Numbered from the stretch's first letter, positions 1-64,000 are shown. The stretch is 64,000 nucleotides of DNA from Dethiosulfatarculus sandiegensis (GCF_000931935.2 NZ_AZAC01000078.1:62001-126000); one strand, 5' to 3'. A program made the numbers and translations. The notes: generated by a model from the letters alone, not told the origin.

Positions 1-1250
1 CCCTGCATATGACAATCCAGACAGCTGTTTTGATCGAAACCTTAAAGGCCCTGGGAGCTGATGTACGCTGGGCCTCCTGCAATATTTTCTCGACCCAGGA
101 CCACGCGGCAGCCGCCGTCGCCGAAGCGGGCACCCCGGTCTTTGCCTGGAAAAGTGAAACCTTAGAAGATTATTGGACCTGCACCTTGAGGGCCCTTACC
201 TGGCCGGACGGCAACGGCCCCCACCTGGTGGTCGATGACGGCGGCGACGCCACCCTTATGATCCATCGGGGCTACTATGCCGAGGAGAACCCGGCCATTT
301 TAGATGAACCCACCGACAACAAGGAGCTTTTGATCGTTAATGAAAGGCTGAAAGAGCTCCAGGCCAGGGACAATCGTTTCTGGCACAGGGTGGTGGAAAA
401 TTTCAAGGGTGTAAGCGAAGAGACCACAACCGGTGTGCACAGGCTTTACCAGATGCAGGAAAAGGGAGAACTTTTAGCCCCTGCCATTAATGTCAACGAC
501 TCGGTCACCAAAAGTAAATTCGACAATATCTATGGGTGCCGTGAATCATTGGTAGACGGCATCAAAAGGGCCACGGATGTGATGGTGGCCGGCAAAACCG
601 CCATGGTTTGCGGCTACGGAGACGTGGGCAAGGGATCGGCAGAGGCCCTGGCCTCTCACCGGGCCAGAGTGCTGGTAAGCGAGGTAGACCCCATCTGCGC
701 CCTGCAGGCCCTTATGGCCGGTTTCAAGGTGGTCACCATGGAAGACGCCCTGAAAAAAGCCGATATATTCGTCACCACCACCGGCAACTGCGACGTTATC
801 ACCGCCGATCACATGGCCAACATGAAAGATCAGGCCATTGTTTGCAACATCGGCCATTTTGACAATGAAATCCAGGTGGACCGCCTGAACAACCGGCCCG
901 GCGTCATAAAGACCAATATCAAGCCCCAACTGGACAAATACACCTTTGAAAACGGCAGAAGCATCTACCTTCTGGCCGAGGGCAGGCTGGTGAACCTGGG
1001 CTGCGCCACGGGCCACCCCAGTTTTGTAATGTCCAATTCATTCACCAACCAGACCCTGGCCCAGATGGACCTGTGGTCAAATGAGCGTGAGATAGGGGTC
1101 ACCACCCTTTCCAAGGAGTTGGATGAAGAAGTGGCCAGGCTGCACCTGGACAAGTTGGGAGCCAGGCTGACAAAACTCAGCAAGGAACAGGCAGACTACA
1201 TAGGCGTGCCTCAAAACGGCCCCTTTAAACCGGAACACTACAGATATTAA
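1..1250 (+). CDS. ahcY: S-adenosylhomocysteinase, 5' end outside window
   Basis: The enzyme hydrolyses S-adenosylhomocysteine to adenosine and homocysteine in the cytoplasm. The frame is already open at base 3 (Leu-His before the first Met), so the N-terminal 50-60 residues lie outside the window. About 415 residues are visible. They include [19 protein letters not shown], the NAD-binding GYGDVGKG loop, and the family's typical C-terminus KPEHYRY. The next genes are two SAM-dependent N-methyltransferases, so its likely job here is to remove the SAH that would inhibit them. Identification is very secure. Confidence 0.97.
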
Positions 1251-1297
1251 TTAGATGTGCTGACAAGGCCCAAACTTTCAACAAGGGAGGTCCCGAA

Positions 1298-2110
1298 ATG
1301 TCTTTTGCCAAGACCCAGGATTTTGGCCTGGAACCGGTGGAGGTGAGGGAAAGCGACCATTACCAGGAAGAATACGTAACCACACTGGCCGACAAATGGG
1401 ACGAGCTGATCGACTGGAAACGCAGAGCCAAGGCGGAGGGGGATTTTTTCATTCGGACCCTCAAGGAGCACGGCGCCAAAAAAATTCTGGATGTGGCCAC
1501 CGGCACGGGTTTCCATTCGGTGCGCCTTTTAAGCGAAGGGTTCGACGTCACCAGCATAGACGGAAGCCCCCAGATGTTATCCAAGGCCTTTGAGAACGCC
1601 AAGAGACACGGCTTTATTCTGAACACCTGCCTGGCGGACTGGCGTTTTTTAAACCGTGACGTTCATGGGGAGTTTGACGCAATCATCTGCCTCGGCAACT
1701 CCTTCACCCATTTGTTCAAGGAAAACGACCGCAGAAAAGCCCTGGCCGAGTACTACTCCATGCTGGCCCATGACGGCATTTTAGTCATAGACCAAAGGAA
1801 TTATGACGGCATGCTCGACGACGGCTTTACCAGCAAGCACAAATACTACTATTGCGGAAAAGGCGTGGTGGCCGAGCCCGAGCACGTGGACGAAGGCCTG
1901 GCCCGTTTTGTGTACCGTTTTGAAGACGGCAGCAAGTTTCATCTGAATATGTACCCCTTGCGCAAAAAATATATGAAAGGACTTTTGAGTGATGTGGGTT
2001 TCCAGCGAGTAACCACCTACAGCGATTTCAAGCAAAGCAACCTGGAAAAAGACCCGGACTTTTTTGTGCACGTGGCGGAAAAAGAATACCTAGAGGAGAA
2101 AAGCGATTAG
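1298..2110 (+). CDS. gsmt: glycine/sarcosine N-methyltransferase
   Basis: A 270-residue class I SAM-dependent methyltransferase. It most likely methylates glycine to sarcosine and on to dimethylglycine in betaine synthesis. Motif I is LDVATGTGFHSVRLL (about residues 64-78). DGSPQML, GNSFTHLF, DQRNYD and YYYCGKGV match my memory of the GSMT family of halophiles. A GGGAGG-like site (AAGGGAGG) lies just before the ATG at 1298. It starts 47 bp after ahcY and ends 2 bp before the next methyltransferase, so one transcript is likely. Substrate assignment rests on family resemblance and the paired gene downstream. Confidence 0.88.
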   Translation: MSFAKTQDFGLEPVEVRESDHYQEEYVTTLADKWDELIDWKRRAKAEGDFFIRTLKEHGAKKILDVATGTGFHSVRLLSEGFDVTSIDGSPQMLSKAFENAKRHGFILNTCLADWRFLNRDVHGEFDAIICLGNSFTHLFKENDRRKALAEYYSMLAHDGILVIDQRNYDGMLDDGFTSKHKYYYCGKGVVAEPEHVDEGLARFVYRFEDGSKFHLNMYPLRKKYMKGLLSDVGFQRVTTYSDFKQSNLEKDPDFFVHVAEKEYLEEKSD

Positions 2111-2112
2111 CC

Positions 2113-2952
2113 ATGAGTCAAGACACCTATTCCGAAGCGGTCAACACGGCCCGGAAATATTACAACAGCACGGATGCCGACAGGTTCTATTTCAGTATAT
2201 GGGGAGGGGAAGATATACATATCGGCATTTACGGTGAACCTGAAGAAGACATCAAATTGGCCAGCCGCCGCACGGTGCAGACCATGGCCTCGCGCCTGGA
2301 AGACCTGGGGCCGCAGTCAAAGGTCCTGGATATGGGAGCCGGTTTCGGGGGAGCGGCCCGTTTTCTGGCCAAAAACTTTGGCTGCAAGGTCACTGCCCTG
2401 AATCTCTCGCCTGTGCAGAACCTGCGCAACCGCCAGATGAACAAGGAACAGGAGCTTGAGCATCTGGTGGAAGTGGTCGAAGCCAGCTTTGAAGAGGTGC
2501 CCTACCCTGATGAAAGTTTTGACTTTATCTGGTCCCAGGACGCTATTTTGCACAGCGGCGACCGTAAAAAAGTTATGGCCGAGGTGAAAAGGCTCCTGAA
2601 GCCCGGCGGCCGCTTTGTCTTTACAGACCCCATGGCGGCGGATAATTGCCCGGACGGTGTGCTTCAGCCCATCTATGACCGCATACACCTTGAGACCCTG
2701 GGCTCCCCCAAATTTTACAAGGACATCTTAGAAGAGTTGGGCCTGCGGTTCGTTGAGTTCAAGGAAAATACCGGCCACCTGGTGAACCACTACGCCAGAA
2801 TCCTGCAAGAAACCGAAACCAGGGAAGCGGAGCTGGGCAAGGTGGTAAGCCGGGATTATATCGATAACATGAAAAAAGGCCTGATGCACTGGGTGAAAGG
2901 CGGGGAAAAAGGCCATCTCGCCTGGGGTATTTTTAATTTCCAAAAAGACTGA
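2113..2952 (+). CDS. sdmt: sarcosine/dimethylglycine N-methyltransferase
   Basis: A 279-residue SAM methyltransferase expected to complete betaine synthesis (sarcosine to dimethylglycine to glycine betaine). The N-terminal stretch YYNSTDADRFYFSIWGGEDI and motif I VLDMGAGFGGAARFLA (about residues 71-86) are characteristic of the SDMT family. It follows gsmt with a 2-bp gap and precedes a strong terminator, so it closes the ahcY-gsmt-sdmt operon. The combination suggests a halotolerant organism that makes its own osmoprotectant. Confidence 0.88.
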   Translation: MSQDTYSEAVNTARKYYNSTDADRFYFSIWGGEDIHIGIYGEPEEDIKLASRRTVQTMASRLEDLGPQSKVLDMGAGFGGAARFLAKNFGCKVTALNLSPVQNLRNRQMNKEQELEHLVEVVEASFEEVPYPDESFDFIWSQDAILHSGDRKKVMAEVKRLLKPGGRFVFTDPMAADNCPDGVLQPIYDRIHLETLGSPKFYKDILEELGLRFVEFKENTGHLVNHYARILQETETREAELGKVVSRDYIDNMKKGLMHWVKGGEKGHLAWGIFNFQKD

Positions 2953-2974
2953 TTTTTTCATAAAAACAGAATCT

Positions 2975-3020
2975 AAAAGCCCTGCCCCGGTTGTCTGCCA
3001 GCCAGGGGCAGGGCTTTTTT
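2975..3020 (+). terminator. rho-independent terminator of the betaine operon
   Basis: AAAGCCCTGCCCC (2976-2988) pairs perfectly with GGGGCAGGGCTTT (3005-3017) and runs into a T tract. It lies 23 bp after sdmt. Confidence 0.93.
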
Positions 3021-3207
3021 AAGAGGAGCAAGGCAAAAACTAATAACTTTTGTGAATATTTTTGTTAATATTACCTTAAATTATTAACTTTTATAAATTT
3101 TTTTATAAACAAAAAACCCTAATCACTCCCAGCCGACGACAGCGCTTTCGGGAGTGTGGATATAACCCTGACCTACCGTTTTTAAAATCCAAGCAAGGGA
3201 TGATGCC

Positions 3208-4227
3208 ATGATAAAACTCCCGCAGCCGAAAACAAACAGCAGAGACCTTTTCACCCCCATGTTACAGGCCATAATCCACCGCCTTATCCTGGGGGCGGTT
3301 AATCTAAACATCTTTGATGAACTGGATGAACCGGTCACCGCAGATGAGGTGGCCCGGAAAAAGGGTTTTCACGGGGGAAACACCGAAGCCCTGCTCAATT
3401 GCCTCTGCGCCGCCAAAATGGTGACCAAGAAAAACCGGCGTTTTCAAAACAGTCCCCTGGCCGCGGAATATTTAAGGTGCGGCAAGGAAACCTATTTAGG
3501 CGGGTTTTTACAGCGCTCTCACCAAGTGATGCTGCAATACCTGGATGATATGGAAGAATTGGTTAAAAACGGCCCCGCTTCCCAGCCGAATCGGAAAAAT
3601 TTTTCAGAAGGCGAATTCTGGGCTGATTATGCTGAAGACATGGCAGCCTATGCCGCTTCAGGTCAGGCCCGTTTGATCGCAGAGCAAGTGGCCGGGCTGC
3701 CTGAATTCCCGAAGATGAAAAAAATGCTGGACCTGGGAGCCGGACCGGGAATGATGGCTCTGGCCATAACCCAGGCCCATCCGGACATGAAGGCGGTTGT
3801 CTTGGATCAACCTGAGGTGGTCGAGGTGTCGGCCAAAATCATAGAAAAGTATGAAATGCAAGACAGGGTGCAGACCTTGGGCCGGGACTACTGCCAAGAA
3901 GATATTGGTGAGGGTTACGACCTGGTGTTGGCCAGTTGCACCCTGAACTTTTTCCGGGACCGTATGCACCGGATCCTCGGCAAGATCTACGACTCCATCA
4001 ACCCCGGCGGGGTGTTTGTGAGCTTTCACGACGGAATAAGGGCCGAAGGCACTGAACCGAATGAATTGATCATCTCCATGAGTTCCATGCTCTTTTCCGG
4101 AGAGACCTATAATTTTAGGGAAGACGAGCTGGCAAGCGCCATGCTTGAGGCTGGTTTCAGATCCGTGCGCAGTCGCAACTTTGACACTCCCATGGGCGAG
4201 TTGGAGCTTGTTGTGGCCAGAAAATAA
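3208..4227 (+). CDS. O-methyltransferase-like SAM methyltransferase
   Basis: A 339-residue protein with the two-domain plan of the acetylserotonin/hydroxyneurosporene O-methyltransferase family. An N-terminal winged-helix dimerisation region spans about residues 10-100. A Rossmann methyltransferase domain follows, with motif I LDLGAGPG (174-181) and an acidic VLD at the end of strand 2 (198-200). Start ATG at 3208 is preceded by AAGGGA. It is a single-gene unit: a terminator lies on each side and an AT-rich region upstream. The substrate cannot be told from sequence. It sits next to the corrinoid island but is not behind the riboswitch. Confidence 0.75.
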   Translation: MIKLPQPKTNSRDLFTPMLQAIIHRLILGAVNLNIFDELDEPVTADEVARKKGFHGGNTEALLNCLCAAKMVTKKNRRFQNSPLAAEYLRCGKETYLGGFLQRSHQVMLQYLDDMEELVKNGPASQPNRKNFSEGEFWADYAEDMAAYAASGQARLIAEQVAGLPEFPKMKKMLDLGAGPGMMALAITQAHPDMKAVVLDQPEVVEVSAKIIEKYEMQDRVQTLGRDYCQEDIGEGYDLVLASCTLNFFRDRMHRILGKIYDSINPGGVFVSFHDGIRAEGTEPNELIISMSSMLFSGETYNFREDELASAMLEAGFRSVRSRNFDTPMGELELVVARK

Positions 4228-4239
4228 AAACAAAGCCGG

Positions 4240-4277
4240 CCGGAGAAACCCCTATTTCTCCGGTCTGTCTCTTTTTT
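4240..4277 (+). terminator. rho-independent terminator after the methyltransferase
   Basis: CCGGAGAAA (4240-4248) pairs with TTTCTCCGG (4255-4263), followed by a T-rich tract ending at 4277. Confidence 0.88.
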
Positions 4278-4301
4278 AATCTTGCCCGGGCTTCATGTTG
4301 G

Positions 4302-4330
4302 TTGACAGTCCCATCTATTGTTGGTAATGC
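4302..4330 (+). promoter_or_regulatory. candidate promoter of the corrinoid operon
   Basis: A perfect -35 TTGACA (4302-4307), a 17-nt spacer and a weak -10 TAATGC (4325-4330) stand just before the riboswitch. The -35 context GGTTGACAGT is the same as at the promoter of the second riboswitch (18189-18194, minus strand). That shared sequence supports the call. Confidence 0.5.
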
Positions 4331-4344
4331 CTTTATAGACTCTA

Positions 4345-4512
4345 CAATTGGAGCCTGCGCCATATATGGCCTTGAGGGAAGCCGGTGTGAATCCGGCGCG
4401 GTCCCGCCGCTGTGACCGGGGACGAAAGCCGCTGATTAAGCCACTGTCCGATTTAAGGGCGGGAAGGTGGCGGCCGGTAGGTTGATCCGGAAGCCAGAAG
4501 ACCTGCACGCTC
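4345..4512 (+). promoter_or_regulatory. cobalamin riboswitch
   Basis: It shows the hallmark blocks of the adenosylcobalamin-type aptamer: GGGAAGCCGGTGTGAATCCG, then GCGGTCCCGCCGCTGTGACC, the B12-box GCCACTG (4440-4446), and the closing GGAAGCCAGAAGACCTGC (about 4489-4506). It is followed by a terminator-like hairpin at 4586-4620. High cobalamin should therefore shut off the downstream TonB receptor/CobN/ABC operon. The aptamer boundaries are approximate. Confidence 0.96.
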
Positions 4513-4585
4513 CTCTTTTTGGCTGCTTAGCGTCGGGATATGCGTTTTTGCAGCCTGCCCTGGGGTGAAGTAAGCTGGGTGCAGT

Positions 4586-4620
4586 CCCTCGGTTTTTTTA
4601 TGAACCGGGGGTTTATTTTG
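4586..4620 (+). terminator. putative terminator of the riboswitch expression platform
   Basis: CCCTCGGTT (4586-4594) pairs with AACCGGGGG (4603-4611, one G-T pair) and is followed by TTTATTTT. Its position 70-100 bp after the aptamer fits a transcription-attenuation platform. The competing antiterminator was not worked out. Confidence 0.65.
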
Positions 4621-4926
4621 CCCAGACCAACCCAAAAAGAAAAACCTTTCCAATACCGAATCGGCAAAACTCCAAAGACTTTCAAACAAGAAAAACGGCT
4701 TGGCAGGGACTTGGTCCCTCCCCTTGCCGCACCACAAAACAACCTGGCCCAATTTGCTAATTTTATTAAAAAAATATCCAAACGATGTCCCCAGGCCTGT
4801 TTGAGGCCCCCCAATATCACAAACACGATCAAGCTGTTTTCACCCCAATGCTCAAAAGCAGAGGCTTGAAGCGGGTCGCTGAACTATGAACCTGGCTGAA
4901 TCATCTACCCGGCTTATGAGGTTAAA
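4621..4926 (+). other. untranslated leader between riboswitch and TonB receptor
   Basis: About 300 bp of mostly A-rich leader. It contains an open frame of about 109 codons starting at 4540, but that frame has no ribosome binding site and a non-protein-like composition. I see no gene here. Confidence 0.5.
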
Positions 4927-6672
4927 GTGAAAAAAATATCGGTTATCGCATTTGTGTTGGGGCTTTTTCTCACACCTTGCCTTGGGTTCGCGGCAAACGG
5001 CGCCATGCCCAATGGGGAGACCATCCTGTTAAACTCCTCGGACATTTCCGAAGCCAATGTCCGCTCTATACAGGAACTCTTGAACCTTATCCCCGGGGTC
5101 AAGGCCGGAAGCTCGTCGGTGAGCATAAGGGGCAATTCCGCCGTAGCGGTTTTTTTAGACGGCATGAGCCTGATCAACACGGCCAGCGCCCATAGACAGA
5201 TAAAATGGAACCTGGTTTCAGTGGAGGATATCGAAACCCTGAAGCTGATCAAAGGCGGCGGTGCGGTTGCCTTTGGGGACAACACCAGTGGCGGGGTGAT
5301 AATCATCAAGACCAAGGCAGTAAATCGCACCAAGGCAAGCCTGTCTTTTGAAGCCGGCAACCAGAACTACTGGCGGACTAAGGGCAATGCCACCCGCAAG
5401 AGCGGCCCCTGGGGGGTCTCCTTTAACGGAGATTTTTTTTCCACGGACGGCTTCAGAATAAACGGTGACAAAGAACAGGGCCGGGCCGGGATCAAACTCT
5501 CCTATGCCCCTGAAAAATGGCTGCGTTTTGCAGGTTCCGACTCAGAGGCCCCCACCCTGGCCCTTGACTACGGAGAAACCAGAAAAGGAAGTCCGGGTCT
5601 GCCTAGCCGCCCCACTCCAAAAGCCCGTTCCAGGGACGAGGCCCTGGGGGCATCCTTTAACTTCAAGGCCAATGGATGGAAAAACACCACATCATTCACC
5701 CGTTTTCAGAACGACTTTTACAACAGCGATTCAAACACCGTAACCAAGCTGCGCAGCTGGAACCTTAAACAGGACCTGCGCAAAAGCTTTAAGACTTCCC
5801 TTTTGGGTAAGATAAACACCGGCCTGATGCTGGCCACCACCGAGGCCCAGGGCAACAAGGTCAAGCCCGTGGACGAGCAGTCCTATTCGCTTTTCGGGCA
5901 AAAATCCATCCGCTTCAAAGGACTGCCTCTGACTCTCGGCCTGGGGCTGAGGGCCAACCTGTATTCGGCCTTTGACACGGCCATAAACCCCGAGGTAAAG
6001 GCAGGCTGGAAAATAGGCGACCTGCGCCTGGAAGCGGCTTTTCAGCTGACCAACAACACCCCCTCCATACGGCAACGCTATTATGAAACCTCAACCACCA
6101 GGCCCAATCCGGATCTGGATATGGAACGGGGAACCAACTACAGCCTAGGCGCCAACTACTCTCCCCTTGATTGGCTCAGTCTTTCGACCACGGTCTTTTA
6201 TAACCAGATAAGGGACCGCATAACCTATATGCGCGGTGAAGACGGAGTCGGGAGATATGAAAACCTGGGTGAGACCCATTTAAGCGGAGTGGAGGCGTCA
6301 CTTACCTTTAAGCCTTTCAAATGGCTCGTCTTTCGGCCTTCCTACACCTACCTGGAAGCCATCGACGACCAGAGCGAGCTTTGGATCTCGGCCAAGCCCA
6401 GGCACAAATTCAAGGCGGATTTACAAATCAGGCCTTCGTCGGACCTCATGTTCGGTATACAGGGAACCCATGTATCCGAGCTTTACACCAATGCGGCCAA
6501 CACCAAAACAGCGCCTTCTTACTTTCTGCTGGATTTGAGGGGCGAATACCGTCTTGAGCAGGTCAGGTTCTTCTTCCGCGTGGATAACTGTCTGGATGAA
6601 GACCACCTCTACGCAGACGGCTACCCGGCTCCGCCCCGCACCTGGCAGATGGGCGTGGGCTGGGATTTTTAA
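4927..6672 (+). CDS. TonB-dependent outer membrane receptor (corrinoid-type)
   Basis: A 581-residue receptor expected to import corrinoid or a related chelate across the outer membrane. It starts with GTG at 4927 behind GAGG. A signal peptide (about residues 1-22, ending GFAA) is followed by a plug domain with SIQELLNLIPGV, VSIRGN and LIKGGGAVAFGDNTSGGVI. A beta-barrel follows and ends in the aromatic residue expected for barrel assembly (GWDF). It is the first gene after the cobalamin riboswitch and lies 17 bp before the CobN-like gene. Its ligand is inferred from regulation only. Confidence 0.88.
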   Translation: MKKISVIAFVLGLFLTPCLGFAANGAMPNGETILLNSSDISEANVRSIQELLNLIPGVKAGSSSVSIRGNSAVAVFLDGMSLINTASAHRQIKWNLVSVEDIETLKLIKGGGAVAFGDNTSGGVIIIKTKAVNRTKASLSFEAGNQNYWRTKGNATRKSGPWGVSFNGDFFSTDGFRINGDKEQGRAGIKLSYAPEKWLRFAGSDSEAPTLALDYGETRKGSPGLPSRPTPKARSRDEALGASFNFKANGWKNTTSFTRFQNDFYNSDSNTVTKLRSWNLKQDLRKSFKTSLLGKINTGLMLATTEAQGNKVKPVDEQSYSLFGQKSIRFKGLPLTLGLGLRANLYSAFDTAINPEVKAGWKIGDLRLEAAFQLTNNTPSIRQRYYETSTTRPNPDLDMERGTNYSLGANYSPLDWLSLSTTVFYNQIRDRITYMRGEDGVGRYENLGETHLSGVEASLTFKPFKWLVFRPSYTYLEAIDDQSELWISAKPRHKFKADLQIRPSSDLMFGIQGTHVSELYTNAANTKTAPSYFLLDLRGEYRLEQVRFFFRVDNCLDEDHLYADGYPAPPRTWQMGVGWDF

Positions 6673-6689
6673 AAATAACGAAGTTGATC

Positions 6690-9600
6690 ATGGAAAACCA
6701 AAACTATAAAAGACTCGACCAACAAAACCAGGCAGCGGGCCTGATCTCATTTGGGGATGGTCATGACCTTTTTAAACTGGTCTTTTTCAGCACCACCTCA
6801 AACGAACTTGCCAATTTCAAAAAGGCCTTGCAGGCAGTCTCGGCCAATGGCCTGGAGATAGACATGAAGGCCTTCACCAAGTTCCAACTGGGAGACAGAA
6901 AAAGCCAAAAGGCCTTTGTGGATCAAGCGCTCAAGGCGGATGCGGTGGTCATCACCCTTATGGGCGGGGGGGCATCCTGTCCGGCCTGGGATTACTTTAT
7001 CCCGGCGCTTTCCAGGGCCAGGCAGTCCGGCCAAGCCCCTTATTTCCACCTTCAGCCCACCGGGGGCAACCAGGAAGTCTGGGAATTGGCCCTTAAACAT
7101 AGCGACGGTATGGAAAACGGCCAGTGGCAGGAACTAAACAGCTATTTTCGCCACGGCGGGGCAGAAAACGCAGCCGGTTTTTTCCTGTCTCTGGCCAATT
7201 TACTTACAAACGAAAGTTACGAACTGCCCCCGGTCTGGACCCCGCCCACCGAGGGCATCTACCATCCGGACTGGCCCGGATCACCGGATCTGAAAACCTA
7301 CCTCAAGGCCCTGGACCCGGCCAAGCCCCTGATTGGCATCTGGTTTTATCAAAACCTGTGGGTCAACAACGCCCTGGACCACATAAACGCCCTGATAAGG
7401 TCCATTGAACAAAAAGGCGGCCAGGCCCTGGCTGTTTTCCACTATCGCTTTAAAGACAGGGTGGTGGGAAACCAGGGCGCGGACCAGGTAATCAGAAAAT
7501 TTTTTCAAAAAGACGGCCAAACCATTATCCAGGCCCTGTTAAGCCCCATGATGTTCAGCCTGGGCATGGCTTCGCCTGAATATATGGGGCTGATGGAAGA
7601 ACTGGGTGTGCCGGTGATCCAGGCCGTAACCACCATGCAGCCCAGGGAGGAGTGGCAAAAAAGCCTCCAGGGGCTTACCGCGGTGGATGTGACCATGAGC
7701 CTGGCCCAGCCCGAGTTTGACGGCCACCTCATCTCCGCCCCGGTGGCGGCCAAGGAGCAGACGGAAAAAGACCCGGTAACCGGCGCAGTGCCTGCCCGTT
7801 ATATCCCCATTCCGGACCGGGTGGACCAGGCCGTATCCCTGGCCCTTAACTGGGCGGCCTTGAGGCAAAAGCCCAATTCCCAAAAAAAAGTGGCCATAAT
7901 CTTTCATCATTATCCCCCGCGCAATGACCGTATTGGCTGCGCCGCGGGGCTGGACAGCTTTGCCAGTGTACACAACCTGCTCCTGGCCATGGCCGAAAAG
8001 GGCTACCGCCTGGAGCAGACCTACAGCGACGGTCAGGAACTGGCCGAACAGGTTCTAAAGGGTATGACCACGGACCGCCGCTTTTTAGGGCCCAGGGAAA
8101 TGGCCCAAAAAGCCGCAGCCCAGGTTGAGGAATCTGATTATCAACCCTGGCATGAAGCGTTGCCTGCCAAGAACCAAAGGCAAATGACCGGGGACTGGGG
8201 CCCCATGCCGGGCGAACTATATGTGGAAAAAGAAAAAATCCTTATTCCCGGGGTGATAAACGGCAATGTTTTCATCTCCATGCAGCCACCCAGGGGATTT
8301 CTGGAGCAGATAGACAAAATCTACCATGACCCCCTGCTCTCTCCGCCCCACCACTATCTGGCCTTTTACCGCTATATAAAGCACATATTCCAGGCAGATG
8401 TGGTCTTGCATATCGGCAAACACGGGTCTTTGGAATGGCTGCCCGGCAAGGGGACCGGGCTTTCGGCTGAATGCTACCCAGAGCTTTCGATCATGGACCT
8501 GCCGAATGTGTACCCCTACATAATCAACGATCCCGGCGAGGGCACCCAGGCCAAACGCCGTTCGGGCGCTTGCATCATCGACCACATGACCCCTGTCATG
8601 GTCAACGCCGATCTTTACGAAGACCTGGCCCAGGTCGAAAACCTGGTCCATGAGTACAACCAGGCCAGGATTGAAGACCCGGCCAAACTCAAGCTCTTAA
8701 GGCCCATGATCCTGAAGGCGGTGAAAGAGGCCGACCTGGACCGGGAACTGGGCCTGGACCCGGAGCGAGACCCGGAAAAGAACCCGAACGAATTTGAGCA
8801 TTTGCTTGAAGAACTACACGAATATTTGGGTGATTGCGCCGACACCATGATCAATGACGGGCTGCACACCCTGGGGCAGGCTCCCCAGGGAGAAGCCCTG
8901 GTCAATTGCCTGGCCCAGCTCACCAGGCTGGACAACGGGGGCTCCCCTTCCCTCAGGCGCTCGATAATTGAAGCCCGGGGTCATGATTATGACCGGCTTC
9001 TGGAAAAAGCCGGGGCGGTTATCACAAAGGACGGCCAAACAGGCCAGGACCTGATCCAAAAGTCCCAGGACTTGAGTCTTGAGATGCTCTCAGCTCTGGC
9101 TCAAAGCGGTTACGACCGCGATCAAATCGAGCGGATCGTGACAAAAACCCTGGGGTCGGAAGACCCGAACACCTGCCGGGCCCTTTACTTTGCCCTGGAT
9201 CAGGCCCTGCCCAGGCTTAAATCCATAAGCCGGGAAATAACAGCCACTCTAATGGCCATGGAAGGACGCCATGTGGCGGCCGGTCCCTCGGGCGCTCCCA
9301 GCCGGGGACAGGTTGATGTGCTTCCCACGGGGCGCAATTTCTATTCGGTTGATCCCAGAAAAATTCCCTCGCCCGCAGCCTACAAGGTGGGCAGCGCCCT
9401 GGGCCAGGCCCTTTTGGAACGCCATTATAAAGAGCAGGGCCGCTACCCGGAGAACATAGGCATCATCCTGTGGGCCAGCCCCACCATGCGCAGCAAGGGC
9501 GACGATGTGGCGGAAATCCTTTGGCTGATGGGGCTCAAGCCTGTTTGGCAAAGGGGCTCGGGCAATGTGAGCGGGCTCGAGGTAATTCCCTTGAAAGAGC

Positions 9601-10562
9601 TGGCAAGGCCCAGAATGGATGTAACCCCACGCATCTCCGGCATCTTCAGAGACGCTTTTCCCAACCTGGTGGAGCTGATCGACCAGGGGGTGCGCATGGT
9701 GGCGGCGTTAAAGGAAGACCCCGGCTCCAATTTCCTGAGAGGGCATGTGCAAGAGGACATGGCCCACTTCAAAAACCAGGGCATGAAAAGTGAAGACGCC
9801 TTTCGCCAGGCCACCTTGCGCCTTTTCGGGGCCCCGCCCGGGGCCTATGGGGCGGGCGTGGCCGATGTAATTGAAGCCAAAAACTGGAAAGACGTAAACG
9901 ACCTGGGAAAGGTGTTTCTGACCTGGTCCTCTCATGCCTATGGTCAGGGGGTGAAGGGCCAAAAACAGGAAGAGACCTACAAAAGACTGCTTGGCCGCAT
10001 GGACGTAACCCTGAAAAACGAAGACAGCAGGGAATACGACATGATGTCATGTACGGATTTTTACAGTTACCACGGAGGCTTGATCGCCGCGGTCCGTTCC
10101 GTAAGGGGGCAGGCGCCTACATCCTTTGCAGGCGACAGCTCGGATCCGGACCGGGTCAAGGTGCGCACTGCGGCCGAAGAGGCCAAGCATATCTTCCGCT
10201 CCCGCCTTTTAAACCCCAAGTGGATCCAAGGGCTTATGCGCCACGGTTACAAGGGGGCCGGGGATATTTCCAAGGCGGTGGATGTGGCCTTTGGCTGGGA
10301 CGCCACCAGCGATGTGGTTGAAGACTACATGTACGAACGCCTGGCGCAAAGGGTGGCCTTTGATCCCCAGATCAGGGAATGGATGAACCAGGTCAACCCG
10401 GCCGCGCTTTTCAACATAGCCGAAAAACTCCTCGAGGCCATTAAAAGAGGCATGTGGAAGGCCAAACGGGAGACAGAGGAACAGCTGACCCAAATCTACC
10501 TTGAAGCCGAGGGAGAGGTGGAGCAATCCACCGCCCCCCAAGGCGATGGAGATATAAAATGA
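6690..10562 (+). CDS. cobN: CobN-like cobaltochelatase large subunit
   Basis: About 1,290 residues of the CobN/ChlH/BchH chelatase family, the porphyrin- or corrin-binding subunit that inserts metal. The core shows HIGKHGSLEWLPGKG, the block around NDPGEGTQAKRR, and DVTPRISGIFRDAFPNLVE. ATG at 6690 is preferred; a TTG two codons upstream (6684) is also open. The AAA+ partners CobS/CobT or ChlI/ChlD are not encoded nearby. Its stop overlaps the next start (ATGA). In a riboswitch-controlled uptake operon it may act on an imported corrinoid instead of serving the aerobic biosynthetic pathway. That role is inference. Confidence 0.9.
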   Translation: MENQNYKRLDQQNQAAGLISFGDGHDLFKLVFFSTTSNELANFKKALQAVSANGLEIDMKAFTKFQLGDRKSQKAFVDQALKADAVVITLMGGGASCPAWDYFIPALSRARQSGQAPYFHLQPTGGNQEVWELALKHSDGMENGQWQELNSYFRHGGAENAAGFFLSLANLLTNESYELPPVWTPPTEGIYHPDWPGSPDLKTYLKALDPAKPLIGIWFYQNLWVNNALDHINALIRSIEQKGGQALAVFHYRFKDRVVGNQGADQVIRKFFQKDGQTIIQALLSPMMFSLGMASPEYMGLMEELGVPVIQAVTTMQPREEWQKSLQGLTAVDVTMSLAQPEFDGHLISAPVAAKEQTEKDPVTGAVPARYIPIPDRVDQAVSLALNWAALRQKPNSQKKVAIIFHHYPPRNDRIGCAAGLDSFASVHNLLLAMAEKGYRLEQTYSDGQELAEQVLKGMTTDRRFLGPREMAQKAAAQVEESDYQPWHEALPAKNQRQMTGDWGPMPGELYVEKEKILIPGVINGNVFISMQPPRGFLEQIDKIYHDPLLSPPHHYLAFYRYIKHIFQADVVLHIGKHGSLEWLPGKGTGLSAECYPELSIMDLPNVYPYIINDPGEGTQAKRRSGACIIDHMTPVMVNADLYEDLAQVENLVHEYNQARIEDPAKLKLLRPMILKAVKEADLDRELGLDPERDPEKNPNEFEHLLEELHEYLGDCADTMINDGLHTLGQAPQGEALVNCLAQLTRLDNGGSPSLRRSIIEARGHDYDRLLEKAGAVITKDGQTGQDLIQKSQDLSLEMLSALAQSGYDRDQIERIVTKTLGSEDPNTCRALYFALDQALPRLKSISREITATLMAMEGRHVAAGPSGAPSRGQVDVLPTGRNFYSVDPRKIPSPAAYKVGSALGQALLERHYKEQGRYPENIGIILWASPTMRSKGDDVAEILWLMGLKPVWQRGSGNVSGLEVIPLKELARPRMDVTPRISGIFRDAFPNLVELIDQGVRMVAALKEDPGSNFLRGHVQEDMAHFKNQGMKSEDAFRQATLRLFGAPPGAYGAGVADVIEAKNWKDVNDLGKVFLTWSSHAYGQGVKGQKQEETYKRLLGRMDVTLKNEDSREYDMMSCTDFYSYHGGLIAAVRSVRGQAPTSFAGDSSDPDRVKVRTAAEEAKHIFRSRLLNPKWIQGLMRHGYKGAGDISKAVDVAFGWDATSDVVEDYMYERLAQRVAFDPQIREWMNQVNPAALFNIAEKLLEAIKRGMWKAKRETEEQLTQIYLEAEGEVEQSTAPQGDGDIK

Positions 10563-11332
10563 ACCCTCTCACTGTCTGGGTGGGACTTCTTTATCAGGCA
10601 GGGGCCCTTTTGTACCTGCTGGCCGCGGTTGCCAGGCTCCTTAAAGGCAAAGTGACCAGCCTGGTTGTCCTTTGCCTGGGTCTTTTGGCCAACCTGGGGT
10701 CCATAGGGCTTAAGCTCTATCTTTCCTGGCCCATGCAATCCCCTTATCAGGAGCCCTTCTGGCTGCCCGCGGCCCTGGCCCTTCTCACCCTGGGATTTGC
10801 CCGCAAAGGGCATGATTTCGCTGCCAAATCAATGGTATTTGTAGCCGCTATCCTGGCTCTGGCAGGGGCCTTGTTTCCTAATGACTGCTACCTGCCTTTT
10901 CCCCGTTCCAACAGCATCTTAGCCCACCTCTTCCTGCCCATGAGCGTTTTGGGCAAAGCCCTTTTCTATGCGGCCGGCGCCCAAGCGCTCATGTTCCTAC
11001 TGGGGTACGGGCAAAAAACCGGTGAACAGAAAACCAAGCCGATTTTCAACCGGCTCATGGTCTGGGGGTTTGTGATTTTCACCTTAAGCCTTTTCCTGGC
11101 CGAGGCCTGGTCCTATCTCGGCTGGGCCAGCCCCGTGATCTGGAACAACGCCACCATGACCTCAACCATGGCGGTCTGGTTTTATTACGGATGCTATTTA
11201 CACCTCTATCTGCTGCGCGCCTGGCCAATGCGGCGCAGGGCCTGGTTTGCGGTGGCCGGGCTGCCCCTCTTGATAGTCTTCACCCTTTTACCCGAAATCG
11301 GCGGGTTCAAGTGGCCGGAGTGGTTGGCATGA
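10559..11332 (+). CDS. CcsA-like cytochrome c assembly membrane protein
   Basis: A 257-residue polytopic membrane protein with about eight hydrophobic segments, related to the CcsA/ResC family that handles haem in system II cytochrome c maturation. The segment AEAWSYLGWASPVIW corresponds to the tryptophan-rich WWD region, but the usual WSWDPKETW is only partly kept (GWASPVIW). It overlaps cobN upstream and the ResB-like gene downstream by ATGA junctions. Finding this pair inside a cobalamin-regulated operon suggests a tetrapyrrole-related membrane step instead of, or besides, cytochrome maturation. Confidence 0.75.
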   Translation: MNPLTVWVGLLYQAGALLYLLAAVARLLKGKVTSLVVLCLGLLANLGSIGLKLYLSWPMQSPYQEPFWLPAALALLTLGFARKGHDFAAKSMVFVAAILALAGALFPNDCYLPFPRSNSILAHLFLPMSVLGKALFYAAGAQALMFLLGYGQKTGEQKTKPIFNRLMVWGFVIFTLSLFLAEAWSYLGWASPVIWNNATMTSTMAVWFYYGCYLHLYLLRAWPMRRRAWFAVAGLPLLIVFTLLPEIGGFKWPEWLA

Positions 11333-12156
11333 AATTATTGAAAACCCTTTGGATTTTTTTCGGAAAGGCAAGCCTGAGCATCTGGGTGCTGCTCTCCCTG
11401 GTGGTGGTCTTGTGCTGCGGGTACTACCTGTTTGAGGCCGCTCCCACTATTTACGCCCCCTTGAACCGGCTTCTGCTCTGGGACTGGATTGTCTCCTATG
11501 GCCTGCACAACCTGGAGAACACCTGGTGGTTTTTCTGCTTTTTAGTGCTTTTGGGGCTCCTGGTGACAAACACGGTTGTCTGCACCTGGCAAAAGGTGGT
11601 TGCCCTGGCTAAAAGGCGCAAAAACGGCTCTTCCTTGGATTACTGGCTCAGGTTCTCTCCCCATATCATGCACCTGGCCTTTATCATCATCCTGGCCTCC
11701 CATCTGGTGACCTATGTTTTCGGGTTAAACGCCCAAAACAACCTGGTGCTTCTGAATAAAGAAATCACCCTGCCCGACTCCCAGATCAGGCTCAGGCTGG
11801 ACGGCATTGAATCAACCTTTTACCAGGGTGAACGCCTGGCCTTTTTCAAGGGCCGAGCCCTTTCTCAAAATATTTCCCTAAGCCTGATAGGCCCGGACGG
11901 CACTGTCACCCAAAAGAGCCTGGCCATAAACAGCCCTATCTGGCATCAGGGTTACAGCATTCACTTGAAGAGCTATTACCCCAAGGCCAAATCCACCATG
12001 CAAAGAAGGAATTACGCCAATCTGATCATAAAAAGAGACCCCGGCGTGAAAACTTTTTTCTTCGGCACCTTTGTATTTGCCTTTGGTTTATTGGCCTACC
12101 TGTGGCAGGCGCTGAGGCAGCATAAAGAGCGCGCCATGCGGGAGATGCAAAAATGA
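11329..12156 (+). CDS. ResB-like membrane protein
   Basis: A 275-residue protein of the ResB/Ccs1 type. Transmembrane segments lie near residues 14-36, 60-82, 107-127 and 245-262, with a periplasmic domain between the last two. FSPHIMHLAFIIILASHLV carries conserved-looking histidines, and NSPIWHQGYSIHLKSY matches ResB-like C-terminal regions. The ATG at 11329 overlaps the CcsA-like stop, which makes it the chosen start even though the frame is open further upstream. It is shorter than typical ResB (450 or more residues), as in many delta-proteobacterial versions. It is translationally coupled to the binding-protein gene. Confidence 0.78.
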   Translation: MKLLKTLWIFFGKASLSIWVLLSLVVVLCCGYYLFEAAPTIYAPLNRLLLWDWIVSYGLHNLENTWWFFCFLVLLGLLVTNTVVCTWQKVVALAKRRKNGSSLDYWLRFSPHIMHLAFIIILASHLVTYVFGLNAQNNLVLLNKEITLPDSQIRLRLDGIESTFYQGERLAFFKGRALSQNISLSLIGPDGTVTQKSLAINSPIWHQGYSIHLKSYYPKAKSTMQRRNYANLIIKRDPGVKTFFFGTFVFAFGLLAYLWQALRQHKERAMREMQK

Positions 12157-13301
12157 AAACCTTTCTTTCCACTAAGCAGCAACAAAGCAGACCGGACAGG
12201 TTACCGGGCAAAAAAAACGGCTTTTCTCCGCTCTTTAAAAGCATATACCTGTTTGGCGCCTTCCTTTTTCTCTCTTTTATTTTGGCCTGCCCAGCCTTGG
12301 CCAATTTCGAGGCCATCGGCCCCTTTAGTGTGGATTCCAGGCCTGATAAAACCTATGTGGTTACGGACGGCATAGGCAGAAACCTCTACCTGGTTCCACG
12401 GGGGCAAAAACCTCCTGCCGGGGTTAATCCCGCCCATGTAGTCAGAATCCCGGTCAAAAGTGTTGCCACAGACTCCAAAAGGGACACCTCCCTTTTCGTG
12501 GCCCTGGGGACCATAGACGCGGTAAAGGCCGTGGTGGGAAAACCCAAGGACTGGACCATCGAAAAGATCAAAAAGGGCCTTCAAGACGGTTCCGTAGTCT
12601 CCCTTGGCCTGAGCCACGGACTGGACTATGAACGCCTGGCCAAGGCCAGGCCTGATGTGTTCTTCACCTGGGATGAATCCCTGGTTCCCATAATGGAGGA
12701 ATTCGGCATTCCCACGGTTATCACCAACACAGACACAGCCCGGGATCTGGACACCCAGATCCGCTTTGTTTATTTTCTGGCCCCCTTTTTCAATGAATTT
12801 AAAAAGGCGGATCAATATGTGGCCCGGGTTTACAAGGCCTTGGAGGATATCAAGGCCAAAACCGCTAACGTAAAGAAAAAACCGACAGTTATCTGGGGAG
12901 ATGTTTATTCCAAACGGGTTTTGGTGGAGCCGGGCAACTCATGGGCCGCCCAGATTGTGGAGGCCTCGGGCGGGGAGTACCTGTTCAGCGATGTCTCCGG
13001 CGACACCTGACTTGAAATCGCACTGGAGAGGTTCTTCTCCAGCGGAAGCAAGGCCCAGATCATGATCACTTATCGCACTCCCAGACTGGGCATGGCCACC
13101 AAGGCCAGAATGAAGGCAACCAACCCGACAATTGCATCCATAAGGCCCCTGAACCAAGGCAAGGTGTTTTTTCCCCTTAAACACTACAGTCAGGCGGCCG
13201 ACCGCCTGGACGAAATCCTCACCGATCTGGCAGCGATTATTCACCCGGAGCTGTATCCGGATTACAAACTGCGGCATTTTGCGGAAATGCCCGGAGAATA
13301 G
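12153..13301 (+). CDS. ABC substrate-binding protein (BtuF/FecB type) with in-frame UGA: selenoprotein or nonsense mutant
   Basis: A periplasmic binding protein for corrinoid, haem or a metal chelate. Signal segment near residues 30-50. The frame meets TGA at 13008-13010 (codon 286) and then continues in the same frame for 96 sense codons to TAG at 13299-13301. The continuation encodes a normal-looking C-terminal lobe (FFPLKHYSQAADRLDEILTD, HPELYPDYKLRHF), so the full product would be about 382 residues. Nineteen nucleotides after the TGA stands a 7-bp hairpin with a GG-starting loop, like a bacterial SECIS. Nonsense mutation or sequencing error is the alternative. It overlaps the ResB-like gene by ATGA and lies 3 bp before the permease. 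Confidence 0.8.
13023..13042 (+). promoter_or_regulatory. SECIS-like hairpin after in-frame UGA
   Basis: CTGGAGA (13023-13029) pairs perfectly with TCTCCAG (13036-13042). The 6-nt apical loop is GGTTCT. The loop begins 20 nt after the UGA, inside the 16-37 nt range I recall for bacterial SECIS elements, and it starts with the G usually required for SelB binding. It is also plain coding sequence, so chance cannot be excluded. Confidence 0.45.
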
Positions 13302-13304
13302 CCT

Positions 13305-14330
13305 ATGAACCCCAAAATGCCCGCAGAAAAAAGGGCGCTGTACGTTTTGCCCCTTTTAGCCCTTTTTTGCGTGTTGATATTCTGGCTAAGCCTGAATATG
13401 GGCACAGTGACCAGCCGGGCCGCCGTAGTCTGGAAAGTGCTATGGGGTGTTGAAAGCGGCGGCAGCCTGGATTTCATCATCAAAAACATCCGCCTGCCCA
13501 GGGCGCTGGCCTCGTTAAGCGGCGGGGCCATGTTGGCGGTCAGCGGGCTTTTACTTCAGGTCTACTTCAGAAACCCCATTGTGGGCCCCTTTGTATTAGG
13601 CATCTCCTCGGGAGCCACCCTGATGGTTTCTTTGGTAATGCTCACCACAGTGGCCGTGGGCATGGTGGGAGTGGTCCCCTTTCTCACTCCGGTGGCGGCC
13701 TTTGCCGGAGCCCTGGGCGCCATGTCCCTGGTGATGATGGTGGCAGCCAAGGTAAGGCAAGGGGTGACCCTTTTGATAGCCGGCATCATGATCGGCTATT
13801 TAACCGGCGCGGTAACCAGCCTTTTGATCACCTTTGCCGAGGCCGAACGCATCAAGAACTTCAACCTCTGGCAGCTCGGCAGTTTCAGCGGGTACACCTG
13901 GACCGAACTTGCGGTGATGCTCTCCCTGGGCTTTGTGCTGCTTATCATTGTCTACGGTTTAAGCAAACAGTTGAATGCGTTTCTTTTGGGTGAAGACTAC
14001 GCTGCCACCATGGGGGTGAATATCAGGCGTTTTCGCCTGCTTCTGGTCCTGGTCTCCTGCGGCCTATCCTCTGTGGTGACGGCCACGGCCGGACCGGTGG
14101 CCTTTGTGGGCCTGGCTGTGCCCCACATGGCCAGGCTGGCCCTGTCCACCAGCGACAATCGGCTTCTCATACCGGCTACCGCCCTGATCGGGGCCTTGGT
14201 CTGCGGATTCTGTGACATCATAGCCAGGACCATCTTCGCACCGGTGGAAGCGCCCTTAAGCGCCATCACCTCGTTTTTCGGTGCGCCGGTGGTCATTTTC
14301 CTTCTCTTGAAAAACAAGGCAAGACAATGA
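13305..14330 (+). CDS. FecCD/BtuC-family ABC permease
   Basis: A 341-residue inner-membrane permease of the iron-siderophore/B12 uptake family with about ten hydrophobic segments. Family landmarks are IRLPRALASLSGGAMLAVSGLLLQ near residue 64, GISSGA, LLGEDYAATMGVN, and VGLAVPHMAR near residue 262. It starts 3 bp after the binding-protein gene and overlaps the ATPase gene (ATGA). It should form the BtuC2D2-like channel for whatever the operon imports. Confidence 0.93.
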   Translation: MNPKMPAEKRALYVLPLLALFCVLIFWLSLNMGTVTSRAAVVWKVLWGVESGGSLDFIIKNIRLPRALASLSGGAMLAVSGLLLQVYFRNPIVGPFVLGISSGATLMVSLVMLTTVAVGMVGVVPFLTPVAAFAGALGAMSLVMMVAAKVRQGVTLLIAGIMIGYLTGAVTSLLITFAEAERIKNFNLWQLGSFSGYTWTELAVMLSLGFVLLIIVYGLSKQLNAFLLGEDYAATMGVNIRRFRLLLVLVSCGLSSVVTATAGPVAFVGLAVPHMARLALSTSDNRLLIPATALIGALVCGFCDIIARTIFAPVEAPLSAITSFFGAPVVIFLLLKNKARQ

Positions 14331-15580
14331 AACACAGAACGGAAAGCAGAACCATCCTGGAGCTTGAAAAGCTCTCTGTGGGCTATGGCAGGAAAATAGT
14401 TTTATCCGAGGTGAATTTCAGTCTGGAAGAGGGCCGTTTCCTCTCCCTTCTGGGTCCCAACGGGGCAGGCAAGACCACGCTCTTACGCACCTTGACCGGG
14501 CTGCAGCCCGCTCTTTCGGGCCGGGTTCTTATCCTGGGACAAGACCTGGCCCGCATGAACCGGGCCAAGCTGGCCCGCATCCAGGCAGTTGTCCTGACCG
14601 ACCGCCTCACCCCCGGGCTTTTGACCGCCTATGAAGTCACCGCCCTGGGGCGCTATCCCCACACGGGGTTCCTCGGCAAATTGGGACCGGATGATCACCA
14701 GGCAGTCAGCCGGGCCCTTGAGATGGTTGAAGCCAAGGGCCTGGCCGAACGTTTTTTCCAAAGGCTCTCGGACGGTGAAAAGCAAAAAATAATCCTGGCC
14801 AGGGCCCTGGCCCAGGAGCCTAAACTCATTCTTCTGGATGAGCCCACAGTGCACCTGGACCTGAAACACCGCCTGGAGGTCATATCCATCCTGCGCAACC
14901 TGTGCCGGGATCTGGGCATAACGGTCGTGGCCTCCTTGCATGACGTGGACATGGCCTCCCGTCTTTCAGATCAGGTGGCCCTGATCGCAGAGGGCGGCCT
15001 GGCCGACTTCGGCCCGCCCGAACTGGTCTTGAACGACAGCTCAGTCGCCCGGCTTTACAAGCTGGAAGGCGCACGCTATGACAGCCGCCTGGGGGTTATG
15101 GAGCTTGAGAACCAGGGCAAAAGGGGCCCGGTTTTTGTAGTGCCCGGCGGAGGTTCGGCCACCTCACTTTTAAGACTTCTGCATAAAAGAGGCTTCGCCC
15201 TGCTATGCGGAGTGGCCCATCAGGGGGATATGGATCATCACCTGGCTTCAGTTCTGGGAGCCCGGATGGTGAGTGTGCCCGCCTTTAGCCGGGCCTCGGA
15301 AAAGGATCTGGATAACTGCCTTGAATTAATGAATATGGCGGATGTGGTCATAGACAGTGGATTTGAACTGGGCATGGCCAACCAGGCCAACCGGGATCTT
15401 TTGATCAGGGCGCTCCAAAAAGGCAAACAGGTCTTTAGCCTGCGCTCGGACCATGAAGCAAAGGAAATGCTGGGCTCCTTAAGCGCCAACCTTGTCTGCT
15501 GCAAAAATGAACTTGATCTGGCCCGGGAAATTTCGGCCTATAATCACGCGCTTGTAATTCCCAAAAAACAAAGCGCATGA
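14327..15580 (+). CDS. BtuD/FecE-like ABC ATPase with C-terminal extension
   Basis: 417 residues. The N-terminal 255 or so form a FecE/BtuD-type ATPase: Walker A GPNGAGKT (43-50), signature LSDGEKQKIILARAL, and Walker B LILLDEP. The remaining 155 residues form a separate domain (VVPGGGSATSLLRLLHKRGF, VVIDSGFELG) that typical 250-residue uptake ATPases lack. Similar extended ATPases are known in some archaeal and anaerobe cobalamin importers, as far as I recall. It is the last gene of the seven-gene operon, and a strong hairpin follows. Confidence 0.9.
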   Translation: MKHRTESRTILELEKLSVGYGRKIVLSEVNFSLEEGRFLSLLGPNGAGKTTLLRTLTGLQPALSGRVLILGQDLARMNRAKLARIQAVVLTDRLTPGLLTAYEVTALGRYPHTGFLGKLGPDDHQAVSRALEMVEAKGLAERFFQRLSDGEKQKIILARALAQEPKLILLDEPTVHLDLKHRLEVISILRNLCRDLGITVVASLHDVDMASRLSDQVALIAEGGLADFGPPELVLNDSSVARLYKLEGARYDSRLGVMELENQGKRGPVFVVPGGGSATSLLRLLHKRGFALLCGVAHQGDMDHHLASVLGARMVSVPAFSRASEKDLDNCLELMNMADVVIDSGFELGMANQANRDLLIRALQKGKQVFSLRSDHEAKEMLGSLSANLVCCKNELDLAREISAYNHALVIPKKQSA

Positions 15581-15747
15581 CGCATCACCATGAGGCCACA
15601 GGCTGACAAGGTAAAAAGTAGGGGATGACTAGAAATATTCGGGCTGTTTTTTTTAGACCGGGTTAAATGCTGAAAGGCCTCATAAGAAGGCATAAGCACC
15701 CAAAATTCGAGAAACAAAATAACAAGCGATTTAAATACCTTGGTAAA

Positions 15748-15775
15748 GCTGCAAAGTGCTGTAAGCACTTGCAGC
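15748..15775. repeat. long hairpin in the intergenic region
   Basis: GCTGCAAAGTGCT (15748-15760) pairs with AGCACTTGCAGC (15764-15775) with one bulged A. It has no T tract on either side. It is probably an mRNA end-protecting or processing structure between the convergent genes. Confidence 0.5.
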
Positions 15776-15790
15776 CCTCACAGGCAACCC

Positions 15791-15826
15791 TGAAATAGGC
15801 CGGGCTTTTTGGCCCGGCCTATTTCA
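15791..15826. terminator. bidirectional terminator-type hairpin between convergent operons
   Basis: GAAATAGGCCGGGC (15792-15805) pairs perfectly with GCCCGGCCTATTTC (15812-15825) around a TTTTTG loop. It sits between the + strand ABC ATPase and the minus-strand TonB receptor. The very stable stem lacks a clear external T run. Confidence 0.7.
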
Positions 15827-15838
15827 TAGAAGAATCAA

Positions 15839-17815
15839 TTAAAGCAGATCAAAATTGATCTCGATACCGGCATAGACCCACATACCGGGATCAAGAACCT
15901 CGTACTGACTGGAGTACCCGGGAGTCATGTTGCCGTAGACCACCAGGTCTTCGTCAAACAGGTTATCCACTTTGAGCTTAAGCTTTAACCAGGAGTTGCA
16001 TTTATAGGAACCGGTGAGGTGGACATTCACATAGTCTTCCAGACCGCGCTCCCGATCAAACATCATGGCCGCGTTCAGCCCCAGGGCCAGGCGGTCGTTG
16101 TCAAAGTACACGCCCGGAGCCACCTGCCACTTGGGACCGGCTTGTTCACGCAGATCGTCTTCTTCTTCCCAGGGATCCGCGCCATAGCCGCCCAGGGTAA
16201 GTGTAACGTAGTCATGGACTTTAAGGTCAAAACTCCACTCTACGCCGCTGGTGCGGTATTTATCCATGTTCTGGGCATAATATCTGTCGTCGCTGTTATC
16301 CAGCACATAGCGGATTTTATCCTTGTAATCCATCAAGAACCCGCTGACGGTACCGCTTAAGCGACCGGTCTTGAACTTGTAACCCACTTCATAGGTCCAG
16401 CCGTATTCCGGGTCCAGTTCGGCGTTGCCTACAAAAGTTGCAGTCTCGGCATAGAGCTGGTTAAAGGTGGGAACCCGGAAGGCCCGGCCCACATTGGCAA
16501 AAAGTGAATTTTGCTTATTGATTTTGTAAACCGCCTGGAACTGGGGCACCGGTTCAAAGTAGTTGTCCGCGTCTTCTTCGGTGTTGATCACACCTTGGCC
16601 CCTGATTCCCAGACCAAGAATCAAGTCATTGAAAAGGGTTTTTTCCGCCTGCAGGAAAATAGAAGGCAGGTGACGGTCGTGATTCAGGTCGGACTGCTTG
16701 ATATAGTAGCCGGACCTGCTGGATCCCTTTACATCCTGTCTGGTCTCATCCTGCTTTTCATAGGTCCAGGTTCCGCCATACAGAAAAAGGGTGTTAAGGG
16801 CATAGGTGGAATGCTGCAAGTCAAGGCCGGTGGAGTAGCTCTTCTTTTTGTTCTCCTTGCCGGGCTTTTGAGCGTTTCCGTAGTAATCGTATTCCAGCTC
16901 CATGAAGTTGTAGTTGAAAAAGGCAGTGGCCTTGAGCCGGTCTTTTTCATAGGTGCCGGAAAGATAGTGGTGGTAAATGGTTTCGTCGGTTCTGGAGCTG
17001 CTGCTGGGCTTTTTCAAATACCTGGCCGCATACCCCGCGTCGGTGTAATTAAACATGTAGTTAAATACAAAGGGCTCGGAAGGCTGCACTGAAAACAGGG
17101 CCGCATATTTTTTGGGGTTAAAAAGATCACTATTGTAAGGGTTTGATTTCTTGTAATTTTGTTTAACATTCTCCAGGTCGTCATACTGCAGGTAACTGGC
17201 CCCGATCAGGATCTTTTCATTTCTGTACCAGGCCCCCGCATCCATAAACCCGTAGCTGCCGCCGGTGAGCTGGCCGCCCACCGCGGGTTTGCCCGGCCTT
17301 TTGGTGCGCATGTTGATAACGCCGGTCATGGCCCGTGAACCATACAGGGTGGAGTTGGACCCTTTGACGACCTCCATCCTCTCCAGGAAGATGGCCGGAA
17401 TCTGGTCCAGGTCATAGGACCCGGCAGTGGGCTCGATAATGGGGATGCTGTTCACCATGATCTGCTCGCCGCCTTTAATGCCGCGAATGCCGATCTCCCC
17501 ATTCATGCCTCCCTGGCTCACGCCTCCGGGGAACGAGGCGGAGAAGTTGATGCCACCGGTCCTCTGCAGAATCTCAAAGGCGTTGTTTCCGCCCTGCTCT
17601 TCAATATCCTTGGCTGTTATGACAGTGGTAAAGGAACCGGTATCCAAGTCTTCTGCCTGATAACGCTTGGCAGTGACGTTTACCGTATCCATCACCATTT
17701 GCCGGTCTTTGTCTTGTTTTAGGCCGTCTTTGCTTTTGGCCAGGGCCATACAGGTGGAATTCATCACTATAAGCGCGAAAAATACTCCCGTAATTCCGCA
17801 TACCGCTTTTCTCAC
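15839..17815 (-). CDS. TonB-dependent receptor, BtuB-like
   Basis: A 658-residue outer-membrane receptor. The chosen start is GTG at 17815, six nucleotides after GGAG; an ATG 44 codons upstream would put the signal peptide inside the protein. Signal peptide about residues 1-25. The plug shows ITAKDIEEQGGNNAFEILQR, IGIRG, and RMEVVKGSNSTLYGSRAMTG (a classic plug motif). The barrel ends in NFDLL, so the last residue is Leu instead of the usual Phe or Trp. It has its own promoter, cobalamin riboswitch and attenuator upstream, so B12 or another corrinoid is the likely ligand. Confidence 0.92.
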   Translation of the reverse strand: MRKAVCGITGVFFALIVMNSTCMALAKSKDGLKQDKDRQMVMDTVNVTAKRYQAEDLDTGSFTTVITAKDIEEQGGNNAFEILQRTGGINFSASFPGGVSQGGMNGEIGIRGIKGGEQIMVNSIPIIEPTAGSYDLDQIPAIFLERMEVVKGSNSTLYGSRAMTGVINMRTKRPGKPAVGGQLTGGSYGFMDAGAWYRNEKILIGASYLQYDDLENVKQNYKKSNPYNSDLFNPKKYAALFSVQPSEPFVFNYMFNYTDAGYAARYLKKPSSSSRTDETIYHHYLSGTYEKDRLKATAFFNYNFMELEYDYYGNAQKPGKENKKKSYSTGLDLQHSTYALNTLFLYGGTWTYEKQDETRQDVKGSSRSGYYIKQSDLNHDRHLPSIFLQAEKTLFNDLILGLGIRGQGVINTEEDADNYFEPVPQFQAVYKINKQNSLFANVGRAFRVPTFNQLYAETATFVGNAELDPEYGWTYEVGYKFKTGRLSGTVSGFLMDYKDKIRYVLDNSDDRYYAQNMDKYRTSGVEWSFDLKVHDYVTLTLGGYGADPWEEEDDLREQAGPKWQVAPGVYFDNDRLALGLNAAMMFDRERGLEDYVNVHLTGSYKCNSWLKLKLKVDNLFDEDLVVYGNMTPGYSSQYEVLDPGMWVYAGIEINFDLL

Positions 17816-17873
17816 GTTCAGCTCCTTTTCCTCTTTTAGCGTATTTTTTAAGGCGCACACGTGAGCACGGCGG

Positions 17874-17918
17874 ATAAAAAAGAAAAAGCCCCGAGATTGC
17901 ATAAACAGCATCCCGGAG
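17874..17918 (-). terminator. riboswitch expression-platform terminator
   Basis: On the minus strand, CTCCGGGAT pairs with ATCTCGGGG (two wobble pairs) and runs into CTTTTTCTTTTTTAT. It lies between the aptamer and the receptor start, as expected for transcription attenuation. Confidence 0.8.
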
Positions 17919-17979
17919 CGCACCCATTTTCTTTGCTCCAGCCACACCCTTCCCGCGCATATCCACGTGCGCGCCAGGG

Positions 17980-18150
17980 TTTACCGTCGGACAGGTCTTC
18001 TGGCTCTCGGTTTAAACCTACTCACCGCGCCTTCCCACCCGGCTCTTTCCGGACAGTGGCTTATTTGCGGCTTTTGTCACCGATCACAGCGGCGGGACCG
18101 CGCCGGAATTTCACCGGCTTCCCTATCAAGCCCCAAGGGGCATCCGTCGG
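17980..18150 (-). promoter_or_regulatory. second cobalamin riboswitch
   Basis: The reverse strand reads GGGAAGCCGGTGAAATTCCG, GCGGTCCCGCCGCTGTGATC, the B12 box GCCACTG, and GAGAGCCAGAAGACCTGTCC, in the canonical order. It controls the BtuB-like receptor. Boundaries are approximate. Confidence 0.96.
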
Positions 18151-18165
18151 TATTATATTGTGTGT

Positions 18166-18194
18166 TTTATATTAAAAGAAAAAACAACTGTCAA
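18166..18194 (-). promoter_or_regulatory. strong sigma-70 type promoter before the riboswitch
   Basis: On the minus strand TTGACA (18189-18194), a 17-nt spacer and TATAAA (18166-18171). The -35 context GGTTGACAGT is shared with the other riboswitch promoter. Confidence 0.75.
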
Positions 18195-18638
18195 CCAATT
18201 AACAGGATTAAGTGACCACAAAAAATATATTCGGTTGATATTTTTCCGACTCAACCGGCGTCCCCTTTGGGAAACAAAAAAACAGGCCTATCAAATAAAA
18301 AATTAGTCTAAAAAAAAGATCTTTATCTATAAAAACCGCTAAACAACTATTTCAACTCAATCTCACCCTTTTTGGCGCTTAAACCGTGTAAACAGTCACA
18401 AGTAGTAATCATCTGAAGCTTATAAACGTAGAACCGGACCGGGCAGGACAAGCAGGGGCTTGACTCTTGCCGTAAAATATCCTAGTAATTTAATTATGTA
18501 ACTGTAATTTTAAAAATACGTACAAAACTCCCCAATTACCATGGGGGATCGAATTATGCCAAAATCCGGCATTAATTTATCCAACCTGTTTAGCGGGCAG
18601 GTAACTATCCCAAAAAGGGAAGCGAAAGGTGGCGGCCT
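18195..18638. other. AT-rich intergenic region with a candidate promoter
   Basis: No gene is seen. A possible promoter for the cytochrome operon is TTGACT (18460-18465), a 17-nt spacer and TAGTAA (18483-18488); this is a weak match. Confidence 0.35.
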
Positions 18639-20264
18639 ATGATCAGACGCAAAAAGGCATTTCAGGCGGCAGTTATTTGCTGGACTGCCCTGCTCCTTGC
18701 TTTTCCTGCCCTGATTGGAGCTGCCGAAGAAAAAAGCCATCCCCTGCCCGGCCAGCGCTGGGACACAGCGGACCACAGCCGTTTTGAAGTCCTGCAACAA
18801 CCTTTTGAAAACGGGCCCCAGGTTACCAAGGCCTGTCTGAGCTGCCACAACGAGGCAGCCACACAGGTGATGCAGACAATTCATTGGACCTGGATGTGCC
18901 CCAAGGCCCCAGCTGAGGCCAAGCTGGGCAAAGGGGGCTGGGTGGTGAACAACTTCTGCATCGCCATGCCTTCCAACGAACCCCGCTGCACTTCATGCCA
19001 CGCCGGTTATGGCTGGAAAAACAAATCCTTTGATTTCACAGACCAGACAAAGGTGGATTGCCTTGTCTGCCATGAGCAGACCGGGACCTATAAAAAATTC
19101 CCCGCCGGGGCGGGCAACCCGGTGAGTGAGCCCAAGGTTTTTCCGGGCAACAAAAAGAAATATTTTCCGCCGGACTGGAACAAAGTAGCCCAGAGTGTGG
19201 ACAAGCCCACCCGCAAAAACTGCGGCGTCTGTCACTTTTTCGGTGGCGGTGGCGACGGAGTGAAGCATGGAGATCTGGATTCCTCCATGTTGAAGCCCGA
19301 TAAAAACCTGGATGTGCATATGGCGGTGGAGGGGAAAAACTTCACCTGTGCCCGCTGCCACACCACAGTGGTTCACAAAATAAGCGGACGCTGTTATAAG
19401 ACTCCGGCCGCCAAAAAAAGAGTGACCCTGATTCAGGATGACCAGACCACCCGAATCACCTGTGTTTCCTGCCATACAGAAAAACCGCACGACGCCGGGG
19501 TCAAGGCCAACGACCATACGGACAAGGTGGCCTGCCAGACCTGCCATATCCCGGCCTTTGCCCGCAAACTGCCGACCAAGATGATGTGGGACTGGTCCAC
19601 AGCCGGAAAAATGAACAAAGAAGGCAAGCCCTTTGCCAAAAAGGAAAAGATAGGACCGGTAAAGAGGCCGGTCTATGCCACCAAAAAGGGAAATTTCATC
19701 TGGAAGATGAATGTCACCCCGGACTACAAGTGGTTTAACGGGTCAGTGGAAAACGTCATGCTGACCACGCCGGTCGATCCCGCAAGACCGGTGGACCTGA
19801 CTATTATCGAGGGAACGCCAAACCATCCCGACTCCCGCATATACCCCTTTAAGACACACAAAGGAAAAACTCCCTATGACGCGGGGCGCAAACGCATGGC
19901 AGTGCCGCATTTGTTTGGCAAGGACAAAAACGCATATTGGAAAAGCTATGACTGGAAGTTGGCCCTGGCCGCAGGCCAAGAGTATGTGGGGCTTCCCTTT
20001 AGCGGGGAGGTGGGTTTTATAGACACCAATTACCATTTCCAGATTACCCACCAGGTTGCGCCCAAGTCCAAGGCCCTGGCCTGCGTAGATTGCCACAACC
20101 CGAAAAAGAGCCGCCTTGCCGGTGTACCAGGGGTTTACATGCCCGGAAGGGATCGGGCTCCCTGGCTGGATTATGTGGGTTGGGGCGCGGTGCTTGCCGC
20201 TCTTTTAGGTGTACTTCTCCATGGCCTGGGGCGCGCGGTTCTGCGCCGCAAAAACGGGAGGTGA
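18639..20264 (+). CDS. octahaem cytochrome c, tetrathionate-reductase (OTR) like, membrane anchored
   Basis: 541 residues. An N-terminal signal (about 1-28) targets it to the periplasm. Eight CXXCH haem sites are visible: CLSCH (66-70), CTSCH, CLVCH, CGVCH, CARCH, CVSCH, CQTCH and CVDCH. The spacing and the motifs around them resemble octahaem tetrathionate reductase, which reduces tetrathionate and also nitrite or hydroxylamine in vitro. Unlike the soluble Shewanella protein it ends in a transmembrane helix (near residues 512-530) and a basic tail. AAAGGTGG lies 6 nt before the ATG. The next gene, a cytochrome b, is the likely quinol-side partner. The substrate is not proven. Confidence 0.88.
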   Translation: MIRRKKAFQAAVICWTALLLAFPALIGAAEEKSHPLPGQRWDTADHSRFEVLQQPFENGPQVTKACLSCHNEAATQVMQTIHWTWMCPKAPAEAKLGKGGWVVNNFCIAMPSNEPRCTSCHAGYGWKNKSFDFTDQTKVDCLVCHEQTGTYKKFPAGAGNPVSEPKVFPGNKKKYFPPDWNKVAQSVDKPTRKNCGVCHFFGGGGDGVKHGDLDSSMLKPDKNLDVHMAVEGKNFTCARCHTTVVHKISGRCYKTPAAKKRVTLIQDDQTTRITCVSCHTEKPHDAGVKANDHTDKVACQTCHIPAFARKLPTKMMWDWSTAGKMNKEGKPFAKKEKIGPVKRPVYATKKGNFIWKMNVTPDYKWFNGSVENVMLTTPVDPARPVDLTIIEGTPNHPDSRIYPFKTHKGKTPYDAGRKRMAVPHLFGKDKNAYWKSYDWKLALAAGQEYVGLPFSGEVGFIDTNYHFQITHQVAPKSKALACVDCHNPKKSRLAGVPGVYMPGRDRAPWLDYVGWGAVLAALLGVLLHGLGRAVLRRKNGR

Positions 20265-20267
20265 GGC

Positions 20268-20882
20268 ATGGCCACAGAATTGAAAAGAGTCTATCTGTAC
20301 TCCCGGTTCGAGCGTTTCTGGCATTGGGTCCAGGCACTTTTGATCATTGTCCTGGCGGGAACCGGCTTTGAACTGCACGGCGCCTACCATCTTCTGGGCT
20401 ATGAAAGGGCCCATGAAATTCATGAGTTTTGCGCCTGGAGCTGGTTTGTGCTCTATGCCTTTATCATTTTCTGGATGGCCACCACCGGCGAGTGGCGGCA
20501 GTATATCCCCACCACCAAACGCATGGTGGATGTATGCACCTATTATTGTGTGGGGATATTCCAGGGCAAGGATCACCCCGTGCCCAAAAGCGAACAGGTT
20601 AAGCATAACCCTTTGCAGCGTATGACCTACCTGGGGATATCACTGATTATCATTCCGGCCCAAATGATCACAGGTTTTTTGTACCTTTTCTACAACGACT
20701 GGCCCGCCTGGGGCTGGTCCCAGGCCTTGAGCCTTAATGTGGTGGCCCTGATCCACACCATATTGGCCTTTGCCTTTGTGGCCTTTTTAGTGGTCCATAT
20801 CTATATGACCTCCACCGGCCACAACGTCTGGGCGCACATGAAGGCCATGCTCACCGGATGGGAAGATGTAAAAGAATCCTGA
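20268..20882 (+). CDS. cytochrome b561-type membrane subunit
   Basis: A 204-residue inner-membrane protein with four hydrophobic helices and histidines placed as haem b ligands (RFWHWVQALL near residue 19, HEIHEF near 50, LIHTILAFAF near 161, VVHIYM near 176). It follows the octahaem cytochrome by 3 bp with GGGAGGTG as ribosome binding site. The pair should pass electrons between menaquinol and the periplasmic octahaem subunit. A terminator follows. Confidence 0.88.
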   Translation: MATELKRVYLYSRFERFWHWVQALLIIVLAGTGFELHGAYHLLGYERAHEIHEFCAWSWFVLYAFIIFWMATTGEWRQYIPTTKRMVDVCTYYCVGIFQGKDHPVPKSEQVKHNPLQRMTYLGISLIIIPAQMITGFLYLFYNDWPAWGWSQALSLNVVALIHTILAFAFVAFLVVHIYMTSTGHNVWAHMKAMLTGWEDVKES

Positions 20883-20911
20883 AGCAGGCAATACCCGCAC
20901 CCAACAAGCCC

Positions 20912-20948
20912 AAATACCCGCCGGGTTAAAAATCCGGCGGGTATTTTT
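20912..20948 (+). terminator. rho-independent terminator of the cytochrome operon
   Basis: AAATACCCGCCGG (20912-20924) pairs with CCGGCGGGTATTT (20934-20946), followed by TT. Confidence 0.92.
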
Positions 20949-21062
20949 ACACTAGCTTAACCTGGGACTTACTGGTAAAAAGCTGAAAAACGGTCTAAAA
21001 TCCCACTCATCTCTTGGTTTGAGGTTCAGACCCAATCCAAGGTGGTATGTATAATTTTTAAT

Positions 21063-22073
21063 ATGTTGACCCTGCCCCGCCCGAATCAAAATAAACCCCA
21101 GATTGGCAAGTATACCGTTATTCTGGCAGTCTGTTGGTCCATATTGGTGGCTGCCTCACTGACCTGGAACATCTGGCGCAGTGAGCACACAGCCATGGAA
21201 GGAGTCTACCTCCAGGCCCGCGTGGCCTTTGAAAAGGACATACTATATCGACGCTGGAACTCAATGCACGGCGGGGTTTACGCCTCTATAAATTCCTCCA
21301 CCCAACCCAATCCCTATCTCAAAACCCAAGACCGCACCATTAAAACTCCGAACGGTAAATCCCTGACCAAGATCAATCCGTCATATATGACCAGGCAGGT
21401 CCACGAACTTCAGGCCAAGGAAACCGGAATCAAGGGCCACATAACCAGCCTCAAACCACTGCGCCCGGCCAACACGCCAGATGAATGGGAAAAAAAAGCG
21501 CTTATTAAATTTGAAAAAGGCATTCAGGAATTCTGCGAAGTAAGGTCCATGCAGGGAGAGGAATTTCTGCGCGCAATGTGGCCGATCAGAACTGAAAAAT
21601 CCTGTCTTAACTGTCATGCGAAACAGGGTTACCGTCTGGGGGACATAAGAGGCGGCATCAGTGTGTCAATCCCTCTTGATCCCATATTAAACACCCTGCA
21701 TAAAACCCAACTCGCCATAATTTTAACCCATAGTCTGCTTTGGCTGGTGGTTATGGTGGGACTGATTTTGGTTTCCCGAAAACTAAACCGGCAAATAGCA
21801 GCCCGTATTAAGGCCTACAAAGATCGGCAGGAAGCTATACAGGCATCCATGAAAGCCAAAAAGGACGCCAAAGAGCTCAAAGGCCTTTTACCCATCTGCG
21901 CCAAATGTAAAAAAATCAGGGACGACCAAGGCTATTGGAACAGGTTGGAGGAGTATATCTCAGAGCATTCAGCCGCTGAATTCAGCCATGGCCTTTGCCC
22001 CAAATGCGCTCAGGAACTCTATCCGGATATACTGACGGAAGGCAAAATGAAAAAAGATAAAGAAAAAGATTAA
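21063..22073 (+). CDS. haem-binding Tll0287-like (DUF3365) sensor protein with Cys-rich tail
   Basis: About 336 residues. A transmembrane helix near residues 17-36 is followed by a periplasmic Tll0287-like domain with one CXXCH (CLNCH, 181-185), then a second helix near 214-236. The cytoplasmic tail carries CAKCKKIRDDQGYW and CPKCAQELYP. That tail is common at the end of delta-proteobacterial histidine kinases and response regulators, but no kinase domain is present. The start is uncertain: an upstream in-frame GTG (21042) is possible. It lies just after the octahaem cytochrome operon, so a redox-sensing link is plausible but unproven. Confidence 0.7.
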   Translation: MLTLPRPNQNKPQIGKYTVILAVCWSILVAASLTWNIWRSEHTAMEGVYLQARVAFEKDILYRRWNSMHGGVYASINSSTQPNPYLKTQDRTIKTPNGKSLTKINPSYMTRQVHELQAKETGIKGHITSLKPLRPANTPDEWEKKALIKFEKGIQEFCEVRSMQGEEFLRAMWPIRTEKSCLNCHAKQGYRLGDIRGGISVSIPLDPILNTLHKTQLAIILTHSLLWLVVMVGLILVSRKLNRQIAARIKAYKDRQEAIQASMKAKKDAKELKGLLPICAKCKKIRDDQGYWNRLEEYISEHSAAEFSHGLCPKCAQELYPDILTEGKMKKDKEKD

Positions 22074-22403
22074 ACCTTTTCAGCTATCCGCCATCTGAAT
22101 CTGTGCCCCTGGCGGCCCATTAAGGGCCTTTGCTCCTCATTTCACCCCAAAATATCACTATCAAATAATCGGGCCCACCGGCACAATCACTGATTCATCC
22201 AAAGCATTAAAGCGGTCTTCTTTTAAAGAAACAATCTAATCTGCATAACAGTCACAGGCGATTGATCATTATTACTTGTTCTAATCTGAGTAACTTATTC
22301 GCTTTACATTAAAGTCATATCCTGCATATTGTTTAAGTGAAGTTGAAAATCTTTTATCCAAAAGCGTCGTCCGGGACTAATACTTGCCTTGGCAGAGTAA
22401 AAA
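22074..22403. other. intergenic region without gene
   Basis: About 330 bp. Only a short GGCCC/GGGCC hairpin near 22114 and AT-rich sequence are seen. It presumably holds the promoter of the PilZ gene. Confidence 0.4.
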
Positions 22404-23228
22404 ATGACCGAACCGCGGGGTAGAGACAAAAGGCTCTTCAAAAGAGTGAAGGTTGAATCCTTCACCCTGCCTTTTCTGGCCACCAGGGAATCAGATCATC
22501 AAGTATTTCAGTATATTTTAGTAGACTCCAGTCAGCAGGGAGCCGGAATCGCCATTCCTCGCTGGACCCTGGCCAGGGAAAGGCTCAATAAAGATGAACG
22601 GGTCAACCTGCATGTTCCCTTCAGATTGCACGAAAAAAACAGAGACAGTGGAAAAGTCGCCTGGCTGGCTTGGCAAAAAGAAGAGGAAACCCAATACCTG
22701 GGAATACACCTGGATCGGGAAACACCGGCATATTATCCCTTGCATCTTGATCTTGTGGCAGGGGAGGTAACCCTTAACCTGCAGGATTTTCAAAGCTCCG
22801 ATCAGCTTCTTTTGCAGGTTGTAAAGGATTCATGGCTTTTAAAAAAGGGGGTTTTAATATATCTGCACCACCTGACCCCCTATTTTTCAAGGGTTTCCCA
22901 GATATCTTCAGAAGGATTCCAAGAGCTGCGCACCATACTACTAGACGATGTGCACCAAAAAGTAGAGAATAACTATAATGAATTGGGTAAGTTGTATCAA
23001 AATCTCTCTAATTCCGAGTCCCGGTCCGAAGATCTCGCCCTTTCCCTGGACTTGGAAAAGTTAAGAAGGGCGGTTCAATCGGAGATATACCTGGATCTTT
23101 TCGAGGCGGCCCTGGAGAGTGATTTGGCCCTGCAGCAGCTCCGGGCCATTAAAACCCTGGAAGGGAGATTGTACTATAATTACAATGCCATAGTGATGCT
23201 TTACATGAAATCTTTTCTACCTGCCTAA
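22404..23228 (+). CDS. PilZ-domain protein (c-di-GMP receptor candidate)
   Basis: 274 residues. The N-terminal part has the PilZ hallmarks RDKRLFKRV (RxxxR type, about residues 7-15) and DSSQQG (D/NxSxxG type, about 41-46), which together bind cyclic di-GMP. The C-terminal half is helical and of unknown function. It is convergent with the exopolysaccharide operon, and its 3' end overlaps the GH26 gene by 12 bp. The BcsA-like synthase there lacks its own PilZ domain, so this protein may supply c-di-GMP control in trans. That is inference from position. Confidence 0.72.
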   Translation: MTEPRGRDKRLFKRVKVESFTLPFLATRESDHQVFQYILVDSSQQGAGIAIPRWTLARERLNKDERVNLHVPFRLHEKNRDSGKVAWLAWQKEEETQYLGIHLDRETPAYYPLHLDLVAGEVTLNLQDFQSSDQLLLQVVKDSWLLKKGVLIYLHHLTPYFSRVSQISSEGFQELRTILLDDVHQKVENNYNELGKLYQNLSNSESRSEDLALSLDLEKLRRAVQSEIYLDLFEAALESDLALQQLRAIKTLEGRLYYNYNAIVMLYMKSFLPA

Positions 23229-24263
23229 CCTTTCGGAAACCTGGGACAACAATCCTTGCAAGGACTGGTCACCGCATGCTTTTTCCAGTTCTTTAAGAGA
23301 CTCATCGTCTTTTTCAACAAGAAGCCGCCAATCCACCTCTTTATCGGTTTGAAACCAAATTAGAGCCTTTACCTCCCACTGCCTGCATTTGGCCAGGCCC
23401 TGCCTCAGCCAGGCGTTGCGATCACCACCCTTTTGCGCACAGCCTGTCTCAAAAACAATTAAAGGCTTATCTGGAGCCAACGCCCTCAATTCCGTGTTCA
23501 ATTCCTTAAAAATACTTGCAAATGCCAGCCAATGGCTCTCCCAGCCATGCTCTTTTTTGTTGCGGGTGGTTCCCCAGTTGTAGCCATCCATGCCTAAGAT
23601 ATCCACATAACCGTGGCCTGGATAATAGGCCCCGGCAGTGTTCCATTTGGCCCCGTGCCAACGGGGATGGGGTAATGATTCAGCATTGGGGCAAAAGGCC
23701 CACAACACGTTTTTGGCCCCACAGGCGCGAATTTTACTCACCACATATCGGTAAATCTGTTTATATATTCCGGGGCTTTCAGGCCCGTAATCCTTGGCCC
23801 CGGTCCCCCAGTGATAACGGCTAAGGTTCATTTCATGGCCAAAACGGATTATCACGGGTTTTCCAAAATCCACGGCTCCCTTGGCAAACATCATGAGATA
23901 AGGATCGTATTCTCCCCGTAGAATTTGCTCCGCCAATACAGGCTGTTCATTAGATTTGGAATCAATATACATGGGCTCCCAGGTGATCACCGCCAGGGCC
24001 CCGGCCTTGTGAATCGCCTCCAGGCTCTCTTTTGGGAAAAAACCCTTCCGGGGATCCTCGGGCCACTGCATAAAGAAAACCACCAGCCGGGGGGGAAGAT
24101 TGGTTTCATTTTTTATAGTCGTCAGTTTTTTTTGAGTGACGGGATAACCATCCAAGGCCACTCCCCAGGCCAAATCTTCCCCCTGCCGGGCCAAGGCAGA
24201 CCCGGCGATAATCACCCCCCAAAAAAACAGGACCGCCAAAAGGCATGAACGCCAGACTACCAT
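23217..24263 (-). CDS. GH26-family glycoside hydrolase (beta-mannanase-like), secreted
   Basis: 348 residues with a signal peptide (about 1-25, ALA-R). The catalytic pair of family 26 is recognisable: acid/base Glu144 in RFGHEMN and nucleophile Glu272 in VFETGCA. LWAFCPNAES and DILGMDGYNW also fit the fold. It starts directly after the synthase stop codon with a ribosome binding site in the synthase 3' end. By analogy with BcsZ (GH8) and PslG (GH39), it probably trims or releases the exported polymer. A mannose-containing chain is suggested by the family but not proven. Confidence 0.85.
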   Translation of the reverse strand: MVVWRSCLLAVLFFWGVIIAGSALARQGEDLAWGVALDGYPVTQKKLTTIKNETNLPPRLVVFFMQWPEDPRKGFFPKESLEAIHKAGALAVITWEPMYIDSKSNEQPVLAEQILRGEYDPYLMMFAKGAVDFGKPVIIRFGHEMNLSRYHWGTGAKDYGPESPGIYKQIYRYVVSKIRACGAKNVLWAFCPNAESLPHPRWHGAKWNTAGAYYPGHGYVDILGMDGYNWGTTRNKKEHGWESHWLAFASIFKELNTELRALAPDKPLIVFETGCAQKGGDRNAWLRQGLAKCRQWEVKALIWFQTDKEVDWRLLVEKDDESLKELEKACGDQSLQGLLSQVSERLGR

Positions 24264-25916
24264 TCACCCTCCCTCCGGCTGGTTAAAATAAAACACCGCG
24301 GTAGACAAAATCAACAGATGATATAAGCACCAGAAACTGTTCATCACCAGGGCAAGAGTTGAATCAGGCTCGTAAATCAGGCGATTAACGCCCCATACCA
24401 ATGCGGCCGCGCTCAACATGCACACCAAAACCTGGGGCCAAAGATCCACCATGGGCAAAGAAAGGCTACGACCCTTGGGAGTAATGCCAAAGGTCCCCCT
24501 GTAACCTAAAAACCCCAGCAGCGAGGCTTTCATGAAGACCGGAAAACTCATTCCCAAAAGCAACTGTCCCACTACCAGGTCTTTAAGGGCATATTGCCGC
24601 CGCTCCAGGGTAAGGAAAAAGACAGACAGGGATAAAAGCAGATAAGGGATGAAAACCAAAAAATAAATCTCCGGTTTGGCGAAAAAGCTGGGGATATCCA
24701 AAATAAGAAACAAAACAGGACACATCAGCATGGTGAAAAAGGCCCAGCCCACAAAATAGTGGGTGCCGGAAAGAAAATACTCCCACCATTGTCTAAAAGG
24801 CAGGGCTCCCGGATTTTTCAAAAACCGAAACAACATCTCCCGCCCCAGGCCGGTTGTTCCCAAGGCCCAGCGAAATTGCTGTTTAAAATAAGCCCCCAGA
24901 TCCTCAGGCCCCATGCCAAAGGCGCATACCTTGTTGAAATAGGCGGAACTCCACCCCTTTGAATGGAACTTATAAGAAGTGGCAATATCCTCCGTGACCG
25001 ATGATTCATCAAATCCGCCCACATCCAGAAAGGCTTCCCTGCGGAAGATCACGTTGGTGCCGCAACAGAACATGGCATCGGACAAACTCTTCCCCTCGCA
25101 GATGTATTCATAAAAAACCGCCTGCTGTAAACCAGCCGCCCTTGCCACCCTGTTATGCTCAAAATTGCTGTAATATTGAGGAGTTTGGATAAATGCCAGC
25201 TTGAGGTCGGCCTCCATGCGGGCAACCAGGGGCTCAACAAAATCAGGAAAGGCGTTCATATCCGCATCAAAAACCGCCAGATATTTTTCAGCACCCTGGC
25301 GAGGGCGATTTCCATTGGCAGTGAATTCATAGCCCTCCTTTTCCCTCCCATCTATAAACTCCATAAAATCATTAATAATACCCGCCTTTGCCCCCCGCCA
25401 TCTGCGCCGGAACAGGTGCACCCCCATATCCCGGCACAATTCATCTATCTGCTTGCGGTAAAGGGTTATCTCTTCCTTGTCCCAACCGGGCAGCTCATAG
25501 CGGGTGTCATCGAGAAAATAAAGCTGCTTGTTGGGATAGGTGAGGTTGTAAAAGCAGGTAAGCGTGTCGGTCAACACCTCCAGGGGTTCATGATAGGAAG
25601 CCACCAATATGGCTACCGGCGGGTACTCCGAAAGGGCGAACGTTGTCTCGGGAAGCGAGGACTTTTGAGGTTTTCCATGCCGCAACACATGATAAATGTT
25701 CAGGAAGTATCCAAAGCTATGCATGATGACAAAGGTCTCGGCCAAAAGAAGAAAAAAGGCCACCAGCTTTTCGTACCAGTTATAAGGAGCCGTAAAAAAA
25801 ATGGCTGTGCGCACTGCCAGATAGGTAAAAACAAGCACCATGGCCAGGGCCACCAGCCCGGAAAGGATAACCGCTATTCCCGGTTTATTTTTTTTCTTGC
25901 CTGTTTTTTCAACCAT
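24264..25916 (-). CDS. processive family 2 glycosyltransferase, BcsA-like polysaccharide synthase
   Basis: A 550-residue inner-membrane synthase. Two N-terminal membrane helices precede a GT-A domain with DD (136-137), DAD (217-219), FIQTPQYY, TED (308-310) and QQFRW (346-350), the catalytic set of cellulose/mannan-type synthases. Several more membrane helices follow. Unlike BcsA there is no C-terminal PilZ domain. ATG at 25916 overlaps the exporter stop (ATGA) and is preferred over a start 15 codons upstream. It should polymerise and translocate the glycan that the TPR/beta-barrel protein exports. Confidence 0.9.
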   Translation of the reverse strand: MVEKTGKKKNKPGIAVILSGLVALAMVLVFTYLAVRTAIFFTAPYNWYEKLVAFFLLLAETFVIMHSFGYFLNIYHVLRHGKPQKSSLPETTFALSEYPPVAILVASYHEPLEVLTDTLTCFYNLTYPNKQLYFLDDTRYELPGWDKEEITLYRKQIDELCRDMGVHLFRRRWRGAKAGIINDFMEFIDGREKEGYEFTANGNRPRQGAEKYLAVFDADMNAFPDFVEPLVARMEADLKLAFIQTPQYYSNFEHNRVARAAGLQQAVFYEYICEGKSLSDAMFCCGTNVIFRREAFLDVGGFDESSVTEDIATSYKFHSKGWSSAYFNKVCAFGMGPEDLGAYFKQQFRWALGTTGLGREMLFRFLKNPGALPFRQWWEYFLSGTHYFVGWAFFTMLMCPVLFLILDIPSFFAKPEIYFLVFIPYLLLSLSVFFLTLERRQYALKDLVVGQLLLGMSFPVFMKASLLGFLGYRGTFGITPKGRSLSLPMVDLWPQVLVCMLSAAALVWGVNRLIYEPDSTLALVMNSFWCLYHLLILSTAVFYFNQPEGG

Positions 25917-28753
25917 CAGAACCTGTACCCGATCTGAACCCAAAGGCCTTGGGCTTCCCATTTATCTGAACTATGCAGGCTGCCCTTGGCCTCAAGATCC
26001 CAGTGGTCACAAAAATCAATATGCCAAAGAGCCTCTATGGCCCCTCCCGGGTTGTCGTCATTATCATCAGACAAAGAAACTCTTATCTCGTAATAGTGTT
26101 TTTCCGCCCCACAGAAAAAATACTGCGAAAGGTCATGCCGCCATTCGGCTGTCAGGGCAACTCCCCACCAATTTTGGGGAGCCCAGTAAGGATGGATCAT
26201 ATCCAGTAACTGATCTCCGCCAAAAACCTCCCTGGTCTCATATTCGTGATCCCTGTGCTCCAGCTTAAACATTAGGTTGAATTCCCTGGGATGCTCGGTG
26301 AAGGAGTAAGCCACGGAAAGGTTCTCTATCTGCCCTTGGTTGTCGTCATTGTAATCAAGATAATTAAGGTCTAATAACGCCGTAAGCCTGCGGCTGATTT
26401 GAGTTTTAATTCCCAGCCAGGTGGTATCGGCATACACACCCTGTCTGATGCTAAAGGCGTTTTGAACCAGATCCTCCCTTTGCCAGCCAAAAGCCAATTC
26501 AAGGTAATCGCACAAATTTGTCTTCAGGCTGATATGGCCGTTGTCCAGATCCGAAAGATCCTTGGGCTTATAATTTTTATGGGTCCAGCCTAGGCCTCCC
26601 CTTAACCAGGGATTCAAGGGACCGGATGCATTTACACTAAAGCCGTCGGCCTTTGATTCACCAGCCCAATGTATGGGCCTCTCAGACCACTGGTGCGACT
26701 TGGCCTCGAACTTGAACCGGCAAAAAACAGGAACCTCAAACCCCAAATCCACGCGTGAGCGAGCCACCTGGGCCCTTTCTCCATAGCCCTTTTCCTGCCA
26801 AAAAGAATAATTACCCCCTAAACGAGGATTCTTGCGTCGCCTCTGACGGGATAAAGCCAAGGCCGCCAGGTTGTGCAAGGCATCAAGCTCAAGCAGTTTT
26901 TCATAGGTTTGCGCCTCACTACCGCAGAGGCCCAAAGCGCATTGGCTCTGGGCCAAATCAAACCGGGCTTCCCGATTACCGGGCTGGAACCTGACAAGTT
27001 CCTGATATTCTCTTAAGGCCCTGGCAAAATGCCTGTTCCACAAGGCCAACTTAGCCTTTTTCTCCCAGGCCGCCTGCTTTTGAATTAAATAAACAGGATA
27101 AAGGTCCTGCAAAATCCTTTGCAGGGCGCTTCTTTCAACTCGAGCCAACTCCTCTGACTCTTTGGAAAAGGCCGAACTCAAATTTTGGTAGTTGGAATAA
27201 GGCCTTGGTGAAGCCTTGGCTTGCCTTGCCGATAAAACCGCATCCAGCAGGCCCGATGCTTTGTCTGGCCAGGCGTCAGGCTTGAGCCCTTTATTCCGCT
27301 CAACCAGTTTGAGCCGCTCGGCCAGGACCTGATCCAAAGGCGGGATCAGAAGCCGATCATAAAGAGTCAAGGCCAGATTCATATCCTTGGCCCAGACCGC
27401 TGTCCTGGCCCCTTCCAAAAACGGCATGGGGTCATTGGGATTCAACTTGCCGATTTCCCGATATAGATCCAGCGACTCCCGGTAATTCTCCGACCAGGCC
27501 AAAACCCTGGCCCTCGTGATAAGCACCTTTGCCACCCCAGGGAAATCCAAGGCCATTTGGGCAAGCAACTGATTGGCTTTGTCATATTCATGGGCAGAAC
27601 CCAAGGTCTCAGCCAGGCCCATGCGCGCGGGGAAAAAGTCGGGGTCCACCTTAAGAGATGCCCTGTAAAAAAGGCTCGCCTCTTTGAAATGCCCTTTTCG
27701 GGCCAGAAACCCGCCCCAGGCGGACAAATCACCGGCTGTCAGCCCGCCACGTTTGAGCAGGCGGTTCAACTTGTCCTTTTGCAAGGCTTTTCCGGTTCCA
27801 AAAAAATAATACTGAACTTCAGGATTGTCCGGCTCCTTTTGTCGGGCCTTGGCAAATAAATTTTGCGCTTTTTTTGATTCACCCTGTTTTAAAAATGCCT
27901 CTCCTTGACCAAGCAGGCCGGGGACCTGGTGGGCAGGCAACCGGGCCAACCGCGCATAATAATCCCTTGCCTTTTGGTAATAGCCTTTTTTCAACAAAAC
28001 CTTGGCGCTATTCTCAAGAGCCACAGGGTCATCGGCCTTCAAAGCCAGGGCCTTTGCGGCGTAGTCCAGGCACTTGTCCAAATCCCCGGCCTGCCATGCC
28101 ACCTTGCTTAAGCTTGAATAAACCGCATCTACGCTCACATCCTCGGACAAAAGAGCTAAATAAAGCCATTCAGACTCAACAAAACGTTGGGCGCTCATCA
28201 AAAGACGGGCCAAATTAAAGCTCGTCTCGAAGTCCTTGGGATTAATCAAGAGGGCTTGTCTGTATATCCGCTCCATGCGGTAAAAGTCACCCCAAAGATT
28301 CATGGCCCGGGCTTGGTCCAGAAGCAACTTTGGGTCATAAGGATGCAGTTCACAGGCCTTTATATAAAGTTCGCGACATTTTTTGGCGTGCCCCCTTGCC
28401 AACTCCAGCTCAGCCATATCTGCCAACAGAAAACTTTTTTGAGGATTTTTTCGATACAGTTCCTCCAAAAGCAACAAGGCCTTTTCATATTTTTTACTGT
28501 ATGTATAAAAAAGGCCCAGCTGCCGCCGGGCCTTGAAATCACTTATATAAGCCTTTTCAGGCACTATCGTTTGAGCGGCCCAGGAGGGAGCAATCAAAAA
28601 TATAAGGGGTAAAAAGCACCCAATTATTGAAAACAAATTGGGCCTTACGGCGCAATTTACCCACACCCCGAAGCTATCAGAGTGGGGGCTTTTTCCGGGC
28701 CGGCGGGGTCTTCCCAAAACCGCGGGCCACAGTCTCCACAGGGCCATTCTCAT
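25916..28753 (-). CDS. TPR/beta-barrel outer-membrane polysaccharide exporter (BcsC/PgaA-like)
   Basis: 945 residues. The signal segment is at about residues 40-61 (ending SWAA), after an unusually long basic leader. A long array of tetratricopeptide repeats fills residues 70-630. The C-terminal 260 or so residues are rich in alternating aromatic strands and end in QIGYRF, like an outer-membrane barrel. This is the plan of BcsC, PgaA and AlgK/E. It is translationally coupled to the synthase. The polymer identity is unknown. Confidence 0.82.
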   Translation of the reverse strand: MRMALWRLWPAVLGRPRRPGKSPHSDSFGVWVNCAVRPNLFSIIGCFLPLIFLIAPSWAAQTIVPEKAYISDFKARRQLGLFYTYSKKYEKALLLLEELYRKNPQKSFLLADMAELELARGHAKKCRELYIKACELHPYDPKLLLDQARAMNLWGDFYRMERIYRQALLINPKDFETSFNLARLLMSAQRFVESEWLYLALLSEDVSVDAVYSSLSKVAWQAGDLDKCLDYAAKALALKADDPVALENSAKVLLKKGYYQKARDYYARLARLPAHQVPGLLGQGEAFLKQGESKKAQNLFAKARQKEPDNPEVQYYFFGTGKALQKDKLNRLLKRGGLTAGDLSAWGGFLARKGHFKEASLFYRASLKVDPDFFPARMGLAETLGSAHEYDKANQLLAQMALDFPGVAKVLITRARVLAWSENYRESLDLYREIGKLNPNDPMPFLEGARTAVWAKDMNLALTLYDRLLIPPLDQVLAERLKLVERNKGLKPDAWPDKASGLLDAVLSARQAKASPRPYSNYQNLSSAFSKESEELARVERSALQRILQDLYPVYLIQKQAAWEKKAKLALWNRHFARALREYQELVRFQPGNREARFDLAQSQCALGLCGSEAQTYEKLLELDALHNLAALALSRQRRRKNPRLGGNYSFWQEKGYGERAQVARSRVDLGFEVPVFCRFKFEAKSHQWSERPIHWAGESKADGFSVNASGPLNPWLRGGLGWTHKNYKPKDLSDLDNGHISLKTNLCDYLELAFGWQREDLVQNAFSIRQGVYADTTWLGIKTQISRRLTALLDLNYLDYNDDNQGQIENLSVAYSFTEHPREFNLMFKLEHRDHEYETREVFGGDQLLDMIHPYWAPQNWWGVALTAEWRHDLSQYFFCGAEKHYYEIRVSLSDDNDDNPGGAIEALWHIDFCDHWDLEAKGSLHSSDKWEAQGLWVQIGYRF

Positions 28754-28759
28754 AGGCGC

Positions 28760-29449
28760 TTAATCCTTTAATGTCATCTCCAGTTGCCGGGCGGCCTCTT
28801 CAAATTTCCCATCCCAACTGAGTACAAAGGCATAATGCCTACGAACCTGAACATCCTCAGGTTTCTCTTTTAAAATGGCGCGGTATTCCTTGATCGCAGG
28901 TTTATACAGACCGGACCAACTCAAAGCCTGGGCCAGGCGAAAGCGGGCTGAGAGGTCCCTGGGTTGGTCTTTGAGATAAGCGCGGTATAGTTTTACTGCC
29001 GGTGGATATTTTTTATCGCCGGCCAGAAGGTCGGCCTTGAGCAATTTGGCCTCTGCCCCGGCCTGATCAACCGAAATTTTGTCCAGTTCGACGAGGGCTT
29101 TTTCCTTTTCTCCGGCCCAGAACAAAACCCTGGCCAACTCGGTTCTGGCCTGCAACAGGTCTGGTTTTTGCTTTATTACTTTTTGATATTGAGCAATTGA
29201 CTGTTCATATTTTTTGCTGAAACTGAGCAATCTGGCCAGTTCCAGTCGAGCTTTCCAGGCTGGTATTTCCCGGCCCGGACTGCCAAGGCCTGACTGCTCT
29301 GCACCTTGCGAAGGCTGAGGCAACTGAGGCTTAAGGGGCTTGAAATCTTTATTCGGTAAAGGCGGCTGGGCCGGCACACTCCCCACCCCAAGTAAAAAGG
29401 CTGCGCATAAAACAAACGCCAAGCAAACCGGGACAAGCTTTTTAGTCAT
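28760..29449 (-). CDS. secreted TPR protein
   Basis: 229 residues with a signal peptide (about 1-27, VPAQ), a proline-rich linker and about four TPR units (for example ARLLSFSKKYEQSIAQYQKV and AQALSWSGLYKPAIKEYRAI). It sits 6 bp before the exporter gene and overlaps the preceding TPR gene by ATGA. It is probably a periplasmic scaffold of the secretion machine. Confidence 0.75.
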   Translation of the reverse strand: MTKKLVPVCLAFVLCAAFLLGVGSVPAQPPLPNKDFKPLKPQLPQPSQGAEQSGLGSPGREIPAWKARLELARLLSFSKKYEQSIAQYQKVIKQKPDLLQARTELARVLFWAGEKEKALVELDKISVDQAGAEAKLLKADLLAGDKKYPPAVKLYRAYLKDQPRDLSARFRLAQALSWSGLYKPAIKEYRAILKEKPEDVQVRRHYAFVLSWDGKFEEAARQLEMTLKD

Positions 29450-30153
29450 GGTTTTTCTTCCAATGCCTTTTTATATTCAGCGATTGCCCTATGGAAATTA
29501 CCCTGCCAACCAAAGACCCTTGCCATCCTGATCCTGGTGCTGAAGTCCCTTGGCGCGACTTGCAAGGCCTTTGCATAATATTCGAGCGCCTTATCATAGC
29601 GTCCTGTCCAGGCCATGATTTCACCCATTCTCACAAGGGCCGCAGGAAGCTTTCTTTGCAACGAAAGAACCTCGGCGTATGCCCTTTCCGCAGCAGCCAA
29701 CTCCCTTTGGCCTACATGAAACTCCCCCAGCCGAATCCAGGCCGATATGTTTCGTGGTTCTTGCCGAAGAATCTCCCTGGTTAATTTCAGGGCCTTTTCA
29801 GGCTGATTTGTCAAATCATACAACTCAGCCAGCTTGACCTTGAACTCTGTTTTTTCTGGATTTTGGGCTTTTAATTGTTGGTATAAGGGGAGGGCTTTAC
29901 TAAATTTATTTAAGGCCAGGTAGGCATCCGCCAGGCGGCGCATCAAGTCCGGTCTGTTTAAACCCTCGGCCAGGGCCTTATCAAATAACGGAGCTGCGGC
30001 CTTGTAATCACCCTGTCTGAAATATCCCTCTGCCTGATGAAAAAAAATGTATTCCCCTTTTAATAAACGATACGCAAAGTTGCTACACAAGGCGGCTAAG
30101 AAAAGCAGAAGCAGAAAAAGCACCTGTTGTCTATTAAAAGCCAGAACTTTCAT
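29446..30153 (-). CDS. membrane-anchored TPR protein
   Basis: 235 residues: one N-terminal membrane helix (about 10-28) followed by five or so TPR units (for example AEGYFRQGDYKAAAPLFDKA). No lipobox is seen. It lies between the anti-sigma-type kinase gene (2-bp gap) and the second TPR gene (ATGA overlap). It is a probable assembly factor of the polysaccharide export complex. Confidence 0.75.
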   Translation of the reverse strand: MKVLAFNRQQVLFLLLLFLAALCSNFAYRLLKGEYIFFHQAEGYFRQGDYKAAAPLFDKALAEGLNRPDLMRRLADAYLALNKFSKALPLYQQLKAQNPEKTEFKVKLAELYDLTNQPEKALKLTREILRQEPRNISAWIRLGEFHVGQRELAAAERAYAEVLSLQRKLPAALVRMGEIMAWTGRYDKALEYYAKALQVAPRDFSTRIRMARVFGWQGNFHRAIAEYKKALEEKP

Positions 30154-30155
30154 TA

Positions 30156-30563
30156 TCAGACCCTGAATTTGGTTAAGATATGCACGTTGGCCCCTTCCAT
30201 CACCAGATACTCAACCTTATCCATCACCTGGTCTATTATGAAAAGCCCCATACCTCCTTCGGAAAGTGTGGCCGATTCGGTGGGGTCCGACTTCAATTCA
30301 GCCCTGTTTTTTTGAGAAAAAGGAATCCCCCAATTCAGAATGGTGAAAACCAACCTGTCACTAAGGGCTTCTAGGTCCACCTCCACCCGATGACCCGGTT
30401 GGTTGCCGTAGGAGTGCTTTATTACATTGTTAAGCGCTTCCACCACAGCCAACTCCACCATGGCCCCATCCTCCGGATCAAGGTCATGTTTTAGACAAAA
30501 CTTTTTTATCTGCTCCGCAATTACACGGACCTCTATCAAACGGCTGTCAATGGCCAGATGCAT
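30156..30563 (-). CDS. anti-sigma regulatory factor-type serine kinase (RsbW/SpoIIAB-like)
   Basis: 135 residues of the HATPase_c_2 family, with N-box ELAVVEALNNVIKHSY and G-box EGGMGLFII. ATG at 30563 is chosen; a TTG two codons upstream is possible. Such kinases phosphorylate a STAS-domain antagonist, and the STAS gene is directly upstream (35-bp gap). The pair heads the polysaccharide operon, so partner switching probably controls synthesis or export. The regulated target is not a sigma factor that I can see here. Confidence 0.85.
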   Translation of the reverse strand: MHLAIDSRLIEVRVIAEQIKKFCLKHDLDPEDGAMVELAVVEALNNVIKHSYGNQPGHRVEVDLEALSDRLVFTILNWGIPFSQKNRAELKSDPTESATLSEGGMGLFIIDQVMDKVEYLVMEGANVHILTKFRV

Positions 30564-30598
30564 AGACAAAATACTTCTTCACCACCGGGCAGGAACCC

Positions 30599-30937
30599 CT
30601 AAGCAAAATATTGGTCTGCCTGCTCTTTTGAAGCACAAATCTTTATCAGCTTCTCCAGTTTGGTAAGTTGGAACAGTTTAAGGACCGCGCCTTCCGCTCC
30701 ACAGACAACCATCTCGCCGCCGCCGGAAGAAAAAGACCTCAAGCTGGAGAGGATGGCCGCCAAGCCGCTGCTGTCCATGAATTCAAGCTTACTTAAATCC
30801 AGCACCAGCTTAGTCACGCCCCTGTTGAGTATATCCACCATGGCGCTCTTGAAACTCTCCGCCAGAGCGGCATCCAGCCGTTTGAAGTTCAACTCAACAA
30901 CCTGCGCGTTTTGCAAAGGCGTTTCTTTCAAATCCAT
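30599..30937 (-). CDS. STAS-domain anti-sigma factor antagonist
   Basis: 112 residues spanning one STAS domain of the SpoIIAA/RsbV type. The phosphorylatable serine lies in LEFMDSSGLAAI (Ser56 or Ser57). It is the first gene of the minus-strand exopolysaccharide operon, followed by its cognate-looking kinase. No PP2C phosphatase is encoded nearby. Confidence 0.87.
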   Translation of the reverse strand: MDLKETPLQNAQVVELNFKRLDAALAESFKSAMVDILNRGVTKLVLDLSKLEFMDSSGLAAILSSLRSFSSGGGEMVVCGAEGAVLKLFQLTKLEKLIKICASKEQADQYFA

Positions 30938-30940
30938 ATA

Positions 30941-31493
30941 AACTAAGCACCATTTCTGATAAGTGATTTAGGGGCTGCAACTATCGGAATCAACCATTAA
31001 AATTCGCAGACGAGGGGAAGTCGGGTATGAAATTTTCCATATTGTTCTTTTGCAGACAGGCACTGTATCTATATACTAAATAATTCCCATGTTTTTTAAA
31101 AGGATTGATTCTTCCTTGCCCTTTCAAATCGTGTTTTAAATCCTATTGACAAACAGGTTTGCAGATAAAACTCTTGCCTCGCCGAACCGGTTGAAATCAT
31201 TTCTCTCGAGCAACAAAAAGAATCAAACAAAAACTCACCCATGATCTTATTTGCCGCCTGGGGAACAAGACAAAACCTAATTATTATCGCTTAGTTATTG
31301 AACCTGTTTGAACGGCTGTCGGCCTTTACCAAGCCGAGCCAAAAATTACACACCAAAAGCGAGGCCATAAAGACGGGGAGTGAGCAGGCAGAGGGGATAT
31401 TATTTGTTAGTTACACTGTTCAGGGGATGGTGATTATCTCAACACCATTCCCCGACCAAAACCACACCTCAAAAATTCTAACGCGTGACCAAT
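30941..31493. other. intergenic region without convincing gene
   Basis: About 550 bp upstream of the STAS operon and downstream of the ABC genes. The only open frame (31298-31525, + strand) has no ribosome binding site or recognisable family. It presumably contains the promoter of the polysaccharide operon. Confidence 0.45.
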
Positions 31494-31531
31494 TTAAAAA
31501 AGCCCCCGCCCCCGCAAGGGAATGAGGCTTT
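31494..31531 (-). terminator. terminator of the oppDF genes
   Basis: On the minus strand AAAGCCTC...CCC pairs with GGG...GGGGGCTTT around a TTGC loop, followed by TTTTTAAA. The stem has one internal loop. Confidence 0.7.
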
Positions 31532-31557
31532 GTTGATTCCTTTAACCGAAAAACCGC

Positions 31558-32520
31558 TCAATACAAGTGGCAAGCCACCGTGTGACCTGTTCCGGTTTCC
31601 TTTATTTCAGGCCTCACCTTTTCACAGATCTCCATGCGTTTGGGGCAACGGGGATGGAAACTACAGCCCGAGGGTGGATTGATGGGGCTGGGGACATCCC
31701 CCTCCAAGAGGATGCGCGTCTTTTCCACATTAGGATGACTGGAGGGCACCGCAGACAGAAGCGCCTGGGTATAGGGATGCTTGGGACAGGTGTAGAGATT
31801 TTTATAGTCGGTCATCTCAACCACCTTGCCCAGATACATCACCGCAATGCGATCACAGAGATATTCAACCACAGCCAGATCATGGGCAATGATGACATAG
31901 GAAAGCCCGAATTCCTTTTGCAGATCGATCAACAAATTGACGATCTGAGCCTGAATCGAGACATCCAAAGCGCTGACCGGCTCATCGCCGATTATCACCT
32001 TGGGCTTTAAGGTAAGGGCCCGGGCGATGCCGATTCGCTGCCTTTGTCCCCCGGAAAACTCATGGGGATACCTGCCTGCCTGTTCCGGAGTCAACCCCAC
32101 CTTTTCCATAAGGTAGTCAACCCGTTCATCCAGCTCTTTTCCTCTGGCAATCCCGTGCAGGCGCATGGGGTCGCCCAGGATGCGACGCACCACCATGCGT
32201 GGATTCAAAGAGGAATACGGGTCCTGAAAAATAATCTGCATCTCTTTGCAGAGGTCCCTGAGTTCCTGCTTGTCGAGCGATGCCATATCCCGGCCCTGAT
32301 AGAGCACACGGCCGGAAGTAGGTTTCAGAAGGTTTATGGTGGCCATGCCGGTGGTGGTTTTACCGCAGCCGCTCTCGCCCACAATGCCCAGGGTTTCCCC
32401 GGCCTTGAGTTCAAAATTAACCCCGTCCACGGCATGGACCTTGCCCACGGTCTTGGAGAGCAATCCCTTTTTTATGGGGAAATGGACTTTCAAATCCTCC
32501 ACTTTAAGCAAAGCGGGCAT
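31558..32520 (-). CDS. peptide-type ABC transporter ATPase (OppF/DppF)
   Basis: 320 residues. Walker A GESGCGKTT, the signature FSGGQRQRIGIARAL, and Walker B VIIGDEP are present, followed by the oligopeptide-transporter C-terminal domain with CSFHPRCPKRMEICEKVRPE. The ATG at 32520 overlaps the oppD stop (TAATG). The longer frame upstream lies inside oppD. With OppD it powers a dipeptide/oligopeptide-type importer whose other parts are encoded divergently from 33984. Confidence 0.92.
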   Translation of the reverse strand: MPALLKVEDLKVHFPIKKGLLSKTVGKVHAVDGVNFELKAGETLGIVGESGCGKTTTGMATINLLKPTSGRVLYQGRDMASLDKQELRDLCKEMQIIFQDPYSSLNPRMVVRRILGDPMRLHGIARGKELDERVDYLMEKVGLTPEQAGRYPHEFSGGQRQRIGIARALTLKPKVIIGDEPVSALDVSIQAQIVNLLIDLQKEFGLSYVIIAHDLAVVEYLCDRIAVMYLGKVVEMTDYKNLYTCPKHPYTQALLSAVPSSHPNVEKTRILLEGDVPSPINPPSGCSFHPRCPKRMEICEKVRPEIKETGTGHTVACHLY

Positions 32521-33566
32521 TACAAAGCCTCCCCACTTACAGGAGCCTCTGCCGGGCATGACTGTATTTCACCAGGCCTGGGCTGGGCCAGCCAACAGGC
32601 GGCCCTGTGCACTCCGGGTTCAGCGCTCATATCAGGCCGCATCTTGCGGCAGAGGTCAAAGGCCTCGGGACAGCGGGGATGAAATGCGCAGCCCTTGGGC
32701 AGGTCAAACAGAGAAGGAACCACACCGGGAATCTCCTGCAGGCGTTTACGCCCCTCCGTGGCCCGGCGTCCGATCACGGGAACCGCGTTCATAAGTCCTC
32801 TGGTGTAAGGGTGCAGAGGGTTGTCGAATATTTCCTGGGTGGTGCCTTCTTCGACCACTCGTCCCGCATACATAACAAGCACCCTTTGGGCCATCTCGGC
32901 GATAACCCCCAGGTCATGGGTGATCATCAGAATCGCCGCGTTGAACTCTTCCTTGAGCTTCAGCATTAAATCTATAATCTGGGCCTGAATGGAAACATCC
33001 AGGGCCGTGGTCGGCTCATCTGCGATCAGGATATCCGGATTGCAGGCCAAAGCCATGGCGATCATGGCTCTTTGGCGCATGCCCCCCGACAACTGGTGGG
33101 GGTATTCCTCGGCCCTTTTGTCAGGCGAAGGGATATGCACCTTTCGTATTACCTCAACCGCCTTTTTAAATGCAGCTTTTTTATCTAAATTGCGATGATT
33201 GACAAATACCTCTTTAATCTGATCGGCGATGGTATAAACCGGATTTAAAGATGTCATGGGCTCTTGAAAAATCATGGAAATGCGATCGCCTCTTATGCGC
33301 CGCATTTTTTCATTTGAGAGCTTTAAAAGATCTGTCCCATTAAAAAGGATCCGGCCGCCAGTAATTTTACCGGGAGGAGATTGAATCAAACGCATTATGG
33401 AAAGAGCGGTAACCGATTTTCCGCAACCGCTTTCACCCACCAGCCCCAGGGTTTCACCTCTTTTCAGGTTAAAGGAAACCCCGTCCACGGCTTTGGCAAC
33501 CCCATCAAACGAAAAGAAATGGGTCTGTAGATTATCAACCTCCAGCAACAATTCGGTTTCGGTCAT
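32520..33566 (-). CDS. peptide-type ABC transporter ATPase (OppD/DppD)
   Basis: 348 residues with Walker A GESGCGKS, signature [15 protein letters not shown], Walker B ILIADEP and the C-terminal Cys-containing motif [17 protein letters not shown] at 33566 follows GGAAAGGATGAC and starts with the expected sequence. The frame is open 31 codons further upstream without family similarity. Divergently transcribed from the binding-protein gene. Confidence 0.92.
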
Positions 33567-33983
33567 GTCATCCTTTCCATTTGGAGAAGCTTCCCCCACT
33601 TTTTGAAAAAAACAAAGTGAGGTGGTGCGGATAATAGCACGCAGCCGGATTTGGTTCAACTTGAATAGGGGCCGGGGGCGCTTAAATATGCGAATAAGCG
33701 GTTTTAATTACAACTTAATTCCAAGATCACCCGTTAGCTTTCAGGTGTATTAAAAACCTTGCTCATTTGACTTATTCAGATTACCATGCCGGATTATTGA
33801 TGGTTAGTTTTAAAAACTTCGCTGACCTGTTGTTATATAAACGCCGGGGACATCAAGACCAGGTAAATCTTCATGTTTCCGATCCAATCAGGCCAAAAGT
33901 TGAGCTGATCCGGCCCGGGAAAGGACCTTCGGGCTTCTTTAAGTGGGATCATAACGAAAGACAGGTGAAAGGATGTTATTTGT
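33567..33983. other. divergent promoter region of the peptide-type transporter
   Basis: About 415 bp between the oppDF genes (minus) and the binding-protein/permease genes (plus). No gene is seen. A TATAAA lies at 33836-33841 without a good -35 box. Confidence 0.4.
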
Positions 33984-35585
33984 ATGAGAAAAACCTTACT
34001 ATTGGGTTTGGTGCTGCTGCTCGCCCTGACAGCCGTTCCGGCCATGGCCGCAAGAAGCGGGGGCACCATTTATTTTGTGGCTCCCTATGGCGGGGATGTC
34101 TTCAGTCTCGACCCCCATAACTCACACCGCACCCAGGACTCCATCATCTCTTTGAACATTCACAAATGCCTCTATGAGTGGAGCCCTGAGAAGAATATGC
34201 CTGTCCTCGCCTTGGCCGAAAGCGTCAAGATTTCTCCGGACGGCAAGGTCTACACATTTAAACTGAGGCCCAACATCAAATTCCACAACGGACGCCAGTT
34301 GACTGTGGACGACGTTATCTGGAGCTATAACCGCATAATGAGCCTTAAGCCCGCCTCCAATGGCTCCCGTTTCGTGCGCCCCATCCTTGGCGCCAAGGAA
34401 GTGGAAGACGGTAAGGCAAAAACCATCAAAGGCCTGAAAAAAATAGACGACCTGACTCTGGAAGTCACCCTTACGGAACCGGTTGACCTTAAATACTATC
34501 TCTTCTGGGTCAACACCTGCATCCTGCCCAAGGAAGAAGTTGAAAAAAGGGGCAAGTCCTTTATGACCAATCCCGTGGGCTGTGGTCCCTTCAAGTTTGT
34601 CAAATGGGTCAAGGGCTCCAAACTCGTCGTGAAAAAATTTGACGATTTCTACCTTGAGGGCCGTCCCTATCTGGACAAGGTGGTCTACAACATCATGCCC
34701 GAGTCCGCCTCCAGGGACCTGGCCTTTAAGGCCAAAAAACTCGACGCCACCATTGTGGGCGCTGTGAACTATCCCCAGTACCTGGCCGACCCGGTCTACG
34801 GCAAAAACCTTCTGGAAGTTGCCGAGATGTTCACCCGCCACATTGGCTTCAACCAGAGCTTCAAACCTTTCCAGAACAAAAAGGTCCGCCAGGCTATCAA
34901 CTACGCCATCCCCGCAGACTTGATTGTCAAAAAGTTGCTCAAGGGTAAGGCCTATCCCGCCAGGGGATATTTACCCATCAGCTCCCCGGCCTTTGATCCC
35001 AAAGGCAAAAAGTATGAGTTTGACCTCAAAAAGGCCAAGCAGCTGATGAAGGAAGCCGGCTATGAAAAGGGCTTCACTGTTGAGCAGTGCGTGGGCACAG
35101 CCAACAAGTCTTGGGGCACCGGCATCTACGAAGCGGCCATGCCTTATCTGAAAAAAATCGGCATCACCTTGAAAATCCAGCAGATGGAAGGCGCGGCCAT
35201 GGCCGAACGCCTGCGCAGGGGTGAGTACCAGATGTATATCTGGTCCGTCGGCTCCGGCCCCGACCCCCTGGAAAGCCTGCACCGTTTCCATTCCAATAAC
35301 GCTCAGGCCGGCGGCAATTTTATCGCCTATAATAATCCTGAATTTGACAAATTGCTGGATAAAGCGGCCCACACCTTTGACCAAAAAGCTCGCATTGACC
35401 TTTTGAAAAAGGCAGACGCCGTCTTTGTAGAAGACGCTCCCATGTGGTTCTTCAACTACAACAAAGCGGTCTTGGCCAGCCAGCCCTGGGTGCACAACCT
35501 TTCCAAGGTTGCGGTAGAAATGATGTACCAGGACATGACAAACGTCTGGGTTGATGATAAATCACCCAGAGCCAATGAAAAGTAA
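33984..35585 (+). CDS. extracellular solute-binding protein, family 5 (peptide/nickel type)
   Basis: 533 residues: signal peptide about 1-22 (AMA-A), then a family 5 binding fold (LDPHNSHRTQD, FKLRPNIKFHNG, VRQAINYAI). It lacks a lipobox, as is usual for Gram-negative members. The substrate may be a peptide, opine or other amide; the amidohydrolase gene three places downstream fits an amide-bonded substrate. A stable hairpin follows in the gap before the permease genes. Confidence 0.9.
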   Translation: MRKTLLLGLVLLLALTAVPAMAARSGGTIYFVAPYGGDVFSLDPHNSHRTQDSIISLNIHKCLYEWSPEKNMPVLALAESVKISPDGKVYTFKLRPNIKFHNGRQLTVDDVIWSYNRIMSLKPASNGSRFVRPILGAKEVEDGKAKTIKGLKKIDDLTLEVTLTEPVDLKYYLFWVNTCILPKEEVEKRGKSFMTNPVGCGPFKFVKWVKGSKLVVKKFDDFYLEGRPYLDKVVYNIMPESASRDLAFKAKKLDATIVGAVNYPQYLADPVYGKNLLEVAEMFTRHIGFNQSFKPFQNKKVRQAINYAIPADLIVKKLLKGKAYPARGYLPISSPAFDPKGKKYEFDLKKAKQLMKEAGYEKGFTVEQCVGTANKSWGTGIYEAAMPYLKKIGITLKIQQMEGAAMAERLRRGEYQMYIWSVGSGPDPLESLHRFHSNNAQAGGNFIAYNNPEFDKLLDKAAHTFDQKARIDLLKKADAVFVEDAPMWFFNYNKAVLASQPWVHNLSKVAVEMMYQDMTNVWVDDKSPRANEK

Positions 35586-35599
35586 CCAAGCAATTTAAC

Positions 35600-35629
35600 C
35601 CGGGGAGGATGGGCCTCCGTCCTCCCCGG
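35600..35629 (+). repeat. intra-operon hairpin after the binding-protein gene
   Basis: CCGGGGAGGA (35600-35609) pairs perfectly with TCCTCCCCGG (35620-35629). No T run follows, so it probably stabilises or separates the highly expressed binding-protein mRNA from the permease part. Confidence 0.65.
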
Positions 35630-35671
35630 CCATGTAAACACGAAAAGAAAGATCCGGAAGAGAACGCCAAC

Positions 35672-36613
35672 ATGTTAGCTTACGCCTGTCGCCGGCTGAT
35701 CCAATTTGTCCCCACGTTGTTGGCCATCTCCCTAATAATGTTTCTTCTGCTAAACGTCCTGCCCGGAAACGCCGCTCTGATGGCGGCCGGAGACCAGGAC
35801 CGCAACGTGGACACCCACTACATTGAACAGATGAAGAAAGATTGGGGACTGGACAAACCACTTTGGGAACGCTACGTCATCTATTTAAAGGACCTTGCCA
35901 CCGGTGATTTGGGACTTTCCTTTTTACGCAGAGAATCTGTGGGCGATCTTATTGCCCAAAGGCTCTGGCCAACCCTGAAACTCGCCCTGGTGGCCATGAC
36001 CGTGGCCATACTCCTGGGTGTGCCACTGGGCTTTTACTCGGCCATGAAAAGAGGACGTTTAGCCGACACCTTCACCATGATGGGAGCTGTAAGCGGTGTT
36101 TCCATGCCCCAGTTCTGGCTGGGGTTGCTTCTCATGTATCTTTTGGCGGTCAAGTTCCCAATTTTGCCTCCCCAAGGATACGGGGACGGGGATTTTGTAA
36201 ACGTAATCATGCCCGGTTTCACCTTGGGAGTCGGTTACATGGCTCTCTTGGCCCGCACCACCCGGGCGGCCGTGGTTGAAATACTCACCACCGACTATAT
36301 CCGCACAGCCCGAGCCAAGGGTCTGAGCGAAGTACTTATAAACAGAAAACACGTCATGCGTAATGCCCTTATCCTGGTTCTGACCACGGCGGGGCTCCAG
36401 TTCGGAGCACTGATGGCCCAAACCGTGATTGTGGAAAAACTCTTCTCCTGGCCGGGGCTCGGCTCACTTTTGGTTGACTCGATCTTCCAAAGGGACATAC
36501 CGATCACACAGGGTTGCATTTTGACGATTATCTTGATATTCCTCACCGTTAATCTGATTGTCGACCTTCTTTACGGATTGATCGACCCAAGAATCAGGGT
36601 GTCCTATAAATGA
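35672..36613 (+). CDS. peptide-type ABC permease (DppB/OppB)
   Basis: 313 residues with six hydrophobic helices and the binding-protein-dependent permease motif ARTTRAAVVEILTTDYIRTA. It begins MLAYACRRLIQFVPTLLAIS, typical of DppB; an upstream open frame from 35609 is rejected because it runs through the hairpin. It overlaps the next gene by ATGA. Confidence 0.93.
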   Translation: MLAYACRRLIQFVPTLLAISLIMFLLLNVLPGNAALMAAGDQDRNVDTHYIEQMKKDWGLDKPLWERYVIYLKDLATGDLGLSFLRRESVGDLIAQRLWPTLKLALVAMTVAILLGVPLGFYSAMKRGRLADTFTMMGAVSGVSMPQFWLGLLLMYLLAVKFPILPPQGYGDGDFVNVIMPGFTLGVGYMALLARTTRAAVVEILTTDYIRTARAKGLSEVLINRKHVMRNALILVLTTAGLQFGALMAQTVIVEKLFSWPGLGSLLVDSIFQRDIPITQGCILTIILIFLTVNLIVDLLYGLIDPRIRVSYK

Positions 36614-37452
36614 GTTTGGTTTTTAGAAAGTTAATGACGCGGACCAATCTGGTCCTGGGCGGAGCCATCTCCACCATCATAATCCTGATAGCTGTATTTG
36701 CGCCTTTTCTGGCGCCGTTTCACCCGGTTGACGACGCAGACCTCATGGTCAGCGATGAACCGCCAAGCATGGAATATTTGTTTGGCACGGACAACCAGGG
36801 CAGGGATGTGCTTTCCAGGGTGATCTACGGAGCCCGCATCTCTCTTTCCGTGGGCCTTATCAGCCAATTATTCAACACCATAATCGGGGTTGTACTGGGG
36901 CTTTCGGCAGGATTTTTCGGTAAATGGTGGGATGATTTGGTTATGGGCCTCACCAACATCATGCTCTCCATTCCTTCCTTGATATTCGCCCTGGCGGTGA
37001 TGGCCCTGATGGGCCCGGGTCTTTTCAACGTGTTTCTTGCCCTTGGCCTCACCAACTGGTCTTACACCTGCCGCATCACCCGCTCCCAGACACTCACCGC
37101 CCGGAACCAGGATTACGTCAAGGCGGCCACTGCCCTGGGCTACAGCAAAATACGCATCATGTTCACCCAGGTGCTGCCGAATATCGCCGGCCCCATCCTG
37201 GTTATAGCCACCCTGGGAGTGGCGGGGGCCATCCTGCTTGAGGCCTCCCTCTCCTTCCTGGGTCTGGGGGTTCAGCCTCCCACCCCTTCCTGGGGCGGTA
37301 TGCTCTCGGCAGCCAGGGAACAGCTTTTCACGGCGCCCTGGATCTCCATCTTTCCCGGTGTGGCTATTTTCATAACGGTTCTCGGCCTCAACCTGCTGGG
37401 CGACGGTTTACGAGATATTCTGGACCCGCACACCTCAACCCAGCGCGGATAA
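36610..37452 (+). CDS. peptide-type ABC permease (DppC/OppC)
   Basis: 280 residues. The N-terminal FGTDNQGRDVLSRVIYGARISL and the permease loop around QDYVKAATALGYSK are standard DppC features. Coupled to dppB upstream by ATGA, and 26 bp before the amidohydrolase. Confidence 0.93.
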   Translation: MSLVFRKLMTRTNLVLGGAISTIIILIAVFAPFLAPFHPVDDADLMVSDEPPSMEYLFGTDNQGRDVLSRVIYGARISLSVGLISQLFNTIIGVVLGLSAGFFGKWWDDLVMGLTNIMLSIPSLIFALAVMALMGPGLFNVFLALGLTNWSYTCRITRSQTLTARNQDYVKAATALGYSKIRIMFTQVLPNIAGPILVIATLGVAGAILLEASLSFLGLGVQPPTPSWGGMLSAAREQLFTAPWISIFPGVAIFITVLGLNLLGDGLRDILDPHTSTQRG

Positions 37453-37478
37453 CAACTAAAGCAGGGTAAATAAAAGCT

Positions 37479-39065
37479 ATGCCTTCCAATGAATTTGCAA
37501 TCTATTCAGCCAATATCTTCACCGGAGATCCTAAAGCCCCCTGGGCCCAGGCTGTGGGCGTCAAAGACGGGGTCATCGCTTTTGTGGGTTCGGATGAAGA
37601 AGTCAAACAGGCCATGGGCGAGGCGAAATCATATGACATGAAAGGTCGCCTGGTTTGCCCCGGTTTAACCGATTCCCACTGCCATTTCATCAGCCTGGGG
37701 CAGAGCCTCATGCAGGTGGATATGCGCAACCTGACCAGCCTGAAAGCCTGCCGCGAACGCCTTAAGGAAGCCGCGGCCAAGGCCAAACCAGGCCAGTGGG
37801 TCTTGGGCAGGAACTGGAACCACCACATGTGGGAAGAAGGCAGGGAGCCTGTCAAGGCTGACATGGACGACCTTTTGCCCGACAACCCGGCCATGATGGT
37901 GAGGGTATGCGGCCACAGCCAGTGGGTCAACAGCAAGGCCCTTGAAGCCTGCGGCATCACCAAAGACACCCCGGACCCGTCGGGCGGCAAATATGAAAGG
38001 GACGAAAACGGAGAACCCACCGGCCTTTTACGCGAGGCCAGACGGGTGATCATGTCTTTTGTGCCGAAACCCAGCCGTGAAGAGCTGAAAGAAGCCGCTC
38101 TGACAGCCCAGAAAAAAGCCCTGGCCGGAGGCCTGACCCGGGTGCACAGCTATGAAAGCCTGGCCGAATGGGACGCCTTCAGCGAACTTGAAAAAGAAGG
38201 CAAGCTCAAAATCAGGGTCAATCACCTGATCCACACCGACGACCTGATGAAAGCGGTGGAGCGGGGAATCAAGCCCGGCATGGGAAGTGACCGCCTGTGG
38301 ATCGGCCATATCAAGCACTTTGCCGACGGCTCCTTAGGGGCCAACACAGCCCTTTTGTTTGAGCCCTATTGCGACGAGCCGGATAACTGCGGGCTTCCCT
38401 TCCTGGATCAGGATGAACTCAAGGAAAGGCTGGCCAAGGCCTATGAACACGGCTTTGGCATTGCCATCCACGCCATTGGCGATAAGGCTGTTTACAATTG
38501 CCTGGAAGCCATTGAATCCGCCAGGCAAAAACATCCCAAAGACGACCGCCGCGACTCCATTGAGCACGTGCAGCTCTGTCGTCCCCAGGATCTGGAACGC
38601 TTTATCGACATGGATATCGCTGCATCGGTGCAGCCGGTGTTTATACCGACCGACTGGGCGGTTGCCGAGTCCCGTTGGGGTGCGGACAGATGTAAAAACG
38701 GATATTCCTGGAAAACCATCATGGAAAAGAATATCCGCATTCAGTTTGGCTCCGATTCACCGGTGGAGCCCATTGAACCGATCTATGGTTTGCAGGCCGC
38801 TGTTTTGCGCCAGACCACCGATCTGAAACCCGAAGGCGGGTGGCTGCCGGAGCAGCGTCTCAGCCTGGAACAGGCCTTGACAGGCTTTACCCGCACCCCG
38901 GCCTGGACCGCCCGCAAGGAAGATGTGCTCGGCAAGATCGCCCCCGGCGCCTGGGCCGATATGACCATCTTTGCCAAGGACCTGGCCCAGACCCCTGCCG
39001 AGGAATGGATCGGAGTCGACACCGAAATGACCATCATAGGCGGTGAGGTTGTTTACCAAAAATAA
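37479..39065 (+). CDS. metal-dependent amidohydrolase (YtcJ/amidohydrolase 3 family)
   Basis: 528 residues. Metal ligands are visible as DSHCHF (His67, His69), the later HAIGDKAV and IEHVQ, and GSDSPVEP. HFADGSLGANTALL is typical of the YtcJ-like group, which hydrolyses varied amides, N-acyl amino acids or formamides. It has no signal peptide, so it is cytoplasmic. Placed directly after the transporter genes, it probably hydrolyses the imported compound. The exact substrate is unknown. Confidence 0.88.
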   Translation: MPSNEFAIYSANIFTGDPKAPWAQAVGVKDGVIAFVGSDEEVKQAMGEAKSYDMKGRLVCPGLTDSHCHFISLGQSLMQVDMRNLTSLKACRERLKEAAAKAKPGQWVLGRNWNHHMWEEGREPVKADMDDLLPDNPAMMVRVCGHSQWVNSKALEACGITKDTPDPSGGKYERDENGEPTGLLREARRVIMSFVPKPSREELKEAALTAQKKALAGGLTRVHSYESLAEWDAFSELEKEGKLKIRVNHLIHTDDLMKAVERGIKPGMGSDRLWIGHIKHFADGSLGANTALLFEPYCDEPDNCGLPFLDQDELKERLAKAYEHGFGIAIHAIGDKAVYNCLEAIESARQKHPKDDRRDSIEHVQLCRPQDLERFIDMDIAASVQPVFIPTDWAVAESRWGADRCKNGYSWKTIMEKNIRIQFGSDSPVEPIEPIYGLQAAVLRQTTDLKPEGGWLPEQRLSLEQALTGFTRTPAWTARKEDVLGKIAPGAWADMTIFAKDLAQTPAEEWIGVDTEMTIIGGEVVYQK

Positions 39066-39088
39066 ATTCAACTGAATTAAGACTCCCA

Positions 39089-39126
39089 AAAACGCCGGGC
39101 CCCTTTATAAGGAGCCCGGCGTTTTC
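39089..39126. terminator. bidirectional terminator
   Basis: AAAACGCCGGGC (39089-39100) pairs with GCCCGGCGTTTT (39114-39125). A/T runs at both ends serve the amidohydrolase (+) and the KARI-like gene (-). Confidence 0.88.
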
Positions 39127-39185
39127 ACTGGCGAATTCTTCAGCCAACCCTGACGGGCTTAATTGAAAGCTGAATACGCTTTAGC

Positions 39186-40190
39186 TTAGTCTTCTTTTTT
39201 ATTTTTCATCATTTCGTAGAGGCGCTTTTCAGCCTTGTAAGACTCATGGGCAGCCACCTCTCTATGCATGCGGGTCAACCCGGGGAAGCCCACATTCTGT
39301 TCCGTGGCCCACTCGCGGGCAAAGCTGCCGTCTTTCAGCTCATCAACGATCTTGCCCATGTGTTTTTTAAGCTCCGGTCCGGCCCCCAGCCTGGCCCTGG
39401 TGAGTTGGCCGAACTGGCTGGTGCGGGAGTGGAGTTTGAGCTGGTCCCAGATGCCCAACTCAGTATAGGCCTTGGCGATCTGCTCAGGCTCGCCCGAGGC
39501 ATAGAGCTCCAGCAAAATAGCGGAGGGATTCAGGCCATAGCCGGTGAGTACATCAAAGGCCGTGCGGAAAGCCCAAAGCTGCACGCCGCACATGGCCTGT
39601 TCATTGAACAGGTCCAGGATGGTCTCCTCTTCAAAGCTGGAGTCCAGGGCCCCCATCTTGGTGGCGCCAATACCCTTGGCCAGGGCCAGCAGCCTGGGCA
39701 TGGCCTGTCCCGACCCGTCCTGGTGCACGGCGATCAAGGCCGGGTAGCCCTGGCCATTGACAAAACGCTCACGCACGCCCTGGCCGATCATCCTGGGAGC
39801 CAAAAGGATCACATCCAGATCTTCGGCAGGCTTGATAAAGCCGTAGTAAACATTGTAGCCGCTGGCAAAGGATACCATCTGGCCTGCCTGCATATGGGGA
39901 GCCACCTGCTCGTTATAGACCTGGGGCATGATCTCATCCGGCACCAAAAGCAGAACAGCGTCGGCTTTCCCGGCGGCCTCGGTGACGCTCATAGTCTCAA
40001 AGCCGTCATCCTGGGCCTGCTTTAAGGTGGCGTCTCTCTGACCGCCCACAATCACCTTGAGACCGTTGTCAGCCATGTTCAGGGCCTGGCTGCGTCCCTG
40101 GTTGCCATAGCCGATCACCGCAATGGTCTTGTCCTGCATGGGGGCAAGATCAGCATCATTATCAAAAAAGAATTTTTCGTTTTTAGCCAT
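39186..40190 (-). CDS. divergent ketol-acid reductoisomerase-like protein
   Basis: 334 residues with the KARI layout. An N-terminal Rossmann domain carries VIGYGNQGRSQALNM (about 26-40). A C-terminal helical domain keeps the magnesium-type motif EETILDLFNEQ. Two hallmarks differ from true IlvC: the FAHGFNI block reads FASGYNV, so the conserved His is Ser, and the PGH-containing loop reads APRMIGQGVRERF. It stands alone, away from ilvB/ilvN or leuA genes, beside a transporter/amidohydrolase set and a divergent regulator. It may be a specialised oxidoreductase instead of a branched-chain biosynthesis enzyme. Confidence 0.72.
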   Translation of the reverse strand: MAKNEKFFFDNDADLAPMQDKTIAVIGYGNQGRSQALNMADNGLKVIVGGQRDATLKQAQDDGFETMSVTEAAGKADAVLLLVPDEIMPQVYNEQVAPHMQAGQMVSFASGYNVYYGFIKPAEDLDVILLAPRMIGQGVRERFVNGQGYPALIAVHQDGSGQAMPRLLALAKGIGATKMGALDSSFEEETILDLFNEQAMCGVQLWAFRTAFDVLTGYGLNPSAILLELYASGEPEQIAKAYTELGIWDQLKLHSRTSQFGQLTRARLGAGPELKKHMGKIVDELKDGSFAREWATEQNVGFPGLTRMHREVAAHESYKAEKRLYEMMKNKKED

Positions 40191-40349
40191 TTCATGACTC
40201 CTTGGTCTATCATTTTTGTCTGCAACCGCGTTTTATGTAGGGTTTCCTTGTGTTAAACTCTCTTTTCCTGTAAGTTGACTTGCAGCAAAAAATGGTCTGG
40301 AAATCCCCTTGGTCTGCGGTTAATCTTTGTTTCACAAGAGTAAACTAAA

Positions 40350-40934
40350 GTGTCACGAAATTCAACGAAAAATATCATCGAGTATGTCATCGGTCAGCGC
40401 CTACGTAGTTTACGGAAGAAAAAAGGCTTTACTCTTGATACGTTAGCCGAAAAAACAGGACTGTCCAAGGGTCTTTTAAGCAAGATAGAAAACGGCAAGG
40501 TCTCCTCGCCTGTCTCTACACTGGCCCAAATAGCCGAGGCGCTCAAAGTTAAACTGAGCTTCCTGGTGGATGGTGAAGCGGGGATGCCGGAGCGCAAATA
40601 CACCCTGGTTCGCCAAGACGAAAGGGTGCGCCTGGACAAGGACCCGACCTCGTTCGGACTTTATATGGAGATGTTGGCCCACGAAAAGCCCAACAAGCTA
40701 ATGGAACCCTCGATCCTGGTCTTGGAGCCCGATCGAACCGAACCGGTTATCTTCACCCATCCCGGCGAAGAGATGCTCTTTGTGCTTACCGGTGTGATGG
40801 AGTTTAATTACGGGGGGGAGGTCTTTACCATGCAACAGGGGGATTCCCTTTATTTTGACTCCACCGTGCCCCATGGAGGCCGCAATGTCGGCCAGGGCGA
40901 ACTAAGGGTTCTTATGGTTATCTGCGAGCCCTGA
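40350..40934 (+). CDS. XRE-family regulator with cupin sensor domain
   Basis: 194 residues. A helix-turn-helix occupies about residues 14-70 (LRSLRKKKGFTLDTLAEKTG, LSKIENGKVSSP). A small-molecule-binding cupin follows at about 105-190 (HPGEEMLFVLTGVMEF, GDSLYFDSTVPHGGRN). GTG at 40350 is the start, since no ATG begins this frame earlier. It is divergent from the KARI-like gene and probably controls it and perhaps the adjacent transporter. A short CGAGGCT/AGCCTCG hairpin (40947-40971) follows without a T run. Confidence 0.88.
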   Translation: MSRNSTKNIIEYVIGQRLRSLRKKKGFTLDTLAEKTGLSKGLLSKIENGKVSSPVSTLAQIAEALKVKLSFLVDGEAGMPERKYTLVRQDERVRLDKDPTSFGLYMEMLAHEKPNKLMEPSILVLEPDRTEPVIFTHPGEEMLFVLTGVMEFNYGGEVFTMQQGDSLYFDSTVPHGGRNVGQGELRVLMVICEP

Positions 40935-41194
40935 AGTATGCAGTTTCGAGGCTCATAACAAAACAGCCTCGCACAGCTTGGATGTGGTTTCAAAAACCGG
41001 CAATCATCTGACAATGTTCCTTTTTGCCAGATTCCCGGCCACCCGCCAGACCAAGGAACTCTTTTTTCTCTGGACTTTTCTATAAAATACCCAAAAATCC
41101 TCAGCCCCTCCCTGAAGTTTACCCAAAAAGCAAAGCCGCCATATTGAGCCCACGGCCCGGGTCGAAAAAGGCTTTTGAAGTTAACAGCCTTTTG

Positions 41195-41880
41195 CCCAGG
41201 GTGTTTTTTGTGGAAGACAATTCAGTCAGCCAAATTTATCCGGCGGAATTATTAGAGAAAAAAGCATAAGCCCTGACTTGGCCGGAAACGGGATTCAGGC
41301 GGCGGAGATGGCATGCAAAAATAAATATCACCTGATCCTGATGGATATGCACATTCCGGGCATTGACGGGTTAAAGGCAACCGGCCTTTCCAAGAGCCTG
41401 CCCAAAGCGCTGAACCAAACCCCATCAATGGCGGCCCTCACCGCTCAAGCCTACGATTCGGACCGCCAGCCCGCCCCAAAAGCCGGGCTGGACTTTTTTT
41501 AAGTTAATTTTTGCTAACAGAAGAACTGGACAAACTCCTGGGCGCTATTTTTTACGGTTCTACAAATTAAAGAAAAAACAATTCATGTCGTGTCGATTTA
41601 GGGGGGGATGTTTCTTGACCACCTGCCCCGGGAGATGGCGATATTTGATGGGCTGGCAAAAAGAAGCTACCCGAAACCGGCCCGAGCAGCTCATCACCTT
41701 AAAAGTTCTCTTGTGCTTTTCAAGGCGGCTCCAAGTGTGGAAATCCCAGAAGGGCTGCAAAAGACAGCCGAGAAGTAAGACTGGGAAAAGGTAAATTTTC
41801 ATTTAAAGAATCTGAAAAACAACATCCAAGACCTGGCCGCAATGCTCGACTCAGAGCATACCCGGGCATCGCATCTTTCA
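41195..41880 (+). pseudogene. decayed phosphorelay gene: receiver domain plus Hpt domain
   Basis: Fragments of one multidomain signalling protein lie in different frames. RVFFVEDNSVSQ (receiver start, acidic pair kept) continues to LLEK. An A6 run near 41258-41263 then shifts the frame to GNGIQAAEMA...HLILMDMHIPGIDG (phospho-acceptor Asp in LMDM) and ALTAQAY, ending at a stop near 41502. From 41608 another frame gives FLDHLPREMAIFDGL and AAHHLKSS, the phospho-histidine motif of Hpt domains. A TAA then interrupts before DWEKVNFHLKNLKNNI. No kinase part is found upstream, so it is a truncated, multiply broken remnant. Confidence 0.75.
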
Positions 41881-42003
41881 TTAAAAAACCGACGCCTGGC
41901 AGAAACTGTTTACAAGAGACATAGTTTTGCGCAGATTAGCAAGGGCCGCTCAGACACACTTCTTATTCGGCCGAAATCAATTGAGAAAAGAAGTTTCTTC
42001 TGA

Positions 42004-42384
42004 TCATCCCCGCAAAAAGGCCCAGGCCTGGTCCAGATCAGAAGTGTCAAAATATTTTTCCACCAGTCCCTTCTCCTGGTTGCCAAAAATCAGGTTATCC
42101 ACTGTGACCAAAAACTTCTCCACCTTACTGGAGCCAACAATCGCTACTCGCCCCAATTGGCCGATATGCTCCAAGGCATAACGGCTGTCTCTGACAAAGG
42201 CCTTGAATTCAATATCCCTGAACTTGAGATTATCAATCCTGACAAGCAGGTTAACCTTGCCTGAAGATTCCTTAACCGCCTTTTCAAAGGCCTGAACAAA
42301 TTCGGCAAAGTCCTCTTTGGTGTAGGCCTCGATGATCTCCACCCCCAAAATGTCGCCCTTTGTCTCTGAAAGCACCTTTATCAT
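42004..42384 (-). CDS. SpoIIAA-like (STAS/SEC14-fold) protein
   Basis: 126 residues resembling the SpoIIAA-like family that shares the STAS/CRAL-TRIO fold but lacks the phosphorylatable serine of true antagonists. Landmarks are LVRIDNLKFRDIEFKAFVRD and VAIVGSSKVEKF. ATG at 42384 follows GAGGAGG at a good distance; a GTG two codons upstream is possible. It lies 91 bp after the chemoreceptor gene on the same strand. Function unknown. Confidence 0.72.
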   Translation of the reverse strand: MIKVLSETKGDILGVEIIEAYTKEDFAEFVQAFEKAVKESSGKVNLLVRIDNLKFRDIEFKAFVRDSRYALEHIGQLGRVAIVGSSKVEKFLVTVDNLIFGNQEKGLVEKYFDTSDLDQAWAFLRG

Positions 42385-42424
42385 ACCCACCCCTCCTCAC
42401 AAGTTTATAAAATCTTTTTGATAA

Positions 42425-42456
42425 GGCCCGGATCAGGCTCCCATCTGTTCCGGGCC
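42425..42456 (-). terminator. hairpin after the chemoreceptor gene
   Basis: GGCCCGGA (42425-42432) pairs with TCCGGGCC (42449-42456). The minus-strand 3' flank is only weakly T-rich, so it may be leaky. Confidence 0.5.
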
Positions 42457-42475
42457 AAAGGCAAAATGGATAAAA

Positions 42476-44566
42476 CTATTCAAATCCATCCAAACCTTCT
42501 TCAATTATTGATTCCGGTGTTTTTTCTTTTTGGGCAATCGCCATTTTAGAAACACTTTTAAAATCCGCCCGAGATTGAGAATAGGACATATCCGCGGCTA
42601 CTGTTTCGCCGAGCACCTTGAACTGCCCCATCTGGCTGCGCAACTCCTCGGCCGCAGAAGTCTGGTTCTCGCTGGCCGCGGCGGCCTCTTCCACCAAGGC
42701 GGCGTTCTGCTGAACCGCGTTATCCATCTGAGTTATGGCCTCGTTGATCTCCTCCGCCCCTTGGGCCTGTTCTCTGCTGCTTGCCGATATTTCCCTGATG
42801 GATTGGGCCATGACCTCTGAATTATCGATCATGGTTTTTAAAAGTTCGCCGCTTTCTTCCACCATCTTATTGCCCTGCTCCACCTTGGTTACACTATCGG
42901 TGATCAGGGTTTGAATCTCCTTGGCTGCATCAGCGGAGCGTCCGGCCAGGTTGCGCACCTCACCGGCCACCACGGCAAAACCGCGTCCCGATTCCCCGGC
43001 CCGGGCTGCCTCCACAGCCGCATTCAGGGCAAGTAAATTGGTCTGAAAGGCAATTTCATTGACCACACCAATAATTTTACTAATTTTATGACTGCTTTCC
43101 TTGACCTCGTTCATGGCCGCCACAGCGTGGGCTACGGCCTTGTCCCCCTGCTGAGCCGTGGTCACCGCCTCTTTGGCCAGGCGGTCGGCTTTCTCCGAAT
43201 TTTCCGCATTCTGGCGCACACTGGCGGTCATCTCTTCCATTGCCGAGGCGGTTTCTTCTATGGCGCTGGCCTGGGTCTGGGTCCTCTCGCTCAAATCCTG
43301 ATTGCCCTGGCTGATCTGATTGGCCGCTTCAGCCACATTGCGGGCTGCCTGCATCACCTCGCGAAACGTGTCGGAAAGCCTGGCCCGCATGGTCTCCACC
43401 CCTTTCAGCATGGTCCCCAGTTCATCATTTCCCGCCCGATCCATATCCGGGACAGTAAAGGCGAAATCTCCCTCGGAGACACGCGCCACTGCCCCCTGGG
43501 TTATCCGCAAGGGTTTGGTAATGGCCTTGGTGATCCAAAAAGCAATAATTATTCCCAGGATAAGGGCGGCCAGAGCCACAATACTGACCAGTATTTGCGT
43601 TTTCTCCGCGCTTTTTAGCATTACCTCATCACTCATGATGTAGCGCTTTGTTTCAGCTCTCACCTGGTGCAGAAGATCCTGGAGTTTTTTGAGATTGGGC
43701 CTAGTTTTGTGGTTGAATATTTCAAGAGCCTTGGCATAGGCCTCTTGCAGCTCGTTTTCGGCTTCTATTGCCTTGTTCAGTCCTCTTTTTATACCGGCCA
43801 GGGCGGGCATGGTGATTTGTTGAAACACCTCCTGGGCTTCATTTATCCTTCCTTGCCTGATAAGGGACTCTATGGTGGCGGCGGAACCGTGCATGGTCTG
43901 ATGGTCCTTTTCCATGCCTTTCAAGGCCTTGGCCAAGGCAGGAAAAGAGGCCACCATTTTTTTGGTTGCCGGTTTGGCTAAAAAACGCCCCATAAAACAT
44001 TTTTCAGGGTCCAGTTGCACCCCCAGGGTAAAATCCGGCCTGGGGCGCGAATCATTATCCCGGGCAACCCGATTGAGTTTTATCAGGACATTCTTAGCCC
44101 AATCCAGGTGGCCGGCCATGATGCTCCAAAGGTCACTGCGCAGGCCTGGATGGTTTTGCCTGAAAACCTTTTTAATCTGAGCAGCCGATTCATGCAGCGC
44201 CCTGTGAGGCTCTTGCATGGCTGCCAGAATGGGGGCCAAAGAAGGGACCTGTTCCGCAGCCTTTCTGCGTTCGGAGCCATGATACCATTTTCCAAAAGCG
44301 CACTTTTTGGGATCAACCTGAATGTTGATCTCCGTTATGTTGGGATCGTTTAAAAAGGCATTCAGCTTGCTTGCCCAGTTCATATGATCTATTTCTTTTT
44401 GGGCCAGATTGCCGTCCAGGCGATTGCCTTCTATCACCTCTTTTCCGTTTGCTACAATGCCCTCTATACCCAAAAAGGTCATTACACCGGCAACGGCAAG
44501 CAGAATAAGGACAACGCCGAATCCCCCACCAATTTTTTTACCGATGCCTATATCTTTTACGCTCAC
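42476..44566 (-). CDS. methyl-accepting chemotaxis protein with tandem periplasmic CZB domains
   Basis: About 696 residues. A membrane helix near residues 13-35 and another near 322-344 bracket the sensor, which holds two chemoreceptor zinc-binding (CZB) units. In numbering from an ATG three codons upstream, unit 1 has HMNW at 64, CAFGKWY at 92 and HRALH at 124-128; unit 2 has HLDW at 156, CFMGRFL at 193 and HQTMH at 225-229. A HAMP and the MCP hairpin tip ([19 protein letters not shown]) follow. GTG at 44566 sits 9 nt after GGAAAGG; the ATG at 44575 overlaps that site. Likely senses zinc or an oxidant such as hypochlorite. Confidence 0.88.
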
Positions 44567-45151
44567 TTGGAACATCCTTTCCCGAACATCTAACCAACTT
44601 TAACTCAAGATAATTCGCTACGCATGAAACAGCTGTGGGACAAGCATGCATAGTAATCATTGCTGGGCAAAAAAGGCGAGTCAATATATTTTCCCAAAAA
44701 AGAAAACCATATACCCCTTGCCTTTAAATCAGGCCGCAAAATACTTATCTCAGCTTAATTGCAAACAAAACACCCTTTCAAAAGAGGAGCGCCCTGGGAA
44801 GGGTGTCAACCTAGTGGTACCACAACTCACCCCAGGTCTTAAACATTTTTCCCAGATTATAAAAAAGGGCGGCAAAATGGACCGCATATCCAATCACATA
44901 AAATAACAAAGAAACTAAGACTTACAAAAAGAAATATAAAGACGTAAAAGGAGTAGAATTATTAGCATTAATCCCATCCAAGCTGAGAGCCCCACTCCAG
45001 AAGTCCATTCGCCCGGCAATTGAAGTCCAGGGTAACTTCCGCGAAAAATCCAAAATACATAATTAAAACCGCTATTTTGCGAGCGAGTTGGGTATAATTT
45101 TTTTTTAAGGGCAAAGCTTGACACAGATTCAAAAGCGCCATATGCTTCACA
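44567..45151. other. intergenic region without gene
   Basis: About 585 bp. An open frame at 44646-44906 has no ribosome site or family resemblance. GTGGTACCAC (about 44811-44820) is a 10-bp palindrome resembling FadR/PdhR-type half-sites (TGGT/ACCA). Confidence 0.4.
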
Positions 45152-45180
45152 GTCAACCAATCATTCTATGATTGGTTGAC
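45152..45180. promoter_or_regulatory. palindromic operator of the GntR regulator
   Basis: GTCAACCAATCAT (45152-45164) and ATGATTGGTTGAC (45168-45180) form a perfect 13-bp inverted repeat around TCT, 65 bp before the gntR start. Its right end overlaps a candidate -35 TTGACC (45176-45181), which is followed after 18 nt by GATAAA (45200-45205). This geometry fits autorepression. Confidence 0.7.
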
Positions 45181-45245
45181 CTACAAAAGGCATCAGCGGG
45201 ATAAAGTACATAGGCGGATCATGCCGTCAGAGGGCCTTCAACAAG

Positions 45246-45977
45246 ATGACGATCCAAAAAAGTTCAACCGCAGACAAAGTATTTGAAGAATTACACGGCT
45301 GGATCGTCTCTGGTAGATTCAAGCCGGGGGATGTGCTGCCGAGTCAGGACGCCCTGGCCAAACAATTGGGGGTGAGCAGAAACACCCTGCGCGAAGCCAT
45401 ATTCCGTTTATCAGCTCTGGGCCTCTTACAGGCCAAACAAGGCGTGGGCACCCAAGTTCAGCCTTCCTCTCCCTCTAATTATATTGGTTCCTTAAGCGAC
45501 CACTTCCTGTTGGATAGTGTGACGATCGGCGAGTTTATGGAGGCCAGGCTCTTTGCGGAGCGGACAATTTTGAAACTTGCCGTGGAAAGGGCCACAAAAG
45601 AGCAGATAACAAGCCTTGAACAGATAATTGAACAGCAAAAAACGGATCTGGAATGCGATGACGGCCTCAACTTCAACAAGCACGACCTTGATTTTCACAT
45701 GAAGTTGGGTGAAGCCTGCGGAAACAGCGTCCTTTTAAAATTTTTGCAGACTATCTGGGATCTTTTGCACCAGTTCATGAGCAAATCTTTTCTGGTGCCC
45801 GGACAAATCCAGATGGCCTTTGACCGCCATTCGGCAATTGTAGTCGCCATAAAAAAACGCGACTTAAATGCCGCTTTATTTGAACTTGAAAGCCATATCC
45901 AGGAGGCCAGCAAACTCACCAATGAGTATTTGAGCCTGGATTTGGTCCAAGGAAGGGCCAAGCAGAAGGGTCTATAG
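45246..45977 (+). CDS. GntR/FadR-type (FCD) transcriptional regulator
   Basis: 243 residues. A winged helix spans about 8-75 (PGDVLPSQDALAKQLGVSRN, TLREAIFRLSALGLL). An FCD effector domain follows with the metal-binding pattern around LNFNKHDLDFHMKLG, FDRHSAI and ELESHIQE. FCD members bind carboxylic acids. It is followed 157 bp later by panB on the same strand and has a long palindromic operator upstream. Confidence 0.9.
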   Translation: MTIQKSSTADKVFEELHGWIVSGRFKPGDVLPSQDALAKQLGVSRNTLREAIFRLSALGLLQAKQGVGTQVQPSSPSNYIGSLSDHFLLDSVTIGEFMEARLFAERTILKLAVERATKEQITSLEQIIEQQKTDLECDDGLNFNKHDLDFHMKLGEACGNSVLLKFLQTIWDLLHQFMSKSFLVPGQIQMAFDRHSAIVVAIKKRDLNAALFELESHIQEASKLTNEYLSLDLVQGRAKQKGL

Positions 45978-45981
45978 ATCA

Positions 45982-46003
45982 AGAACCTTTTCAAAAAGGT
46001 TCT
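45982..46003. repeat. hairpin after gntR
   Basis: AGAACCTT and AAGGTTCT pair around TTCAAA just after the gntR stop. No T run follows, so the terminator role is uncertain and read-through into panB is possible. Confidence 0.4.
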
Positions 46004-46134
46004 GACCTTAAAACACCCGTCTCAAGGCCGACAACCTATAGAAACGAACCTGCCCGCCTTTTTGACCTGCGGGATGTTCAATCCGAGCGCCCGGACGACC
46101 AATAACCGGGTGAAAAAAAAGGAGTGAAAAGGAA

Positions 46135-46986
46135 ATGGCCAAGAAAAAACCCAGCATTTTTGATCTGTACCAAATGAAGGAAAAAGGCGAGCAGATTACC
46201 TGGCTCACCTCTTACGATTACCCCACCGCCTCTTTCTGCGATGAAGCCGGCATGGACATGATCCTGGTCGGCGACAGCCTGGGAATGTGCGTCTACGGCT
46301 ACAACGGCACCGTGCCGGTAACCATGGACCAGTGCATTGTCCATTGCGAGGCCGTGCGCCGGGGCGCTCCCCACTGCTTTGTGGTCGGCGACATGCCTTT
46401 CCTGTCCTACCAGGCCTCTGACGAGCAGGCTGTCTTAAACGCCGGCCGTTTCCTCAAGGAAGCCGATGTGGACGCCATCAAGCTGGAAGGCGGCGTGCGT
46501 ATAACCAGCCGCATCCGCGCCATCACCGACGCGGGCATCAACGTCATCGGCCATATCGGCCTGACCCCCCAGAGCTCCGGTCAGTTGGGCGGCCACAAGG
46601 CCCAGGGCCGCACCGCCGAAACCGCCAAACTGGTTTTGGAAGACGCTCTGGCCGTGCAGGAAGCCGGCGCCAAGATGCTGTTGGTGGAAGCCGTTCCGCC
46701 TGAGGTCACCAAATACATCCACCAGAAACTGGATATCCCGGTGCTCTCCATCGGCGCAGGCCCCCATTGCGACGGCCAGCTGTTGATCGTCAGCGACCTG
46801 ATCGGTCAATTCCAGGCCTTTACTCCCAAATTCGTCAAGAAATACTGCAACGTGGCTGAAGTTATCACCAACGCCATGAAAGAGTACTGCGACGAAGTGA
46901 GGAACCACAAGTTCCCCAACGACGATTACTGCTACAAGATGGTCAAGGGCGAGGAAGAAAAATTCCTGAAAATGATGGAAGACTAG
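46135..46986 (+). CDS. panB: 3-methyl-2-oxobutanoate hydroxymethyltransferase
   Basis: 283 residues. PanB makes ketopantoate from 2-oxoisovalerate and methylene-tetrahydrofolate for pantothenate and CoA. The metal-binding aspartates are in ILVGDSLGM and VVGDMPF. KLEGG, GHIGLTPQ and the catalytic glutamate in LLVEAVP are also present, as is SIGAGPHCDGQ. AAGGAG lies upstream of the ATG. No panC or panD is adjacent, and the neighbour is an FCD regulator, so a dedicated or second-copy PanB acting on another 2-oxoacid cannot be excluded. Confidence 0.93.
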   Translation: MAKKKPSIFDLYQMKEKGEQITWLTSYDYPTASFCDEAGMDMILVGDSLGMCVYGYNGTVPVTMDQCIVHCEAVRRGAPHCFVVGDMPFLSYQASDEQAVLNAGRFLKEADVDAIKLEGGVRITSRIRAITDAGINVIGHIGLTPQSSGQLGGHKAQGRTAETAKLVLEDALAVQEAGAKMLLVEAVPPEVTKYIHQKLDIPVLSIGAGPHCDGQLLIVSDLIGQFQAFTPKFVKKYCNVAEVITNAMKEYCDEVRNHKFPNDDYCYKMVKGEEEKFLKMMED

Positions 46987-47033
46987 TTTTCTCTGCCCAC
47001 GGGGCGCTCCCTCGGGGGCGCCTCTATAGCTTG

Positions 47034-47060
47034 CTGCCAAAGTCCTCCCGGACTTTGGCA
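47034..47060. repeat. hairpin after panB
   Basis: CTGCCAAAGTCC and GGACTTTGGCAG form a perfect 12-bp stem around TCCC, directly upstream of the bidirectional terminator. Confidence 0.6.
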
Positions 47061-47072
47061 GAGGCCATAGAT

Positions 47073-47109
47073 AAAACAAGCAGGGTCTTTAAGCCCCTGC
47101 TTGTTTTTC
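47073..47109. terminator. bidirectional terminator between panB and the ten-gene operon
   Basis: AAAACAAGCAGGG (47073-47085) pairs with CCCTGCTTGTTTT (47095-47107). T runs on both strands serve panB (+) and the ThiF-like gene (-). Confidence 0.9.
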
Positions 47110-47126
47110 ACCTATTCCTTACTTCT

Positions 47127-47927
47127 CTACTTACTCACATCCAAGATACTCAGGTCCAAGGTGAATAGATCCAAAGTCACGAACCTGGGGGCAAAGACCG
47201 CAATCCTGGGGGCCAGATCCGTTCCCTGCAAAAGGTGAATGACAATCTCGTTTCCGACCAGAAGCCCGGCCTGCCCTGCGCCGCCTGCCAGGGTGGCGAG
47301 TTTTCCGGTTTCGTCATAATGCCTTTTAAGCCTTTGCACCATGGTCTGGTCAAACAAATCCGTGATCAAAGAAGGCATGATCTGGGTTTTGGGTGATTTC
47401 TCCTGAACCTTCTTCCAAAACTCATCCGGCTTCATTCCCCAGGGGTCATGGTTAACCATAATAGCCCCAAACCCCATAGCGCCACAGGTGAAGATAGGTA
47501 TCCCCAACTGGGCCGCTATCTTGCTGGACTCCTCCTTGGTCTCCCTGTCTTTTTCCAGGTCCATGGCCCCCAGATAAACGTCGGTCCCTCTCATGAAGTC
47601 TTCCACGTTATCCAGGTTCAAACCTTCGGGAAAAAGATTAAGCTCCACCTCGGGATTAATCTCCCTGGCCCACTGGGCATAGACATCCAGCTTGGGCTTG
47701 CCCATGGTATGGCCCAGGGCCGCCCATTGCCGATTCATATCCGGAGGGTCGAAGATTCCATTTTCAGCCAAATTGAAACGCTGAACCCCGCTGCGCACCA
47801 GGGTCAGAAAGGCGGCTCCGCCCACTCCCCCCAGACCTGCCACAGCCACCAAAGGCCGGGACAAGGCGGTAAGGCCTCTTTCCCCCAGAAATCCCCTGGT
47901 GCGGGCCCTGAAGTCACTTTGGCTCAT
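47127..47927 (-). CDS. ThiF/MoeB/HesA-family E1-like adenylyltransferase
   Basis: 266 residues. The nucleotide-binding loop is GLGGVGGAAF (about residues 31-40) and the E1-type arginine motif is DMNRQW. No CxxC zinc pairs are seen, which separates it from MoeB and ThiF proper and places it with orphan E1-like enzymes that activate a carboxylate or small carrier protein. ATG at 47927 overlaps the aminotransferase stop (ATGA). It is the last gene of the ten-gene operon. Its substrate is unknown. Confidence 0.8.
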   Translation of the reverse strand: MSQSDFRARTRGFLGERGLTALSRPLVAVAGLGGVGGAAFLTLVRSGVQRFNLAENGIFDPPDMNRQWAALGHTMGKPKLDVYAQWAREINPEVELNLFPEGLNLDNVEDFMRGTDVYLGAMDLEKDRETKEESSKIAAQLGIPIFTCGAMGFGAIMVNHDPWGMKPDEFWKKVQEKSPKTQIMPSLITDLFDQTMVQRLKRHYDETGKLATLAGGAGQAGLLVGNEIVIHLLQGTDLAPRIAVFAPRFVTLDLFTLDLSILDVSK

Positions 47928-49045
47928 TTTCTTGCTCCTTTGTCCAGAATGCGGCCCAGTCCCCGGCCAAAGGCCTCCATGGCCTCCATGCCCGAAATAC
48001 TGAGCCTTATCCAATTGGGAAAACGAAATCCAGTCATGGTTCTCACCATGACGCCTTGGGTCATAAGCTTGCGATAGGCCAGGCTGTCGCTCATGGGCAG
48101 CTTGATCATGGCGTAATTTCCCCCTCCACTCAAGTAAGGCAAGCCCAGGCGATTAAGAACCTGAAAAAGAAATTCCTTGCCCTGTTTCACCATTTCCCTG
48201 GTCCGATGGATATGGCCCTCATCCGGCAAGGCGGCCAGGGCGGCCGCCTGGGCCAGGATGTTAACCGAGTAGACCACACAGGTGCGCCTGATAACCTCCA
48301 CCACTTCCAGGGAACCGGCCAAATAGCCTATGCGCAGGCCGGCCAGGGCATAGGCCTTGGAAAAAGTGCGGAAAACCACCAGGTTGGGGTACTCGTCCAA
48401 AAGCTTCATACCGTCCGGATAGCCCGGTTCATCCATGAATTCAAAATAGGCCTCGTCCACAACCACGACCCGCTCAGGCCCCACTGCATCCAAAAAGGCC
48501 CTTAAGCGGGACTCGCTCCACCAGGTTCCGGTGGGGTTATTGGGGTTGCAGACAAACAAAACCTTGGTTTGCTCGTCCATGGCCTCGAGCATGGCCCGAT
48601 CATCAAAGGCCTGGTCTTTAAGGGGGATCAGCCTGGCGCTGAGGCCTGAAAATTCAGCCACCCATTCATAAACCGCAAAGGTCTTGTCAGCGGTTACGAT
48701 ATTGTCGCCGCTTGCGCAAAATGCCTTGATAACAAAGGAAATAACCTCTGTAGCCCCGTTGCCGACCAGAAACTGGTCCTCATGAAGCCCAAATCTTTGA
48801 GCCAGGGCCAGGCGCAGGTGGTAACTGTCTCCAGAAGGATAAATGGAAGCCTGTTCCTGAGGAAATTCCTCGATCACTTTACGGGCGGCCGCAGGTGGCC
48901 CTAAGGCGTTTTCATTATTATTCATTCGGAAAAGATGATGAACGCCGTAATATCTTTTAAGCACATCATCCGGCTTGCTTGGGATATAGGCCTCGAATCC
49001 CTTGATATATTCCGGAACCAGCCGATCCAGGTTCACCGTGTTCAT
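47924..49045 (-). CDS. PLP-dependent aminotransferase, HisC-like
   Basis: 373 residues of the class I/II aminotransferase fold. NNNENALGPP and NPNNPTGTWW are substrate and cofactor loops, VVDEAYFEF holds the Asp that binds the pyridine nitrogen, and FSKAYALAGLRIGY holds the Schiff-base lysine. Closest in style to histidinol-phosphate or aromatic aminotransferases, but no his genes are near. Overlaps both neighbours by ATGA, which suggests a role in the operon's own pathway. Confidence 0.87.
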   Translation of the reverse strand: MNTVNLDRLVPEYIKGFEAYIPSKPDDVLKRYYGVHHLFRMNNNENALGPPAAARKVIEEFPQEQASIYPSGDSYHLRLALAQRFGLHEDQFLVGNGATEVISFVIKAFCASGDNIVTADKTFAVYEWVAEFSGLSARLIPLKDQAFDDRAMLEAMDEQTKVLFVCNPNNPTGTWWSESRLRAFLDAVGPERVVVVDEAYFEFMDEPGYPDGMKLLDEYPNLVVFRTFSKAYALAGLRIGYLAGSLEVVEVIRRTCVVYSVNILAQAAALAALPDEGHIHRTREMVKQGKEFLFQVLNRLGLPYLSGGGNYAMIKLPMSDSLAYRKLMTQGVMVRTMTGFRFPNWIRLSISGMEAMEAFGRGLGRILDKGARK

Positions 49046-50355
49046 GATTCACTCAACACCCGCTGGAAAAACAGAATATCTCCTTTACCCACATGGGGCA
49101 TGACAAACCTGGGGGAAAAATCAAGTTCCGCCAGGGCCGGATAAAAACCCGCCTGCCAGGAGCGGCCCAGATCCATTTCGAAAAAGATATGGCCTATTTT
49201 CTGCTGTTTGAAAAGGGCAACATGCCGGGTGAGGTTTTCTTTCACATCCTTGCCGTCCCGCACCGGATAAAGGGTGGCAAACCCCTGGCCGCGGGAAAGG
49301 TCCGCGGCCAGGACTGATTCATTGGGGCGATTTTCACCCTGATCTGAAACCAGCCGCACCTCTCTGGGCAGGAAAAGCCGATGATATTCCTTTTGCAAAA
49401 GCCCTTCCAGATCGGGATGAGCCCAGATAACCTCTCCCGGATCTTCAGTGAGTTGTCTGAAAAAGGCCTCCATTTCCATGAAAGAACCGTCCGGCTTTTG
49501 CAGGCTGTAATTACCCAGGGATTCAAAATGTTCTTTGGGCAACTCCGGGGTGGGCAAACGGTGCATTATGCCGCCGGCCTTGGTGCGGGCCAAAAGCCCC
49601 AGGCAATGGTTGACCAGCTCCTCAGCCATTGGCATGGGTTTCTTTTGGCCAAACACATAGGGGCCAAAACAGATCACTGTTTTTTCCTCAACCCACCGCC
49701 AGGCCATGCCGCCACCCACGCTGCCCGCCCGGTCCAGGGCCAAGGACACCTGGAACTCTCCCCCGGCCACCATATCGGCCAGCTTGCCCGGATAGCCGAA
49801 AGCAGGCGGATAAAACACGGAATCATATTCCCGGGCCAAAAGGCTTGAGAAAAACTTGATCTCCTCTTTCTCCGCCAGCCGGATATTGTAAGCATCTAAA
49901 TTTTTCAGAGCTATTTTGCCGCCTGCCTTGGGTTGGGGATAAGCCTTTTCCTTGATCAGGCTCAAGGTGATGCCTTTATCCTGAAAACGGCTCAAACGGA
50001 AACGATCCACGCTGCGGGCGGCTATGATCAACCCCATTTCATCCAGGCCGGTCTGATCATCGAGCCTAACCTTTGAGGTGAGGTTAAAGGCGGCCATATT
50101 GAAATCCCGGGCCGTGAACTTGAGATCCACCTGTACGTAATAAATCCTGTTTTCACAGCTTATCTCAAGGGCCTGCTCTTTGCGGCCCAGGCCGCAGAGA
50201 TAGGCAAAGACCTCTTCCGTGGCCAGGGTCAGGGCCAGGGCCTGTGGTTTGGCCAGGCCAAAGGCCAGGGAGGCCTGTTCCACAAAACCGGTTGCCACCG
50301 GTAAAAAGCCAGTCTCAACCGGCAGGGTTAAATAAGCCTTTTGAGGTTCAGTCAT
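49042..50355 (-). CDS. HATPase_c_2-like / GNAT-like fusion protein
   Basis: 437 residues. The first 130 or so resemble an anti-sigma-kinase-type ATPase (TLATEEVFAYLCGLG as N-box, GLDEMGLIIAARSVDRF near the G-box). The remainder looks like a GNAT acyltransferase-related fold (FFSSLLAREYDSVFYPP, SVGGGMAWRWVEEK). Its C-terminal part, with FEMDLGRSWQAGFYPALAEL and GDILFFQR, resembles the end of the GNAT protein encoded at 51321-52331. The function of such fusions is unknown to me. Coupled to the aminotransferase by ATGA. Confidence 0.6.
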   Translation of the reverse strand: MTEPQKAYLTLPVETGFLPVATGFVEQASLAFGLAKPQALALTLATEEVFAYLCGLGRKEQALEISCENRIYYVQVDLKFTARDFNMAAFNLTSKVRLDDQTGLDEMGLIIAARSVDRFRLSRFQDKGITLSLIKEKAYPQPKAGGKIALKNLDAYNIRLAEKEEIKFFSSLLAREYDSVFYPPAFGYPGKLADMVAGGEFQVSLALDRAGSVGGGMAWRWVEEKTVICFGPYVFGQKKPMPMAEELVNHCLGLLARTKAGGIMHRLPTPELPKEHFESLGNYSLQKPDGSFMEMEAFFRQLTEDPGEVIWAHPDLEGLLQKEYHRLFLPREVRLVSDQGENRPNESVLAADLSRGQGFATLYPVRDGKDVKENLTRHVALFKQQKIGHIFFEMDLGRSWQAGFYPALAELDFSPRFVMPHVGKGDILFFQRVLSES

Positions 50356-50373
50356 TTTTTTTAAATCTCTTTC

Positions 50374-51309
50374 CTAAAAACCAAAGGCCTGTTCAAATCC
50401 GTTCCTTATCAGCCGCTTAAGGTCCTTTTCAGAGACCTGCATTTCATTGTGCACCAAGTCCAGCTCGCGGTTCAAAGAAGTCTTGAAAAAAGCGGGATCA
50501 TCCGTGTTTAAAACCACCTTGACTCCCTTTTGCAATAACTGCGGCAAGGGATGATCGGAAATATCCCCCACAGCCCCCAAAAGCAGATTGCTGGTGGGGG
50601 CCATCTCCAGACACACGCCTGTCTTAATCAGGGTTTCGATCACCTTTTCGTCGTTTATGGCGCTTAAACCGTGGCCTATGCGATGTGGCTTTAATAATCT
50701 CAGGGTCTCAGCCATCTGGGAGGCAGGGCTGAACTCTCCGGCATGGGCTACTGTCTTGAGTCCCATGGAACGGGCTTTGGCAAAGATATCCGCCCTGGGG
50801 GCGATATCACCTTTGCCCTCCTTGCCTGCCAGGTCTATTCCCAAGACCCGATCCCATTTATATTTTTCTATCAACTCAAGGGTCTTGAAGCCCGCTTCCC
50901 TGTCCAGGCCCCTGGGCAGGTTGAACAAAAGCCTCACCCTGACCTGGCGCCCGGCCTCGGCCTCCTTGAAACCTGCCTCAAGGCCCTGTTTTATGGCCTC
51001 AAAGTGCCCACCATTGACCAAATGCAGATAAGGCATAAAAAAGGCTTCGGTGTAGATGATGTTCTGCGATGCCTGGCGGTCGGTAAAATCCAGGGCCAGC
51101 CGGTAATAGTCTTCTTCGGTGGTCAACAGCCCCAAGACATGCATTAAGCATTGGTTGAACCCATCGAAATCCCGAAAATCGTAAAAATCCTCCGCCACCT
51201 GAGGCAACCCCTTTTTATGGGCCAGGCGATTCAGAGTTTGCGGAAAGACGCTGCCCTCCAGATGGATATGCAGTTCCGCCTTGGGTTCGGTGTGGCACCA
51301 GTCTGGCAT
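50374..51309 (-). CDS. adenosine/adenine deaminase family protein
   Basis: 311 residues with the complete family active site: ELHIHLEGS (His14, His16), VAHAGEF, HRIGHGLSA, PTSNLLLG and NTDDPAFF. It deaminates adenosine, adenine or a modified adenine nucleoside in the cytoplasm. It is embedded in the molybdenum hydroxylase operon, 11 bp after the GNAT gene. Together with a hydroxylase this could process a purine, though the aminotransferase and ThiF-like genes do not fit simple purine breakdown. Confidence 0.9.
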   Translation of the reverse strand: MPDWCHTEPKAELHIHLEGSVFPQTLNRLAHKKGLPQVAEDFYDFRDFDGFNQCLMHVLGLLTTEEDYYRLALDFTDRQASQNIIYTEAFFMPYLHLVNGGHFEAIKQGLEAGFKEAEAGRQVRVRLLFNLPRGLDREAGFKTLELIEKYKWDRVLGIDLAGKEGKGDIAPRADIFAKARSMGLKTVAHAGEFSPASQMAETLRLLKPHRIGHGLSAINDEKVIETLIKTGVCLEMAPTSNLLLGAVGDISDHPLPQLLQKGVKVVLNTDDPAFFKTSLNRELDLVHNEMQVSEKDLKRLIRNGFEQAFGF

Positions 51310-51320
51310 GGATCTTTACC

Positions 51321-52331
51321 TTACTTAACGGTTTCCCATTGTTCCTTGACCATCTTGCAAATCTGTTCGGACCTGACGGAATACAAATTGATTCCCTGCC
51401 AGTTTGGCTCGGTCATTATCTTTTGCATCAAAATTCCGTCATGACCAAACCAGCCGGGCAAAACCCCGCCGCAAAAATAGCCCTGATCACTCAACACCCG
51501 GGCGCCCCATCCCACAGTGTCATGCTCAAGCCTAAGCCAACATTGCATTACCTTTCCGCCTCGTTCCCTTACACCTGATTCCACGGCATGAAGGCGGTCG
51601 GGCAGATCAGCCCCGGCCTCCCACAGGGTCAAACGGTTCACCTGGGCAAAATCAAAATAAACTTGCTCCAGCCTGGATTCCCGGCTCTTGACCGGCTTCA
51701 CCCTCACTGTAATCAATTTTCTCGGCAGATCAGTGCCCCGGTAGATATCTCTTAGAAAGCCATCCAGGTGTTCCGGCAGGTAAACTTCTTTCTCAGTTTT
51801 CGGAAAATGCTTGAACAATAAAAGAGCGCTCACCCTGCCCTCCGCGCTCTTTTCCTTGGCATAGGCCGCAGCCGGCATGAGATCCACCTCCAGGGCGGTC
51901 TCCTCCATCCCCACATTAAGGCTGATCTTTTGGGTGTAGACGTGGTTGGTGACCGCCTCACCGAAAATAGTCTCAAACTCGGTAACCCTGCTCAAATTCT
52001 GAGTCAAAAAAAACATGAGCCGCTCGGACAGGCCTTTTTTTCGGTACTCCACCAGGGTCAATCCAACCCCGGTTTCATAAACCTTCTCATGGGGAGCGGA
52101 ACGGTAACAAGCCAAAAAGGACACCACCCGGCCTTGAGGCAGCACGGCGACTGCCGGGATAATTTCCTTCTTTTCAAAGGCTTTGATCAGCTCCGGCGGA
52201 TTGTAATAGGTCCTTATGGGATACCCGTCTCCGTAAACTTCCCTGAAAAGCAGGGCCACACCTTCGGCATCAGCCGGTTCAAAAAGCCTAATTATGGGTT
52301 CAGAATCAATTTTGGGCTGATTTTGAGTCAT
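51321..52331 (-). CDS. GNAT-family N-acetyltransferase with extra C-terminal domain
   Basis: 336 residues. An N-terminal GNAT domain spans about 12-160 (VALLFREVYGDGYP, VGLTLVEYRKKGLSERLM as the acyl-CoA loop). A second domain ends in EHDTVGWGARVLSDQGYF and HDGILMQKI, and it resembles the C-terminus of the HATPase-GNAT fusion in the same operon. ATG at 52331 overlaps the SGNH hydrolase stop (ATGA); a start 10 codons upstream is less likely. Acceptor unknown. Confidence 0.78.
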   Translation of the reverse strand: MTQNQPKIDSEPIIRLFEPADAEGVALLFREVYGDGYPIRTYYNPPELIKAFEKKEIIPAVAVLPQGRVVSFLACYRSAPHEKVYETGVGLTLVEYRKKGLSERLMFFLTQNLSRVTEFETIFGEAVTNHVYTQKISLNVGMEETALEVDLMPAAAYAKEKSAEGRVSALLLFKHFPKTEKEVYLPEHLDGFLRDIYRGTDLPRKLITVRVKPVKSRESRLEQVYFDFAQVNRLTLWEAGADLPDRLHAVESGVRERGGKVMQCWLRLEHDTVGWGARVLSDQGYFCGGVLPGWFGHDGILMQKIMTEPNWQGINLYSVRSEQICKMVKEQWETVK

Positions 52332-53425
52332 TGTTTCATCACCTTTTTCTCTTGCCACCACCCCAGGCGCTCAACCTGATCAAACAGGGTCCTGGCAAAA
52401 TAATCATGGCCTTGGGCGCTGAAATGGACCACATCCACGTAAAATTTGGCCCTCTTAGGGTTTTTCCAAACTTCTTGGGCCAGATTAACAAAGGGAGCGT
52501 CCAACTGTAAGGCCAATTCATCTCTTAATCTTTGGATATACTCAAACTGATATCCGGCCCACCCGTCATAGAACTCACGCCAGTTATTCTGCAACAACTC
52601 CATGGTTTTGGCCTCATAACGGGTCATACTCGGACTATAGGCTGGGTTCAGGCTGACAAAGGCCACCTTGGTCCCCAGGGAGCGGGCATCTTCCAAAATT
52701 GCCTTTTGATTATCGAAGATACTGGTCAGGGTGCGATCCCATTGAAAATTGTCGTCAACTCTTTTGAATTTGGGTCTTTTGGTGATTTTATTCCGGCCCA
52801 GGGAGCAGTACAGGCATGAGCGGTGCAAAATTTTCTCAAGCCTGCTTGATTTTTTCTCCAGTTTCAGAATGAATTCCCATGGCCAGCTCAAGCCGGGCCG
52901 CCAGGTGGAGCCCAGGGCATAGGACTGGGATATTTCATTGCCCCCCACTCGGAGCAACAGAATGTCAGGCTTTATCTCGCGCCACTTCTTTTGCCACATG
53001 GCCCGGTATTGCACCACGTTGTAGCCCGGCACCGAGGCGTTTATCACCTCCCAGTCGGAAAGCCCTTTTTCATCGAGCATCTGCTTTAGCCTGATGCTCC
53101 AGAGGTCCTTTTCCAGGGGCAATTTGGCCCCGAAAAACTCAGACTCCCCCATGAGCATTATGCGTTTGGATTTGCCCAAAGGCAGGGGTTCGGGCCCGCG
53201 AATCCCCAGAGAGTTAATATGCACCTGGGGAGAAGAAAAATTCGGTTTAAGGGTAAAGTAAAAGGGGTCAGGAGCCTTTTCCATGAAACCGGTATAAGGG
53301 TATTCTCCGATCACCCTGCTTCTAAAGGTCAATCCATAGTAAAGCCTATGCCACAGCCTTGATCCCGCTTCCAAAACAGGCAGAGCGGCCAATGCGCCAT
53401 AACCAAGCCAGGGGCCAATATTCAT
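52328..53425 (-). CDS. SGNH/GDSL-type hydrolase, membrane anchored
   Basis: 365 residues. An N-terminal hydrophobic segment (about 4-20) probably anchors or exports it. SGNH blocks are MGESEFFG (nucleophile Ser), INASVPGY, RVGGNEIS and DVVHFSAQGH (catalytic Asp-His). Members are esterases or O-acetyl-ester hydrolases on lipids, sugars or peptides. Coupled to the MFS gene upstream and the GNAT gene downstream by ATGA overlaps. Confidence 0.85.
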   Translation of the reverse strand: MNIGPWLGYGALAALPVLEAGSRLWHRLYYGLTFRSRVIGEYPYTGFMEKAPDPFYFTLKPNFSSPQVHINSLGIRGPEPLPLGKSKRIMLMGESEFFGAKLPLEKDLWSIRLKQMLDEKGLSDWEVINASVPGYNVVQYRAMWQKKWREIKPDILLLRVGGNEISQSYALGSTWRPGLSWPWEFILKLEKKSSRLEKILHRSCLYCSLGRNKITKRPKFKRVDDNFQWDRTLTSIFDNQKAILEDARSLGTKVAFVSLNPAYSPSMTRYEAKTMELLQNNWREFYDGWAGYQFEYIQRLRDELALQLDAPFVNLAQEVWKNPKRAKFYVDVVHFSAQGHDYFARTLFDQVERLGWWQEKKVMKQ

Positions 53426-54594
53426 CAGATATCCTCTTTAGGCATGAATAACAAAGAAACAAATCCAACCAGAGTGAGAACGCCGCAAAGATGGAATAGA
53501 AGCGAAAGTCCCCACGATGCGGCCACCAGGCCTCCCAAAAAAGGCCCGACAAAAAATCCAGCCTGCTGCATCTCCATCAGGAAATTGGTATTGATGCCCT
53601 TGAATTCAGGGGCGCTCAGCTCGAACATAATGGAATTTATCAAGGGAGAAGCCAGTCCCCAACCGGAGCCGAGAAATACCGCCAGTCCGAAAAACATAAC
53701 CTGCCCCTCCACCCTGCCCAAAAGAGGCAAACATATGCTTAAAAGTCCCAGGGCTGCGGCAAAAACCTTTTTTCTTCCCACTTTGTCGCAAAACGGCAAA
53801 ATCAAAATGCGGGAAGCCACCATACTCAGCGCCACAAAGCTGAAAAACAGTCCGGCCCTGGTCAGGCCCTTTTGCTCGGCAAATGCCTTTATGAAATAAA
53901 AAACAGGGGCATAGCCAAGAAAGATGTAAAATTGAATACTGAGCAGAATCAAAACCGGCCTTGATTTTAAATTCCGCCACACCGCCTTTGCCCCAGGCCT
54001 TTGGGGAGTGACTTTTTCGGGCGATTGACTTTTCTTGGGCCTGGCAAGCCAAAGCAGGGGAAAGCCTAAAACCATCACCAGGGCAACCCAATTCAACACC
54101 TTGGGGAAGTCGCTGGGGCTTTGCATGACAACCCCCAAAAGGGGAGGAACCACAGCATAGGGCAGGAGGTTGATATTCATCATGAAGCCAAATGCGTTCT
54201 GGGACTGGCCTTGGGGAATGAAGACCATAATCAGGGCGGTGAAGGAGGTTACCAAGAGCACATGTCCCAGCCCGTGGATCACTCTTACCAGCAACAGCCC
54301 CGGAAAAGTATGGGCGAAACCATAAGAGAGGAGGGCTGCGATGAGCATTCCGCAGCCCACGGTCATGTATCTCCTGGCATTGTCCGGATGCAGAAAAGGA
54401 GTTATAAATGGCCGCACCAACAGGGAGACAAATGAAAACGCCCCGATAATCAAGCCAAACCATTTTTGATCGATCCCCAAGGTGGAGAGATAGGTGTAGA
54501 GCCCGAAAAAGACGGCCATATTACAAAAGGCTAAAAAGAAAATGCCGTTTAAGGCCAGAAACTCCCTGGTGAAGTATGAAGGCACGCGAGGCAT
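53425..54594 (-). CDS. MFS transporter
   Basis: 389 residues with about twelve membrane helices. The cytoplasmic loop LVRPFITPFLHPDNARRYM and CDKVGRKKVFAAALG are MFS landmarks. The set resembles sugar/drug efflux-type MFS proteins. It lies 58 bp after the FAD subunit gene and is coupled to the SGNH gene. Probably imports the substrate or exports the product of the operon's pathway. Confidence 0.88.
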   Translation of the reverse strand: MPRVPSYFTREFLALNGIFFLAFCNMAVFFGLYTYLSTLGIDQKWFGLIIGAFSFVSLLVRPFITPFLHPDNARRYMTVGCGMLIAALLSYGFAHTFPGLLLVRVIHGLGHVLLVTSFTALIMVFIPQGQSQNAFGFMMNINLLPYAVVPPLLGVVMQSPSDFPKVLNWVALVMVLGFPLLWLARPKKSQSPEKVTPQRPGAKAVWRNLKSRPVLILLSIQFYIFLGYAPVFYFIKAFAEQKGLTRAGLFFSFVALSMVASRILILPFCDKVGRKKVFAAALGLLSICLPLLGRVEGQVMFFGLAVFLGSGWGLASPLINSIMFELSAPEFKGINTNFLMEMQQAGFFVGPFLGGLVAASWGLSLLFHLCGVLTLVGFVSLLFMPKEDI

Positions 54595-54652
54595 TCGATT
54601 CCTTTCCTGTGGTTCAAAATTACATATTCAAGGAAAAATCACCAGCCCCTTT

Positions 54653-55501
54653 TCAAACAAAAGCCTGCTTATGGGAGGGTAACTCCAGAAGCCGCAACAA
54701 AAGCCTGCCAGCCAACAGGCGGCGATACTCGGCAGACGCCCTGAGATCGCTTATGGGACTGACCTCGCCCGCAGCCAACTCGGCGGCCTCGGATAAGATC
54801 TCTTGTCCAAAGGGCTTGCCCTGTAAAAAGCGCTCCACCTTAGGAGAGGTGACCACAGTAGGACCTACGCTACCCCAGGCCAGACGGGCTTTTTGAATAA
54901 TTCCGTCGGAACCGAGTTTAAACCCGGCCGCCAGGCTGACTAAAGAGATGGCCAAGGCCTTTCTTTGCCCCACCTTTTCAAAATGTTCCAAATCAAACCC
55001 TGTTGGAGCCTTGACCCACACGGTCTTTAAAACCTCAAGCTCACCCAGCCCGGTTGCGCCCGGCCCTTTGATGAAATCGATGAGTTTCAGGCGGCGGCCC
55101 TGTTCCGGACCAACCAGCTCCAGCTCTGCATCCAGCACATAAAGCGGAGGCAGAGTGTCTGCCGCCGGTGAGGCGGTTATGATATTGCCGCCGATGGTTG
55201 CCATATTGCGTATGGGCGGTGAACCCAGCAAGGCCAAAGCCCGGGCCAAAAGAGGGAGCTTTCCCATCACCACAGGGTTGGCCAACAGTTCACTGGGCGT
55301 GCATGCCCCGCCGAGTCCAATCCAGCCGTCTTGATTGAGCACCTCTTTTAATTCAGCCACCCTCTCAAGGCAAATCAGGTCTCTTTTGCGGTCATCCGCA
55401 ATCAGAAAATCCGTTCCTCCGGCATATATCCCGGCCCGGGGGCTTTTTCGCCGGGCGCTCCACACCTGCTCCATATTTTCGGGAAGATAAAAAGCACTCA
55501 T
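54653..55501 (-). CDS. molybdenum hydroxylase FAD subunit (CoxM/XdhB-like)
   Basis: 282 residues of the FAD-binding medium chain of xanthine dehydrogenase/CO dehydrogenase-type enzymes. AGGTDFL near residue 27 binds FAD phosphates, and TIGGNIITASPAADTLP near 103 is the second FAD loop. It overlaps the 2Fe-2S gene (ATGA). Passes electrons from the iron-sulfur subunit to an acceptor. Confidence 0.93.
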   Translation of the reverse strand: MSAFYLPENMEQVWSARRKSPRAGIYAGGTDFLIADDRKRDLICLERVAELKEVLNQDGWIGLGGACTPSELLANPVVMGKLPLLARALALLGSPPIRNMATIGGNIITASPAADTLPPLYVLDAELELVGPEQGRRLKLIDFIKGPGATGLGELEVLKTVWVKAPTGFDLEHFEKVGQRKALAISLVSLAAGFKLGSDGIIQKARLAWGSVGPTVVTSPKVERFLQGKPFGQEILSEAAELAAGEVSPISDLRASAEYRRLLAGRLLLRLLELPSHKQAFV

Positions 55502-55974
55502 AAAACAGCCCCTTTCTTAAGCCGCTTTTGAGCCGCCTCTATGGCCTCCACAATCTTGATATAGCCTGTGCAACGACAGATATTGCCGCTGATGCCTTTT
55601 TTAATCTCGTTCTCATCCGCATCCGGCCTGTTTTTTAAAAGGGCGGCCCCGGCCATAAGCATTCCCGGGGTGCAGAAGCCGCATTGTACAGCTCCCCTGG
55701 CCACAAACTCTTCCTGCAGGGGATGCAGTCCGTTTGGAGGAGCCAGCCCCTCTATGGTGGTGACTTCTCTCCCCTGCAACTGGCCGGCCAGCATGAGGCA
55801 GGAAACAAGCTGCCTGCCGTCAACCAGGATGCTGCAAGCCCCACACTCGCCGGAGCCGCAGGCCTCCTTGACACCGGTCAATTCCAGTTCACGGCGCAAA
55901 AGGTCGATCACCCTGGTTCCGGGGTCCGCCTCCAAGGTCAGGGGTCTGCCGTTTAAAACGAATTCAAGCTTCAC
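55498..55974 (-). CDS. molybdenum hydroxylase 2Fe-2S subunit (CoxS-like)
   Basis: 158 residues with both [2Fe-2S] clusters of the family. The plant-type N-terminal cluster is in ACGSGECGACSILVDG plus a later Cys, and the C-terminal helical cluster is in CGFCTPGM and GNICRCTGY. Overlaps the large-subunit gene and the FAD gene by ATGA, so all three are made together. Confidence 0.96.
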   Translation of the reverse strand: MKLEFVLNGRPLTLEADPGTRVIDLLRRELELTGVKEACGSGECGACSILVDGRQLVSCLMLAGQLQGREVTTIEGLAPPNGLHPLQEEFVARGAVQCGFCTPGMLMAGAALLKNRPDADENEIKKGISGNICRCTGYIKIVEAIEAAQKRLKKGAVL

Positions 55975-58274
55975 TTTTCCTCCCCTGCTGCACCGGCCGT
56001 GGACAAGGCATTCAACACCCTTTCACCGGTGAGCGGCGCCTGCATCACCCGCACTCCGCAGGCATCGGCCAGGCCGTTGGCCACCGCGGGCAAAGGTCCG
56101 CATATGGGGAGTTCACCCATCCCCTTCATGCCGTAGGGCCCGGAATCTTCATGGGTCTCGACAGCTTTGGAATAAATCACGGGCACATCAAGGCTGGTCG
56201 GCAGAATATAAGTGGAAAAATCCCTGGAAAGCACCTGCCCCTTGTGCAGCAGAAAGTCCTCGCAAAGCCCGTATCCCAATCCCTGGGCAATTCCGCCCTG
56301 GATCTGCTGTTCAAAGATCTGGGGGTTAATCACCCGGCCGCTGTCTGTGACTGCCAGATAAGAGGCCACCTCAATATGGCCGGTTATCTGATCCACCTCA
56401 ATCAGGGCCAGGTGCGCCCCATAGGAAAACAGCCTGTGCCCCATGCCAAATCCCTTGATTTCAAGGCTGCCGCCTTCTTTTGCCTCTGGGGCGACCGGGG
56501 CCTTGAAATAGCCTGTGGCGGTAAGTTCGGATTTATTCGGCATGCGGGCCAGGTCGGCCAGGGAAACCTCCCAGCCCGAGGGCAGGTGCCGCACGGTTCG
56601 GGGCAAAAGGGCAAAGTCATCTTCCCGGTCCTGGCTTGCGAAAACCATGGCCGCCTTTTGCTGGATCAGCTTTTTCAACCTTTCGGCGGCTTTTATAAGG
56701 GCATTGCCGAATATATAGGTGGTGCGGCTGGCCGAGGCTGAACCGGAAGGCAAACAAAGCTCCGTATCGGGCAACACCAGCTCCAGATCAGCCGCATCCT
56801 GATTAAGAATATCGCCCGCCATCTGCAGATAGGTGGAGGCATTGCCCTGCCCCATATCCACAATGCCTGAATAGATCTTGAACTTTCCCTCTCCCGTCAA
56901 TTCTATCTTGGCTGTGGCATAATCCGGCACCTTGGCCCCAAACCCCACTGAATGGAGCACACAGGCCAGGCCCTTGCCCCTGGCCCTGAAAGGCGGGGAC
57001 TTTTTCTTCCAGTCCTCAGCCTGCAAATACAAAGGATGATCGGCCAGGGTGTGCAAGCATTGGGCTATGCCGGTAGAGGTGGTTAAGGTGATGCCCAGGG
57101 AGTTTTTATCGCCCCTTTTAAGGGCGTTTCGCCTGCGGATTTCCAGAGGCTCCAGGCCCAGGCGGGCGGCGAGCATATCCATCATCTGTTCCATGGCAAA
57201 GGCGGCCTGAGGCGCGCCAAAACCACGAAAAGGTCCGCCGACCGGATTATTGGTATAGACCGCTTTGCCGGATATGCTGGTGTTTAAAACCCGGTAAGGA
57301 CCGGCGGCGCATTCCATGCACTGCCCCAGGACCTCGGGGCCCAGATTGGCATAGGCCCCGTTATCCATAATTATTTCGCAGACCAAGGCCTTTAAGCTGC
57401 CGTCGGCGTCAGCGCCGAGTCGATATTTAAGCCTCCCGGCCAGGCGTTTGGTGCCGGCCAGAAAACTTTCCCGCCGGTCCCAAACCATGATAACCGGCCG
57501 GTTGGAGGCCTTGAGCGCTGCCAGGGCCAGGAGGCATTGCACCGTGGCCCCGTCCTTGCCCCCGAAACCACCGCCCATGGCAGGGGCCTTCACCCGAATG
57601 GAAAACGGATCCAGCCCCAGGGCCTGGCCTATCTCCAGGCGATCCCGAAAAGGAGCCTGGGTGGAGACACTCATCTCAAGGCGGCCGTTTTCATCCAGCC
57701 TGGCCACCCCGCACTCGGTCTCCATAAAGGCGTGTTCCTGACGCGGCACCTCAAAATCACCCTCAACCACCGTCTGACAATCATCCAGGGCAGCCGCACC
57801 TCGACCCAGAATCTGAGTGGCATGGATGATAAGGTTGCCGGATTCATTTTGTGGGTGCACCAGGGGGGCTTTTGCCTCAAGGGCCGAGGCCGGGTCATAA
57901 ACCCCGGGCAATTCACGAAGCTCAAGGCTGATGAGCTCCAGGGCTTTTTTAAGGGTGGATTGGTCTTTGGCCAGCACCAAGGCCACAGGGTCGCCTGCAT
58001 AATGAATACGGTCCTGCGCCAATACCGGCTGATCCTTATGGATCACTCCCTGACGGTTTGGGCCCGGGACATCGGCGGCTGTGAGCACCGCCTCCACTCC
58101 CTCCAGGGCCTTGGCGCGCTCAATATTTACGGAAACAAGCTCGGCATGGCTCACTCCGGCCCGTTTGACTCCGGACCAAAGCATTCCGGGCGTGTAAAGA
58201 TCGGCTGAGTATTTTTCCTTGCCCAAGACCTTGGCCAGGGCATCCGCCCTTACCAGGGGGTCGCCTATCTCCAT
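55971..58274 (-). CDS. molybdenum hydroxylase large (Mo-binding) subunit
   Basis: 767 residues of the xanthine dehydrogenase/aldehyde oxidase family. PAMGGGFGGKDG and RGFGAPQAAF bind the molybdopterin, and GMKGMGE near the end holds the catalytic Glu (usually GxKGxGE). EHAFMETE is close to the xanthine-enzyme block EHFYLE. It acts on an aldehyde or N-heterocycle such as a purine; the adenosine deaminase in the operon favours a purine-like substrate. AAAGGA lies 8 nt before the ATG. First gene of the ten-gene operon. Confidence 0.92.
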   Translation of the reverse strand: MEIGDPLVRADALAKVLGKEKYSADLYTPGMLWSGVKRAGVSHAELVSVNIERAKALEGVEAVLTAADVPGPNRQGVIHKDQPVLAQDRIHYAGDPVALVLAKDQSTLKKALELISLELRELPGVYDPASALEAKAPLVHPQNESGNLIIHATQILGRGAAALDDCQTVVEGDFEVPRQEHAFMETECGVARLDENGRLEMSVSTQAPFRDRLEIGQALGLDPFSIRVKAPAMGGGFGGKDGATVQCLLALAALKASNRPVIMVWDRRESFLAGTKRLAGRLKYRLGADADGSLKALVCEIIMDNGAYANLGPEVLGQCMECAAGPYRVLNTSISGKAVYTNNPVGGPFRGFGAPQAAFAMEQMMDMLAARLGLEPLEIRRRNALKRGDKNSLGITLTTSTGIAQCLHTLADHPLYLQAEDWKKKSPPFRARGKGLACVLHSVGFGAKVPDYATAKIELTGEGKFKIYSGIVDMGQGNASTYLQMAGDILNQDAADLELVLPDTELCLPSGSASASRTTYIFGNALIKAAERLKKLIQQKAAMVFASQDREDDFALLPRTVRHLPSGWEVSLADLARMPNKSELTATGYFKAPVAPEAKEGGSLEIKGFGMGHRLFSYGAHLALIEVDQITGHIEVASYLAVTDSGRVINPQIFEQQIQGGIAQGLGYGLCEDFLLHKGQVLSRDFSTYILPTSLDVPVIYSKAVETHEDSGPYGMKGMGELPICGPLPAVANGLADACGVRVMQAPLTGERVLNALSTAGAAGEEK

Positions 58275-58587
58275 AGCCGCATTCCTTTATCAATTGAGTT
58301 TAATTAAATCGCCGCCCAGGATAAAAACATGTTTTTTATGAAAAATATCTACATTATCAAATTGTTATAACACATCTTGCCAAATCAGTAGAGGTCTTAA
58401 ACCCCAAAGAAATCAATTTAAAAAGTTACCTGAGATTGTCTGTTCATCCAAGGATTGAAATAAAACAACCTGTTAGCACAACGGCTCAGCAGATCGACGA
58501 AACCACAAGGCCGCCATAAGGCGAACCTTATCGCGGCCAGGGCTATCAGGCTTAAATAAACCTGACAAGAAAAATTGTAATGACTTG
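58275..58587. other. intergenic region upstream of the ten-gene operon
   Basis: About 310 bp, AT-rich near 58300-58380, where the operon promoter is likely. The TetR-type palindrome found at 58783 and 59419 is not repeated here, so the operon is probably not under that regulator. Confidence 0.45.
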
Positions 58588-58755
58588 CTAAAGTTTCAAA
58601 AGCGCCAACAGATCGCAAGGGAAAAGGTCATAGGCAAAAAAATCAAGCACCCAAACCCCTCCCCTTCCACTGTATAAGATATCAATGCCAAGCAAGGCTG
58701 CGGCCAAGGCCATACCCACAAAGCAACCGATTGTAAGTTTTAAGCAAAGATCCAT
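58588..58755 (-). CDS. 55-residue predicted membrane protein
   Basis: A small gene with a strong ribosome binding site (GAGGGGAG directly before the ATG at 58755). It encodes 55 residues with one hydrophobic helix (about residues 7-27, KLTIGCFVGMALAAALLGI) and a hydrophobic second half ending ALLKL. It follows the tetR gene by 54 bp. A promoter-like pair and a TetR-type palindrome lie in between, so it is probably a regulated target of that repressor. I recognise no family. Confidence 0.6.
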   Translation of the reverse strand: MDLCLKLTIGCFVGMALAAALLGIDILYSGRGGVWVLDFFAYDLFPCDLLALLKL

Positions 58756-58782
58756 TTCTCCCCTCACTTGTTTTCAACTGAT

Positions 58783-58802
58783 CGGAATGAATATTCATTC
58801 CG
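58783..58802. promoter_or_regulatory. TetR operator before the small membrane protein
   Basis: CGGAATGAATATTCATTCCG is a perfect 20-bp palindrome. It matches the operator before tetR itself in 16 central-symmetric outer positions (CGGAATGA...TCATTCCG) and lies just after the -10 box. Confidence 0.85.
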
Positions 58803-58831
58803 AAAATATTCACCGTCTTACCGCCTGCCAA
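58803..58831 (-). promoter_or_regulatory. promoter of the small membrane protein, inside the tetR 3' end
   Basis: On the minus strand TTGGCA (58826-58831), a 17-nt spacer and TATTTT (58803-58808), abutting the operator. The transcription start would fall inside the palindrome. Confidence 0.55.
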
Positions 58832-59373
58832 CACATCTCCTCCACCTGAGACATGTTTTCCTGGTTGTACTCCAAAAAACCGCCAATAAAACAATCTATC
58901 ATTGAACTAAAGGAACCATAGGCAACCGCAGCTATAAGCTTGGGTGTAGTATCGCGAAATATCTCGTTTTTTATGCCTTCTTCAAAAATTTCAAGTAATC
59001 TATCCTGGACATTTTCAATCAAAGCCATACTGGCTGAATCAAGATAAGCCCCATGATGATGGGACTCGATAAAAATAAAAGCGGTTGGATTATTCATGGC
59101 CGCATCAGCCATGGCCAACCAAAGACTCCTGAACCTGGAGCGCAGGGCCTGGCTCGAGTCCACACTCTGAAGTGGCTTCAGGTAGAGTTCGCACTTCCAG
59201 TAAGTATAGAGTTGATTTATCAACTCTTCCTTACCCTTGAAATAGCGATATATGGTGCCCGCCCCCACCTTGGCCTTTTTGGCAATCATGGGAACCGGAG
59301 TTCCGTAATAACCATACTGGGCGAAGAGCTCCAAGGCTGCCTCGAGTATGTCGTCCCTTTTACTCAAATCCAA
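58810..59373 (-). CDS. TetR/AcrR-family repressor
   Basis: 187 residues. The helix-turn-helix spans about 8-55 (ILEAALELFAQYGYYGTPVP, KVGAGTIYRYFKGKEELINQ). The ligand domain follows (MNNPTAFIFIESHHHGAYL). Its promoter overlaps a perfect palindrome that recurs before the small membrane protein, so it almost surely represses itself and that gene. Ligand unknown. Confidence 0.93.
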   Translation of the reverse strand: MDLSKRDDILEAALELFAQYGYYGTPVPMIAKKAKVGAGTIYRYFKGKEELINQLYTYWKCELYLKPLQSVDSSQALRSRFRSLWLAMADAAMNNPTAFIFIESHHHGAYLDSASMALIENVQDRLLEIFEEGIKNEIFRDTTPKLIAAVAYGSFSSMIDCFIGGFLEYNQENMSQVEEMCWQAVRR

Positions 59374-59418
59374 ATCCCGTGCTTCGGTTAACTGGCTTTC
59401 AGATCATCCGCCCACCGA

Positions 59419-59438
59419 CGGAATGAACGTTCATTCCG
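59419..59438. promoter_or_regulatory. TetR operator before tetR
   Basis: CGGAATGAACGTTCATTCCG is a perfect 20-bp palindrome directly downstream of the -10 box and 46 bp before the tetR start. Confidence 0.88.
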
Positions 59439-59466
59439 ATAATAACATAGCAAACAGCCCTGTCAA
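59439..59466 (-). promoter_or_regulatory. tetR promoter
   Basis: On the minus strand TTGACA (59461-59466), a 16-nt spacer and TATTAT (59439-59444), abutting the operator. Confidence 0.75.
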
Positions 59467-59597
59467 CTTTCAAACGGCCGAAAAAAAGCTCTCCCAGCCC
59501 GGAAAGGGGGCAAGTCGGAAATTATGGGATAAAATCACAACACATAAAAAAGAACCTGCAACAGCCGCCCCTTTTGGGGAGCCAACAAGGGACTTCC

Positions 59598-60338
59598 ATG
59601 AGTAAAGATAAGAACCAGGAAAAAAAACTCAGCCGGGTTTGCTACACCTTTGCCGACAAATTGACTCCCGGCAGGCTTGTGCGGCGTTACAAGCGTTTTT
59701 TGGCTGATGTGACCCTGGAAAACGGCAGCCAGGTGGTGGCCCATTGTCCCAACTCAGGCTCCATGGCCACCTGTATTGAAGAAAACGCCCCGGTTTACCT
59801 GAGCCCCAGCAACAATCCCAAACGCCGCACCGCCTTTACCTGGGAGATGATCTATATAAACCAGGGCTGGATCGGAGTTAACACCATAATCCCCAACTAT
59901 CTGGCCGCCGAGGCGGCCAGGAGCCAGGCACTGCCCCTTTTTGAGGGAGCGGTTGCGGTCAAGCCCGAACATAAGATATCAGAACACACCAGGCTTGATC
60001 TTTTGGTTGAAAAGCCCGACGGGCCCTTGTATGTAGAGGTCAAAAACGTCACCATGATGGTTAACGGCCGGGCCCTATTCCCGGATGCCAAGACCACCCG
60101 CGGGGCCAAGCATCTTAAGGAACTCATGGAGCTTCACAAAAACGGGGCCCGGACAGCCATGCTTTATATTATTCAAAGGCCGGATACGAATTCTTTTGGC
60201 CCGGCTGTGGACAAGGACCCTGAATATGCGGAGCTTTATCATCAGGCCCGCTCCCAAGGGGTTGAAATAGTAGCAGTAGAAGCCAGGGTAAGCCCCCAGG
60301 AGGTGCGGCTTCATCGTCTGATCACCCTGGAAGATTAG
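59598..60338 (+). CDS. sfsA: SfsA family protein (sugar fermentation stimulation)
   Basis: 246 residues covering the SfsA family. Signature stretches are LTPGRLVRRYKRFLADV, AHCPNSGSM, RLDLLVEKPDGPLYVEVKNV (nuclease-like ExK) and FPDAKTTRGAKHLKEL. ATG at 59598 follows CAAGGGA. The family binds DNA or nucleic acid and its true role is uncertain. It lies 19 bp before truD, so the two are probably co-transcribed. Confidence 0.93.
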   Translation: MSKDKNQEKKLSRVCYTFADKLTPGRLVRRYKRFLADVTLENGSQVVAHCPNSGSMATCIEENAPVYLSPSNNPKRRTAFTWEMIYINQGWIGVNTIIPNYLAAEAARSQALPLFEGAVAVKPEHKISEHTRLDLLVEKPDGPLYVEVKNVTMMVNGRALFPDAKTTRGAKHLKELMELHKNGARTAMLYIIQRPDTNSFGPAVDKDPEYAELYHQARSQGVEIVAVEARVSPQEVRLHRLITLED

Positions 60339-60357
60339 AAAGAAAAAAGGAAAAAAC

Positions 60358-61407
60358 ATGAGCAATCCATCCATGGACCTTCCCTTTGCCAGCCAGGGAG
60401 CCCCCGGCATAAACGGCCGAATAAAACAGGAGCCCGAGCATTTTGTGGTCCAGGAGATTCCCCTTTACCTGCCCGAGGGCCAGGGTGAGCATGTCTATCT
60501 GACCCTGCGCAGAAAGGGAATCACCACCAGGAACCTGCAAAAGGATCTGGCCGGATTGTTCAAAATAAAAGAAGGCTCAGTGGGCTATGCCGGTCTCAAG
60601 GACAAACAGGCCCTGACCACCCAGACCTTTTCCCTGCATGTCTTTGACCTGGACCCGGATGAAGCCGGGCAAAGGGTGACCGAAAACCTGGATGTGGAGG
60701 TGCTTTCCACGGGCAGACACAAAAACAAGTTAAAAAGAGGTCACCTTCTGGGTAACAGTTTCAACATATTGTTGGCTGGAGCCGGGGAAGAAGACCTTGA
60801 GCAGGCCAAGGCCACTGCCCAAGTGCTTTCCCAAATAGGGGCGCCCAATTTTTACGGCGAGCAGCGTTTCGGTAAAAAGGGAGACAATGCCGAACTGGGG
60901 CGGCAGGCCCTTTTGGGCAGGGGGCCCAGACAGAAGTGGCTGCGCACCCTGGTGCTTTCGGCCTTTCAGTCCCGGCTTTTCAACCAATGGCTGACTGAGC
61001 GTATGCAAAGGGATGAATTTCTGACCATTATCCCAGGCGATGTGGCCAAAAAAACAGACACAGGCGGCATCTTTATTGTGGAAGACGCCCAAGAAGACCA
61101 GCAACGCTTTGACCGGGGTGAAATAACTTACACCGGCCCCATTTACGGTTCCAAAATGCGCATGGCCCGGGATCGGGCCGGGGAGCTGGAAGACGCAATC
61201 CTGGAGGAGCAGGGTTTAGATCCCCAGGCCTTTGGCCGCGCCCGCCTTACCGGCAGCCGCCGACCGGCCCGCCTGGATCTTGCGGGTTTGAACCTGGAAC
61301 TCACTGAACAGGGCATCTGGTTTAAGTTCGCCTTGCCAAAGGGAGCTTACGCCACCTCTGTCATGCGCGAGTTCACCAAGGACCAGAGTCTGTATTTGGA
61401 AGAGTAA
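60358..61407 (+). CDS. truD: tRNA pseudouridine(13) synthase
   Basis: 349 residues. TruD converts U13 of tRNA(Glu) to pseudouridine. The catalytic motif GLKDKQA holds Asp82, and NFYGEQRFGKKGDN, SAFQSRLFNQWL and GPIYGSKM are TruD-specific blocks. The C-terminal FALPKGAYATSVMREF is typical. Confidence 0.95.
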   Translation: MSNPSMDLPFASQGAPGINGRIKQEPEHFVVQEIPLYLPEGQGEHVYLTLRRKGITTRNLQKDLAGLFKIKEGSVGYAGLKDKQALTTQTFSLHVFDLDPDEAGQRVTENLDVEVLSTGRHKNKLKRGHLLGNSFNILLAGAGEEDLEQAKATAQVLSQIGAPNFYGEQRFGKKGDNAELGRQALLGRGPRQKWLRTLVLSAFQSRLFNQWLTERMQRDEFLTIIPGDVAKKTDTGGIFIVEDAQEDQQRFDRGEITYTGPIYGSKMRMARDRAGELEDAILEEQGLDPQAFGRARLTGSRRPARLDLAGLNLELTEQGIWFKFALPKGAYATSVMREFTKDQSLYLEE

Positions 61408-61466
61408 AAAAATAAGCCACTTGGCAAAATCCATGAAGACCATGTCGGCAAACTGATTGATTTATC

Positions 61467-61838
61467 CTACTTACGCGTGATTTCCGTAACCTGGCCGTCG
61501 ATCAGGGTTGCCGACATATGTCCCTTGGACACTCCCTCGGAACGGTTCCATCCCCTGAAGTACATGATCTTGCCGATCTCAAAGGTCATGATGACGGCTT
61601 TTTTACCGTCTATCTCTTTTTGTTTGGTGGAAACGGGAGAACCCCACTGGAAAAGCACTTCCTGCCGGGTCATGCCCGTTTTCACCGCATTGGTGCAGAG
61701 CTTTTCAAACTCCAGCGCGTTTGAGCTCAGGATATATTCCTCGGTTGCCTGGCGCTGCATTTTGGCAGGCGAAGAACAACCTGCCGCCAGGGAGAGTAAA
61801 AGCAAAAGACCGGTTAAGACCAGCAGCCCTCTGTTCAT
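61467..61838 (-). CDS. small lipoprotein, BamE/SmpA-like fold candidate
   Basis: 123 residues with a lipoprotein signal (LLLLLSLAAGC, lipidated Cys at about residue 20). VKTGMTRQEVLFQWGSP is the motif of BamE/SmpA-OmlA-type proteins, and the rest is a small beta-rich domain. ATG at 61838 follows AAGGAGGGGACC. It is convergent with truD and stands alone. A BamE role in outer-membrane assembly is possible but not assured. Confidence 0.75.
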   Translation of the reverse strand: MNRGLLVLTGLLLLLSLAAGCSSPAKMQRQATEEYILSSNALEFEKLCTNAVKTGMTRQEVLFQWGSPVSTKQKEIDGKKAVIMTFEIGKIMYFRGWNRSEGVSKGHMSATLIDGQVTEITRK

Positions 61839-62087
61839 GGTCCCCTCCTTTATCAAATCATGCAATAACCCATGTAATTAATTCATAATGAACTTTTTAA
61901 GAAACCCGGTCAAGCGGCAAAGGGTTCCTTGGTGACCCGCCAAAGGCCCCATACTCCCCAATATTGCCCTGACTGGTTCTTTTTTTAAATCTCCGGCCCT
62001 ATGGGCCAAGGTCTCAACTTGACGTAAAGGCTCAGTGCGTGTAGTCCTTGAGCTTGGACAAATTCACCAGGCAAAGGAGTTTTAAAA

Positions 62088-63182
62088 GTGATTCGCACCT
62101 TGATGGGCGGCCTCAAGGCCGGAGTCAAAGAACCGCTGTTGGCCTCCAAGAGGCGGCAAAGGCAACTGGTTCGCCCTTCCTTTATAGACTATGCGGTCAC
62201 CTGGCTGTGCAATGCCCGGTGTGTTATGTGCGACACCTGGAAACTCTGCCAGGAAGATCCCAAGGCGGGTAAAGATGAAATGACCCCGGCCGAGCTGGAC
62301 GGCATCCTGACCAGGGATGCCGAATTTCTCTCCGAGATACGCAAAATAGGCCTCACCGGCGGGGAGCCCTTTCTGCGGGAAGACCTGGTTGACCTGGTTG
62401 AGGTCTTGGTAAGGCACTTTCCCAAGGCCCGCATCTCTTTGGTCTGCAACGGGCTTTTACACAAACGCATAGTTAAAAAACTGCCGGATCTAAGAAGGGT
62501 CTGCCCGGATCTGGTCTTCAGCGTTTCCTTGGACGGCATGGAAGGGGTGCATGACAAGGTGCGCGGCATACCCGGCGCTTTCGACAAGGCGCTTGGCACC
62601 ATAAAGGCCGCCTTGGAGGCCGGTTTCACAGTAACCAGCGGCATGACCATAAGCGAACTGAACTACGACCAGATTAAGCCCGTTTCCGAGATGCTCTCCT
62701 CTTTGGGGGTTGATTTTTCCTGCAATCTCATGGAAGCCGGAGTGAACTTCAACACCGGCGGCCAGGCCCCTCCCCTGCCTCCGGAACAGGCCCGGGTGGT
62801 GGCCAGGGACCTGGAACAATTTGGGCACCACTATTACATGGACCATGTCAGGGAGCAGCTCGGCGGCGCCAAACGCACCCTGCCCTGCTTCTCGGGTTTT
62901 ACCAGCTATTTTCTGCAGCCCTACGGCGATGTGGCCATCTGCAATATAATCGGAAACTCCCTGGGCAATTTGAGGGAACAGAGCTTCCGCACCCTGGCTG
63001 ACAGTGAGTCGGCCTGGCAGGCCCGGGAAAAACTCGCCAACTGCACCTGCTGGTCCCAATGCGAAGTCAAGAACTCCGCCTCGGTCTGCCCCAGCCATGT
63101 ACTGCGCTGGTTGTTGAAAAGCCCCAACAAGGGACGCATTGTCAAACATTATGCAGGCAAGGCCGGCATCCTGCCCCAATAG
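62088..63182 (+). CDS. radical SAM protein (SPASM-like)
   Basis: 364 residues. The [4Fe-4S] motif CNARCVMC (Cys41, Cys45, Cys48) is followed by GLTGGEPFLR and SVSLDG, standard radical SAM elements. A Cys-rich C-terminal region (CF, CNII, CTCWSQCEV, CP) suggests auxiliary cluster ligands as in the SPASM group. GTG at 62088 follows AAAGGAG. It forms a single-gene unit, so the substrate is not indicated. Confidence 0.88.
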   Translation: MIRTLMGGLKAGVKEPLLASKRRQRQLVRPSFIDYAVTWLCNARCVMCDTWKLCQEDPKAGKDEMTPAELDGILTRDAEFLSEIRKIGLTGGEPFLREDLVDLVEVLVRHFPKARISLVCNGLLHKRIVKKLPDLRRVCPDLVFSVSLDGMEGVHDKVRGIPGAFDKALGTIKAALEAGFTVTSGMTISELNYDQIKPVSEMLSSLGVDFSCNLMEAGVNFNTGGQAPPLPPEQARVVARDLEQFGHHYYMDHVREQLGGAKRTLPCFSGFTSYFLQPYGDVAICNIIGNSLGNLREQSFRTLADSESAWQAREKLANCTCWSQCEVKNSASVCPSHVLRWLLKSPNKGRIVKHYAGKAGILPQ

Positions 63183-63204
63183 CCTGTTTTATTAAGCCCA
63201 AAAT

Positions 63205-63248
63205 AAAAAGCACATCCCGGCCCCCACAAAGCCGGGATGTGCTTTTTT
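63205..63248 (+). terminator. rho-independent terminator after the radical SAM gene
   Basis: AAAAAGCACATCCCGGC (63205-63221) pairs perfectly with GCCGGGATGTGCTTTTT (63231-63247) and has a T tract. Confidence 0.95.
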
Positions 63249-63467
63249 ATGCCGACTGAAACAGATCAACAGCCATGTTAAAATTTCAGTCAATTCAAAC
63301 CAAACAATTTGCATGGCTTTACTTAAACCGAGTATTTTATAACAAATATGTACGGCCTTTAAAAAACAAGATAAAAGCTTAGCTTGACCCTGGCCGGACA
63401 AGACAATAAAATCGGCTTCCAATGGGTGACTAAATCATATCTGCACTACTTCTCAAGAGGAAAAGCC

Positions 63468-64000
63468 ATGTTCCAGGGTCGCACAAGCCTAAAGCAGCAC
63501 CTTGTCCTGGTGGCTGGTATCCTGCTTCTGGTCGGCCTGGCCCAGTTCATGGGGCAATACACCACTGAACTGGCCAGGGAAAAAGCGGATTCCTGGGCTC
63601 AAAAAGGGGGAAAGGGCCTTTTGGTAAGGCTTTATGACAATCCTTTTTTAACCGGTCCGGCCAAAGTCTCAACAAGGCCCAGCTGCCGTTACCTAATCCT
63701 CAGCCAGGAAGACAAGCCAGCCCAGCCCCTGCATGCCTCCTGGCGCTGGCTGGCCAATCTAAAGGCCCCCAAGAGTGGTGAATACTTAATAGATATCTTT
63801 GCCGCCGAGGCAATACGCCTTTTTATTGACGGCAAGCCGGTGATAGACCATTGGGCGGCCCGGGCGCCAAGGCACCTGAGGACCTTGGTGTGGCTCGAAA
63901 AGGGCGGGCACCTGTGGGACTTGAGAAACGTACAGTCTCCCCACCACCTGGTCTTGAGCCAAAGTTGGGCCCCGCCGGGAGCTCCCGCTTCCAGGCTGAT
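63468..64000 (+). CDS. PA14-like membrane-anchored protein, 3' end outside window
   Basis: The first 177 or so residues of a longer protein. One membrane helix (about 12-28) is followed by a domain containing SGEYLIDIFAAEAIRLFIDG and PVIDHW, which resembles the carbohydrate-binding PA14 fold. AAGAGG lies before the ATG. The frame is open to the end of the window, so length and C-terminal domains are unknown; PA14 proteins of this type are often glycosyltransferase- or hydrolase-linked. Confidence 0.65.
   Translation, partial: MFQGRTSLKQHLVLVAGILLLVGLAQFMGQYTTELAREKADSWAQKGGKGLLVRLYDNPFLTGPAKVSTRPSCRYLILSQEDKPAQPLHASWRWLANLKAPKSGEYLIDIFAAEAIRLFIDGKPVIDHWAARAPRHLRTLVWLEKGGHLWDLRNVQSPHHLVLSQSWAPPGAPASRL

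Follow-up and report, generated by a model that had tools for sequence, protein, structure and literature searches.

A widespread gene cluster centred on an RsbW-like/GNAT fusion protein and a HisC-like aminotransferase, with a possible role in small-molecule biosynthesis and export

Layout of the operon

Ten open-reading frames, all verified, occupy the minus strand of the window (the whole 64 kb stretch of DNA that was analysed) from position 58274 down to 47127, and their protein families were assigned using Pfam and NCBIfam. The gene order, 5′ to 3′, is moL, moS, moM, MFS, SGNH, GNATx, ADA, HATP_GNAT, HisC-like and E1, and these genes and their flanking features are as follows:

58810-59373, minus strand: TetR-like regulator gene, same strand as the operon (named by eye from its translation)
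58275-58809, minus strand: upstream region of 535 bp from the TetR-like gene to moL, presumed promoter region (from the map of open-reading frames)
55971-58274, minus strand: moL, molybdopterin-binding large subunit of a xanthine dehydrogenase/nicotinate dehydrogenase-type hydroxylase (Pfam MoCoBD_1/2, Ald_Xan_dh_C)
55498-55974, minus strand: moS, [2Fe-2S] subunit with a GTG start (Fer2, Fer2_2; both Cys clusters present)
54653-55501, minus strand: moM, FAD-binding subunit (FAD_binding_5, CO_deh_flav_C)
53425-54594, minus strand: MFS transporter, putative exporter (MFS_1)
52328-53425, minus strand: SGNH/GDSL hydrolase with a hydrophobic N-terminus, accessory (Lipase_GDSL_2)
51321-52331, minus strand: GNATx, tandem-GNAT protein (AlphaFold model, Foldseek matches to GNATs)
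50374-51309, minus strand: ADA, adenosine-deaminase-family enzyme, accessory (above the TIGR01430 cut-off)
49042-50355, minus strand: HATP_GNAT, predicted degenerate RsbW/SpoIIAB-like domain plus two GNAT domains, core gene (structure model, Foldseek)
47924-49045, minus strand: HisC-like PLP aminotransferase directly after HATP_GNAT, core gene (TIGR01141)
47127-47927, minus strand: E1/ThiF-like adenylating enzyme of a cluster-associated subfamily, accessory (ThiF)
47073-47107, minus strand: intrinsic terminator after E1, the last gene (predicted hairpin followed by T's)

The number of genes, their shared strand, their positions and their families all match those given earlier by a reading of the sequence alone, and its proposal that the ten genes form one operon-like unit is supported at the sequence level. 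The nine junctions comprise five 4-bp overlaps, a 1-bp overlap (MFS/SGNH) and gaps of 58 bp (moM/MFS), 11 bp (GNATx/ADA) and 18 bp (ADA/HATP_GNAT). That reading had most genes joined by ATGA, which is right in spirit: four of the overlaps are ATGA (moS/moM, SGNH/GNATx, HATP_GNAT/HisC and HisC/E1) whilst the fifth, at moL/moS, is GTGA. For E1, 47927 (MSQSDF) is the preferred start over that of a longer TTG open-reading frame. The single terminator expected at the operon end was recovered as a strong predicted hairpin with T's; the 64-nt stretch holding it has a folding energy of -27.7 kcal/mol (z -5.6, matched by none of 200 shuffled sequences), and the hairpin's 9-nt loop caused a generic terminator scan to miss it.

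The 535-bp upstream region contained no match to an Rfam family, sigma-70 sites upstream of moL were not above chance, and no distinctive short open-reading frame was found upstream of the operon. Downstream lies a convergent panB-like gene, named by eye from its translation. Elsewhere in the window, positions 42476-44575 encode a methyl-accepting chemotaxis-like protein, the sensor part of which holds two similar repeats that by eye resemble the CZB zinc-binding type.

Distribution and conserved core

HATP_GNAT was the search handle for all loci, and the frequencies given here are therefore those around HATP_GNAT. It is present in 12 of 60 relatives and in 52 of the 395 genomes of the phylum; an alignment-based contig scan returned 95 loci, of which 80 were kept. 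Desulfocarbo indianensis is a same-family relative of the genome that holds the window. In total 101 distinct HATP_GNAT loci were collected, and the gene families of the cluster were mapped over all fetched loci with profile HMMs. The cluster ranges across Desulfobacterota, Bacillota and some Gammaproteobacteria, with loci in Syntrophomonas, Pelotomaculum, Dethiobacter, Desulfosporosinus, Negativicutes and a Competibacteraceae MAG, and a homologue annotated "hypothetical protein" lies on a Thiodictyon plasmid. Lack of co-occurrence in other genomes had been named beforehand as one finding that would refute the operon reading, but the genes do co-occur, at around a hundred other loci and in other anaerobes. 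No published description of this cluster was found in the open-access literature searched, which does not by itself prove novelty.

A HisC-like gene directly follows HATP_GNAT in 95 of the 99 testable loci, and in four (L078, L085, L089 and L185) the two are a single open-reading frame of ~800-820 codons. Among the 43 well-flanked core loci, defined by at least 7 kb on either side and a HisC neighbour, moL was present in 32, GNATx in 32, an MFS gene in 26 and a MATE gene in 7. Across the HATP_GNAT loci the exporter gene was MFS in 49 and MATE in 10, with both together in none. The core of HATP_GNAT, HisC, a GNAT gene and an exporter is kept in clusters that have no local hydroxylase (L188, L040, L054, L152 and L153, for example), and the label "molybdenum hydroxylase operon" given by the sequence-only reading is thus not supported. 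Because the HATP_GNAT and HisC pair is nearly constant whilst the hydroxylase trio occurs in about three quarters of well-flanked loci, the hydroxylase is a common add-on and not the heart of the cluster.

The cluster genes co-vary in their pairwise distances (Mantel r 0.57-0.78, p 0.0005), a correlation to which shared species history contributes. The HATP_GNAT tree spreads Bacillota sequences over more than one position and joins those of Thiodictyon and Competibacteraceae as a pair inside a mostly Desulfomonile-type group; these placements suggest gene transfer, of which a tree by itself is no proof. "Myxococcota" labels in this tree derive from the submitters' titles for Deltaproteobacteria MAGs and were disregarded. 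Four loci (L020, L021 and L022 in genomes G015, G006 and G011, and L075 in a Desulfomonile MAG) carry HATP_GNAT with neither HisC nor other cluster genes nearby, and these are possible orphan or repurposed copies.

The two acyltransferase-fold proteins

The Pfam match of HATP_GNAT was weak (HATPase_c_2, E 8e-4). Its structure model (pLDDT 91.9) places an RsbW/SpoIIAB-like domain ahead of two GNAT domains, and Foldseek matched it to SpoIIAB (1til, E 1e-7) as well as to GNATs. The likeness to RsbW/SpoIIAB anti-sigma kinases lies in the N-terminal fold, but HATP_GNAT differs from these in carrying tandem GNAT domains and in its nucleotide site: only 6 of 62 homologues have Asn at position 51 of the N-box and the DxGxG motif is missing, whereas the RsbW proteins encoded separately in neighbouring modules invariably keep N50, D80/G82 and the GGxG motif. 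The N-terminal domain is thus predicted to be RsbW-like with its ATP-binding residues lost.

GNATx has no Pfam match, and its AlphaFold model (pLDDT 92.5) shows a predicted tandem-GNAT fold with Foldseek matches to GNATs. It aligns end-to-end with the GNAT part of HATP_GNAT over 273 columns (hhalign P 1e-4, with a probability of only 58%), and the two are probably paralogous. Both proteins share the predicted fold of GNAT acyltransferases but differ from them in their tandem arrangement and in having no Pfam GNAT match, and a sequence search of solved structures returned nothing credible for either. In GNATx the CoA motif is near-canonical (RKKGLS at 97, with R97 invariant). No conserved canonical motif (Q/RxxGxG/A) was found in the GNAT domains of HATP_GNAT in the homologue alignment, so this protein may not be an acetyl-CoA enzyme.

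The aminotransferase and the molybdenum hydroxylase

The HisC-like protein passes the histidinol-phosphate transaminase model TIGR01141 (285.5 against a cut-off of 276.6), and PLP-site residues and both C-terminal Arg are invariant among cluster members, as in HisC histidinol-phosphate aminotransferases. The cluster group differs from HisC in being locked to HATP_GNAT, its members from other clusters sharing 59-70% identity with the window protein. The best other HisC-like gene of the genome is only 34% identical and adjoins a cytidylate-kinase-like gene on contig C4. Passing the TIGR01141 cut-off counts against the biosynthetic reading set out below.

The hydroxylase trio has a complete set of Mo, FeS and FAD domains with the catalytic Glu present, and shares its three-subunit architecture and its active-site Glu and Glu/Arg positions with xanthine dehydrogenase, nicotinate dehydrogenase and 4-hydroxybenzoyl-CoA reductase. 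In moL, E185, R277 and E721 are invariant in 29 cluster homologues, with a KGMGE motif at the catalytic Glu, E721; its nearest relatives are nicotinate dehydrogenase, 4-hydroxybenzoyl-CoA reductase and PucD, and XdhC and MobA-like maturation genes are present in some clusters. The trio differs from the XDH family in its surrounding gene set and in scoring below every curated equivalog cut-off (moL: pucD 525 against 784, XdhA 469 against 780). That the best NCBIfam matches name xanthine dehydrogenase and adenosine deaminase would suit a variant of a purine degradation or XDH operon joined by unrelated passenger genes, but with every XDH cut-off failed, and HATP_GNAT and HisC more constant than the hydroxylase genes (a comparison biased by collecting the loci through HATP_GNAT), we consider this very unlikely and set the purine-breakdown reading aside on the model cut-offs and conservation pattern. 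The earlier judgement that the genes match neither purine breakdown nor a known pathway is supported. Two clusters that have no Mo-hydroxylase encode a flavin amine-oxidase-family protein after GNATx (L040:12455-13525 and L054:15296-16393), perhaps a replacement oxidase.

Accessory genes

The accessory enzymes differ between clusters, with ADA, SGNH and E1 each a minority module that recurs. ADA passes TIGR01430 (253 against 217) with its HxH, HAGE, GHG and TDDP residues intact, and three loci link it to the core: L036, L152 and L153, in the last two of which it lies on the same strand between HisC and MFS. SGNH is linked to the core in five loci (L018, L030, L032, L164 and L188).

The window E1 shares the adenylation motifs GxGGxG, NRQ and GKPK with ThiF/MoeB/PRK08223 E1-like enzymes but falls below the curated equivalog cut-offs (PRK08223 136 against 266, thiF and moeB models far below), and neither a conserved zinc CxxC in the protein nor a sulfur-carrier gene in the operon was found. 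Nine close homologues (256-300 bits) occur in 149 genomes of presumed Desulfovibrionaceae, a family placement suggested by Pseudodesulfovibrio-like content in L085, and are clearly apart from other ThiF proteins (~95-111 bits); among those read, eight have GNATx as a neighbour and six have HATP_GNAT and HisC. In L188, RsbW, STAS and SpoIIE genes are divergent from the order HATP-HisC-E1-MATE-SGNH-GNATx. The subfamily further differs from ThiF/MoeB/PRK08223 in its pairing, in the presumed Desulfovibrionaceae, with a WbuX-type PP-loop ATPase. Such an ATPase gene adjoins E1 and GNATx at L187:7805-9283, with equivalents in L150, L186, L189, L190 and L192, and suggests that the product undergoes amide or sulfur chemistry.

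As E1, ADA and SGNH each recur linked to the core, the window operon is the richest version of the cluster seen and not a random assembly. The rarity of these three genes among relatives is what a chance gathering of unrelated genes would predict, but even in distant genomes they recur alongside this core (ADA in 3, SGNH in 5 and E1 in 6-8 loci) and the window genes are joined by 4-bp overlaps; for the core, chance is refuted by recurrence across loci, and for the operon as a whole we find it scarcely credible. The sequence-only reading had proposed a modified nucleoside or aminoacyl metabolite as a candidate compound; since ADA and E1 are both minority modules, the product class is not definable from them.

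No signature enzyme of NRPS, PKS or RiPP pathways was found among the ten proteins with Pfam and NCBIfam. A RiPP reading, prompted by E1, was rejected: the operon leaves no space for a precursor gene, and a conserved zinc CxxC is absent. Anti-phage defence was also rejected, PADLOC having matched generic E1 and ADA domains only, as was a metallophore reading, the MFS match to CntE being weak (39 bits against a cut-off of 235) and no synthase being present.

A candidate biosynthesis-and-export pathway

Our best explanation, to which we give a probability of around one half, is that the operon belongs to a family of clusters for small-molecule biosynthesis and export, for which we infer the chemical steps, the direction of export and the control by a switch. 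The alternation of exporters, a core of an aminotransferase and acyltransferase-fold proteins, variable tailoring enzymes and a patchy spread point to a specialised-metabolite pathway with export, and such a spread is as expected of transferable specialised metabolism. The HisC-like aminotransferase would place an amino group onto a keto or aldehyde precursor, HATP_GNAT and GNATx would add an acyl or aminoacyl moiety to the aminated precursor, the Mo-hydroxylase (and in some species the deaminase, SGNH enzyme or E1) would tailor the product, and an MFS or MATE pump would export it. In many relatives, a STAS/RsbW/SpoIIE switch may gate the acyltransferase through the RsbW-like domain of HATP_GNAT.

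The sequence-only reading had left open whether the pathway makes or degrades its compound; we favour making, because the alternation of MFS and MATE points to product export and not substrate uptake, and degradation becomes the less likely half of that claim. In a catabolic operon, MFS would import a modified purine, nucleoside or N-heterocycle, which SGNH would deacylate, ADA deaminate and the Mo enzyme hydroxylate before transamination, yielding a carbon or nitrogen source. This draws on a hydroxylase of the xanthine dehydrogenase/nicotinate dehydrogenase type, an ADA-family enzyme whose catalytic residues are intact and a TetR-like regulator upstream, but core clusters occur without the Mo-hydroxylase and without ADA, MATE pumps stand in for MFS, the two acyltransferase-fold proteins that recur with the core better fit synthesis, and Pfam and NCBIfam revealed no enzyme for ring opening among the ten proteins; we regard it as unlikely.

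If the biosynthetic reading holds, a small-molecule pathway is widespread in syntrophic and sulfate-reducing anaerobes, with two unannotated acyltransferase-type proteins as its base, and the defined gene set could serve in finding the compound. The cluster is widely shared, its core enzymes are unannotated and a signalling switch is often paired with it, and the RsbW-like/GNAT fusion would offer a direct test case for partner-switch control of a biosynthetic enzyme.

The neighbouring partner-switch module

Intact STAS, RsbW and dCache-SpoIIE phosphatase genes, often with an NMT1/THI5-type (periplasmic) binding protein, adjoin many clusters: among the 43 well-flanked core loci, SpoIIE was present in 14, STAS in 15 and RsbW in 14. 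In a set of 15 genomes, the density of SpoIIE (55 domains over ~63 Mb) predicts ~0.3 occurrences within ~12 kb of HATP_GNAT; the number counted is 8 of the 15, although some of these genomes were already recognised carriers of the module at the time of selection. No partner-switch genes were found beside the window operon, the genome of which encodes SpoIIE elsewhere, and related switch pieces are likewise encoded elsewhere in three genomes (G003, which is D. indianensis, G275 and G159).

No sigma factor was found as a constant neighbour of the clusters, and in difference from known partner switches the output here would be an enzyme. An enzyme as STAS target is plausible given a review of STAS proteins with non-canonical targets (PMC8256260), amongst them Vibrio SypA, whose target is non-canonical and not known; the RsbW-like domain of HATP_GNAT is a plausible docking point for a STAS protein. 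The fusion of such a domain to GNATs, and the neighbouring STAS/RsbW/SpoIIE and NMT1-type genes, would also accord with a signalling role, in which the partner switch governs HATP_GNAT and GNATx as protein acyltransferases or as non-catalytic switches, and the metabolic genes serve to tune a cofactor or second messenger. However, the steady linkage to an aminotransferase, hydroxylase and exporter points to a small molecule, and we hold this role to be doubtful beside biosynthesis and export. Within the biosynthetic reading, one speculative and rather improbable extension is a self-sensing circuit, in which the exported product (or a related ligand) would be sensed by the periplasmic binding protein and SpoIIE receptor, and STAS/RsbW would act directly on the RsbW-like domain of HATP_GNAT, such that the partner switch would control a metabolite synthase and not a sigma factor.

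Three loci (L028, L031 and L105) carry LivG/LivM-like ABC transporter genes, not of the NMT1 type, upstream of HATP_GNAT; their status as true neighbours is unproven, and the transporter may import a precursor.
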